Shown in pieces: positions 1 through 37,567 of a stretch of DNA of 37,567 nt. How positions within the stretch are numbered: the stretch's first letter is position 1; every line of letters starts with the position of its first letter. The stretch comes from a virus. The stretch spans positions 1-37,567 of the IMG/VR virus record IMGVR_UViG_3300044491_002565; one strand, 5' to 3'. The notes under the pieces were generated by a model, which made no database searches, was not told where the DNA came from, and saw only the letters and a program-made list of their open reading frames with translations. Position numbers and translations under genes: made by a program.

Positions 1-898
1 ATTGTTGTGCCTCGTAAGAAACGCGAGCGTCGTTGGCATATAAACCAACCATCTGCTCAAGGTTGTTGATGATCTCTTCGTAAGACGGAAGACCGTCTTG
101 GCCTTCGTGGCGGTCTTTGGAAACGATAGATGCGAGAAGTGTGTCGAAGGATGCACCTTCATCAATCCAATCTCCAACGTCATACCCACCTTTGGCCGGG
201 AGGTTGTCCCACTCAAACGAGTCGGGTTGTGCGTATAGGAACTGGCAGCCAGGGTTGTCCCCAGCCACTTCTTTCATGAGCGCTACACCAGGCTCGTCTC
301 GATCTGGACACAGGATGATTCGATGGCCGCGAAATAACGTTGAATAATCTCCGTTTTGCCTGTACTGACCACTTCCTCCAAGGAACGTGACAGCAGGCAA
401 GCCAATTGCCCATAATTTATCGGCACACAATTCTCCTTCGACAATGAAGAGGGGATGCTTTGTGGCCTTCGATGCTTCGATGGCATCGTTGTAGCGATAG
501 GGAAGAACGGAAGCACGAACTTCCTCGACTAGCACTTTCCGTTGCGGACTTTCTTTAGGAACTGTTGGATAGTCCTGAAAAATCTGCTTCCTACCTGACG
601 TGTCGTCTCGGACAACGTCTAGAACCTTGTCACCAGAACGGTTCTCGTAAGTGAATGTGTAACGCTCTGCAGGGCGCGGGGGACGCTCCCATCGCTCAAG
701 AGGGGCGACGATATTGCGAATTTCAGCTCGGTGCTTGTCGCCTTCGTCGTTGAAACAGTTGTATGCGCCAGTTGTCATGTTTACGGACAGATTGCTCCCG
801 CCGCATGCGGGACACACGTACTTCCCTTTCTCCTTGGTGGGCTCAAGTTTGTCTAGGTGATCCAGGATCGAGAACGCCATGAGGGAGGGCTGGGTCAT
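1..898 (-). CDS. DNA primase, zinc-ribbon plus TOPRIM (partial, C-terminus off the left edge)
   Basis: This leftward reading frame is open from the ATG at 898 to the window edge (299 codons), so the C-terminal part is missing. The N-terminus carries a zinc-binding module: CPAC at residues 29-32, a third cysteine in YNCFND at about 48, and a histidine at about 56. A TOPRIM domain follows, with the acidic glutamate in VEGE (about 153-156), FLGGSG (172-177) and the DxD pair in CPDRDEPG (about 197-204). Together these are typical of phage primases or primase-helicases that lay RNA primers for DNA replication. The missing C-terminus would show whether a RepA-like or DnaB-like ATPase is fused. ATG 880 is an in-frame alternative start; neither start has a clear Shine-Dalgarno. 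It diverges from the rightward recombination genes across an intergenic region holding a palindrome. Confidence 0.85.
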   Translation of the reverse strand, partial: MTQPSLMAFSILDHLDKLEPTKEKGKYVCPACGGSNLSVNMTTGAYNCFNDEGDKHRAEIRNIVAPLERWERPPRPAERYTFTYENRSGDKVLDVVRDDTSGRKQIFQDYPTVPKESPQRKVLVEEVRASVLPYRYNDAIEASKATKHPLFIVEGELCADKLWAIGLPAVTFLGGSGQYRQNGDYSTLFRGHRIILCPDRDEPGVALMKEVAGDNPGCQFLYAQPDSFEWDNLPAKGGYDVGDWIDEGASFDTLLASIVSKDRHEGQDGLPSYEEIINNLEQMVGLYANDARVSYEAQQ

Positions 899-950
899 GC
901 AGTTCTAACAGGAATTTCAGTGGCGACAAGGGGTTTTATCAGTCTTTAAT

Positions 951-966
951 AGTCCAAGGTTGGACT
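951..966. promoter_or_regulatory. Perfect inverted repeat, candidate operator
   Basis: The 16 bases read AGTCCAA-GG-TTGGACT, a perfect 7-bp inverted repeat with a 2-base centre. It lies between the divergent primase gene (start 898) and the RHH-like gene (start about 1063), where a repressor could control both directions. Ribbon-helix-helix dimers bind short inverted repeats of this kind, and the adjacent gene encodes such a protein. Binding is inferred, not shown. Confidence 0.45.
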
Positions 967-1062
967 TCAGCATTTCTTCGGAATTGGGCCTTGCACACCA
1001 TGCGCAGGGTGGGTAAGTTGTGCCGGAGCTGCAAAAGCCAACCGCTCAATTCTCTGTATTCC

Positions 1063-1314
1063 ATGACACATACGGCTCATGGTGAACATAAAAAACGCCG
1101 CCACGTCCTACTTACAGAGACAGCGTGGTCTCACTTGGGCGACATCGCTCATGAGGCTCGATTGTCAAATAGTGAGACGCTGGAGCGTTTGGTACGTTCC
1201 ACCCCTGTCTGGGAAGGCACCGCAACTCTCGCGAATAATGCGTGGGAAGTTTGCATGGACCACACCCAGGAAGCAGTCAGTCCTTCCGATCTATTTCCAG
1301 ATGAAAGCATCTGA
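1063..1314 (+). CDS. Small ribbon-helix-helix-like DNA-binding protein
   Basis: The product is 83 aa from ATG 1063. Residues about 10-45 (KKRRHVLLTETAW, then LGDIAHEARLSNSETLERLVR) fit the RHH/CopG pattern: a basic beta-strand, a helix, a turn with S-x-S-E, and a second helix. The acidic C-terminal tail has no recognisable domain. The frame also opens at a TTG at 991, but the extra 24 residues look unlike the family, so the ATG is preferred. It is the first gene of the rightward block, follows a palindrome at 951-966, and overlaps the next gene by 14 bases. A role as a local transcriptional regulator is inferred from fold and position. Confidence 0.6.
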   Translation: MTHTAHGEHKKRRHVLLTETAWSHLGDIAHEARLSNSETLERLVRSTPVWEGTATLANNAWEVCMDHTQEAVSPSDLFPDESI

Positions 1315-1552
1315 ACTCGCCCTACACTTGCGGACCTACCTTGCTTCGCACGAAGACTGCGAGGTGAAGCTGTTTTGCGAACAAGTGGTCTTTGACGACG
1401 TGTTCGACGTGAATGAATGTGAGGTGATCACTGACATTCGCGTTGTGAACGACTGGCTTCTACCTGGAGAAAGTCTCGTTGTGGGTGAGGCGGAAAACCC
1501 TGGAAAGTACCTCGTTCTCTTCTACAACTCCAAAGATGTCCCCCGTAACTGA
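1301..1552 (+). CDS. Hypothetical protein, acidic, 83 aa
   Basis: This frame begins at ATG 1301 inside the end of the RHH-like gene and runs to 1552, overlapping the start of the Sak3 gene by 17 bases. The product is acidic and mixed alpha/beta: ELALHLRTYLASHED is helical, and the rest looks like short strands (VKLFCEQVVF, EVITDIRVV, YLVLFYNSK). I recognise no family. Being sandwiched and overlapped on both sides in one operon supports it as a real gene. A longer upstream extension in the same frame (from 1079) is only the shadow of the RHH gene. Its function may be linked to recombination or early regulation, but nothing in the sequence shows this. Confidence 0.6.
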   Translation: MKASELALHLRTYLASHEDCEVKLFCEQVVFDDVFDVNECEVITDIRVVNDWLLPGESLVVGEAENPGKYLVLFYNSKDVPRN

Positions 1553-2411
1553 ACAAACCAACGCTCTCCTCGTTGACCGCATGAACGGCATGTTCGCTCC
1601 TCTTGAAATCACTGCTGAGCAGTTCACCAAGGCATACGACACGTCTGAGATTGGTCCTCATATTGAGAAGGACTACAAAGGACTGTCCTATTTGTCTTGG
1701 CCTTTCGCCTATCGCTATCTGAAGGAGCACTTTCCCACTCTCTTCGTCGCTTTTGAAGAGAAGACATTGGGAGAAGTGGTGTTTGGCTGTCCTGGTGCCT
1801 ACTACCTGCGCCCCTATTTGACTGACGGCTCTCGCCGCACAGTCGCTCTTGTGTTCCCGATCATGGACCGGAAGCACAATGCAATCAAGGAGCTGGATGG
1901 TCGTGCCATCAGCGACAACTGCCAGCGTGCAGCAGTTAAAGCAATTGCCACCTTCACTGGCTTGGGCCTTCGCCTTTATGCCGGTGAAGACATTCCAAAG
2001 GAGGATGTTTCCAATGGCGCACAAAAGAAGCCGGTTCGCAGCAGTGCAGCGACTAAAGAAACTGCACCTCCAGCCCAAGACGCATCTGCAGAAGCTGCGT
2101 TTGATGGCAAGCAAGCGCTGGTGGACTTCTGTAATGCCAATCCCTTGGGCTTCATCGACAAGAAAGCCTGCCAAATGGCGGTAAAAGAAAGCCTTGAAAA
2201 CATCGGCCTCAATACGGGTGCCAATGTCAAAAACAAGGGTGACTTCGGCAATACCATCACTACGCTCGTCGCGGCCTGGACTAAAAACCAAGGGATCAAG
2301 ATCACTAAAGCCGACATGGCTAAGGAGATCGATGCCATTCGGGCTAAGTGCGACGAAAGCCCTGCTGCTGCCGTGCAAGCAGTAAAGGCTTTCCATGAAG
2401 CAAAAAAGTAG
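1536..2411 (+). CDS. Single-strand annealing protein, Sak3/DUF1071 family
   Basis: The product is 291 aa from ATG 1536. Residues about 47-155 show the DUF1071 (Sak3-type recombinase) pattern: YLSWPFAYRYLKEHFP, a strand-rich stretch, FPIMDRKHNAIKELDGRAISDNCQRAAVKAIA, then GLGLRLYAGEDIP. The family anneals complementary single strands in phage recombination and replication. A low-complexity Ala/Ser/Thr/Pro linker follows (about 160-190), then a helical C-terminal domain (about 195-291) with YxxF-like and lysine-rich helices, possibly for DNA or SSB contact. The partner RecB-like exonuclease lies downstream with one tiny gene between. ATG 1536 is preferred over the frame's earlier GTG at 1479, whose extra residues are the shadow of the preceding gene. 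Confidence 0.85.
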   Translation: MSPVTEQTNALLVDRMNGMFAPLEITAEQFTKAYDTSEIGPHIEKDYKGLSYLSWPFAYRYLKEHFPTLFVAFEEKTLGEVVFGCPGAYYLRPYLTDGSRRTVALVFPIMDRKHNAIKELDGRAISDNCQRAAVKAIATFTGLGLRLYAGEDIPKEDVSNGAQKKPVRSSAATKETAPPAQDASAEAAFDGKQALVDFCNANPLGFIDKKACQMAVKESLENIGLNTGANVKNKGDFGNTITTLVAAWTKNQGIKITKADMAKEIDAIRAKCDESPAAAVQAVKAFHEAKK

Positions 2412-2421
2412 ATCTAGCGGC

Positions 2422-2440
2422 GGCTCTCTTAGCGAGAGCC
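2422..2440 (+). terminator. Hairpin after the annealase gene, possible weak terminator
   Basis: GGCTCTC, loop TTAGC, GAGAGCC forms a perfect 7-bp stem 10 bases after the annealase stop codon. No U-run follows directly, but GTTTGTTT occurs at 2453-2460. It could be a weak terminator, an attenuator or an mRNA-stabilising end. Confidence 0.4.
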
Positions 2441-2471
2441 TTCGCTGGCACTGTTTGTTTCCACCCTGATC

Positions 2472-2618
2472 ATGGTCCTCTCCTCGATCCTGCCTAATGG
2501 AATTTCTGATGACCCGCTTGGTTTATTCCTGGTTGTTAGCGCGGCTGGGCTTACCACCTGGCTTTTCATCTACACCGCCTGGAAAGTAATCCGTGGCGTG
2601 CCTCGACCTCCAACTTGA
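2472..2618 (+). CDS. Tiny single-pass membrane protein, 48 aa
   Basis: This frame runs from ATG 2472 to TGA 2618. The product has a short acidic N-terminus (GISDDPLG), one hydrophobic segment of about 22 residues (residues 16-37: LGLFLVVSAAGLTTWLFIYTA), then a short basic tail (KVIRGVPRPP). By the positive-inside rule the tail is predicted to face the cytoplasm. It lies between the annealase and exonuclease genes and may overlap the upstream GTG start of the exonuclease. No family is recognised. Its place among recombination genes may simply reflect operon packing. Confidence 0.5.
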   Translation: MVLSSILPNGISDDPLGLFLVVSAAGLTTWLFIYTAWKVIRGVPRPPT

Positions 2619-2625
2619 ACGCCTC

Positions 2626-3387
2626 ATGAAACTTCGCCGCTACGACCCAAACAGGCTTCAGATCAACAAGAAGCGTTATTACGTTTCCGATGATCTGCCT
2701 AACGTCGATCCCGGCGTGGTGCTGCCTTCTGTGACCACCGTGGCATCAGCTACGGCTCCCATTGGTAAGACCATGGCGCTGATCAATTGGAGAAAGCGTG
2801 TCGGTGACGCTGAGGCAAATCGACGCACCCGCAATGCCGTGGAACGTGGTAACTGGCTCCACGGCGTTCTTGAAGATCAATTCAATGGCGAGGACATCGA
2901 AATCCACTTCGATCAGTTCCCGCAATACATTCCGTATTACGCCTCGATTGAATCGTTCTTAGAGCGCATTGACGAGCCTCAGCTCGTCGAAAGCGCAATT
3001 GCCTGGTTCTGCCCGTCCAGGCAAATTGGATATGCCGGCACCTTCGACATGTTGGCCACCATGGAAGATGGCAGTTATGCCCTCCTCGATTGGAAAACCA
3101 GCTACAAGGAAAAGCCCGATTATCAGCTCGCTGACTATCGAATGCAGCTTGGCGCATATGCACAAGCCATCGAACAGATGTATGACATCGAAATCGATCA
3201 GGCGCACTGTGCAATTTCCATATATGACCCCGACAAAGGGGAAGGGCAAGAGGCTCAAATTGTGAGCCTCGACGGCACAGAGCTGATTGCTCAAGCCGGA
3301 ATCATGGCGCAGAAGACTCAACAGTTCTTCAATGACCACTATCCAGGTGGTTCGCCATTCACCCTCGCCGTAGACAAGGGCTCCTAG
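2626..3387 (+). CDS. RecB/Cas4-like PD-(D/E)XK exonuclease
   Basis: The product is 253 aa from ATG 2626; GTG 2593 would add 11 residues. The nuclease motifs are in order: RGNWLHGVLE (74-83, helix with His79), Glu122 in QLVESAIAW, GTFDM (138-142) with Asp141, LLDWKTS (153-159) with Asp155 and Lys157, and the helix QLGAYAQAIEQ (174-184) with Gln174 and Tyr178. This is the RecB-family layout used by phage exonucleases that resect double-strand ends to give single strands for an annealase. With the Sak3 protein at 1536-2411 it forms a two-component recombination system. The C-terminal 40 residues are helical without a recognised domain. Alternative readings as a Cas4-like or AddB-like nuclease are within the same fold. 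Confidence 0.85.
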   Translation: MKLRRYDPNRLQINKKRYYVSDDLPNVDPGVVLPSVTTVASATAPIGKTMALINWRKRVGDAEANRRTRNAVERGNWLHGVLEDQFNGEDIEIHFDQFPQYIPYYASIESFLERIDEPQLVESAIAWFCPSRQIGYAGTFDMLATMEDGSYALLDWKTSYKEKPDYQLADYRMQLGAYAQAIEQMYDIEIDQAHCAISIYDPDKGEGQEAQIVSLDGTELIAQAGIMAQKTQQFFNDHYPGGSPFTLAVDKGS

Positions 3388-3431
3388 CTCTGTCTGCGTC
3401 GCTAACTTCTGTTCTGATTCTTTCTTTCTCA

Positions 3432-3716
3432 ATGGCCAATCAGCCTCTGTACAAAGCCGACATCCAGATCCCTGCGGACGTATTCCGTGAGGCAAAAGAT
3501 GCTGGCCCCAACGACAAAGGGCTCTATACGATCACTGCTTCCTTCTGGAACAACGATCGTCGTCAAAACGATCGCCAGCCCAACTTCACTGGCCAAGTGC
3601 AAGTGAAAGGCCGTCGCGATGGTGCCAAGGGGTATTGCTCCATGTGGGACAACAGCGGTGGCGCTAGTGCTCCTGCAGCAGCAGCTTCTTCTTCGTCGGG
3701 TGACGATCTGTTCTGA
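3432..3716 (+). CDS. Putative small SSB-like protein with acidic C-terminal tip
   Basis: The product is 94 aa. Residues 1-73 look beta-rich (YKADIQIPADVF, GLYTITASFWNN, NFTGQVQVKG, GYCSMW), compatible with a compact single-stranded-DNA-binding barrel, although they are shorter than a classic OB-fold SSB. Then comes a Gly/Ala/Ser linker (75-89) and the tip GDDLF. An intrinsically disordered linker ending in an acidic-plus-aromatic tip is the hallmark of bacterial and phage SSBs, where it recruits partner enzymes. It directly follows the exonuclease and is followed by a strong hairpin terminator. The assignment relies on architecture and context, not on an aligned SSB motif, so another DNA-metabolism accessory role is possible. 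Confidence 0.5.
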   Translation: MANQPLYKADIQIPADVFREAKDAGPNDKGLYTITASFWNNDRRQNDRQPNFTGQVQVKGRRDGAKGYCSMWDNSGGASAPAAAASSSSGDDLF

Positions 3717-3723
3717 TCTATCC

Positions 3724-3750
3724 GGGGCGCCCTTTGGCGCCCCTTCTTCT
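3724..3750 (+). terminator. Rho-independent terminator
   Basis: A perfect 8-bp GC-rich stem (GGGGCGCC, loop CTTT, GGCGCCCC, 3724-3743) is followed by TTCTTCT, eight bases after the stop of the SSB-like gene. The next gene starts only 9 bases beyond the stem, so the hairpin may partly terminate and partly insulate its start site. Confidence 0.8.
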
Positions 3751-3751
3751 C

Positions 3752-4048
3752 ATGAAATGTACTGATTGCAAGTTTTACGCGGAGGTCGCTGGTGGCGCTC
3801 CCTTTTACGAAGGTGACTTCAAGCGTCCCGCTGGAGAGTGCCGCCGAAATGCTCCATCCTCCAAGCTTGCCGGCCCCAAATTTGCTGGCGAAATGGCCAT
3901 TGCCCATTGGCCGGTCGTAGCTGCTGATGATTGGTGCGGTGAATTCCTTAACAAGCCGGCTGCTCCCTCAGTCCCTCCCCTGGAAATTCAACAAGCGCCT
4001 GTTATTCCTAAACGTGCCTCTCGCACCGTCAAGAAGAAAGCATCATGA
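3752..4048 (+). CDS. Small zinc-finger-like protein, four conserved cysteines
   Basis: The product is 98 aa from ATG 3752, immediately after the terminator hairpin. It starts MKCTDCKFY, continues with GECRRNAP at about residues 29-36, and has DDWCGEF at about 64-70. CxxC, then a third and a fourth cysteine with W before the last, is a common small-protein pattern in phages and prophages and probably binds one zinc ion. A Pro/Ala/Lys-rich tail follows, ending RTVKKKAS, which could contact nucleic acid. The gene overlaps the next by an ATGA, so the two are co-translated. The exact function is unknown. An in-frame TTG at 3734 lies inside the hairpin and is unlikely to be the start. Confidence 0.65.
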   Translation: MKCTDCKFYAEVAGGAPFYEGDFKRPAGECRRNAPSSKLAGPKFAGEMAIAHWPVVAADDWCGEFLNKPAAPSVPPLEIQQAPVIPKRASRTVKKKAS

Positions 4049-4197
4049 GCATCATTGGCATCGTCAAGCCCTTGAGCAAAGACACCAAGCGCATCCTGGA
4101 GCTGCGTAAAAAAGGTGTTTCTTATCAAATGATTGCAATTGCAGTGGGCCTCTCTCACGAGACCGTCCGTCGCGTCTGCAAGCAGCATCTTGACTGA
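4045..4197 (+). CDS. Small helix-turn-helix protein, 50 aa
   Basis: ATG 4045 overlaps the preceding stop (ATGA) and the frame ends at 4197. The product is almost entirely one helix-turn-helix unit: LSKDTKRILELRKKGVSYQMIA, then VGLSHETVRRVCKQHL. It resembles the C-terminal HTH of resolvases and invertases (Hin type) and other short phage DNA-binding proteins. With no catalytic domain it is likely a small regulator or a DNA-binding accessory. The translational coupling to the zinc-finger gene suggests they act at the same time. Confidence 0.65.
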   Translation: MSIIGIVKPLSKDTKRILELRKKGVSYQMIAIAVGLSHETVRRVCKQHLD

Positions 4198-4210
4198 GTT
4201 TCAGCAATGG

Positions 4211-4393
4211 ATGGAGCAATCGCCTCAGCCATTACCCATCTTCCGCAAAGGCACGTCGGTGAAAGTGTTTATGGGAGCTGGCTGGCAAGCTGCTTCTGTG
4301 ACCAATTCATCTCGCAAGCGATGCGAAGTGAAGCTCAAACAAGGCAACAAGACAGTCAACGTCTTTGACCGACGCAACATCAAACCTTCTTAA
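4211..4393 (+). CDS. Small SH3/Tudor-like protein, 60 aa
   Basis: The product is 60 aa from ATG 4211, 13 bases after the HTH gene; a TTG at 4190 could extend it by 7 residues. The pattern GTSVKVFMGAGWQAASV, then RCEVKLKQGNKTVNVFDRRNIKP, fits a five-strand small barrel of SH3/KOW/Tudor type, with a conserved G-W in the first turn. Such domains bind nucleic acid or peptides. A second protein with a similar pattern lies at 5438-5809. The gene ends five bases before the MazG start. No specific role can be given. Confidence 0.5.
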   Translation: MEQSPQPLPIFRKGTSVKVFMGAGWQAASVTNSSRKRCEVKLKQGNKTVNVFDRRNIKPS

Positions 4394-4397
4394 ATCA

Positions 4398-4763
4398 ATG
4401 GCTCATTGCTCATCTCTTGACATCAACGAGTATCAGCAGAAGGCTCGTTACACCGCCATCTATCCAGATGCTGGCAATCCGAATTCCAATGGAGCCAACA
4501 TGGTCTATCCAACGCTTGGCCTTTGCGGCGAAGCTGGTGAAGTGGCCGAAAAGGTGAAGAAAGTCATTCGCGACAAAGGAGGCCAGTTTGACGATGACAC
4601 TCGCCTGGCTATTTGTAAGGAACTTGGCGACGTACTTTGGTACGTGGCTCAAATTGCCTCTGAACTTAATCTCGATCTTTCCAATGTTGCTCAACAGAAT
4701 CTGGACAAACTGGCAGATCGTGCGAAGCGCGGCAAGATTAAAGGCAATGGCGATGACCGCTAA
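4398..4763 (+). CDS. mazG: MazG-like nucleotide pyrophosphohydrolase
   Basis: The product is 121 aa from ATG 4398; a TTG at 4365 would overlap the previous gene and is less likely. The all-alpha NTP-PPase motif is clear: GLCGEAGEVAEKVKKV (41-56) supplies Glu45 and Glu48, and KELGDVLWYVAQIA (74-87) supplies Glu75 and Asp78, which together bind Mg2+. The family hydrolyses nucleoside triphosphates to monophosphate and pyrophosphate. In cyanophages MazG has been proposed to alter host nucleotide or (p)ppGpp levels, or to clean up non-canonical dNTPs. It is a single-domain form. It sits upstream of ThyX in the same block, consistent with nucleotide-pool control during replication. Confidence 0.88.
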   Translation: MAHCSSLDINEYQQKARYTAIYPDAGNPNSNGANMVYPTLGLCGEAGEVAEKVKKVIRDKGGQFDDDTRLAICKELGDVLWYVAQIASELNLDLSNVAQQNLDKLADRAKRGKIKGNGDDR

Positions 4764-4787
4764 GGTGTAATCACCTGCGTAGCAAAT

Positions 4788-5189
4788 GTGTCAGCTCTTG
4801 AAGATCAATTCTTAGGACTATGGCAAGCCAAGTTTCCTTCAATCTCGCTAGAAAGGGAGTTTAGTGATGTCGAGGAATGGGAACGTGATTTCCAAGAGCG
4901 ATACGCAAAATCTAAGCGCTCAAAGCGTTACCGAGCTGATTTCGCGCATCCAGCAAGCAAATGCATCATCGAAATTCAAGGCGGCACTTATATGCGCGGC
5001 CGGCATGTCAGCGGATCGGGCTACGAACGTGACGCACGTAAATTTAACTTGGCGATGCTGAGTGGTTGGAAAGTGTTCCTGCTCACTTCGACCACGGCCA
5101 AAGACTCCGCTTGGATTGAGATGATTGCTGCCTATGTTGCTTCTCAATCTGGTCAGCAGCTTCCTCCATTAGAGCCTCAGCAGTCTTGA
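4788..5189 (+). CDS. PD-(D/E)XK endonuclease (DUF559/VSR-like phage nuclease)
   Basis: The product is 133 aa. The start is taken as GTG 4788, because the overlapping ATG at 4786 is in another frame that soon stops. The core matches small phage nucleases of the restriction-endonuclease fold: RYRADFAHP (about 47-55) with the motif Asp, CIIEIQGGTY (about 59-68) with the E-x-Q catalytic pair, GRHVSGSGYERDARKFNLAMLSGW (conserved GRH, R-D and K-x-N-x-x-x-x-GW), then a hydrophobic strand KVFLLT. Such enzymes act as Holliday-junction or branch nucleases or nickases in phage recombination; the substrate cannot be decided here. The last 107 bases overlap the antisense gene at 5083-5451. Confidence 0.75.
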   Translation: MSALEDQFLGLWQAKFPSISLEREFSDVEEWERDFQERYAKSKRSKRYRADFAHPASKCIIEIQGGTYMRGRHVSGSGYERDARKFNLAMLSGWKVFLLTSTTAKDSAWIEMIAAYVASQSGQQLPPLEPQQS

Positions 5190-5451
5190 GTTCATCATCT
5201 CTCAAGCTCATCGCTTGGCGGAGTTGGATGTTTTCCATCACAAGCGTTTGAACTGCCTCTTGCATGTTGCTCCAGCCTTGCAGCAAGTTCACGGAAATCT
5301 CTTTTAACTGCTCAATACTTGTGCAGTCTTCCAGAGCTTTCTTCTGGATTGAAAGAGAGAATTCACGCTCTAGGCTTCGTTCAAACGGCCCCATCTTCAC
5401 CAAGCGTTTCCCACCATCGTAGTGAAGGATCACTGGAATGCTGTATTCCAT
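5083..5451 (-). CDS. NblA-like helical protein on the opposite strand
   Basis: The product is 122 aa, leftward, from ATG 5451 with a purine-rich leader. The residues FERSLEREFSLSIQ (23-36), then SIEQLKEISVNLLQGW and a helix MQEAVQTLVMENIQLRQ, resemble the layout of cyanobacterial NblA (S-L-E-x-x-F at the start, two helices with a short turn), a phycobilisome-degradation adaptor. An N-terminal extension (EYSIPVILHYDGGKR), a coiled-coil C-terminus and a KRSLWPWSK tail make it longer than the ~60-aa NblA. The NblA link is by-eye similarity and uncertain. It is the only leftward gene amid the rightward early block; its 3' end overlaps the nuclease gene by 107 bases in antisense. It could equally be an unrelated helical phage protein. 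Confidence 0.6.
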   Translation of the reverse strand: MEYSIPVILHYDGGKRLVKMGPFERSLEREFSLSIQKKALEDCTSIEQLKEISVNLLQGWSNMQEAVQTLVMENIQLRQAMSLRDDELKTAEALMEEAADQIEKQHRQQSSQSKRSLWPWSK

Positions 5452-5809
5452 TGCACTTTCTTTTTCATTCAGCGTAAACAGACAACACACTGACAAAGTG
5501 TTTTGGAGACGTGTGGAACCGGCCGAGAATCCCGAACAAAACAGGGTGGTTCTCCCTTCTGCTCGCTTTCAAAAGCCTAAGAAAAGTCGCGGCCACAAGT
5601 TAAAAGAAGGCGAGCGTGTTGTTTTGCTGTCATTGACGGCTGGTGGCTGGATTTATTCCGGATTCAAAGGCACGATACTTTCGATAACATCTTCTTCAGA
5701 TTCGCTCGGCCGTTCTTGCCCCAGGGCAGTCGTCGAATGGGACGACGGGAATTCGCGTCCCTCTCATACCAGCACACACGCACTGTCTAGGCTTCGCCTC
5801 GATCAATGA
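5438..5809 (+). CDS. SH3/KOW-like small protein
   Basis: The product is 123 aa from ATG 5438; starts at GTG 5498 or GTG 5513 are possible and would avoid the 14-base overlap with the divergent NblA-like gene, so the start is unsettled. The N-terminal third is low in conservation signals. From about residue 52 the pattern HKLKEGERVVLLS, GGWIYSGFKGTILSI, AVVEWDDGNSRP and ALSRLRL fits a small SH3/KOW barrel with an insertion of about ten residues, like the protein at 4211-4393. It may bind nucleic acid or ribosomal components, as KOW proteins do, but nothing is diagnostic. It overlaps the next gene (ATGATG across the stop), indicating coupled translation. Confidence 0.55.
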   Translation: MLYSIALSFSFSVNRQHTDKVFWRRVEPAENPEQNRVVLPSARFQKPKKSRGHKLKEGERVVLLSLTAGGWIYSGFKGTILSITSSSDSLGRSCPRAVVEWDDGNSRPSHTSTHALSRLRLDQ

Positions 5810-6018
5810 TGGATTTCTCTCCAGCACCCAACAAGAACTATGAAGAACAGCGCTTTGATCACTTGGCGGAATGCGTGGATGAATACCTTGGAGGAACAGG
5901 AAATGAAATGGGCATTGATTTCTTCATTCGCGATTTAAAGAAAGCTTGCCTCGATCTTTCTTCATATCACCGTAAAGTGCTGGATGACTGCACCACATTT
6001 GCGGACTACCTGCCGTGA
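5806..6018 (+). CDS. Small conserved-looking hypothetical protein, 70 aa
   Basis: ATG 5806 overlaps the upstream stop, and the frame ends at 6018 inside the GTGA that starts thyX. The product is acidic and mostly helical: NYEEQRFDHLAECVDEYLGG, then GIDFFIRDLKKACLDLSSYHRKVLDD. It looks like the short acidic proteins often found beside phage nucleotide-metabolism genes, but I cannot assign a family. Tight overlap on both sides supports a real, co-translated gene. A role as a small adaptor or regulator of the neighbouring enzyme is only a guess. Confidence 0.65.
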   Translation: MMDFSPAPNKNYEEQRFDHLAECVDEYLGGTGNEMGIDFFIRDLKKACLDLSSYHRKVLDDCTTFADYLP

Positions 6019-6728
6019 CTGACTTCTCCATCCATGATCCCCTTAACGATGGCATCAGCTCTCTACGGCTGCTTGACTACATGGGAAGTTCAATTGACAT
6101 CGTTAACGATGCAAGGCAGAGCTTTGACACTGAAAGCCCAGAGTTCACCTCGCGGGATCAGAAGCTTCTCAATTACTTGGTCAAGCACAAGCACACCTCT
6201 CCTTTCCGAGGCGTCGTCTTTAAGTGGCAAGTAAAGGCTCCGCTGTTTGTTGCAAGACAATGGTGGAAGCATGTGATTGGCGGCACCTATGCCAACGACC
6301 AGCTCGGCTGGAATGAAAAGAGCTTCCGCTATTGCGTGGCTGATGACGAGCAGTTCTACATGCCCAATGTCTTCAGGGAGCAGAGCGAAAGCAACAAGCA
6401 AGCCTCTAAGGGGCCTTTAAGAGGCCGTGCTCAGGCTTTGGCTGAGGCTGCCTATGGAGACGCCCTGGAGGTGATGAAAGACGCTTACAAGACGCTCCTA
6501 GCTGCTGGCGTGAGCAAAGAGCAAGCTCGGGGCATTCTCCCCACTTGTCACTACACATCTTTCGTGTGGACTTGCAGCCTTCAGGCCCTGCTGCATTTTC
6601 TTAGTCTGCGCCTTCCCCCTGACTCTCAATGGGAAATCCGTGCCTATGCCGACCATCTGGCAGAGATTGCTGAGCCTATTGTTCCGGAAGCTTTCGACGC
6701 CTTCTACGCCAATGACAAGTCATTTTGA
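6015..6728 (+). CDS. thyX: FAD-dependent thymidylate synthase ThyX
   Basis: The product is 237 aa from GTG 6015. ThyX methylates dUMP to dTMP using methylene-tetrahydrofolate, FAD and NADPH, supplying dTTP for phage replication. Family features are present: HTSPFRGVVFKWQVKAPLFVARQWWKH (60-86), WNEKSFRY (99-106), and the C-terminal LPTCHYTSFVWT, LLHFLSLRLPPDSQWEIRAYAD and PEAFDAF. The normal signature RHRxxSxNExSxRY is altered here: it reads KHV at 85-87, with about eight extra residues before N-E-x-S-x-R-Y. Key C-terminal positions (S-Q-W-E-I-R) are intact, so it is probably functional. It overlaps the gene before it (GTGA) and the HNH gene after it by 17 bases. Confidence 0.85.
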   Translation: MTDFSIHDPLNDGISSLRLLDYMGSSIDIVNDARQSFDTESPEFTSRDQKLLNYLVKHKHTSPFRGVVFKWQVKAPLFVARQWWKHVIGGTYANDQLGWNEKSFRYCVADDEQFYMPNVFREQSESNKQASKGPLRGRAQALAEAAYGDALEVMKDAYKTLLAAGVSKEQARGILPTCHYTSFVWTCSLQALLHFLSLRLPPDSQWEIRAYADHLAEIAEPIVPEAFDAFYANDKSF

Positions 6729-7179
6729 TCCCCTTAAAAGGCTTCATCCAGTGCTGAATCGTCCATTCAGGCGAGGAGATCTCAGAGGCGATGGCTTTGT
6801 TTTCAATACTTACCAAAAAACAAAGATTGGTGCCAACGGCTTCTATAAAGAACAGTGGCTTTCTCCAGATGCCTTTCGCCGATACCAGACCTCTAGCAAG
6901 AAGGCAATAAAAGCATGTTATCGGCGACAGATAACAAACAGAAGAAAACTAATCGATCAAATCAAGCTAGATAGCGGGTGCTGTATATGTGGATACAATT
7001 CACACGCTGTTGCTCTTGATTTTGATCACTTGAACCCTGCAGAGAAAGATTTCACAATTGGAAATAAATACGCACATAAGCCATGGCAAACAATTCTTGA
7101 CGAAATAGAGAAATGCAGAATACTATGTGCAAACTGCCATCGAGTGGAAACGCTCAAGCAACAAGTCTCCAGCATTTAA
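6712..7179 (+). CDS. HNH-type zinc protein, likely homing or accessory endonuclease
   Basis: The product is 155 aa from ATG 6712, which lies inside the end of thyX. Residues about 19-57 (RRGDLRGDGFVFNTY, then FYKEQWLSPDAF) form an N-terminal module with a G-D-x-R-x-D-G-x-x-F pattern seen in DNA-associated phage proteins. The C-terminal half is an HNH/zinc domain: CxxC at 90-93, ALDFDHLNP with Asp105-His106, and CANCHRVET with CxxC at 139-142 and His143. The second half of the gene is visibly richer in A and T than its neighbours, which points to recent acquisition. Free-standing HNH genes beside thyX are frequent in phages and may be homing elements, though DNA packaging or modification roles are possible. 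Confidence 0.75.
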   Translation: MTSHFDPLKRLHPVLNRPFRRGDLRGDGFVFNTYQKTKIGANGFYKEQWLSPDAFRRYQTSSKKAIKACYRRQITNRRKLIDQIKLDSGCCICGYNSHAVALDFDHLNPAEKDFTIGNKYAHKPWQTILDEIEKCRILCANCHRVETLKQQVSSI

Positions 7180-7182
7180 CCA

Positions 7183-7494
7183 ATGACCAACCCTGTCAAC
7201 AAGCCTGATCACTACACGTTTGGTGGTATTGAAGCCGTAGAAGGCGTTGAAGCATCGATGAGCCAAGAGGCTTTTCATGGATGGCTTAAAGGAAACATCC
7301 TCACTTACGTTTGGCGCTACGAGCGCAAAAACGGACTGGAAGACTTGCAGAAAGCTCGCTGGAACCTGGATCGATTGATTGAGTCAATAGATTCAAAGGT
7401 GACTCCTGCTCAGTCTCAAGTGAGGATGGATCAAGGATGTCTTAGGGCATCGTTCTATGAACGGGCTAAGCAAACTGCCATTCCAGATTCTTGA
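7183..7494 (+). CDS. DUF3310 protein
   Basis: The product is 103 aa. The DUF3310 signature is clear: [20 protein letters not shown] (7-26), [21 protein letters not shown] (31-51) and [13 protein letters not shown] (54-66). The family is found in many phages near nucleotide metabolism genes; some members have been annotated as nucleotide kinases, but the biochemical role is unsettled. A 30-residue tail beyond the core has no recognisable features. It is the last rightward gene before a hairpin terminator, and its end overlaps the stop of the convergent HNH gene by 29 bases. Confidence 0.85.
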
Positions 7495-7975
7495 GATCAT
7501 CTAAAGAAAAAGGGCCACAGCGTGGCCCTTTCTTTTTGACTTTGAAATTGATTGCCTGCTGCACCACACGCTTGGCCGCCAGGAATTGCCAGTATTCATC
7601 CTGATGCGTACGGGCGTCAATGAACGAATTAGCAAACACCCAGGCCGTCAAGATCTCCTCCCTCTCAGGGGTCCAGAAAGGCTGCTGGCGCCACCATTCA
7701 AACACCGGCAAATCAGTTTTTTGCAGGTTGCAACGCTGGCAAGCTGGAGCCATGTTCCAGCGAGCAAAGTGCGGCCCTCCCTTGCTCTTGGGAATGATGT
7801 GGTCGATGGTCATCTGCCCATGCCATTGACCGCAATACGAGCAAGCCGCTTGTCCTAAAGGGCCTCTCAATGGGTAGTCAGAATAAATTGACTTTCTAAA
7901 TAATCTTCGGGCATCAGATTTGCGTACTTCAATGAGGCTGTGGAGATAATCATCAGGCTCATAAGCAACAAACAT
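7466..7975 (-). CDS. HNH endonuclease (McrA-like)
   Basis: The product is 169 aa, leftward, from ATG 7975 with an AGAGGG Shine-Dalgarno 6 bases upstream. The HNH fold with zinc ligands is complete: CSYCG (45-49), [12 protein letters not shown] (57-67) with Asp58-His59, [13 protein letters not shown] (74-86) with Asn74, CxxC 79-82 and Asn83. Domain and length fit free-standing phage HNH endonucleases, some of which nick DNA during packaging or act as homing enzymes. The C-terminal tail [16 protein letters not shown] is encoded by the terminator hairpin, so the reading frame passes through a functional RNA structure. It diverges from the lysis cassette and converges with the DUF3310 gene. Confidence 0.85.
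7509..7537 (+). terminator. Bidirectional rho-independent terminator
   Basis: AAAGGGCCAC, loop AGC, GTGGCCCTTT (7509-7531) is a perfect 10-bp stem, followed by CTTTTT on the plus strand and CTTTTTCTTT-like sequence on the minus strand. It ends the rightward early block. It lies inside the last codons of the leftward HNH gene, so it serves both converging transcripts. Confidence 0.85.
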
Positions 7976-8024
7976 GAAGTCCCTCTTCAGTTGTTGCTTT
8001 TATTTTATTCACTTTATTAAGGCT

Positions 8025-8051
8025 TCGACACCAGCGATTCGCGCATAGAAT
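8025..8051 (+). promoter_or_regulatory. Candidate sigma-70 promoter for the lysis cassette
   Basis: TCGACA (8025-8030) and TAGAAT (8046-8051) resemble -35 and -10 boxes, but the spacer is only 15 bases. They lie 20 bases before the first lysis gene, in a divergent intergenic region where a promoter is expected. AT-rich sequence at 7998-8020 could serve the opposite HNH gene. Confidence 0.35.
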
Positions 8052-8071
8052 AAAGATTACAGGAGCATGGC

Positions 8072-8281
8072 ATGTCCACCTGGAGAGAAAGTTTGACCAA
8101 TTTCGTCGCAACAGTTACGGCTGGCATGCTGCTCTCTACTGGAGCTATGCTGATTGCCGTGAGCAATCAGCAAATTAAAGTGACAACGCAAGTTGAAAAT
8201 ATTGCTGAGAAGCTGGAAACCCTTACTGACAACGTTGGTGAGCTGGAAAGGCGCGTTCGTTCTTTGGAAACTGGCCGCTAG
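8072..8281 (+). CDS. Small membrane protein with coiled coil, possible holin or lysis regulator
   Basis: The product is 69 aa. The start at ATG 8072 is supported by AGGAG eight bases upstream. It has a charged N-terminus (STWRESLTN), one transmembrane segment at about residues 10-31 (FVATVTAGMLLSTGAMLIAVSN), and a C-terminal coiled coil with heptad-like leucines and valines (IAEKLETLTDNVGELERRVRSLE). It is the first of three genes ending in an endolysin, so a holin, antiholin or pinholin-type role is the natural reading. One TM plus coiled coil also occurs in structural or signalling mini-proteins, so the assignment is contextual. Confidence 0.65.
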   Translation: MSTWRESLTNFVATVTAGMLLSTGAMLIAVSNQQIKVTTQVENIAEKLETLTDNVGELERRVRSLETGR

Positions 8282-8310
8282 TCTGTATTCGACATTTGTC
8301 GGATATTGTC

Positions 8311-8457
8311 ATGACTGCTGCAGAGTGGTTTTTTATTGGCGCCATCATTGTTGGTGCTGCTGAGCACATTATTGCCGTCAGCCCCCTCAAAGAGAACTCC
8401 ACTGTTCAATTGGTACTTTCCATTCTTAAGCGCGTCTTCCCGAAAGTTAACCACTGA
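8311..8457 (+). CDS. Tiny holin-like membrane protein, 48 aa
   Basis: The frame runs from ATG 8311 to TGA 8457, with the endolysin ATG two bases beyond. The product has a hydrophobic N-terminal segment (EWFFIGAIIVGAAEHIIAV, residues 5-23), a short polar loop (SPLKENSTVQL) and an amphipathic basic C-terminal helix (VLSILKRVFPKVNH). The length, single membrane segment and position right before the endolysin fit a minimal class III holin or its partner. No holin family can be named from the sequence. Confidence 0.6.
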   Translation: MTAAEWFFIGAIIVGAAEHIIAVSPLKENSTVQLVLSILKRVFPKVNH

Positions 8458-8459
8458 TC

Positions 8460-9542
8460 ATGGTCGCCAATAGCTGGAACGGCGTAAGCCTCTGCGCATC
8501 TCGCGTGGGGGCTAAATTTCCGCAGCTTGTTGCTGCGCAATGGGCATTGGAAAGTGGCTATGGAAAGCATTTTTCCGGCACTTGGAATGCCTTCGGATTG
8601 AAAGGCGCTGGATCAGTAAAGGAAACCAAGGAGTTCCTTGATGGTCAATGGGTGACAATCAAAGACGGTTTCATTGACTTCCCCACCCTTGAAGCTTCTA
8701 TTGAATATCTAGTCTCTCGTTGGTACAAAGATTGGGGCGGATATAAAGGTGTGAACAATACGGCGTCCGAAGAGGAAGCTGCTCAAATGTTGCAAAGCGA
8801 GGGGTATGCCACTGATCCTGAATACCCTCAAAAACTCATTCGACTCATGAAGGAAAACACCAAGCGTCGCCCTATCAAGCTCACTAGCGCGGCTAAGTAT
8901 TTCCGTGGAGAAAGTCATCAAATTGCAGCTTGGAACTACTTAGAAGATCGTCTCACTTCATCCGAGCTTGACGAATTTGCCCTCCTTTATCGATCAGGCC
9001 CTGATCCGCAAATACTCACCCCTAAAAATCCCTTAGACGTTCCTTACTTCAGCCAACGCGACAACTTGTCCGGAACTGGTTATAGGGAGTGTTTCAGCAG
9101 TTCCTGCGCGATGCTGGCAGCCTTCTATGGACGAGTGACCAGTGATGATGAGTACAACACTATCCGTCAACGCTATGGCGATACCACATCTAGCCATGCT
9201 CACGTTGAGGCTTTGCGCTCACTTGGACTAAAGACACGTTTCTCGACAGAAGTTACGGAAAAGATGCTTATTGATGAACTTAGAAACGGCAAGCCAGTGG
9301 CAGTTGGCTGGCTTCACCACGGCGCGTATAACGAGCCCACGGGCGGTGGACATTGGAGCGTAGTGATTGGTAACACGGACGAAGATTTCATTCACCATGA
9401 CCCATTCGGCGAAGCTGATATGGTCAACGGCTCCTATCTCAATGCTGGTGGAGGTCAAAACGTGCGCTACAGCAAGCGTTGCTGGATTCCACGATGGAGA
9501 GTAGGCGGGTCCGGAGGTTGGGCCATCTTTGCTTCACCGTGA
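8460..9542 (+). CDS. Two-domain endolysin: glucosaminidase-type muramidase plus C39-like cysteine peptidase
   Basis: The product is 360 aa. Residues about 10-140 fit the mannosyl-glycoprotein endo-beta-N-acetylglucosaminidase (LYZ2/FlgJ-like) fold: FPQLVAAQWALESGYGKHFSG with catalytic Glu31, NAFGLKG, then FIDFPTLEASIEYLVSRWY and YATDPEYPQKLIRLM. After a helical linker (145-180) comes a papain-like C39-family peptidase: VPYFSQRDN, GYRECFSSSCAMLAAFYG with Cys211 as likely nucleophile, GGGHWSVVIG with His298, and HHDPFGE with Asp314. The protein should cut both the glycan and the peptide part of peptidoglycan. It closes the lysis cassette and overlaps the next gene by GTGA. Lysis is on the strand opposite to the tail genes. 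Confidence 0.85.
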   Translation: MVANSWNGVSLCASRVGAKFPQLVAAQWALESGYGKHFSGTWNAFGLKGAGSVKETKEFLDGQWVTIKDGFIDFPTLEASIEYLVSRWYKDWGGYKGVNNTASEEEAAQMLQSEGYATDPEYPQKLIRLMKENTKRRPIKLTSAAKYFRGESHQIAAWNYLEDRLTSSELDEFALLYRSGPDPQILTPKNPLDVPYFSQRDNLSGTGYRECFSSSCAMLAAFYGRVTSDDEYNTIRQRYGDTTSSHAHVEALRSLGLKTRFSTEVTEKMLIDELRNGKPVAVGWLHHGAYNEPTGGGHWSVVIGNTDEDFIHHDPFGEADMVNGSYLNAGGGQNVRYSKRCWIPRWRVGGSGGWAIFASP

Positions 9543-9916
9543 CAAACATCGCCCTTGTCAATGCCTTGGCTTACGAGCTGGGGCTTTTGTTTCTTGATCG
9601 CTTTTCATCTCTTGCCTTCAATCCGTGGTTCAAGCGGATGATGGCTTATTGCAGAGCCGACTGGGCCGAATGGCGCACAAAGCGCGTAATGAAGGATGTC
9701 GACAGGCAAAGCAATAAAATCATTGAGCAATGGGCAGAAGACAGCCGCAATGCTCGTGCAAATAAATTGGCAAAGAAAGCGAAGGAAAAATTTCCTGGTG
9801 CCAAGGTCACTCCAGTGCCAGATGCTTTCTTTCCTTCCGTGATTATTGAAGAAGACGAAGAAGGGGCCACCTCATTAAGTGGCCCCATGCGCATCACTTG
9901 GCGTTTGGACGATTAA
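9539..9916 (+). CDS. Unknown basic helical protein after the endolysin
   Basis: The product is 125 aa from GTG 9539, overlapping the endolysin stop; an extension to 9479 would lie wholly inside the endolysin gene. The N-terminal 30 residues are weakly hydrophobic and helical (IALVNALAYELGLLFLDRFSS). The middle is highly charged and helical (WAEWRTKRVMKDVDRQSNKIIEQWAEDSRNARANKLAKKAK). The end has short strands and an acidic patch (VIIEEDEEG). Its position suggests a late or lysis-related role, and a membrane-associated helix is possible, but there is no lipobox or clear spanin structure. Its stop codon shares the TTAA at 9913-9916 with the stop of the convergent fibre gene. Confidence 0.65.
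   Translation: MTNIALVNALAYELGLLFLDRFSSLAFNPWFKRMMAYCRADWAEWRTKRVMKDVDRQSNKIIEQWAEDSRNARANKLAKKAKEKFPGAKVTPVPDAFFPSVIIEEDEEGATSLSGPMRITWRLDD
9863..9886 (-). terminator. Hairpin at the convergence point, candidate terminator of the late block
   Basis: GGGGCCAC, loop of 8, GTGGCCCC is a perfect 8-bp stem inside the end of the rightward gene. On the minus strand it is followed by TTCTTCGTCTTCTTC, so it could stop leftward late transcription just past the last fibre gene. The stem shares GGGCCAC/GTGGCCC with the terminator at 7509-7531. Confidence 0.5.
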
Positions 9917-11136
9917 ACCAGTTCTCGCCAGCCCAACAGCGCAGTGCCTTTCGTGGAAGTATCGGCTTCCATGGTGAGAAGCAGCACGTCTGAATTACCA
10001 GCACTGTCTACGCCAAGACTCAAAGCAAGGCCAGATTCAGGCTCAAAAGCAACTGCGCCACGGGTGCCTACAAGACCAGCAGCCACGACAGTGCCGCCAC
10101 TGAACGTTGCAGCAGTGAGGGTCTCAACGTTGCCGCGTCCATTGTCAGCAGGAGCCCAGGTGCCGCTAGTGACCGTGGGATTGAGCACCAGTCGCCATTG
10201 AGCAACAGTGTTACCTTCAATCGTTGCGTCAATCTGAGCAGGCATGATCACATTGCCAAGTCGCCCAGAAGCCATGCGAATGCCGGCTACAGCTTGCTCT
10301 CCACTGATGTTGGTCACGCCAGAAGCGCCACGTCCCACGGTGTAAACAGGACCAGAAGGCTCATAGCCACCTTCGCTCATCACGCTGCTGCAAATCTGCT
10401 TCAATGAAGCCGCAGAAGCCAAGATCGCTGTGCTCTCCACGCGATAGGACAATGGAAGGATGGCAGTTGTGGAATAGACAGTCGTTCCGTTATTTGCATG
10501 ATTGAATTCATGGCAATAATGAATTTCACCGTCAATCACAAAGCCAACACGCACTCGGCCACTGCCAAGCCATTCCATATCGGCAATGAAGATCTGCACC
10601 TTCGTTAGATCAAGCCCTTCAAACGTGTCGATGTTCCAAGAATCTTGGTTGACCACGTTCTCCACTACGCTGCCAGAGGCTTTGGAGCGAATGACAAATT
10701 GAGCTGTGGTTCCGTTTATGCGGAACATCACGCCATTTTCATCATCAAACAGGCCAATGTCTTGCTTGACGCCAGCAGCAGGAGCGGATGGGACAAAGCT
10801 TTGCAGCACCATCAAGCTCTTGCCCGGCTGATACGGGAAGCGCCGCTTGGTGCGGCGCAGTGCCACATTGCCAGACGCAGTGCCAATGCCAAGATCCAGG
10901 GCACTCTCATTCACTGAATAAGTGAACGTTACGCTGCCAGTGGCCTTCTCAAACCAAAGGTCTGTGCGCTTGGTATAACGCAGCGTTGAATCAAACAGCG
11001 TGAACGGTTCGCTAACGCGATTCCGTCCAAAAGCATCCACTTCACCACTGTCCGGACCACGCTTCAGGATGGCCCCGCGAAAATCAGCGGCGATAGCAGT
11101 TTCAAATTGTTCGCCGCCGCGCTTTACCTGTCCCAT
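9913..11136 (-). CDS. Tail fibre/receptor-binding protein, paralogue 1 of 3
   Basis: The product is 407 aa and the last gene of the leftward late block. Residues about 45-220 carry a beta-sandwich module shared with the proteins at 20928-23015 and 23023-24573: a TLFDSTLRY strand, FPYQPGKSLM (97-106), IGLFDDENGVMFRI (126-139) and DLTKVQIFIADMEWLGSGRVRVGFVIDG. The C-terminal half (about 235-407) is a separate beta-rich region full of Ala, Gly and Thr, probably the exposed trimeric part that touches the host. No enzyme motif is visible. It lies next to a tail-fibre chaperone gene (11140-11742), as fibre genes usually do. The fibre assignment is by shared module and position. Confidence 0.65.
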   Translation of the reverse strand: MGQVKRGGEQFETAIAADFRGAILKRGPDSGEVDAFGRNRVSEPFTLFDSTLRYTKRTDLWFEKATGSVTFTYSVNESALDLGIGTASGNVALRRTKRRFPYQPGKSLMVLQSFVPSAPAAGVKQDIGLFDDENGVMFRINGTTAQFVIRSKASGSVVENVVNQDSWNIDTFEGLDLTKVQIFIADMEWLGSGRVRVGFVIDGEIHYCHEFNHANNGTTVYSTTAILPLSYRVESTAILASAASLKQICSSVMSEGGYEPSGPVYTVGRGASGVTNISGEQAVAGIRMASGRLGNVIMPAQIDATIEGNTVAQWRLVLNPTVTSGTWAPADNGRGNVETLTAATFSGGTVVAAGLVGTRGAVAFEPESGLALSLGVDSAGNSDVLLLTMEADTSTKGTALLGWRELV

Positions 11137-11139
11137 TGA

Positions 11140-11742
11140 TCAACCCTGTGACTGTTCAGGCCACGCAGTGGCAACGTTTGGATTGGCTTGTCTCTGCTCA
11201 ATCATCTCTCCAGTGTCAGGATCCTCTTCAAGCGTCACGATTTCTTGAGCACCAAATAGCAGCTCTTTGAATTGCTCGTTGCTTGTGCAGGCTGCAATTT
11301 CAGCTTCACGATCTCCGCAAATTGATCGCACTTGCTCCCTGTAAAGAAGCACGTCCGCAGGAATTGCTGCGTCTGTTTCCGCTTTGCGCACTACATACCA
11401 ATCAGTTGGAGCTAGCAGCGTTTCGGCAATTTGTTTTTGCGTGGCAATCCACTGCGTTTTCAAGCCTGTCGTGAGAACTGGCTCTCCATTGTCATCAAGC
11501 TGAGGACTGCCTTCCTCATCGAAAGCAGGCTCATCGTTCAACTGCTTGGGAATCAGCTCACCATCATTGTCATATCCCCAATAAAAACGCTGATCCCAAG
11601 ACGGGGGATTAGGGCGTTCTTCAATTCCAATTGCAGCTTTTTCCTCTGGCGACGACAATCGAAGCCAGTTAGCTGGATATTGAATGCCATCATGCGTGAA
11701 TGGGCGATCATACGCAAGCGGCTTGCCGTCGAGAACCAACAT
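11140..11742 (-). CDS. Tail fibre assembly-type protein
   Basis: The product is 200 aa. The C-terminal half has the pattern common to phage fibre assembly chaperones and related virion-associated proteins: TGLKTQWIATQKQIAETLLAPTDWYVVRKAET, then IPADVLLYREQVR and DREAEIAACTSNEQF. The N-terminal half contains a Trp/Asn/Pro-rich stretch (YPANWLRL, WDQRFYWGYDNDGELIPK) typical of the same proteins, where it describes a fibre-binding region. It sits between two fibre or adaptor genes, consistent with folding or attaching them. The match is by pattern, so confidence in the chaperone role is moderate. Confidence 0.65.
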   Translation of the reverse strand: MLVLDGKPLAYDRPFTHDGIQYPANWLRLSSPEEKAAIGIEERPNPPSWDQRFYWGYDNDGELIPKQLNDEPAFDEEGSPQLDDNGEPVLTTGLKTQWIATQKQIAETLLAPTDWYVVRKAETDAAIPADVLLYREQVRSICGDREAEIAACTSNEQFKELLFGAQEIVTLEEDPDTGEMIEQRQANPNVATAWPEQSQG

Positions 11743-11785
11743 GGGAGGATTTTAAGTCTTTGGATAGTTTAATTGATGGCTTGCG

Positions 11786-12379
11786 TTAGCTCACGTTCGC
11801 CAATACAGCAGCCGAAATACGCGTGGTGCTATCACAGTAATAAGCAAGAATGTCAGTAGCTGAAACCGTAATTGTTGGAGCAGTGCCGTCCTTAAATTTC
11901 CAATATGAGCCAAACGCCAAAGTATGACTTCCGCCATTGGTGATAACAATTACGCCGCTTTGACCTGCTGCAATGTTTGTAGGATTTGCAAGGGTTCTAT
12001 TGCCGCCGATGTTTAAAGCAAAGTTGTTGCCAGCGCTGAAATCGGGCGTGATGGTAGCCCCATCGGTCAACGTGACAACCGTGCCTCTCTGAGCAGCAGA
12101 ATAGCTTTGAGCCTCATTCAAGCGAGCAACAGTAGTATCAATATTTAAAGTGACATCAGCACTCAACGTTCCGCCGCCACTTAGACCACTTCCAGCTACA
12201 ACTTGACGACTTGAAGTGACAATTTCTGAATAACGAGCCAGACGAGTGCCACCCGCTGTTGATCCATCATGAACACGAGCAGTGTTCAAAGAAGTGTCAA
12301 CAGTGATTTCTCCAATAGCTCCTGTAAAAGAACTGTGCTCACTTGTTGTTCCGCGACGAAGTTGAACCTGCTTGGCCAT
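11786..12379 (-). CDS. Fibre-tip protein with tropism-determinant-like N-terminus and shared C-terminal domain
   Basis: The product is 197 aa. The N-terminus (MAKQVQLRRGTTSEHSSF, then GAIGEITVDTSLNTARVHDG) is the short repeat found at the start of many phage fibre and head-decoration proteins. Residues about 63-85 are Gly/Ser-rich (VAGSGLSGGGTLSADVTL). The last 110 residues (RGTVVTLTDGATITPDFSAGNNF onward, ending AAVLANVS) match the C-terminal domain of the 693-aa fibre at 18022-20103, which ends TAQLLTNVS. It is probably a receptor-facing trimerising domain. It may be a distal fibre segment or decoration. Confidence 0.65.
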   Translation of the reverse strand: MAKQVQLRRGTTSEHSSFTGAIGEITVDTSLNTARVHDGSTAGGTRLARYSEIVTSSRQVVAGSGLSGGGTLSADVTLNIDTTVARLNEAQSYSAAQRGTVVTLTDGATITPDFSAGNNFALNIGGNRTLANPTNIAAGQSGVIVITNGGSHTLAFGSYWKFKDGTAPTITVSATDILAYYCDSTTRISAAVLANVS

Positions 12380-12380
12380 A

Positions 12381-12806
12381 TCAGTTACTCAGGAGACTTA
12401 CAGAACTGCCCCAGTCCTCACTGGAAGCCACAGATTGTGTTATTAAACCATAGTCTACAGTGCCAGTTTCTAGCCCCCAGTCTTCTAAATAACTGGAGCC
12501 ACTACTTCCACCGCCACCCGCAATGCTCACCCATTGACTACCATCCCACACTTTTAATGCGTTGGTGGTTGTGTCTAACCAGCCCTCGCCTAAAGCATGC
12601 CCAGACGAGCCGGCAGCGCTCGCATTAGGAGCGCTGCTTCCAACGTGAATAGGACCAACCTTTCTGATGTTTCCAGAGGCGTCTTCTAAAAAGACGCCAA
12701 AGCTGGACTGATGTAAAACCACCGCAGGTTCGCCCAGCGCTAGTTGAGCGGCAGTAGGCCGCTTTTGCAGAACGCTGGTTCTCTTGAACTGGATGGTTTC
12801 GCTCAT
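12381..12806 (-). CDS. Small fibre/adaptor protein
   Basis: The product is 141 aa. It opens with the same kind of repeat as its neighbours (ETIQFKRTSVLQKRPTAAQLALGEPAVVLHQ), followed by a strand-rich stretch, WLDTTTNALKVWDGSQWVSIAGGGG (76-100; the W-x-x-x-x-G pattern is typical of fibre collars), and an acidic/serine-rich tail. It overlaps nothing but follows the 384-aa repeat protein by 3 bases. It is likely a small collar, adaptor or tail decoration protein that is part of the fibre assembly. There is no enzymatic motif. Confidence 0.6.
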   Translation of the reverse strand: MSETIQFKRTSVLQKRPTAAQLALGEPAVVLHQSSFGVFLEDASGNIRKVGPIHVGSSAPNASAAGSSGHALGEGWLDTTTNALKVWDGSQWVSIAGGGGSSGSSYLEDWGLETGTVDYGLITQSVASSEDWGSSVSLLSN

Positions 12807-12808
12807 AC

Positions 12809-13963
12809 TCAGAAGGTGCCGCCGTCGATGGTCAGGCCGCTAAGAGTGACATTGATCAGTTTGCGAGCAGAAGTAATCACTTCAGTGTCGCCAATCTTTA
12901 AGCCACCAGTGGTGATGTTGATTGCTTGATTGAACGTCCAGCAATCAGTGGAGTCCACCCAGGTGATGGTCTTATCAGTGGTGCCTTTCAGCGTGATACC
13001 ACCACCATCAGCTCCTGCATCAGTGGGAGAGGCAGTAGAGCCCAGTTCGATGTTCTTGTCATCGATGGTGACGGTGGTGCTATTAACACTGGTAACAGTG
13101 CCATTCACCGTGAGATCGCCGCCGACCGTCAGGTCATTGTTGATCGTCACGTCATCAGGCAAGCCAACAGTCAGCGTGCTGCTGCTGTTGCTCACTTCCA
13201 CTTCGTTAGCAGTGCCCTGAACAGTCAGAGTGGTGCCATCAGAAACAGCACTGGAAGTGGTGCCGTCACTGACATTGAAACTGGTGCTAACACTGCCGCC
13301 CAGAGCAATGGCGCTGCCATTGATCGTGATACTGCTATTGGAAAGGCTGCTATTTGGGATGCTGGACAGCGATCCCACGCCAGTGGAATTGTTGTAGCTA
13401 AAGCCAGTAGAAGCGTCGCCAGAAATGGCGGCGCGTGCCCGTGCATCCGTGTAATAAAGATTGGTGCCTTCGCCAATGTCCGTAGTGCTAAACGTTGCAC
13501 TACCACCCAGTGCAATGCTCGTCCCGTTAATGGTGACGTTGCTATTGGTCAGACTGGTGTTAGGAATGCTCGCCAGTGACAGAACGCCAGTGCCGTTGTT
13601 GTAAACAAGGCCAGTCGATGCATTGCCGGACAGCGCAGCTCTACTTCTTGCGTCGGTGTAGTACAGATTGGTGCTGCCTTCACCAATGTCATCAGTGTCA
13701 AGCGTCAGCGTGCCGCCCAGGGCGAGCGAGTTGCCGTTGATCGTGACACTGCTATTTGCCAGTCCACTGTTGGGAATGGCTTCACCAGCAATGGAGATGA
13801 CAGATGTGGCATTTCCATTGCCATCATCGCCATAGCCGTAATACAGCTTCTTATCGCTTGCATTTTCGTTAAATGCAAGCTCACCACTCTTAAGTGAACT
13901 CGGACTTCCTGCAGCGCCACTACTGGCCCTGCGTTTAATTTTGATAGTTACGGCATCAGCCAT
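12809..13963 (-). CDS. Fibre protein with YYTDAR repeats
   Basis: The product is 384 aa. The N-terminus (VTIKIKRRASSGAAGSPSSLKSGELAFNENASDKKLYYGYG) is the usual fibre-start repeat. It is followed by two ~70-residue repeats (65-134 and 135-203) containing TNLYYTDAR, RAA-x-SG, ASTG, YNN, SLxSIPN, and TINGxxIALGG, plus a partial third. YYTDAR repeats of this type are known in structural proteins of cyanophages and other marine phages. The rest (224-370) is a beta-rich stem with alternating T, V and N (DVTINNDLTVGGDLTVNGT), and the end is LTIDGGTF. It overlaps the preceding gene by one base (TGATG), so the two are co-translated. Confidence 0.75.
   Translation of the reverse strand: MADAVTIKIKRRASSGAAGSPSSLKSGELAFNENASDKKLYYGYGDDGNGNATSVISIAGEAIPNSGLANSSVTINGNSLALGGTLTLDTDDIGEGSTNLYYTDARSRAALSGNASTGLVYNNGTGVLSLASIPNTSLTNSNVTINGTSIALGGSATFSTTDIGEGTNLYYTDARARAAISGDASTGFSYNNSTGVGSLSSIPNSSLSNSSITINGSAIALGGSVSTSFNVSDGTTSSAVSDGTTLTVQGTANEVEVSNSSSTLTVGLPDDVTINNDLTVGGDLTVNGTVTSVNSTTVTIDDKNIELGSTASPTDAGADGGGITLKGTTDKTITWVDSTDCWTFNQAINITTGGLKIGDTEVITSARKLINVTLSGLTIDGGTF
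13295..13771 (-). repeat. Two and a third copies of a ~70-codon fibre repeat
   Basis: Copies lie at 13771-13562 and 13561-13355, with a truncated third at 13354-13295. Each encodes N-S-x-x-T-I-N-G-x-x-x-A-L-G-G, D-x-G-E-G-(S)TNLYYTDAR, R-A-A-(L/I)-S-G, A-S-T-G, Y-N-N, T-G-V and S-I-P-N. The lengths differ by one codon (70 and 69), and the DNA has diverged while the protein motif is kept. Confidence 0.75.
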
Positions 13964-14292
13964 CAGAATGCGCCTCCGACAATAGTGAGATGAGCGTCAA
14001 GGTGATCCTGAGGGACGTATATACTCCCATTCCAGACCAAGATTTTGCCTTCATCCGCTGATGTCAGCGAGGCGATTGCATCGGTGTCCAGAAAAACTGA
14101 ACCAACAAAAGATGCTCCTTGTGGCCCTCGGGCAGACACTTCCAATGTTCGTGCAGCTTGCCGCTGCACCTCCACAGTGTTAGTTGTCTTGTTAACAACA
14201 GTTTGATTCTGTTGTTTTTCGATCACTGCCTGGTTTGTTGTGCCAGAAAGCACAACATTGGGAGAAGCTCCAGGAGTAATTGAAACTGACAT
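13963..14292 (-). CDS. Small virion adaptor protein, 109 aa
   Basis: The product has a polar, Thr/Gln/Asn-rich first half without motifs (SPNVVLSGTTNQAVIEKQQNQTVVNKTTNTVEVQ). It continues with GPQGASFVGSVFLDTDAIASL and ADEGKILVWNGSIYVPQDHLDAHLTIVGGAF. The G-K-I-L-V-W-N-G-S stretch is a typical fibre-collar motif. The final L-T-I-V-G-G-A-F resembles the LTIDGGTF end of the protein encoded next. It overlaps both neighbouring genes by one base, placing it firmly in the fibre operon. A collar or trimer-capping role is plausible but unproven. Confidence 0.6.
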   Translation of the reverse strand: MSVSITPGASPNVVLSGTTNQAVIEKQQNQTVVNKTTNTVEVQRQAARTLEVSARGPQGASFVGSVFLDTDAIASLTSADEGKILVWNGSIYVPQDHLDAHLTIVGGAF

Positions 14293-14633
14293 TACGGTCT
14301 ACCAGTGAGGCCAGGGTTAATAACAGCAACGCCTTCCAACAAGTAAAACTTAGTGTTGTCAGGCTCTGTTACTAATACATCGTACTGAGCGCTTCCGCTC
14401 ATCGTCGCAGTAGTTGCCGATGGAATGGAAAGTGTGAATTGTCCAGATGCTTGTGCAGTCCAAGTGCTGGTGAAATCACAAAGCTTGGTGTTACCAAGAC
14501 GGTTGTACACCATGCCAGCAACGGTGTAGCCCGTCATGTTGACGCTATTGCCACTGCTGTCTTTGTAATGAACAGGCAGCTCAAAAGTGGCCCCTTGATG
14601 AATTGTGATGTCGTACTTTGTCGGTTCTACCAC
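14292..14633 (-). CDS. Small BppU_N-like baseplate or fibre-attachment protein
   Basis: The product is 113 aa from GTG 14633. The sequence (YDITIHQGATFELPVHYKDSSGNSVNMTGYTVAGMVYNR, FTLSIPSATTATMSGSAQYDVLVTE, FYLLEGVAVINPGLTG) follows the pattern of a BppU-N-like beta-sandwich: G-x-T/S-F, L/M-x-G, S/T-x-x-T, Y-D-V and L-L-E-G, ending in a P-x-x-T-x. The 227-aa protein at 24580-25263 shows the same pattern in its first 90 residues, so both probably dock fibres or adaptors to the tail tip. It overlaps the next gene by one base. Confidence 0.6.
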   Translation of the reverse strand: MVEPTKYDITIHQGATFELPVHYKDSSGNSVNMTGYTVAGMVYNRLGNTKLCDFTSTWTAQASGQFTLSIPSATTATMSGSAQYDVLVTEPDNTKFYLLEGVAVINPGLTGRP

Positions 14634-14706
14634 AATTAGACCAGCGTTTCTTTAATGATAATCAGCCTTGTCCGCGCTTTAGTTTGCGTATGGAGAATTC
14701 TCGCCT

Positions 14707-14817
14707 TTAGCGGCCTTGCCCGCGCATAGGCTTTTTCCCCTTTCTGGCGGGACGTGAATGCTTCCCTTGCCCAATTGAAGTGGTTTTAGGCTTGCTTTCA
14801 ATGTGAACATTGCCCAT
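14707..14817 (-). CDS. Tiny basic protein, 36 aa
   Basis: The frame runs from ATG 14817 to TAA 14707, filling most of the 200-base gap between the 1047-aa fibre and the BppU-like gene. The product is highly basic: VHIESKPKTTSIGQGKHS, then RPARKGKKPMRGQGR. Very short phage proteins ending in a basic R-G-Q-G-R/K type tail exist beside fibre genes, and this looks like one, but no function is known. An overlapping longer frame (14679-14936) starts inside the fibre gene and is judged a shadow. No Shine-Dalgarno is seen. The rest of the gap (14640-14706 and 14818-14841) shows nothing. Confidence 0.45.
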   Translation of the reverse strand: MGNVHIESKPKTTSIGQGKHSRPARKGKKPMRGQGR

Positions 14818-14841
14818 GAGGATGCAGGTGATGAATTGAGT

Positions 14842-17800
14842 TTAACGAGCAAGCCCGCCATTAGCCTGGAACGGGTTTTCAGCAAAGGCGGCGTAGATGT
14901 AGGTTTGAGTGTTGAGGTTCTTGCCGCTACCAGCACCTCTAATCTTGAAGCCGTTTGAAAGGATGTCTACACCTACGCCAGTGCCAAGGTTGTAACTACC
15001 TTCTGCATCAGACAGGTCTGCTGCAAGATTATTGTCCCTAGCTGTATCAATTATTTCCCAAAAGGTGTAATTATTGTCCGTACTACTACACTTAAAAATG
15101 ATCCATCTCGGCCTAAACCCGGTAAACACAAACGGACCATCAGTAGATCCATTGCCGGTGTATGAACCAAATGCGCTATACCCTTCGACAGGTGCGAAGC
15201 AGTAACTAATACATTCCTGGCTACTGCCATACAAATAGTTTGAATTAAAATTAAACGTTGTTGATGTTGCAGCCGTGTTATTAAAAGCACTTGTATCAGT
15301 ACCTACCGCCACAGTTGTATTAAGTCTCTGGTAATTAGCTGCAGGATTAGAATAAACATGACCTTGTGTCCACCAAATACCAGACCCAAGGGTTTTAGTG
15401 ATCACAAATGATGGAACAGCATTAAGTCCATGTCCTACACTTCCACTACCAATGGTTGCTTTTACAATCGAGAACCCAGCACTTGGGTTGGCTCTTACTT
15501 GTGAAGTAATGCTGCCGTCGTTGTTAGTTACCGTCGATGTTCCGGCGTCCCATGCCCATGCTGCGTAGGTCGTGCCACTTTTATTTTGCTCATTTCCATC
15601 GTTTGTTATATCAAAACCATCACTTTCAAAATCTAATACAGTAAAATTACTTTCTGCAGCGGTCGAATTTGAGTTTAATTGTTTATCTCCACGAACAATA
15701 TCTACAAGGCGATGCTGTAGCGTTTCGCTGCGACCTTTCAACCACACAAAGTCTGGACTAAAAGAATAATTAACAGACGTAGTGCCACCATTACCTGTAT
15801 ACAGCTTCGTATCAAAATATTTACTGCCATCCGCAATCGTTGGCTCAGGTAAGTTTGCGGTGTTTAATGACTTGTAGCCAGCCGGAGCTGCCGTATGGAA
15901 GGCACGTTGGCCAAAGTTAACGCTTACGTTTGTCAAACCATTCCTAAAAATTGGGAAGTATGTTCCTGCAGGAATAGAAGTAAAAGCAGTACCCGCAGAT
16001 ACTCCATCGTCATAATAAGTTAGCGTTCCATTGTCTGCATCAAAAGCACAGCCAACAACAGAGCCAGCAGCGAAAGAATGAAAACTACTTGCTGCGCTAT
16101 TATTATATTTGTTAGCATTATCGACTGCGTAACTGTCAGACGCTTGGCCAGGGTACTGAGAACCGTTTGGCGTAGCCGCTACCCCAGTCATTGTCCCATT
16201 ATCAGGGTATGTAGTCTCCCAGTAATACTTGCCGGAACTAATTCCGATCGTTCCGTAAAGTGATGAGTACGCAGTGAACCCATTCATGTCAAGATTGCCG
16301 TTGCTTAGCGTAGTCGTTGCAGCGGTAATTAAAGGATTCAACGTCGCATAGTTGCCAACAATTGATCCGCCGGGATCACCGCCACTCGATGCAGTGCCGT
16401 TGGTTGGGGAGTCTACGAGGGAGTCGATAGTAGCCCCAAGTGGATCACTGGCGCCGGGATTAACTAAGAGTTTGCCGTCAACCTCAATACCTTGAAAATA
16501 AGCATTTGATGCTCTCACTTCAATGGTAGTTAATGTAGTGTCGCCAGATAATTGAGAAGTAATATCAAGCGGAGCAAGAGAATTGGTTGAAGTCGGCCAA
16601 CCAGTTATAGACCTATTATTAACAAGAATTTGATTAGCTCCAGAAACTGCTGCGCCATATACAACTACAGTTTTTCCGCTAATATCAAGTGCAGAACTTA
16701 GAGTAAGTACAGAGGCTGAGCCATTGTTACCCCATAAGTTACTGCCACTAATAGTACCACTGAACGCTTTGTTAGCTGTATATGTTGAATTTTCATTAGT
16801 AACACTAGAACTCCACGTCTGACTTTGATTCCAGTTGCTGCCTGCCGCAACTAAGTTATTAACAGTCCACGTATTGCTGTTGCCACTTGTGTCCGTACCA
16901 AGCGCAGCGTTGCTGCTGTTGTCCGCAAAGTCGAGGTGGAAGGAGTTATCAGCAATACCAGTAATACCTGAATCAATGAGATATTTTCCATTTAATTCAA
17001 TAGCGTATAAGCCAATGAGATTGTTGCCATCAGTGCCAGTAATATTGATAGTTGAAAGAGAACTTACTCCAGTAATATTAGCGTGTGCAATTCCTGAAGA
17101 TTGAAGCTGACTTGTGACATCAACACCATTTACTAAGACAGTTCCACCAGTTCCATAAACCTGGCAATATAAACGAAGAGAGGTAACAGGCAAAGCACTT
17201 GGAAGCGTAAATGTTGCTCCGCTATAGCTCTGCATATAATTAGCCGTCGAAACTACACCATTATGAACAGCAACAAACGAACCATAGTTAGCTGTTCCAG
17301 TCCATAATGAAGACCATGTTTGACTTTGGTTGAACCAGCCATACGTTCCAGTAAATAACTTCGGTTGCCATACTCCGTTGTCATCAGGAGCTCCAAAATC
17401 TGTTGGTGCTAATGCTTGACCATCGATTAGCTGATACTCAGCAAGGTAAATATTTGAAGCTGAACCAATATTACCACTTGAATCAATAGAAGCACCTATA
17501 CAATGTAGTTGGTTATTGTTAACGCCAAACTGATGGTTTGGACCCGCGTCACTACCACCTCTAGAAATCTGTGCGCCGTTAACATACAACTTAACTCTAT
17601 CTGCTGCAGTTGATAGCGTAGTATCTACAGAAATAACAAAGTGATACCATGCACTTGGATCTCTAAATACATCCGTTGTTTGAATATAGTATGTAGACCA
17701 GTCTGACATTTGAAAAGTGCCAACTGCAGTAAATCTTATGTCTAAATAATTTCCGCTAGCTCCACTACCGTAAGTAAAAAGTGGCCGATTTTCGATCGAT

Positions 17801-17985
17801 GCGTTGTATGGGTCTTTAATCCAAAAACTTAAAGTCCACGTCCTGCGGTTGCCCGCAGCACTTGGGGTTCTAGTTAAATTCGCACTATCTGCACTATTAA
17901 ACCGCAAGCTGCGGTCAATTTGATACGCCGCAGGCTCCGCAAGGGAAGCCATTAACAATGGATGCGCAGAGCCTGGAATGGTCAT
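14842..17985 (-). CDS. Large mosaic fibre: LamG, duplicated beta module, SPRY-like and DUF7483-like regions
   Basis: The product is 1047 aa. Residues about 25-205 resemble a LamG/concanavalin A lectin: RSLRFNSADSANL, TWTLSFWIK, WYHFVISVDT and VKLYVNGAQI. Next are two related modules (218-340 and 385-510), each with NQSQTWSS, a valine-rich strand pair, V(L)VN, D-(V/I)-T-S-Q-L, a T-I strand and I-E-(L/V)-x-G-K-x-L. Residues 575-700 look SPRY-like (GKYYWETTY, GCAFDADNGTLTYYDDG, YFPIF). The last 310 residues carry two related halves, each with W-(L/I)-x-(F)K, D-x-x-R-(G/D) and S-(D/N)-G-F-(D/K)-I, as in the DUF7483-type region of cyanophage structural proteins, ending ENPFQANGGLAR. It is likely a host-surface-binding fibre with several carbohydrate-binding folds. 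Confidence 0.75.
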   Translation of the reverse strand: MTIPGSAHPLLMASLAEPAAYQIDRSLRFNSADSANLTRTPSAAGNRRTWTLSFWIKDPYNASIENRPLFTYGSGASGNYLDIRFTAVGTFQMSDWSTYYIQTTDVFRDPSAWYHFVISVDTTLSTAADRVKLYVNGAQISRGGSDAGPNHQFGVNNNQLHCIGASIDSSGNIGSASNIYLAEYQLIDGQALAPTDFGAPDDNGVWQPKLFTGTYGWFNQSQTWSSLWTGTANYGSFVAVHNGVVSTANYMQSYSGATFTLPSALPVTSLRLYCQVYGTGGTVLVNGVDVTSQLQSSGIAHANITGVSSLSTINITGTDGNNLIGLYAIELNGKYLIDSGITGIADNSFHLDFADNSSNAALGTDTSGNSNTWTVNNLVAAGSNWNQSQTWSSSVTNENSTYTANKAFSGTISGSNLWGNNGSASVLTLSSALDISGKTVVVYGAAVSGANQILVNNRSITGWPTSTNSLAPLDITSQLSGDTTLTTIEVRASNAYFQGIEVDGKLLVNPGASDPLGATIDSLVDSPTNGTASSGGDPGGSIVGNYATLNPLITAATTTLSNGNLDMNGFTAYSSLYGTIGISSGKYYWETTYPDNGTMTGVAATPNGSQYPGQASDSYAVDNANKYNNSAASSFHSFAAGSVVGCAFDADNGTLTYYDDGVSAGTAFTSIPAGTYFPIFRNGLTNVSVNFGQRAFHTAAPAGYKSLNTANLPEPTIADGSKYFDTKLYTGNGGTTSVNYSFSPDFVWLKGRSETLQHRLVDIVRGDKQLNSNSTAAESNFTVLDFESDGFDITNDGNEQNKSGTTYAAWAWDAGTSTVTNNDGSITSQVRANPSAGFSIVKATIGSGSVGHGLNAVPSFVITKTLGSGIWWTQGHVYSNPAANYQRLNTTVAVGTDTSAFNNTAATSTTFNFNSNYLYGSSQECISYCFAPVEGYSAFGSYTGNGSTDGPFVFTGFRPRWIIFKCSSTDNNYTFWEIIDTARDNNLAADLSDAEGSYNLGTGVGVDILSNGFKIRGAGSGKNLNTQTYIYAAFAENPFQANGGLAR

Positions 17986-18021
17986 GAGAAACTATGCAAC
18001 AAGAACAATGCTGGAATGATA

Positions 18022-20103
18022 TTAGCTGACGTTAGTCAACAGTTGAGCCGTGATTTCGTTAGTGGTGTGAGCGTAATAAACAAGCAAATCAGCGGCACCA
18101 CTGGTCGTCGTGTTACTAGGAGCAACACCGCCTGGGAATTGCCAATTGCCGCTATAAGTGACGCTATGCGTGCCATCTTGTTCAAAACGAATGGCACCAC
18201 TCTGACCGCTCGCCACGTTCGTGGGGAAGTTCAAAGTAACTGTGCCAGACAAGGTCATCGTGAAGTTATTGGCAGCAGAGAAATCAGGCGTCACAACGCC
18301 ACTTCCTGCCAGAGCAACAACTGCACCACGCTGTGCTTTTGTGAAGTTCTGAGCAGTGTCAAGCTCTGCATAACCGGCAATGCTCGACACGCCAGTAGCA
18401 GTCAACGTCGTAGCTTCCACTGGACCAGTGAACGTGGCGCCCGTCAGGGCTGCCACTCCAGACAAGTCCAAACGCGCTGCATCAATGGAAGAGCTGCCGC
18501 TATTAACAACCGTAATAACTTGATCAGAAGTTAGGTCTTGAGGGTTGCCGCTAGTAATTGCGCCCTTGATCGTAAGGGCGTCCATGTTGGCCAGTTTTGC
18601 ATTATCAATTGCATCGTCTGCAATACTGGTGTCAGCAAGAACAGTGAAGACCAGTGCGGTTGAATCCAACGTTGGATTGTCCGCAATCTGCACAAACTGC
18701 TTGCTGGCGTTCGTGGAACCACTAAGAACGAAGGTGAAAGCACCTGCATCAATTTCAGCATTGCTGTTGAAATCGTCTGCCCTGGTAAAGACAGGGTTGA
18801 CGCCAGTACCTGCAGCAGTGGTCAGCGTATAAATGCCGTTTTCAGACCCAGACGATTGGTCCTTGATCAGCACGCGAGTGTTCAGCGCTGTAATGTTTAC
18901 GCCGTCAATGCTTGGCGTTCCCGTGCTGGTCAGCGTCAGCGTCTGAGAGCCGGTGGAATAAGTGCCAGTGAGGGCTGCATCAGTGGCGACGATAGCCGCC
19001 TCTTTCACCTGCAGGCCCTGAGCAACGCTGTCCACGTAGGACTTACTAGCAACGTCGTTCGACGAAATCGGATCGGCGACGTTGGTCAGGCGAACAGCGT
19101 TGAAGTTGACATTGTTCGATGCAGCATTCAGAACATTGTCAGCATTAACGTCAACGGCAATGTCGTTGGAGATGGTCGAGATGGCCACCTTATTGCTGCC
19201 AGCCCGAACGCCTTTCAGTTCACTGCGATATTCATTGCTGACCAGCGAGGCTTGACTGACAACGATGCTTTCGCCAACAGTGGCAACGTTCGCCACATAT
19301 TTCAGGCCGCCCAGGTTCTGTAAGGCGTCTTGAGCAGTGGTGCCAGCAGTGCCACCCTGGCTAAGCGACAGCGCAGTGGTCATACCACTCAGTGCTGTGA
19401 TGTCGCTGTTAACGCCAGCCTTTGCAGCACCGATGTTTGCACGAGCGCCAGAAGCAGTGGTTGCTGCTGTTCCGCCCTGAGCCAGCGCCAGAGGCGATGT
19501 GATCGACAGGTCGTTTATGCTGATCACAGAAGGGTCAACATCAATAGCAATGGAGTTGCCCGAATCGTCCAGGCTTACCGTCGCCTTGGTGCTACCTGCC
19601 TTGATCGGACGGAGCTGCAAACTTTGCGTGCCATCTCCAGCGTCAATAATTGACCCCAGCACGCCATAAGAAGTGCCGCTGGCTGACAAATTGACGCCAG
19701 TTGATACAGCCGTAGTGTTGACAGTCAGGTCAACACGGTTTCCAGAAGGATTATCTACGCCGCTCAGGGTGACACTGGCGCCAGGGATAAAGTTGATTTC
19801 CCGGCGCGTGCCGATATTGCCAGCTCCAGATCCGGATGAAACGATTGTTTGCTGAATAGTGCTGTCAGCAACAACTGAAATAGTAAGAGTATTGCCTGAA
19901 TCGTCGTAAACAGCACTAATGCCATTCCCTGCCGTTACCAGCAGGTCGATCATGTCCTGAAGACTTTCCTTCAGATTGGCATAGCTAATTTTCTTCGTGA
20001 CAGACAGCGACGGATTAGTCGTGTTGTCAACAATGACGAACACATCATCATTGTTAGGAGTGACCAGCGAAACAAGGTCAGTGATGAGTCTATTTTGGGC
20101 CAT
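18022..20103 (-). CDS. Tail fibre with QGGTA repeats and shared C-terminal domain
   Basis: The product is 693 aa. The N-terminus (NRLITDLVSLVTPNNDDVFVIVDN, then TKKISYANLKESL) is the standard virion-attachment start of many phage fibres. Residues 205-266 hold two copies of L-A/S-Q-G-G-T-A-x-T-T-A-x-x-A-x-x-N-(I/L)-G, the coiled stalk repeat of T4-like and lambda-like fibres. A region at 345-480 (SSNDVASKSYVDSVAQGLQVKEA, then TRVLIKDQ, ENGIYTLTTA) is a fibre domain common in marine phages. The C-terminal 108 residues match the end of the 197-aa protein at 11786-12379. It most likely forms a trimeric fibre near the tail tip. Confidence 0.75.
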   Translation of the reverse strand: MAQNRLITDLVSLVTPNNDDVFVIVDNTTNPSLSVTKKISYANLKESLQDMIDLLVTAGNGISAVYDDSGNTLTISVVADSTIQQTIVSSGSGAGNIGTRREINFIPGASVTLSGVDNPSGNRVDLTVNTTAVSTGVNLSASGTSYGVLGSIIDAGDGTQSLQLRPIKAGSTKATVSLDDSGNSIAIDVDPSVISINDLSITSPLALAQGGTAATTASGARANIGAAKAGVNSDITALSGMTTALSLSQGGTAGTTAQDALQNLGGLKYVANVATVGESIVVSQASLVSNEYRSELKGVRAGSNKVAISTISNDIAVDVNADNVLNAASNNVNFNAVRLTNVADPISSNDVASKSYVDSVAQGLQVKEAAIVATDAALTGTYSTGSQTLTLTSTGTPSIDGVNITALNTRVLIKDQSSGSENGIYTLTTAAGTGVNPVFTRADDFNSNAEIDAGAFTFVLSGSTNASKQFVQIADNPTLDSTALVFTVLADTSIADDAIDNAKLANMDALTIKGAITSGNPQDLTSDQVITVVNSGSSSIDAARLDLSGVAALTGATFTGPVEATTLTATGVSSIAGYAELDTAQNFTKAQRGAVVALAGSGVVTPDFSAANNFTMTLSGTVTLNFPTNVASGQSGAIRFEQDGTHSVTYSGNWQFPGGVAPSNTTTSGAADLLVYYAHTTNEITAQLLTNVS

Positions 20104-20106
20104 GGA

Positions 20107-20925
20107 TTAGGAAGCTCCGCTGACTTTGATCGCCTTGAATACAGGAATTGTAGCGCTGTTGCTGCTTTCTCTCGACCAGAAAAACGGCCGGAGAGTAGAA
20201 GTGTTTGCCACTTGATAAGAATAGATATTTACGCCGTTTTTTTGGACTGTGACGGCTCCAGAAACGCCATCTCGCTTCACTTCAAAAGTATCGTCACTTT
20301 CTAGGTAGATAGGCCCTGTAGTTCCAATGATGTCAATCTCATTGCCCACACCAGCAAGAGCTGCTGTACGAGTTTCAGCAAGCATGATCTTGTCAGTTCC
20401 AGAAGGAATGACAAAGTACGTGGTGTTAAGTTGCAACGGATTGGGAACGGTTCCGCTCACAATGGCAACAGCATCTCCTGCTGCATAACCATGGGAAGTC
20501 ACGTCGAAAGTATTGTCAACACTGCTCGTATTGCTTCCTGTGCGGTTTTTTACAACAGTTGCAATTGACTGCCCCGCTGCCGTCACATTTACAACCCCAC
20601 CATTGTTGTAGTTTTCCGCAACGCTGATGGCGTAGACACCATAAGTTCCACCGTCGTCTTGCAGCTCAGAAGCTGCAGACCACGTTGATACGGACGAAAT
20701 GTTGGCGCTAGTAGCGAGACCGATGGCCGTTGTCCCAACGGTGTTTCCGCTCACGCCCACGTCGAATTGATTGGGGCTGATCTTGAACGATAACGTCCCA
20801 ACTCGTGGGTCTTGAGAAGGGTTCTGAAGGATTTGCGTGCCTAGACAAAATGAATAGGCACGATCTTCCGTTTCAGTGGGGAGACCACTAGATGTGAGAT
20901 TGACGATTGAACTTCCTACTGCCAT
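20107..20925 (-). CDS. Virion protein with beta modules, fibre-associated
   Basis: The product is 272 aa. Residues about 1-125 (VNLTSSGLPTETEDRAYSFCLGTQIL, then ISPNQFDVGVSG) form an N-terminal beta-rich region. The middle (about 137-210) fits a barrel module with D-x-T-x-H-G-Y/F, (A/E)-G-D-A-V and T-Y-F-V-I (NTFDVTSHGYAAGDAVAIVSG, LNTTYFVIPSGTDKIMLAETR), similar to inserts in the 227-aa and 695-aa virion proteins. The end (DTFEVKRDGVSGAVTVQKNGVNIYSY, FWSRESSNSATIPVFKAIKV) resembles a lectin-like strand set. It sits between two fibre genes and is likely an attachment or fibre accessory protein. No diagnostic family is recognised. Confidence 0.6.
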   Translation of the reverse strand: MAVGSSIVNLTSSGLPTETEDRAYSFCLGTQILQNPSQDPRVGTLSFKISPNQFDVGVSGNTVGTTAIGLATSANISSVSTWSAASELQDDGGTYGVYAISVAENYNNGGVVNVTAAGQSIATVVKNRTGSNTSSVDNTFDVTSHGYAAGDAVAIVSGTVPNPLQLNTTYFVIPSGTDKIMLAETRTAALAGVGNEIDIIGTTGPIYLESDDTFEVKRDGVSGAVTVQKNGVNIYSYQVANTSTLRPFFWSRESSNSATIPVFKAIKVSGAS

Positions 20926-20927
20926 GC

Positions 20928-23015
20928 TTAACGCAGTCCGTAATTGAGGAACGCCCTCACTTCAGGCGCAGGACTCACTTCATTATATGTGTTTGTAGTC
21001 GACACGTTGTAGAGCCTCATCCACTCAGCATCTTTCTCATCCAAGGAAAGAGTGAGGAGAGAATCTGCAACACGACGCACTGCAAAAACGACAATACCTT
21101 GATCAATTGGACGAGCGCGACTGGCAACCGCGTTATCAATAACTAGGTCGTAATAGCCTGTTCCGTAGAAAGGAGCGCTGATGCCATCGCTGGCATAATC
21201 GTTATAAAGAGAGCCAGTGCGCGTTTCCGAAAGAGTGAGAGTTGTGTTGCTTGGAGCGCTTAACACATAGAAAGTGCGAGCGCCAATAACAAAGCGGAAG
21301 CCAGGCTCAAAAGTATGCTTTCGATCAGTAGTGAGGACTCCACCGGCACTGATGCTCAGAATTTGAATGTTTTCGTTGTTAACCGGGAAGTCAAACTTGC
21401 TGTCGTATTCAGTTGTGATGGCTTCTCTGACAAGATCGTAGATCTTCGTCAAATCAACTGATTCACCCCGGTTTGAAGGGAGGAAGAACGTACCAAGCTC
21501 TTTCCCTTCAACTACTTTCTTCAAAAGGAAGTTACCTTCAAGTGTGCCCATATCAGTCGCGACATAGGCGTCTTCAATAGCCAATGGCAACTCTTCTGGG
21601 CTTTCAGTAGTGAGCTGAAACACTTCGCTGGTTCCGTTGGGGCCTTGAAGCAAAGACTCCGCAAGGCCATATTCGCCGTCAGTGTCTGTCGGCAACGTGC
21701 CATTGAAATGGCCAACATTGTCGTCAAATGACTTGAAGACAGGATCACGAATGACCTTCAGCTCAGTCGGATAGTTTGACAACAGACGCAGCTCTTTCGG
21801 CAAGCCTTGCAGGCTATTGACAATACCTCCATCCGCAAAATCCTTGCTTCGGACGGCGAACAATGGGAAAGAATGAGCAGCTACACTTCCGCCGAGCAAA
21901 GGACCAATATCTCGACCGTTTGTTAGATCAGCTCCATAGATTTCAGCTTTTTCTGACTCGCCACCATCCACTTGAAGGCTCAGTCCATATTTGACGATGA
22001 ACTGAGGCTCAACCAAGTAGCCAGTGTTCGTAATTTCAATAGTGAATGGCAGAACCGGCGTTCCCAGACTTGGGGCGTCCAGCGTGTCGGGGATGAGCAT
22101 CTCATGCATCAACACCCAACGGCCACGAGGGATGCTCTGAACGGTCTCAGGGACATCCTTTGCTTCATCTACGACAAATGCATAGAAGCGTGCGGAAGAG
22201 GCGCCGTACCAGCCCCATTCCACGAGATACATGCAGTTCTTTTCAAGATCAAGCGTTGCGCCGCTGCCACCAGCGCCATCAAGCTTGTCGCCATTAAACG
22301 AACTGCGCGGAACAATTACTTCCTTGACCAGGCCGTCGCCAGAAGAACGACGATGGACCAGCATGAAATTATCACTGTCCCCATCAGCCTTGATGCGGAA
22401 GAAGAATCCATCTTGTGCATCTCCAATGCCCCATGTTTTCTCGCAAGCCGGAAGGTCGGCCTTGCTCATCTGAAGACAGACTGAAGCGCGAATTACGCGA
22501 CCAGTTTGATACCGAAAACGCTTGCGAGTGGCAATGCGCACTCGCTGAAAACCGCCTTCTGATTTGGCTAGTTCAATCTTGATAGCACGACGATCTTCGT
22601 CGTGCCTGATGTAGCCGGTGGGAATTGGCGCGTAATTAGCACCAACATTCTCAAGCTGTGCCCACTTGGCACTTTCCTCTCCGTCCTCGCCAAGCTCGTT
22701 CAAGCCCTGCACTTCCGAGATGTAAATATCATCCCGATAGGCATAATCATCTGTGTAATTAAACAGACTCAGGCTTGGCTCAGCCTTGGCATTCCCAAGA
22801 ATATCGGAACGATTCTCGCTTTCCTTTTCTTTGTGGATGACAATCGGAAGCTGGCCTTCCAGCAGCGGGAAGACCGTTGGAATTCCGCTGGCCATGACAG
22901 ATTGGCCAATAGGAAATTGACCCGCTTGCTGAAGAACGGTGCCTTCATTAGCACCGCTCGTAACAACAACTTGTTTTTGACCTACTTCATGATCAAGCTG
23001 GTGGTAAGTAGCCAT
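20928..23015 (-). CDS. Tail fibre/receptor-binding protein, paralogue 2 of 3
   Basis: The product is 695 aa. The N-terminus shares layout with the 516-aa paralogue: QKQVVVTSG, a Q-x-x-M-A-x-x-(I/L)-P stretch, then SDILGNAKAEPSLSLFN (about 69-85). The common beta-sandwich module follows: FRYQTGRVIRASVCLQ, GIGDAQDGFFFRIKADG, VPRSSFNGDKLDGAGG, and MYLVEWGWYGASSARFYAFVVDE (about 165-280). The latter half (400-695) is unique, with a charged, beta-rich segment and a module with DRKHTFEPGFRFVIGARTFYVL and TLTLSETRTGS. The unique C-terminus is the likely host-contacting part. A rearranged copy history is suggested by the shared first half only. Confidence 0.7.
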   Translation of the reverse strand: MATYHQLDHEVGQKQVVVTSGANEGTVLQQAGQFPIGQSVMASGIPTVFPLLEGQLPIVIHKEKESENRSDILGNAKAEPSLSLFNYTDDYAYRDDIYISEVQGLNELGEDGEESAKWAQLENVGANYAPIPTGYIRHDEDRRAIKIELAKSEGGFQRVRIATRKRFRYQTGRVIRASVCLQMSKADLPACEKTWGIGDAQDGFFFRIKADGDSDNFMLVHRRSSGDGLVKEVIVPRSSFNGDKLDGAGGSGATLDLEKNCMYLVEWGWYGASSARFYAFVVDEAKDVPETVQSIPRGRWVLMHEMLIPDTLDAPSLGTPVLPFTIEITNTGYLVEPQFIVKYGLSLQVDGGESEKAEIYGADLTNGRDIGPLLGGSVAAHSFPLFAVRSKDFADGGIVNSLQGLPKELRLLSNYPTELKVIRDPVFKSFDDNVGHFNGTLPTDTDGEYGLAESLLQGPNGTSEVFQLTTESPEELPLAIEDAYVATDMGTLEGNFLLKKVVEGKELGTFFLPSNRGESVDLTKIYDLVREAITTEYDSKFDFPVNNENIQILSISAGGVLTTDRKHTFEPGFRFVIGARTFYVLSAPSNTTLTLSETRTGSLYNDYASDGISAPFYGTGYYDLVIDNAVASRARPIDQGIVVFAVRRVADSLLTLSLDEKDAEWMRLYNVSTTNTYNEVSPAPEVRAFLNYGLR

Positions 23016-23022
23016 CCTTTAA

Positions 23023-24573
23023 TCACCGTTCGCCCCATGTAAGGGAGCCATTCACTGTATTGCCGCTGTCAGCAATGCTTTCAGCAACCAGGGTCAGCAC
23101 ATCCCCTGCATCCCCATTCTCATTGGAAATGGGACGGGTGAGGAATTCACGGTTGTAGCGGAACACTTCTTGCAGGATAATGTTTTGCCCATCATCATCT
23201 CCAGAGAAGAAGGTGGCGATAGTGTTACCGCCAGTCAAGCCAGTAGCAGTGGTGTTGTATTCAATCGCAGAAAGTTGAGCCGTGGAAGTGAAGTTAGCCG
23301 TGTCATCAGCAGGATCAACAGTCACCCCGCTGACATTCAGTCCCGTGGGATTTTTGATCAAAGTAAACTTTGTTCGATACTCACTGGAAAGATTGAGCAT
23401 CAACGGCACAACACGCATGATGTTGGTCTTGCTGTTGCCATCAGCATTGACGATGTTTTCTTTGCATCGAATGGTCAGCAGAGGACGACTGCTACCAGGA
23501 TCAATGGAAGCAGCAGCGCCAGGCTGGCTAAAGATGTCGTACTTCGACGCATCACCACCATCGATCTCGGCCTTGGTGCCATAGATCTTCAGATAGACGG
23601 CCTGAGCAATGTTTCCATCTTTCGTGACGCGGAACGTCATCGGCAGATTGGGGTTGCCGAGGCTGGGGAACGGAATCCGGTCGCAAGTGTTGAGCTGGTG
23701 AATGGTCACCCAGCGAGCTTGCTTTGCGGTTTCGCCGTTAGCGAGGTTCTCGTCCTTCGGCACATAAGCCATCAGACGTGCAGCAGAACCGCCGTACCAG
23801 CCCATCTGAATGCGGAACATCGTCACGTTGGACAGGCTCAGCGTATGGATGCTGCTGCCTTGACCGTCCAGCTTGTCGCCGTTAAATGCGCTGCGAGGAA
23901 CAATCTCTTCCATCACGGAAGGATTAGCAGGCAGCGTGCGATAGCGACTGCCGTTGTACAAGCTGCTGGCGTCGTTGATAGTGAAGTCGGTGGAGCCTAC
24001 GGGAGCACCGTGGTTCTGCGGGCTTTCGCCAGAGTTCGTGCGACGAACGAAGAACAGATCGTTGCCCACCACGCGAATGATATAGCCGTTCTTGTCGTCC
24101 CAAATGCCAAATTCAAGGGTGGCATTGGTGTCCTTAAGCATGGACACACCAAAGCTCACGTCAGTGATACGGCCGGTCTGATAAGGGAACACCAGACGGC
24201 TCTGCATTTGAGCGGTGGTTGCGTTGGTTGCATTGGTGTTAACCAGCAACTGAGCGCCGCTTTCAAGCGGCAGGTGCGTGACCGTGGAATAGTCAGGAGT
24301 GCCGGTGTCGTCAGCAGTGATTTTCCAAGCCTTCGGATCGATGGCGAGGATGTTCGTAGAGTCCCAAAGCTGCAGGCTGCTCTGCACCCGAGGGTTGCCG
24401 AGCAGGTCATCATGCACCTCGCTAGGAGCACTTAAGTTGTCAAGAATCGGAACAGGAGACTGGTCGCTAGCAATCGCAACTGGCAGCGACTTGGCCATTG
24501 TGGCCTGACCGGCAGCAATAGGCTCTGAGCGGCCAACTGTTACTACCTGTTTACCTTCTTCAATGTCAGGCAT
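23023..24573 (-). CDS. Tail fibre/receptor-binding protein, paralogue 3 of 3
   Basis: The product is 516 aa. The N-terminal attachment-like part (GKQVVTVGRSEPIAAGQATMAKSLPVAIASDQ) leads into HDDLLGNPRVQSSLQLWD, the marker shared with the 695-aa paralogue. The central module is FPYQTGRITDVSFGVSML (128-145), FGIWDDKNGYIIRVVGNDLFFVRRT, VPRSAFNGDKLDGQGS (222-237), and FRIQMGWYGGSAARLMAYV. The rest, with PFPSLGNPNLPMTFRVTKDG and a terminal segment, also resembles the 695-aa protein up to about residue 380. It follows the BppU-like 227-aa gene by 6 bases. It is probably a fibre or receptor-binding subunit. Long antisense frames inside this gene are shadows. Confidence 0.7.
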   Translation of the reverse strand: MPDIEEGKQVVTVGRSEPIAAGQATMAKSLPVAIASDQSPVPILDNLSAPSEVHDDLLGNPRVQSSLQLWDSTNILAIDPKAWKITADDTGTPDYSTVTHLPLESGAQLLVNTNATNATTAQMQSRLVFPYQTGRITDVSFGVSMLKDTNATLEFGIWDDKNGYIIRVVGNDLFFVRRTNSGESPQNHGAPVGSTDFTINDASSLYNGSRYRTLPANPSVMEEIVPRSAFNGDKLDGQGSSIHTLSLSNVTMFRIQMGWYGGSAARLMAYVPKDENLANGETAKQARWVTIHQLNTCDRIPFPSLGNPNLPMTFRVTKDGNIAQAVYLKIYGTKAEIDGGDASKYDIFSQPGAAASIDPGSSRPLLTIRCKENIVNADGNSKTNIMRVVPLMLNLSSEYRTKFTLIKNPTGLNVSGVTVDPADDTANFTSTAQLSAIEYNTTATGLTGGNTIATFFSGDDDGQNIILQEVFRYNREFLTRPISNENGDAGDVLTLVAESIADSGNTVNGSLTWGER

Positions 24574-24579
24574 TGTTCC

Positions 24580-25263
24580 TTAGATCGAGGTGATGCGAGG
24601 CTTAACTTGCAGCGTGCCCAGTACAATCGTATCTTCCTTGAGTACGCTGAGCGTACCGCCAGTTGCGTCAGAGTTGTAATTGGGAGTGCCGCCACTACCA
24701 GGCACAATCTCAAACACCGTGTTTGAAATAATGCTCAACGTATTGGTTGTATAAGTGGTATTGTAGCCGCTAACTGTTGTGCCAGCGATACGAACAATAT
24801 CGTTGGAAGTGAGATTATGGTTGCCGCTAGTAGTAAAACGAATTCGATTAGTCCCAAGACCGGGATCAATGACCGTCCCAGAAGTAACGGAAGCAATGCC
24901 ACTTCCTTCTGAAATGTAATAAAGCTCTTTCAAGTCCCACAAGAACTTGGCAGAAGCATCGCCTGGGTCAGCGGCCTGGCGGCCAACGTCATATTCAAGG
25001 TTTCGCTCTGAATAACCAAGGCTAATGTTGCGAGCTAAATCTTCGGTTTGAGAAGAGGTGAGGGCAAGCTTTAGATGGCCTGTAGTGTCAAGCTTCGTAA
25101 TGCCAAACGAATCGACGACGGTCGACGCTCCAAACGTTTCCTTGATCTGTGCAATCAAGGAAGAGCCTGAAAAATCGCGAGCGGTGCCAATGGGCTTCTG
25201 AAAAGCGAGATACAACTCGTCAAAGCTGTCACCCTCGCGAACTGTAACGTCAATACTTTCCAT
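24580..25263 (-). CDS. BppU_N-like attachment protein with an inserted beta module
   Basis: The product is 227 aa. Residues 1-95 (SIDVTVREGDSFDELYLAFQ, FSGSSLIAQIKE, GHLKLALTSSQTEDL, RNLEYDVG) follow the BppU_N-like pattern seen in the 113-aa protein at 14292-14633. About 115-210 is an inserted beta-barrel module (GSGIASVTSGTV, GNHNLTSNDIVRIAG, NTLSIISNTVFEIVPGSG) like the FCCH-type modules often annotated in phage virion proteins. The C-terminus is VLGTLQVKPRIT, completing the BppU-like strand. This fits a baseplate or tail-tip part that carries fibres. The gene overlaps the next by one base. Confidence 0.65.
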   Translation of the reverse strand: MESIDVTVREGDSFDELYLAFQKPIGTARDFSGSSLIAQIKETFGASTVVDSFGITKLDTTGHLKLALTSSQTEDLARNISLGYSERNLEYDVGRQAADPGDASAKFLWDLKELYYISEGSGIASVTSGTVIDPGLGTNRIRFTTSGNHNLTSNDIVRIAGTTVSGYNTTYTTNTLSIISNTVFEIVPGSGGTPNYNSDATGGTLSVLKEDTIVLGTLQVKPRITSI

Positions 25264-26063
25264 TAGCCGTCAATCAGTCTGTCGAGGTTTGCAATCATTT
25301 CTTGACGCAAGGAAGAAGTGCTACGGCGAGGCTGCTTCAGCTCTTCGATGCGATTAAGAAGTTCTTGTTTCTCAATTTTAAGCCTATCAATCTCTGCATG
25401 CAGATTGGAGAAATGCGTGCTTAAGCCAATGCTTTCTTCCGCTTGCTTTTTTAATTGCTCATTCTCGTTCGCAAGTACAGCGATTTCTTTCCTGGTTTGT
25501 CGAAGAATCACCTGAGCATCAGCCGGCATCACTTGTTTTTCCACCACTTCTGTCCGCACTGCGGGAACTTCAGCCTCCATCAATTTGCGCTGCAGGCCGC
25601 TCACTTCAGACTGGAGGGAAGCCAGCTTGCCCGCTGATGATGCTGCCCGAGACTCAGCATGAGTCAACTTGAGCATTAGATGAGCTTTTTTCTCTTCTAA
25701 AACATGCACTTGCTCTTGAGCCTTTTGGGCCTCTGCTCGCCACATGGCATTATCAGCCGCAGAAGTCCTGCCCTCGCGAGAAGAGCGCCTCGCACCCCTC
25801 ACTTGATCCAGAGAAATCTCTTCAGCATTGGGAACCATCCAGCGCTCGCTATAGCTGATCGGTCCCACGTCAAACTTGTCTTTCCATCCAGCGAAAAAGA
25901 CTGTCGTGCCAGTGTTAAACGGCACTTCGATGTCCACTTCACCATCCGCAATCTTGAAAGACATCTCCTTAGACGCTCCAATGAACGGCGTGGACGGCTT
26001 CAAATAAAGCCGTCCGTTCAATGGACCATCAGTCCCATAAAGCTTGCCAATAACACGAGTCAT
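25263..26063 (-). CDS. Tail-tip protein: N-terminal beta domain plus long coiled coil
   Basis: The product is 266 aa. Residues 1-80 are beta-rich (VIGKLYGTDGPLNGRLYLKP, MSFKIADGEVDIEVPFNTGTTVFFAGW), resembling short tail-associated domains. From about residue 95 to 255 the chain is a continuous coiled coil rich in Glu, Lys, Gln, Leu and Ala (HVLEEKKAHLMLKLTHAESR, NEQLKKQAEES, ALLNRIEELKQ-like heptads). This rod would be long enough to serve as a fibre stalk or spike. It ends in SSLRQEMIANLDRLIDG. The neighbouring genes are a small beta-sandwich and a BppU-like gene, so it likely belongs to the fibre base. Confidence 0.65.
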   Translation of the reverse strand: MTRVIGKLYGTDGPLNGRLYLKPSTPFIGASKEMSFKIADGEVDIEVPFNTGTTVFFAGWKDKFDVGPISYSERWMVPNAEEISLDQVRGARRSSREGRTSAADNAMWRAEAQKAQEQVHVLEEKKAHLMLKLTHAESRAASSAGKLASLQSEVSGLQRKLMEAEVPAVRTEVVEKQVMPADAQVILRQTRKEIAVLANENEQLKKQAEESIGLSTHFSNLHAEIDRLKIEKQELLNRIEELKQPRRSTSSLRQEMIANLDRLIDG

Positions 26064-26065
26064 AA

Positions 26066-26467
26066 TCAGACCTCCCGATAGGTGACCATTACGGAGTAAT
26101 CACCACCGGAAGAAACCACTGCGTTCAGTTTTTCGCCAGCAGCAGTTTCAAACAGGCCAAGTTCATTGGAAATGGTCAGATTGCCAGAAGCGACGATGGG
26201 AAAAGTTGGAGTGAGATCAGTTGTTCCACCACTCTGCAACTGCACCGTGCAACCGCTGATTGCACTGATCACCAAACTTGTAACGCGAATAGCTTTATCC
26301 GTCACTCCACTCACAACGTCAGCATTGGCGGTGCCCGATGCAAAGGCACTTTTCATCGACCGCGTTAGCAGGTCGTGCTGCATGATGTAAGGAGTGCTGG
26401 TCGTCCCTTGGCCATCGGCCTGAACATAGGCGGAGTTGCCTGCAGCATCTAGTCCGAAAAGGGCCAT
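26066..26467 (-). CDS. Small beta-sandwich virion protein
   Basis: The product is 133 aa and beta-rich. The segments RVTSLVISAISGCTVQLQSGGTTDLTPTFPIVASGNLTISN and FETAAGEKLNAVVSSGGDYSVMVTYREV follow the pattern of a common phage decoration or tail-tip sandwich, with a strand, V-x-x-x-S-G-x-T, G-N-L, F-E-T-x-x-G-E-x-L-x-x-x-x-S, and a terminal Y-R-E-V. The first 40 residues are polar and mobile. It sits directly downstream of the FN3-like gene and upstream of the coiled-coil protein. It may be a tail-tip or fibre base subunit. Confidence 0.6.
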   Translation of the reverse strand: MALFGLDAAGNSAYVQADGQGTTSTPYIMQHDLLTRSMKSAFASGTANADVVSGVTDKAIRVTSLVISAISGCTVQLQSGGTTDLTPTFPIVASGNLTISNELGLFETAAGEKLNAVVSSGGDYSVMVTYREV

Positions 26468-26470
26468 GAC

Positions 26471-26866
26471 TTAAATAATCAAGAAAAGAAGGCGTTGTGT
26501 TCTTAAAGAGCGACCATCAGGAAGCATTGCAACATTCGCTGAAGAAAAGTCAAACCTCAAGGGAGATGCGACCAGTGTATCGCTCTCTGCATAGGAAGAT
26601 TGCCTGTCATCCAAGCCGATTGTAGCAATGCGAATTTTATAAGAAGTGGAGATTCTGTATTCATCAGTTGGCAAGGGCATGTATGTATCTGTTGTCGTGC
26701 CCAGGTCAACTGTTCTCTGATCCTCCTGCTTAAACATCTGCACCTTGAAGCTTTTAATGGCTGGATGCCGGTGCGGGTCTTGCCAACACAGCAGCGGATT
26801 TATGACATTCAAGATTGAATACGAACTATATTTAGGGGCCTCCCAACTTGCTTCCACTCTTGGCAT
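26471..26866 (-). CDS. FN3-like tail-tip protein separate from the J-like protein
   Basis: The product is 131 aa. It reads as one fibronectin type III-like domain: PRVEASWEAPKYSS, PLLCWQDPHRHPAIKSFKVQMF with the conserved W, then DTYMPLP, YKIRIATIGLDDRQSSYAESDTL. These are the usual FN3 strands, including the Y-x-I-R-x-A-T-I-G-x-D motif. Lambda J and its relatives carry such FN3 domains inside the J chain after the tail hub region; here it is a separate gene translated right after the J-like gene (1-base overlap). It was probably split from or never fused to J. The C-terminal 25 residues are not FN3. Confidence 0.65.
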   Translation of the reverse strand: MPRVEASWEAPKYSSYSILNVINPLLCWQDPHRHPAIKSFKVQMFKQEDQRTVDLGTTTDTYMPLPTDEYRISTSYKIRIATIGLDDRQSSYAESDTLVASPLRFDFSSANVAMLPDGRSLRTQRLLFLII

Positions 26867-28836
26867 TAGCTCGTCCTCAACACAATTGACCCTTTGAAAA
26901 CTGTAGGAGCGACTTTCACGCCAGCAACGCTTTTAATTTGAGCATCGAAAAATGTATCAACATCAACGCTGTTGTATTTGTCTTCGTTATAAGCAGTTGC
27001 GTTAATGGTAACCGTGCCGTCCTCTAACTCCATGATGCCCATTACGCGATATTTACGAGGCTTAGCTCCTCCCACTTCTTTGACAATAAACAACTCCCCC
27101 GCTGCAGGAACTACGCCAAATCCGCTGGTTACGACAATTGCATTGCTCGCGATGGACTGAACAGTGTTGACGGGTTTTGTTTCCGTGCGAATCGTCACCT
27201 CGTAACTTTTTCCGCCGACAAATGCTGGCAACTTATCTACCTTTACATTGGTAGAAGTTGACCCTTCTTGAACAACGCCTGCGAAAACCTGAGCTGTTTT
27301 AGCTTCGTCCACCACTTCGATAATTTCACCAGGCATCATGAAGAAGCCTTGAGCTGTCACGCGAAAAGTAACCGTCTCTTTCTCGGTCAAATTCGTAACC
27401 AAAGCCCACCGTCCCATGCGCTGTGCTTGCCCCTGCGAAGTACATCCAAATGCCCTTACCTCCAGCTCTCTGTATCCATATAGATCAATTCCTCTTCTGT
27501 CTTCCACGTATTCAAGCTTTGTTCTATAACGATCGTCAGGGTCATTCCATGAAACCAGCGCAACCGTTTTCCTAGCTTTACGCCCTGTCCCCTCGTAAGA
27601 GAATGGAGGAGTTGTGACATTCCCATTGTCATCCACCTCTTGAATGACATTGGAAGCACTAAATTTCTTGACAACGCTTCCCGGCCTGTCTTGTGTTGGC
27701 ACAACCGTGCCATTTGCGTAATACAACATACCCCTAAAGGCTGCAGCAATTGAATTCAGCACCTCATAAGCCTCTCCCCTGTTATTGATATAGCCATTAA
27801 AAGTAAAGCGAGGCTCTTTCCCTCCCCTTCCATCGTTCACTTCTTCGTCGCAATACTTTGCAATCTCGTACAGTGCAAACTTGTCAACTTGATCGGCATC
27901 AATAAATTGACCACAGCCGTACCTTTCGTTTGTAATTAAGTCATAAAACACCCAAGCTGGATTGTTGGAATATCTAGTTTTGAAGGCGCCATTCCAGGTG
28001 CCCACATAATTGCGTGTTCTCGTGTTGTAATTTTCTGGCACTTGAATTAGCAGCCCCTCCAAATCAACACTGAGTCTTGGGATTTGATTGAAACCTTCCG
28101 AGTCAAGAACTACACCTACCAAAGCCGTCCCTGGATATTTGAAACTTTCATCTAGTACGCCAACGATTGCCTTGAAGAAGAAGTCGCTAGCGTCCGTTGC
28201 GCTTTCTGCGTCGTCCGTTTCTCTAGTAACTCTTACTGTCCAAGGGCCTGTTCCACTTAAACCATATTTGTGTTCCGTGTCGAACGCGCTTCTCGTTTTG
28301 CCTTCAATTACTTCGTTTTGACTTGATATTTGAGTGCCGTTGTTGTCAAGGATGCGAATGTTGTATTTAACCTTGCTTCCAGAAATGTCTCCATTGTCAT
28401 CGTCCACTTGGTACAGTGCGCCTACGCCTACTCGCACGATAACTTCATCAAGATTGACAGTAGAGGTTGTCACCGAAACTCCACCTCCTCTCTTTGTTAC
28501 CTTCACACCAACGGTCTGTTCAATCAGTACATCCTTGAATCCCTTCAATGCGTCTTGGATTAACGTTCCATTTGTTGAGACAATGTCAACATTCCCGTCG
28601 AAATTTTTAACTCCATTCGGCTCTTCAATGGGAGTGTCATTTAAGTAAACGCTTTTCTCATCGGCTTCCGCAAAACCTTCGATTTCTCCTTCACACAATG
28701 CAATCAGCACACGAGCTGTGGCCTTACTAAATAGATCATCATCCTCTTCTTTTGGCTTGCGATCGCCACCGCTTTTTCCTCCGCCGCCACTACCTGACAG
28801 CTCTAAACGCTTGTTCTCGTCATCAAAATCAGGCAT
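26866..28836 (-). CDS. Tail tip hub / host-specificity protein, lambda J-like
   Basis: The product is 656 aa from ATG 28836; a TTG at 28842 gives 2 more residues and would overlap the previous stop. The N-terminus is a Gly/Lys-rich tether (SGSGGGGKSGGDRKPKEEDD) followed by the J marker DLFSKATARVLIALCEGEIEGF and SVYLNDTPIEEPNGV. The middle has the tail hub regions (TRNYVGTWNGAFKTRYSNNPAWVFYDLITNERYGCG, IAKYCDEEVNDG, EVDDNGNVTTPPFSYEGTGRKARKTVALVSWNDP). It stops after the hub; lambda J (1132 aa) continues into FN3 and receptor-binding domains. The FN3 part is encoded next (26471-26866), and receptor binding presumably falls to the separate fibres. The shortness is real: the stop is followed by the next start. 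Confidence 0.8.
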   Translation of the reverse strand: MPDFDDENKRLELSGSGGGGKSGGDRKPKEEDDDLFSKATARVLIALCEGEIEGFAEADEKSVYLNDTPIEEPNGVKNFDGNVDIVSTNGTLIQDALKGFKDVLIEQTVGVKVTKRGGGVSVTTSTVNLDEVIVRVGVGALYQVDDDNGDISGSKVKYNIRILDNNGTQISSQNEVIEGKTRSAFDTEHKYGLSGTGPWTVRVTRETDDAESATDASDFFFKAIVGVLDESFKYPGTALVGVVLDSEGFNQIPRLSVDLEGLLIQVPENYNTRTRNYVGTWNGAFKTRYSNNPAWVFYDLITNERYGCGQFIDADQVDKFALYEIAKYCDEEVNDGRGGKEPRFTFNGYINNRGEAYEVLNSIAAAFRGMLYYANGTVVPTQDRPGSVVKKFSASNVIQEVDDNGNVTTPPFSYEGTGRKARKTVALVSWNDPDDRYRTKLEYVEDRRGIDLYGYRELEVRAFGCTSQGQAQRMGRWALVTNLTEKETVTFRVTAQGFFMMPGEIIEVVDEAKTAQVFAGVVQEGSTSTNVKVDKLPAFVGGKSYEVTIRTETKPVNTVQSIASNAIVVTSGFGVVPAAGELFIVKEVGGAKPRKYRVMGIMELEDGTVTINATAYNEDKYNSVDVDTFFDAQIKSVAGVKVAPTVFKGSIVLRTS

Positions 28837-28838
28837 GA

Positions 28839-29477
28839 TCAAGAGTTAATCTGCTCAGTGCTAATAGCGGAGGAAACAACTAAAGGCGCTTGGCAAAGGA
28901 ATCGTCCATACAACAATGGGATTGGGTAGCCCTGTGTTGTAAGCTCAGCGGCTCTGTCAAACATAAAGCTCTCCCCTTTAGCGCTGTCTCCACCGGGAGG
29001 CTCCACTGGAGGAGCAAGTAAGGACGAGATGCCGCCCAAAACCAAGCTCACGCCCAGTCCAAACATCAGAGAGCCCATAGTCGTGAATGCCATTGTTCCG
29101 CCCAAAATACCCTGGCCAGCAGCAACCGCTGAAAAGGCGTTAATACCAGGAATAAACATCATGCCAATTAACGCGGCTCCTAAAAGAATTCTCCCGGCAC
29201 CGCCACCAGATCCAGCGAGAATAGGAGCAATGATCAAGCGATCACAACTCATCATCACTTCTTCGTAATCCATGCCTTCTGGATCACTGGAAACTAGCTT
29301 GAAGCCCATGGCCTTCTCGTGAGCTGTGTATAGATATTCCTTAAAGCCTTCAATTTGATACGACAAGGCGCTGATCACTTCTTTTGCGTTTTTAACGTAA
29401 AACACATAGCTGCGACCAAACCGCCGCCCCAGCTCTCCTAGCAACTTCACCTCAACTCGTCTTTCAGCAGTCATCAC
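28839..29477 (-). CDS. Tail assembly protein, lambda I-like
   Basis: The product is 212 aa. Residues about 5-80 (VEVKLLGELGRRFGRSYVFYVKNAKEVISALSYQIEGFKEYL) look like the ubiquitin-like beta-grasp fold of the lambda I family. Two hydrophobic glycine-rich helices follow (RILLGAALIGMMFIPGINAF, TMGSLMFGLGVSLVLGGISSLL), then the conserved P-rich hinge (LAPPVEPPGG) and a C-terminal segment YPIPLLYGRFLCQAPLV. Lambda I acts with K, L and J to build the tail tip. It overlaps the K-like gene by four bases and precedes the J-like gene, exactly as in lambda. Confidence 0.8.
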   Translation of the reverse strand: MMTAERRVEVKLLGELGRRFGRSYVFYVKNAKEVISALSYQIEGFKEYLYTAHEKAMGFKLVSSDPEGMDYEEVMMSCDRLIIAPILAGSGGGAGRILLGAALIGMMFIPGINAFSAVAAGQGILGGTMAFTTMGSLMFGLGVSLVLGGISSLLAPPVEPPGGDSAKGESFMFDRAAELTTQGYPIPLLYGRFLCQAPLVVSSAISTEQINS

Positions 29478-30178
29478 AGCAAGCTCTCGTGTCGCAGGAC
29501 TCTTGTGGTGTACTTAGACCAAGACTGGCCCCAGACAGTCTTTTCGGACTGCCTGTCCATTAGATGATGATAGAAGCAATTTTGCTCTGCCAAGAACACG
29601 CCAGCATGATTGGGTGATGGTGCAACAATGTTCATCAGCAGAAAGTCTCCAGTCTTCGCCGGCTTGTCAATCTCTACAAAGCCTTGAGAGGCGTAATTGT
29701 CCACAAACATCGTCCAACTACTGCTTTCCCATTCGCCTTCCTCGCCACGCTCAAAGTCATCAAGCTCAATCCCTAATTCGCGCTTGTAAAAATCACACAT
29801 AAGGCTATAACAATCGTGAATACCATACGTCCAATCGCGTCCTATATAGGGCGCTTCCCCCGTTGGATCTGCATAACGAAAATTGCCCGTCTGTTTTGTA
29901 AATAAAAGCCAAGGTAAATTGCTATGTCTGCACACGTTTACATCATGCAAAGAAAACTTTTCGTTTCCATTGATGTGCGAATGATACACGCACTGAATTT
30001 CTCCTAATGCATCTACTCGCGCATAATCTTCAGCCGCGATCAAAAATTCAACAGCAGGATTGTCAGCTCTATTTTCGCAAGGAAATATCTCATCATTGAT
30101 GACAAACCCACATGCCTCTTCGTCGCCCCTTATCAAGCAATCGTGAGCAACGGCCTTTTTAACTTTCTCGTCAATCAT
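29474..30178 (-). CDS. Tail tip peptidase, lambda K-like (JAMM plus NlpC/P60)
   Basis: The product is 234 aa. The N-terminal half is a JAMM/Mov34 metallopeptidase: EEACGF (20-25) with the catalytic Glu, and YHSH, then S and D (His66, His68, Ser76, Asp79; H-x-H-x7-S-x2-D). The C-terminal half is an NlpC/P60 cysteine hydrolase: GIHDCYSLMCDFY (119-131) with Cys123, and PNHAGVF with His191. Lambda K has the same two-domain layout and helps the tail tip mature or pierce peptidoglycan. All key residues for both domains seem present. It overlaps the L-like and I-like genes by four bases, supporting co-translation. Confidence 0.88.
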   Translation of the reverse strand: MIDEKVKKAVAHDCLIRGDEEACGFVINDEIFPCENRADNPAVEFLIAAEDYARVDALGEIQCVYHSHINGNEKFSLHDVNVCRHSNLPWLLFTKQTGNFRYADPTGEAPYIGRDWTYGIHDCYSLMCDFYKRELGIELDDFERGEEGEWESSSWTMFVDNYASQGFVEIDKPAKTGDFLLMNIVAPSPNHAGVFLAEQNCFYHHLMDRQSEKTVWGQSWSKYTTRVLRHESLL

Positions 30179-31623
30179 CTTGAAAGGTTTGCTCCAGGGA
30201 ATCCACCAAACGGTAACTGCCTATCAAACCGAAGCTTGCAACTCGACACTTGTTTTCCGCAAACGTCCCCGTTATACAAGGAGCTGCCTGAAGACAAAGC
30301 CGCTGCTGCCGCTTGTGTTGCATCCCTTGCTGCAATAAATGCCGCTGACTTGGCGTCTTTTACTGCTTGAGCCGCGTTGAATTCAGCAGTAGCTGTCGCG
30401 CAAGCGGATGAATCAAGGCGATCCACTTGATACACAGGATATATTTCTGTGGTGGTTTTTGAACCTAGGCGATACTCCCCATCAGTAGTAAGTGTCACTT
30501 CTTGCCCTTCGTAAACAGCGAAAAACACATCTGTATTGCTGTTGAATTCGTTCGGGTTTACGGCAAAAGTCGCAGCGTTCTTGCTGCTTACGTCTACTTT
30601 CTCAACTAGCTGACGAATGTACTGTCCAGGCACAAACGCGCTCTGTTGCCATTTCTGCACAGCATAAAGCTCTCCAGTGCCATAACTGTTATAAGGAGTG
30701 GTCATTCTTTTGCTATCTCTCCTATAAGCGGTGCCATCTTGACTTGTGACGTTGTTACCTTCCCAGATGATCATCACGGTTTCATTGCCTTCCTGTCCAT
30801 TGGTGAAATTAGGAAGTGCGAAGTACATATCACTTGCCTTGCTTTCTACAAAGCCGCCTTTAGTTTCAACGGAAGCTGTATTTGCCGAGCAGGCGTTGTC
30901 TTTTGCTGTCCGCTTAGTCGCCAAATCAGCCTGCGCTATGTTCAGTTCCCTCAACGCTATTTTGCGAACTTTCCGTGCGTCATTGTAAGCATCATCAAGA
31001 GCATCGCCCGTATTGGCAAGATCATTATTGAAAGCATCGGCTACGGGAGGCCCGTTATAACCACACTCTGCTCCCCTGTACTTCCAGACACAATAGTTTT
31101 GCGTAATAATTCTCTTTGGAAGCTGCAGTCCTTCAAGGTCAAGAGGACTCGCGAGTGCAAATGTGATAGACATGTTGTCTTCACGCACTTTTCTCTCGAT
31201 ATAGAAAATATCACTAGGAAAGTAGCTGTTTAGGTTTTCAGAAGATTGGCCAACAAGATGCTTGAACAGCGTCCTTCTGCGCACAATTCTCGCACCAATC
31301 AAATCGTCCAAATCTTCAATTAACTCAGACCATGCTCCGAAAATATTAGAAACAGTTAGTTCTGGAGTGGGGATTTGCCCTTTTGTCGTGCGCTCAAAGC
31401 TAGTCGCAGCAATGGGCAAAGGTTCATAGATGACGGTAAAAGTGCTGCTTACATCGTCATTTCTTCGCCATTTGATCTTGCTGCCATCCGGCAGCACTTG
31501 GTTCGTGAAAAAGTAGCGCTCTTGACTTGCTGTGTCTACTGCTTCAAGATCGCGCAGATCAAGCTCAAAAAGCTCGATAACGCTGTCGTAATAACCAAGT
31601 TTTACATCATCTTCAAGAGCCAT
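30175..31623 (-). CDS. Minor tail protein, lambda L-like, with a large insertion
   Basis: The product is 482 aa, about twice lambda L (232 aa). Residues 10-175 match the L N-terminal part (VIELFELDLRDL, FFTNQ, LVGQSS, ASPLDLEGLQLPKRI). The L-type cysteines of the Fe-S site come in two pairs: Cys178 and Cys187 (NYCVWKYRGAECGYNG), and Cys455 and Cys462 (NGDVCGKQVSSCKLRF), followed by the family ending LPFGGFPG. In lambda the two pairs are close; here some 267 residues lie between them, including a coiled coil (201-245), a beta-rich domain (255-400), a second helix rich in Ala, and two more cysteines (245 and 408). The insertion may be a tail-tip appendage. It overlaps the K-like gene (ATGA). 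Confidence 0.8.
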   Translation of the reverse strand: MALEDDVKLGYYDSVIELFELDLRDLEAVDTASQERYFFTNQVLPDGSKIKWRRNDDVSSTFTVIYEPLPIAATSFERTTKGQIPTPELTVSNIFGAWSELIEDLDDLIGARIVRRRTLFKHLVGQSSENLNSYFPSDIFYIERKVREDNMSITFALASPLDLEGLQLPKRIITQNYCVWKYRGAECGYNGPPVADAFNNDLANTGDALDDAYNDARKVRKIALRELNIAQADLATKRTAKDNACSANTASVETKGGFVESKASDMYFALPNFTNGQEGNETVMIIWEGNNVTSQDGTAYRRDSKRMTTPYNSYGTGELYAVQKWQQSAFVPGQYIRQLVEKVDVSSKNAATFAVNPNEFNSNTDVFFAVYEGQEVTLTTDGEYRLGSKTTTEIYPVYQVDRLDSSACATATAEFNAAQAVKDAKSAAFIAARDATQAAAAALSSGSSLYNGDVCGKQVSSCKLRFDRQLPFGGFPGANLSR

Positions 31624-31629
31624 GATCGA

Positions 31630-32007
31630 TTAACTCCGAGAATCGTAAACACGTCGCACCGTGAACGAGATTCTATTACTGTTTGGCCCTAGTGTCTCCC
31701 AAGTCCACTGATTCGGTTCTAGGCGATATTTGTGAAGTGCAGTGTCTCTCGGAAATTGAGCATAAAAGAAATCGCCGTCTAGATCTTCAAAGAAATCGTC
31801 GTAAGAAGTGGCCTCCGCGTCAGTGATCGGCCTAGTTTTTAATGAGTAGGTGCGCATATCCGTCTGAATACCATCAGGCGTCACTTGCTCATAGCCATTT
31901 CCCAGTGAAAATCGACGCACACGCCGCGAACGAACAACCGACGTGCCATATTCAAAAACGCTCTCAGAAGTGGTGCCAGTAGCGCTAAATAAGGTAGGTT
32001 GTGCCAT
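31630..32007 (-). CDS. Minor tail protein, lambda M-like
   Basis: The product is 125 aa. It follows the Phage_min_tail pattern: RRVRRFSLGNGYEQVTPDGIQTDMRTYSLKTRPI, with R-R-x-x-L/F-G-x-G-Y-x-Q and D-G-I-x-T, then ATSYDDFFEDLDGDFFYAQFPRD and IS-FTVRRVYD. Lambda M sits between tape measure and L and helps complete the tail tip. The position, just after the tape measure gene and before L, agrees. The first 20 residues are a variable N-terminus. Nothing unusual is seen. Confidence 0.8.
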   Translation of the reverse strand: MAQPTLFSATGTTSESVFEYGTSVVRSRRVRRFSLGNGYEQVTPDGIQTDMRTYSLKTRPITDAEATSYDDFFEDLDGDFFYAQFPRDTALHKYRLEPNQWTWETLGPNSNRISFTVRRVYDSRS

Positions 32008-32011
32008 CTAC

Positions 32012-35000
32012 TTATCTCCGAGAGGCGATCATGCCGCCAGGACGCATTTCCCGCATAATAACGTCTTTAACTGCACCCTCAATGCCTTTTGCTAGTTGAT
32101 TTCCTTGTGATCCCTTAGTTGTGGAATCAGAGCTGCCGTCATTGTTGATGTTGACAACAACGCTGCTATTAACACCGCCGCCCATTCCTTTGCCCATCTC
32201 CACGGGGATCTTCTTGCCGTCAGGCAGCGGCACCACTGCTTCGTTGTAACGGCCTTCGCCAACAAGACCAAGCGTGGGGCCTTTGACAATACCGCCATTG
32301 GCAAATGGAGTGAAACCTCCCTGCCATACAGCGCCGTTAGCTGCTGTTTGACCAATAATTGACGCCAGAGGGCTGGCACTCTGAGTTGCTCCGGCTCCAG
32401 GGAACAAGGCGTTCATGAATTGCATCATTGCCCACTTGGCCAGCATCTGAGCAACCATGTCAGCAAACATCTTGGAGACATTGCTAAACAGATTGCCCAT
32501 AGCGTCTCTGAAAGAAGATGCTCCAGTGATGATGCTGCTGAATGCTCCGCTCAGGTGCCCCTCAATACCTGAAGCGGCTTGCACTGCCATGCCCTCAACA
32601 TCTTTCAAATCATCTTTAGCGCTGTTGACGTAATCCCTAATGCTGCCAGCAGGAGCGAATCCTTCCTTTTCTTTCCCTTGGAAACGAGCAAAAGCTGCGA
32701 TTTGCTCTTCAGTTGGATTCAACTTTAAGAACGCCTCACGAGCTTCAACTTGCCCTTGCAGGAACTGCTCAGTCTCGGCTTCCCTCGCTGACATCTCGCC
32801 GGAAGCAACCTTCGCTTCCAAAAGGGTGTTTTTAATTTGCTTGCGACGCTCTGTCTCTTCCGTAAAGCCTTGCGCAAGCCTCTTGCCGTTTTCAATAGCA
32901 AATGTTGCCTCATCAATGGCAAGTTGATTTGCAGCTTTCTCTAATGCGATCTTCTTCTCAGTGGTGAGCATGTCGCGCTCATTGATCTGCGCCACGTCCA
33001 GGGCATATTGAGTACGCATGAGCTGCAGCTCATTGCCAGTGTTGTCTTGACGGGCAATAGCAAGCTTGATGCGCATCACTTCACGCTCAGCAGCAGCAAC
33101 GCCTAAGGCCATGTCCTTGCGCTTATTTCCGGCACCGCCGCCACCAGTGGTCTTTGGCACTGGAGTGGTGCTCAGGCCGGCACCCTCTCCTCCGAAGGTG
33201 TAGCTCTTGTCGCCCTTGACAGATCCAGTGGTGCGATCAACCGCTAGCTGAGTGGGATCTTCGCCAGCAGTAACAGCGTCTGCAAGGGCCTTCTCTCGAT
33301 TTTTCTGCAGACCCTTGATTTGATGCTTGAGTGAATCTTCCGCTGCTTTTCTTTGGAATGGATTAACGATAAATTGATCGCTTTCTTTTTTTTGCGTCTT
33401 GACTGTAAGTTCTTGCTGTTTGGCCACGATTTGAGCCTCTAAGCCAACAGCCTTGGCCGTGTATTCACCAGCGCTCTTCAGTCCAAACATCTCACGCATG
33501 CCGTCAATCACTGGAGCCAAGAATCCAGCAATTTGATTCATCAAGTCGGCGACAAATCTGCCAAAGTCAGCAAGGCGACGGATGACAATTTGAAGGTCAC
33601 GAACAAACGTATCGATGCCTTCTTTGTTGTTTTTAACGAAGTCACTGAGGCCGCCCATCATGTCGGCAAACACCTGCTGAACTTCCGAACCCAGGGGTGC
33701 AAATGCTTCGCCTACATCACGATTGAGCTGATCCATCGCGATGGCAGCACGACGAGCCGCATACTCAGGCGCAGTCGCCATCTTGTCGGCAAACTCTTCG
33801 TAATCCTCAAAGTTCTGCTTCGCAAAGTTGACGAACTGCTCTACGCCAACTTCGCCCTTCTGCAGTGCTTTCTGCAGCTCAGCCATGCTCATCTTGTTCG
33901 CCTTAGCGAACTTGACCACGGCTCCTGGAAAACGCTCCCCGAGTTGGCCTCTCAGCTCCTCGGCCTGCACAGTGCCCTTGGAGAAGATTTGAACAACGGC
34001 CCGCATTGCGCCGTCAATGTCTTCCATTGAGCCGCCAGTTGCAGCCACTGCCAGGGCCGTACCTTCCAGAATCTCCTGCGTATCTTTTGCAGACATTCCG
34101 AACTGCTTGGTGTTAACGCGGAGCTGAGCAAAGTGTTTGTAAGTCTTCTCCAACGGCATTAACAGCCGCTTGCTACTTTCCTCTACAAGCTGGTTGGAAT
34201 TGGCAAAATCAGCAGCATCAACAGAAGCCATGGCTAAGCCACGCTTCATCCGCTCAACAGCGTTAAAAGCCTCAACAGACCTTGCTGCCATCGCGCCAAG
34301 CTGATCTGCAGCTTGACCCACGCCAGCACCAACAAAGCCGCCCATCGGGCCGGCAATTGCCATGCCGATGCCGCTGCCAATCATGGCGCCAGGACCGCCG
34401 CCAGCCAGAGCTGAAGCACCTAAGCCGGCTGCGCCACGACCAAGCGCTCCTGCAGCACCTTTGGCCATTCCCATGGCTCTTGCAGTGCGAGGAATGCGCT
34501 TTTTCTCCATGCGCGTCATCGCCTCTTCAGACTGACGCAGGTTTCGCTGGAGACGTTTCCAAGCTTCTGTATCAGGCTTGATACGAGCAGCCTTATCTTT
34601 CAGCGAATCAATCTTGATTTCCAGTGCTCGCATTGAGCCTGGATCGATCAAAGGTCCGCTACGACGAGCGCCTACAAAGGCGCGGTTTGCTGGACTACCA
34701 GCTTGTCCAACTGTCCCACGAATGGGGCTTGCTACATCAGGAATGGCGCCCCTGGCGCCCATTCCCATGCGGAAATTAGCAATCGCCCGCTGCTGTGCTT
34801 CTCCAGCTTTCTTGTAAGCACGCGCAAGACTCTCGACGCTTTTCTGCGTCTCGTACATCTCACGACGCTGATTCTTGACAGCGTTCGTGACCGATTTAAG
34901 GTCTTTCTCAAAGCTATATAGCTTCTCGCCAGCTTTGATAAAGTCTTTTGTTCCTTCTTCTGCTTCGTGAAATCTCTTGCGAAGCTCAGCTACCTCTTTC

Positions 35001-35071
35001 TTGAGCTGCGCAATAGTCTTACCGGCATTTCCGGTAACTTCAAACTTAATCCGCATTCCTGCATCAGCCAT
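32012..35071 (-). CDS. Tape measure protein
   Basis: The product is 1019 aa. Start ATG 35071 has GAGG 5 bases upstream. Residues about 5-130 are coiled coil (KKEVAELRKRFHEAEEGTKDFI). A Gly/Ala-rich hydrophobic zone lies at about 195-255 (MAKGAAGALGRGAAGLGASALAGG). Next is the tape-measure N-terminal domain (about 265-440; SKGTVQAEELRGQLGERFPGAVVKFAKANKMSM). Long helices follow to about 900. The end (ANGGIVKGPTLGLVGEGRYNEAVVPLPDGKKIPVEMG, SVVVNINNDG) is the standard C-terminal motif. It sets tail length; 1019 aa, at about 1.5 A per residue, predicts a tail near 150 nm. It follows the chaperone pair and a small gene, as in other siphophages. Confidence 0.9.
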   Translation of the reverse strand: MADAGMRIKFEVTGNAGKTIAQLKKEVAELRKRFHEAEEGTKDFIKAGEKLYSFEKDLKSVTNAVKNQRREMYETQKSVESLARAYKKAGEAQQRAIANFRMGMGARGAIPDVASPIRGTVGQAGSPANRAFVGARRSGPLIDPGSMRALEIKIDSLKDKAARIKPDTEAWKRLQRNLRQSEEAMTRMEKKRIPRTARAMGMAKGAAGALGRGAAGLGASALAGGGPGAMIGSGIGMAIAGPMGGFVGAGVGQAADQLGAMAARSVEAFNAVERMKRGLAMASVDAADFANSNQLVEESSKRLLMPLEKTYKHFAQLRVNTKQFGMSAKDTQEILEGTALAVAATGGSMEDIDGAMRAVVQIFSKGTVQAEELRGQLGERFPGAVVKFAKANKMSMAELQKALQKGEVGVEQFVNFAKQNFEDYEEFADKMATAPEYAARRAAIAMDQLNRDVGEAFAPLGSEVQQVFADMMGGLSDFVKNNKEGIDTFVRDLQIVIRRLADFGRFVADLMNQIAGFLAPVIDGMREMFGLKSAGEYTAKAVGLEAQIVAKQQELTVKTQKKESDQFIVNPFQRKAAEDSLKHQIKGLQKNREKALADAVTAGEDPTQLAVDRTTGSVKGDKSYTFGGEGAGLSTTPVPKTTGGGGAGNKRKDMALGVAAAEREVMRIKLAIARQDNTGNELQLMRTQYALDVAQINERDMLTTEKKIALEKAANQLAIDEATFAIENGKRLAQGFTEETERRKQIKNTLLEAKVASGEMSAREAETEQFLQGQVEAREAFLKLNPTEEQIAAFARFQGKEKEGFAPAGSIRDYVNSAKDDLKDVEGMAVQAASGIEGHLSGAFSSIITGASSFRDAMGNLFSNVSKMFADMVAQMLAKWAMMQFMNALFPGAGATQSASPLASIIGQTAANGAVWQGGFTPFANGGIVKGPTLGLVGEGRYNEAVVPLPDGKKIPVEMGKGMGGGVNSSVVVNINNDGSSDSTTKGSQGNQLAKGIEGAVKDVIMREMRPGGMIASRR

Positions 35072-35074
35072 TCC

Positions 35075-35503
35075 TTACCTCAACTCCTTGGCTAACAGGG
35101 CGGATAAAACAGATTCAAGTTCTCTAATCGTAGCTTCAGTCCATGGGCGAGCAGATACGCTCTTGCCTCTCTGACCGCCACGAGTTTTAGGTGTGTAGCC
35201 ATCATGCACATAAGCGGCATACACTTCTCCTCGACCACCAGTCCATTCAAAGACGGTGTAGTTCACCCCGTTTTCACGACGCTGGCTTCTTTTTAAGTTG
35301 CCAAGGTCAACGAGATCACGCGCTTGTCCCGGCGGAATGATTTGACCATTTCGCCTTATCGTCAACGTGTCCAAATTCCACATTTGACGGTCAAACTGGT
35401 CCTGAAAATCGTTCTCAGCCCAGTCCATAGCTTGCTTAAACACCCGTGCCGGCATCTCTCCAAGCTCTATAAGTTTGCGCGTTAAATTGTCCTGAATTGG
35501 CAC
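35075..35503 (-). CDS. HK97 gp10-like small tail protein
   Basis: The product is 142 aa from GTG 35503, with no clear Shine-Dalgarno; upstream the frame is open only to the stop of the T-like gene. The pattern KLIELGEMPARVFKQAMDWAENDFQDQFDRQ, GNLKRSQ, then TGGRGEVYAAYVHDGY, RPWTEATI and LESVLSALLAKEL fits the HK97 gp10/lambda Z-type family: an N-terminal helix, a loop region, a conserved YAAYVHxGY and a C-terminal helix. Such proteins normally sit at the head-tail junction upstream of the tail tube gene. Here it lies between chaperone and tape measure, an unusual place. A stop codon and 48 bases separate it from the T-like frame; both are in the same reading frame. Confidence 0.6.
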   Translation of the reverse strand: MPIQDNLTRKLIELGEMPARVFKQAMDWAENDFQDQFDRQMWNLDTLTIRRNGQIIPPGQARDLVDLGNLKRSQRRENGVNYTVFEWTGGRGEVYAAYVHDGYTPKTRGGQRGKSVSARPWTEATIRELESVLSALLAKELR

Positions 35504-35551
35504 GGCAGCAAGACAATTTGCTGCTTTTAATCTAGCAACAATGGCAGCATT

Positions 35552-35974
35552 CTAACTCTTAAGTTCTGCCGCCAACATTGCAACAATGGTTGGAGGAAGT
35601 TTCTGAGTGCGTAAAGCCCAGCGAACCACCTCTTCCGTTTCTGATGTGATTGACGTTGCAGAACGTGGTGTTTCAAAAGGCAGAAAGTCTGCAATCTTCG
35701 CCTTATTGCTAGCGCCGCCTCCCAAGGCGCTCAGTACAACCATGCCGAGTTTTGCAGTGGCAACACTATGGGAGTTAATGATTTGCTGCTGTTCGTTGTC
35801 CGCTGTCTTGATCAGCTTTTTCAGCAGCACAATCGGCACCTTCCCAAACCGCTCCGCATGAAACATCGGATCGGACAATGAGAGGGTGGCTACGCGGCAA
35901 TAAACTTGATACCAGTCTGTGACGTTGTTAATTGCGTCGTCACAGGTGGCTTGCAGCCGCTCTAGGAAGCTTTC
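35552..35974 (-). CDS. T-like tail chaperone part, reached by -1 frameshift from the G-like gene
   Basis: This part has 140 residues in the -1 frame, starting right after the slippery CCCAAAG and staying open to the TAG at 35552. The fused G-T product would be about 310 aa (G residues 1-170 plus 140). It reads ESFLERLQATCDDAINN, then MFHAERFGKVPIVLLKKLIKTADNEQQQIINSHS and LPPTIVAMLAAELK, helical throughout, as in other T regions. Most siphophages make a small amount of G-T for tape-measure packing. A start within the frame (TTG 35878 or ATG 35866) would give a 108- or 104-aa stand-alone protein, which is less likely given the tight slip site. It precedes the gp10-like and tape measure genes. 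Confidence 0.75.
   Translation of the reverse strand, partial: ESFLERLQATCDDAINNVTDWYQVYCRVATLSLSDPMFHAERFGKVPIVLLKKLIKTADNEQQQIINSHSVATAKLGMVVLSALGGGASNKAKIADFLPFETPRSATSITSETEEVVRWALRTQKLPPTIVAMLAAELKS
35917..35945 (-). promoter_or_regulatory. Inverted repeat downstream of the frameshift site
   Basis: CTGTGACG, loop of 13, CGTCACAG is a perfect 8-bp inverted repeat starting 28 bases beyond the end of the slippery heptamer. Usual frameshift-stimulating structures begin 5-9 bases away, so its role is uncertain; a longer pseudoknot or none may operate. Confidence 0.35.
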
Positions 35975-36483
35975 TTTGGGGCTTCAGTGTCTTCCTCCAC
36001 TGGCTCTAGAGGCTCGTCTTCGGAAGCCATGAACTCTTCGATCAAAGCCAGCATTGCCTTGGGAAGCATGCGCGTGTCTTCATCGCTCCATTCATCAGTG
36101 GGTTCCCACTTCTTGTCCACCTTCACTTGACCACGATTGCGGAAGAACAGCGTCACCAGCTCTTCAAACTGCTCTCTTCCAGAAGGCATCAATGCCATCA
36201 GCTCATCAATCTCAGTTGCATACTGCTCAAAGATTTCAGAACGAGCTTCATTGGCCTGTTGAAGCACGTCAAAGGCTTTTTCTTCGGAGATTTCCTGCTC
36301 TTTCGCGATTTTCCGCGCCAAATCCACCGCTTTCAAGCTGAACGATGCTCGTTGACGAGCTTGCTCTTCTTTGGTCCAACCTTCCTCTGCAAGCCAGCTT
36401 CCAAACTTGCGCAAGCGCAGTTTGTCGCCAATCATCATGTAATCGGCCTTGCCGAGAAGGAAAAACTCCGAATACTTACTCAT
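35962..36483 (-). CDS. Tail assembly chaperone, G-like
   Basis: The product is 173 aa. It is helical and acidic: YSEFFLLGKADYMMIGDKLRLRKFGSWL, then FSLKAVDLARKIAKEQEISEEKAFDVLQQANEARSEIFEQ, MPSGREQFEELVTLFFRNRG, MLPKAMLALIEEFMASEDEP and an acidic tail VEEDTEAPKKAS. The size, charge and gene order (after tail tube and two small genes, before the tape measure) fit the lambda G class, which keeps the tape measure protein soluble during tail assembly. The slip heptamer lies at codons for P169-K170 near the C-terminus, as in lambda (GGGAAAG). The downstream T frame is reached from there. Confidence 0.75.
   Translation of the reverse strand: MSKYSEFFLLGKADYMMIGDKLRLRKFGSWLAEEGWTKEEQARQRASFSLKAVDLARKIAKEQEISEEKAFDVLQQANEARSEIFEQYATEIDELMALMPSGREQFEELVTLFFRNRGQVKVDKKWEPTDEWSDEDTRMLPKAMLALIEEFMASEDEPLEPVEEDTEAPKKAS
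35974..35980 (-). other. Programmed -1 frameshift site, CCCAAAG
   Basis: On the minus strand the G frame reads GCC CCA AAG, giving the heptamer C-CCA-AAG (X-XXY-YYZ). After a one-base slip the next codon is GAA and the frame stays open for 140 codons into the T-like region, while the normal frame stops 9 bases later at 35962. This matches the lambda G-T arrangement. Confidence 0.8.
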
Positions 36484-36492
36484 CTTGCCTAA

Positions 36493-36711
36493 TTAGAGCA
36501 GAGAAAGTCTAGCGTTGGGCATTCGTGCGGAAGTAGTGGCATCCACCACTTTCGACGGCAAGCATGCAACCAACTGCTCTTTGTTCAGAGTGAATGTTAC
36601 TTCAGACTTGCACCCTGGAAGAAAGCAAGCAAGACCAGCTTTCAAGAATGGGTGATCAGTCTTTGCATTGAACAACCAAACCTTCTTGCAGTCACTAACC
36701 AGCAGCTTCAT
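36493..36711 (-). CDS. Hypothetical small tail-region protein, 72 aa
   Basis: The product contains KVWLFNAKTDHPFLKAGLACFLPGCKSEVTFTLNKEQLVACLP, with several cysteines that could be structural. It overlaps the preceding gene by four bases (ATGA) and lies between the 130-aa and G-like genes. Its place between tail tube and chaperone suggests a tail-completion or neck function. I cannot name a family. Confidence 0.6.
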   Translation of the reverse strand: MKLLVSDCKKVWLFNAKTDHPFLKAGLACFLPGCKSEVTFTLNKEQLVACLPSKVVDATTSARMPNARLSLL

Positions 36712-37100
36712 CCAACGTAGAAAATGTCGGCATCAGGAATAAGCACTCGACATTGTCCATACACAGTATCGCTTTCAGCTCTGAAAATGTATTCAGCATC
36801 AGGGAAGCGCTTCTTAAGCTTCTGAATGCCCTCTCTAAGGCTCGCAGAGGCCGGCTGGTAATCAGTCATGATCACCGTCCAAGTTTGCCGATCAAGCCCC
36901 GTACCGACGCATGCACGAGGGTTTGGCGTGGGGAATTCTTGGATGACAACTTCCAGGCCCTGTACTTTCCAATCTTTGGGCACGCCATACTGGCCGTCCA
37001 CATAAAACGCTGGAAGCGTAGTGTTGTTTGGAAGCGTATAAGTGCCGACCACGCTGGTCAAAACAGCTTCTACTTCCTCTCGCAGTTGTTTGACGTTCAT
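36708..37100 (-). CDS. Hypothetical tail-region protein, 130 aa
   Basis: The product has a helix (KQLREEVEAVLTSVV), a beta-rich core (LPAFYVDGQYG, LEVVIQEF, RQTWTVIMTDYQP), a second helix (LREGIQKLKKRFP) and a final strand (CRVLIPDADIFYVG). The alpha-beta layout could be that of a tail-terminator-like protein (lambda U type) or minor tail protein. Unlike most siphophages, it follows the tail tube gene instead of preceding it. A terminator hairpin lies just upstream, between it and the tube gene, so it may be expressed less than the tube protein. The family is not identified. Confidence 0.6.
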   Translation of the reverse strand: MNVKQLREEVEAVLTSVVGTYTLPNNTTLPAFYVDGQYGVPKDWKVQGLEVVIQEFPTPNPRACVGTGLDRQTWTVIMTDYQPASASLREGIQKLKKRFPDAEYIFRAESDTVYGQCRVLIPDADIFYVG

Positions 37101-37110
37101 AACAATAAAA

Positions 37111-37130
37111 TAGCCCCCTTGCGGGGGCTA
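37111..37130 (-). terminator. Rho-independent terminator after the tail tube gene
   Basis: On the minus strand TAGCCCCC, loop GCAA, GGGGGCTA is a perfect 8-bp stem followed by TTTTATTG. It lies in the 56-base gap after the tail tube stop. Terminators here are common and let the tube protein be made in excess of downstream genes; some transcripts must read through. Confidence 0.8.
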
Positions 37131-37156
37131 AAACGAAACAACGATGTATTCGTCGA

Positions 37157-37567
37157 TCAGGAGTTAGGTTCGGTCGGGATCTTGGAAGTGCCGGAGATCG
37201 TGATAGCACCAGCACCAACAGTGCCACGGCTCATCAGATCAAAGGTCACTTCAACAAGGTTGTCAGCAGGATAGCTCTCGCTGTAGTTCATCACGCGAGC
37301 GGAGAACATGGTGGCGTCATAGCTGAAGCTGCCGCCAATCAGCTTGTACACCTCAACGAACACTTCAGCATCCTTGTCGTTACGAGAAAGCAGGATGGTG
37401 TTCAGAGCTTCGTCAACACCAGCATTTTGAACACTGGTGCCGTCAAGGTCTTTCTGGAAGTAGGTGGTAATCGAAGCTTGAGCGCGAGTGGTGGTCACCA
37501 CGCTGTCAGCAAAACCACCATTGCCCAGCAGGTAGTATTCCTGCTCAGCGTCGTTAATAGCAACGGA
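37157..37567 (-). CDS. Major tail tube protein (partial, N-terminus off the right edge)
   Basis: The frame is open to the right window edge; about 136 residues are visible, ending PTEPNS. It begins with EQEYYLLGNGGFADSVVTTTRAQ, then TYFQKDLDGTSVQNAGVDEALNTILLSRNDKDAEVFVEVYKL, SFSYDATMFSARVMNYSES, and ADNLVEVTFDLMSRGTVGAGAITIS, a beta-rich pattern with the D-x-x-x-N-x-(I/L)-L-x-x-R feature of siphophage tail tube proteins. Position fits: it is followed by small tail genes, chaperones and the tape measure. An ATG-less GTG near 37501 would be an internal site; the frame has no stop before the edge, so the true start lies outside the window. Confidence 0.75.
   Translation of the reverse strand, partial: SVAINDAEQEYYLLGNGGFADSVVTTTRAQASITTYFQKDLDGTSVQNAGVDEALNTILLSRNDKDAEVFVEVYKLIGGSFSYDATMFSARVMNYSESYPADNLVEVTFDLMSRGTVGAGAITISGTSKIPTEPNS

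Follow-up and report, generated by a model that had tools for sequence, protein, structure and literature searches.

Overlapping frames at the head of a tail module

The window (the whole stretch of DNA analysed here, a 37,567-base virus record) carries on its minus strand two overlapping frames, called G and T below, followed by a series of tail genes. The features are listed in the 5' to 3' direction of that strand.

35962..36483, minus strand: G frame, 173 aa, with ATG start, TAG stop and acidic C-terminus; predicted mixed alpha/beta
35994..35998, minus strand: GGAGG, internal Shine-Dalgarno-like core, 13 bases 5' of the heptamer
35974..35980, minus strand: slippery heptamer C_CCA_AAG (CCCAAAG), in the right phase for a -1 shift
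35552..35974, minus strand: T frame that a -1 shift would open, with 140 codons before its stop; predicted to be all-helical
35938..35945, minus strand: left arm of an inverted repeat, CTGTGACG, 8 bp, conserved only in the close relatives L003-L005
35917..35924, minus strand: right arm of the repeat, CGTCACAG; in L004 and L005 one pair of the stem is G-U
35075..35503, minus strand: 142-aa gene between T and the tape measure gene, weak match to tail completion/Neck1 families
32012..35071, minus strand: tape measure protein, 1019 aa (Pfam TMP_3, E 4.5e-24)
31630-32007, minus strand: M, minor tail protein (PF05939)
30175-31623, minus strand: L (PF05100)
29474-30178, minus strand: K-like protein by family matches, with JAB-type and NlpC/P60 domains joined
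28839-29477, minus strand: I, placed by position only
26866-28842, minus strand: J-like tail tip protein, by similarity

The G frame ends in GAA GCC CCA AAG AAA GCT TCC TAG, with the TAG at 35964-35962, nine bases past the heptamer. Moved one base back at the heptamer, the reading becomes CCC AAA GAA AGC TTC and then stays open to 35552; the first T codon after the shift is GAA (35974-35972), and the fusion of G and T comes to 310 aa. Re-reading confirmed the coordinates and distances of the first-pass annotation, which had placed CCCAAAG in the correct phase nine bases before the G stop, and also its -1 frame of 140 open codons with a fusion of about 310 aa. A stop codon of the T frame lies one codon 5' of the heptamer, so that in the window this frame cannot be entered from farther upstream. 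The first-pass annotation had called CCCAAAG a less common heptamer than the GGGAAAG of phage lambda; it is not a poor site, since a review counts both C_CCA_AAG and G_GGA_AAG among the heptamers on which shifting is highly likely in E. coli (PMC5009743). In-phase heptamers of the form X_XXY_YYZ (Y = A or T) occur at 5 of 6973 codon positions in the minus-strand genes of the window, and one in the overlap, which offers roughly six codon positions, would be expected by chance in about 0.4% of cases.

Apart from one extra gene, the module follows lambda in running from G and T through the tape measure gene to M, L, K, I and J, and the block from M to J spans 26866..32007 on the minus strand. AlphaFold gave models of fair confidence for both G and T (mean pLDDT 84 for each). 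G is modelled as a mixed alpha/beta protein with the slip site in its low-confidence C-terminus, and T as an all-helical protein with one long helix. Neither matched a chaperone family in Pfam or PHROG or any PDB sequence, and G had no fold match in the PDB; weak hits in one to four members, including PF11435 and phrog_337, were taken as chance. Known tail chaperone families are highly diverged, and similarity of sequence or fold is helpful in recognising them but not required. In BFVD, G matched A0A346A5Z9 and T, weakly, A0A346A600; that these accessions are adjacent may be a sign of a further G/T pair. As no known family was matched by G or T, their probable role as tail assembly chaperones is read from gene position and the G/GT layout.

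Several other genes were seen in the window. A 1047-aa protein with SPRY and DUF7483 domains lies 3' of the tail genes (14842-17985), and the N-terminal domain of a major tropism determinant is found at 11786-12379 (Mtd_N, E 1.2e-11); neither the window nor the L003 record has a reverse transcriptase gene, so that nothing here points to a diversity-generating retroelement. In addition, 8460-9542 encodes a glucosaminidase domain and, after it, a C39-like cysteine peptidase domain, and a Thy1-type thymidylate synthase is encoded at 6015-6728.

Conservation of the frame relation among relatives

Scans of IMG/VR yielded three close relatives (L003-L005, 95% identity) and many distant ones. After removal of identical sequences 129 were left, one of them the window; 121 of these are intact and two incomplete, and six fall outside both groups. 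Of the six, L063 and L067 end within T at a contig end; L113, L114 and L142 were set aside because indels break G itself; and L021 has a single frame. The 121 distinct intact sequences form 53 clusters, and a tree of the 53 cluster representatives divides the family into two strongly supported halves, that of the window and that of Synechococcus phage S-CBS4, the only isolate among the relatives (about 30% identical). A scan of GTDB genomes added one relative, L191 (NYTN01000090.1), on a contig from a metagenome-assembled bin labelled Rhodobiaceae; at 12,725 bases it is exactly as long as the IMG/VR record of L027, and it is most likely a phage contig wrongly binned.

In all 121 distinct intact sequences T lies in the -1 frame and the overlap holds at least one in-phase slippery heptamer, and the heptamer is therefore not due to chance. 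The first-pass annotation had proposed a search of relatives for the heptamer; what proved to be conserved is its presence and phase, while its letters vary. Counting the last heptamer before the stop, 96 sequences use AAAAAAA, 14 CCCAAAG, seven GGGAAAA and four AAAAAAC, and L189 has both AAAAAAA in the usual place and a later CCCAAAG. The heptamer type has changed at least five times on the tree, or at least four if L189 is counted as AAAAAAA, with the frame relation constant, so that the slip site varies in sequence but not in type or phase.

The gene order is kept as well. Among the relatives, what comes within 27-55 bases of T is either the tape measure gene itself or a single additional gene that precedes it; the tape measure gene lies one gene 3' of T in the window and directly 3' of it in the S-CBS4 clade. 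The intervening frame, of 142-177 aa, is present in all members of the window's half of the family and not in the S-CBS4 half. A tail completion-like gene between T and the tape measure gene is in an unusual place; HK97 has a moron there.

T is under strong purifying selection. Between the window and L003-L005 its NG86 dN/dS is 0.054-0.060, nearly as low as that of G (0.039-0.045). Furthermore, four groups show a rise of synonymous codon identity at the junction. In the pair of 15-codon bins there it reaches 0.83-0.93 in the groups of L050 and L023 (means 0.68 and 0.79) and 0.80-0.86 in that of S-CBS4 (mean 0.58), and in the window's group it is 0.87-1.0 over the 45 codons past the slip (mean 0.77).

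Fused frames in a relative had been named beforehand as evidence against the frameshift, and one case was found. At 4785-5735 of L021 the G and T domains lie in a single frame of 317 aa, on one contig. Compared with its relative L115 (about 81% identity), about 20 bases are missing just before the heptamer, which places the A7 run in the T frame; the genes adjoining the fused frame are open. If real, L021 would be a natural G-T fusion, from which a separate G could come only by a slip in the opposite direction. It is one unconfirmed contig compared with 121 intact sequences, and is no argument against frameshifting elsewhere.

These data also bear on other explanations of the frame break. Separate translation of T from an internal start, with an incidental heptamer, would accord with the GenBank entry of S-CBS4, in which gp033 is a separate 73-aa protein with an internal start, and the window does offer a TTG as first T-frame start, at codon 33. 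However, this TTG is not preceded by a Shine-Dalgarno sequence, the first possible start lies at a differing, unconserved place in each cluster (in 43 of the 53 the first ATG, GTG or TTG of the -1 frame comes at least 20 codons past the slip), the conserved T residues L15, T19 and W21 are upstream of most such starts, and the heptamer is conserved together with its phase; we regard this explanation as very improbable. Transcriptional slippage on an A run, which the AAAAAAA of most relatives might suggest, is scarcely credible given just three A's at the window's site and the use of CCCAAAG, GGGAAAA and AAAAAAC within the family. Runs of seven A's are short for slippage by bacterial polymerases. 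A sequencing or assembly error in what is really one frame has a negligible probability: indels do occur in the single contigs L113, L114 and L142, but the same break is found in 121 distinct sequences and in the isolate S-CBS4, and the relatives already refute it. Conservation of heptamer and frame, selection on T, synonymous conservation at the junction, the lack of a conserved T start and the lambda-like gene order together support the -1 frameshift joining a G-like and a T-like frame that the first-pass annotation had put forward.

Signals on either side of the slip site

Upstream of the heptamer, a 5-base Shine-Dalgarno core is present at 7-24 bases in 47 of the 53 clusters, compared with 7.5% of other windows of equal length within G. 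Averaged by position, the energy of pairing with the 16S rRNA tail has a single sharp minimum at 9-10 bases, where it falls to -8.0 kcal/mol; the overall mean is -1.4. Internal Shine-Dalgarno sequences are known to stimulate -1 shifts at a spacing of 9-14 bases, as happens in dnaX and, by one estimate, in 56% of IS elements (PMC5009743), and the window's GGAGG, at 13 bases, lies within this range. When synonymous codons were shuffled, the mean strength over clusters fell from -10.4 to -6.5 kcal/mol, so that codon choice contributes to the signal. Singly, just 20 of the 53 clusters reached the 10% level, and the window alone is not significant, 63% of its shuffles being as strong; the signal can be set apart only in part from the coding of the glutamate-rich protein, which would favour such sequences anyway. 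It is improbable that the upstream sequence serves to start T, because most clusters have no T-frame start within 20 codons of the slip.

Downstream of the heptamer, the first-pass annotation had pointed to a perfect inverted repeat at an unusual distance. The repeat is real and begins 28 bases 3' of the heptamer as described, but as a family-wide stimulator it did not hold, being confined to the window and L003-L005 among the clusters looked at. Downstream structure in general was likewise rejected in that role, with a weak family mean z of -1.3 compared with -0.8 in a control stretch. In this virus itself, frameshifting might still depend mainly on the repeat or a larger hairpin rather than on the Shine-Dalgarno-like sequence. 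The 8-bp stem is kept in the window and its three close relatives, bases 5-60 downstream in the window give a z of -2.6, and no part of the alignment varies less than the 148 bases that start at the heptamer (7/148 variable positions, compared with 143/852, or 17%, elsewhere), which in four sequences only hints at an RNA element there. Given the stem's distance from the site, far from the usual position, its absence from the other clusters looked at and the weak family mean, we consider a hairpin as main stimulator unlikely. The repeat may add to frameshifting in this virus, but it is not the mechanism of the family, and it is much weaker evidence of frameshifting than the conserved heptamer. 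The stimulator shared by the family is likely to be the upstream Shine-Dalgarno-like sequence, which the first-pass annotation had not pointed out.

Proposed decoding and comparison with known systems

With high confidence, we propose that programmed -1 frameshifting yields G and GT tail assembly chaperones from one gene. Most ribosomes would read the 173-aa G and stop at its TAG. A smaller share, restrained while the 16S rRNA tail pairs with GGAGG, would slip one base back on C_CCA_AAG, with tRNA-Pro moving from CCA to CCC and tRNA-Lys from AAG to AAA, and would read 140 more codons, so making a GT fusion of 310 aa. If the proteins act as in lambda, G would coat the tape measure protein, the helical T part of GT would recruit tail tube subunits, and a fixed G:GT ratio would matter. 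The analysis shows how the site is built, that it is conserved, that T is under selection and that the upstream signal is enriched; that ribosomes slip here, how often they do so, that the upstream signal stimulates them and that the products are chaperones is inferred. The GT family is as yet outside the Pfam and PHROG libraries. We also think it somewhat probable that this is a large unannotated family of tail chaperones of aquatic viruses in which an internal Shine-Dalgarno sequence, not downstream structure, sets the frameshift, with turnover of the heptamer and at least one natural fusion.

The arrangement resembles gpG/gpGT of lambda in its two overlapping frames 5' of the tape measure gene, its -1 shift at X_XXY_YYZ near the G stop and the downstream order H-M-L-K-I-J. 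In systems of the lambda type, GT is produced at a low and fixed ratio, is not part of the virion and is required to assemble the tail. In contrast to lambda, which slips on G_GGA_AAG, the window has an extra gene before the tape measure gene, and its G and T match none of the lambda families in Pfam or PHROGs. HK97 gp13/gp14, and likewise HK022, are also a -1 frameshift chaperone pair, and in HK97 a small gene, the moron gp15, lies between the pair and the tape measure gene; unlike them, the window's G and T have no sequence match to solved chaperone structures. In E. coli dnaX a slippery heptamer is combined with an upstream internal Shine-Dalgarno sequence at a spacing that stimulates -1 shifts (PMC5009743), but dnaX has a close downstream stem-loop and its shift makes the shorter product.

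In a small comparison, lambda (best -2.5 kcal/mol), HK97 with its heptamer GGGAAAA (best -3.2 at 3 bases) and HK022 had no comparably strong Shine-Dalgarno-like sequence at 6-15 bases; the HK022 heptamer found lies 144 bases from the G stop as annotated. In TM4 strong pairing abuts the heptamer, which may not be its real slip site. Given the size of this comparison, the distance of the HK022 heptamer and the fact that PRFect already scores ribosome-binding motifs 5' of slip sites (PMC10885494), no novelty is claimed for Shine-Dalgarno stimulation in tail chaperones.

The closest counterpart is gp032/gp033 of S-CBS4 (L002, NC_016766.1, 6001-6971), whose homology (about 30% identity) extends through the entire fusion; it too has T in the -1 frame, an in-phase A_AAA_AAA and GGAGG upstream. 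It differs in using AAAAAAA, 39 bases before the G stop, and its gp032-gp039 form the same series without the 142-aa gene. The frameshift is unannotated in S-CBS4: gp032 is called from an internal start, as 158 aa in a frame of 181, and the gp033 call, likewise from an internal start, takes in just the end of T, so that a correction of this annotation is suggested. S-CBS4 is also the nearest isolate to the window (54% identity in the tail tip, 63% in another structural protein), and a Synechococcus-like host is probable for this virus. Eleven long related contigs contain no psbA/psbD-type gene, and the cyanobacterial assignment thus rests on S-CBS4 and structural-protein similarity.

The locus would enlarge the G/GT chaperones by a family that goes unrecognised in both Pfam and PHROGs. 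With 53 lineages, four heptamers and a shared upstream signal, it may serve as a natural panel for the rules of Shine-Dalgarno-stimulated -1 frameshifting, and the same panel could be used to gauge the G:GT ratio that is tolerated.
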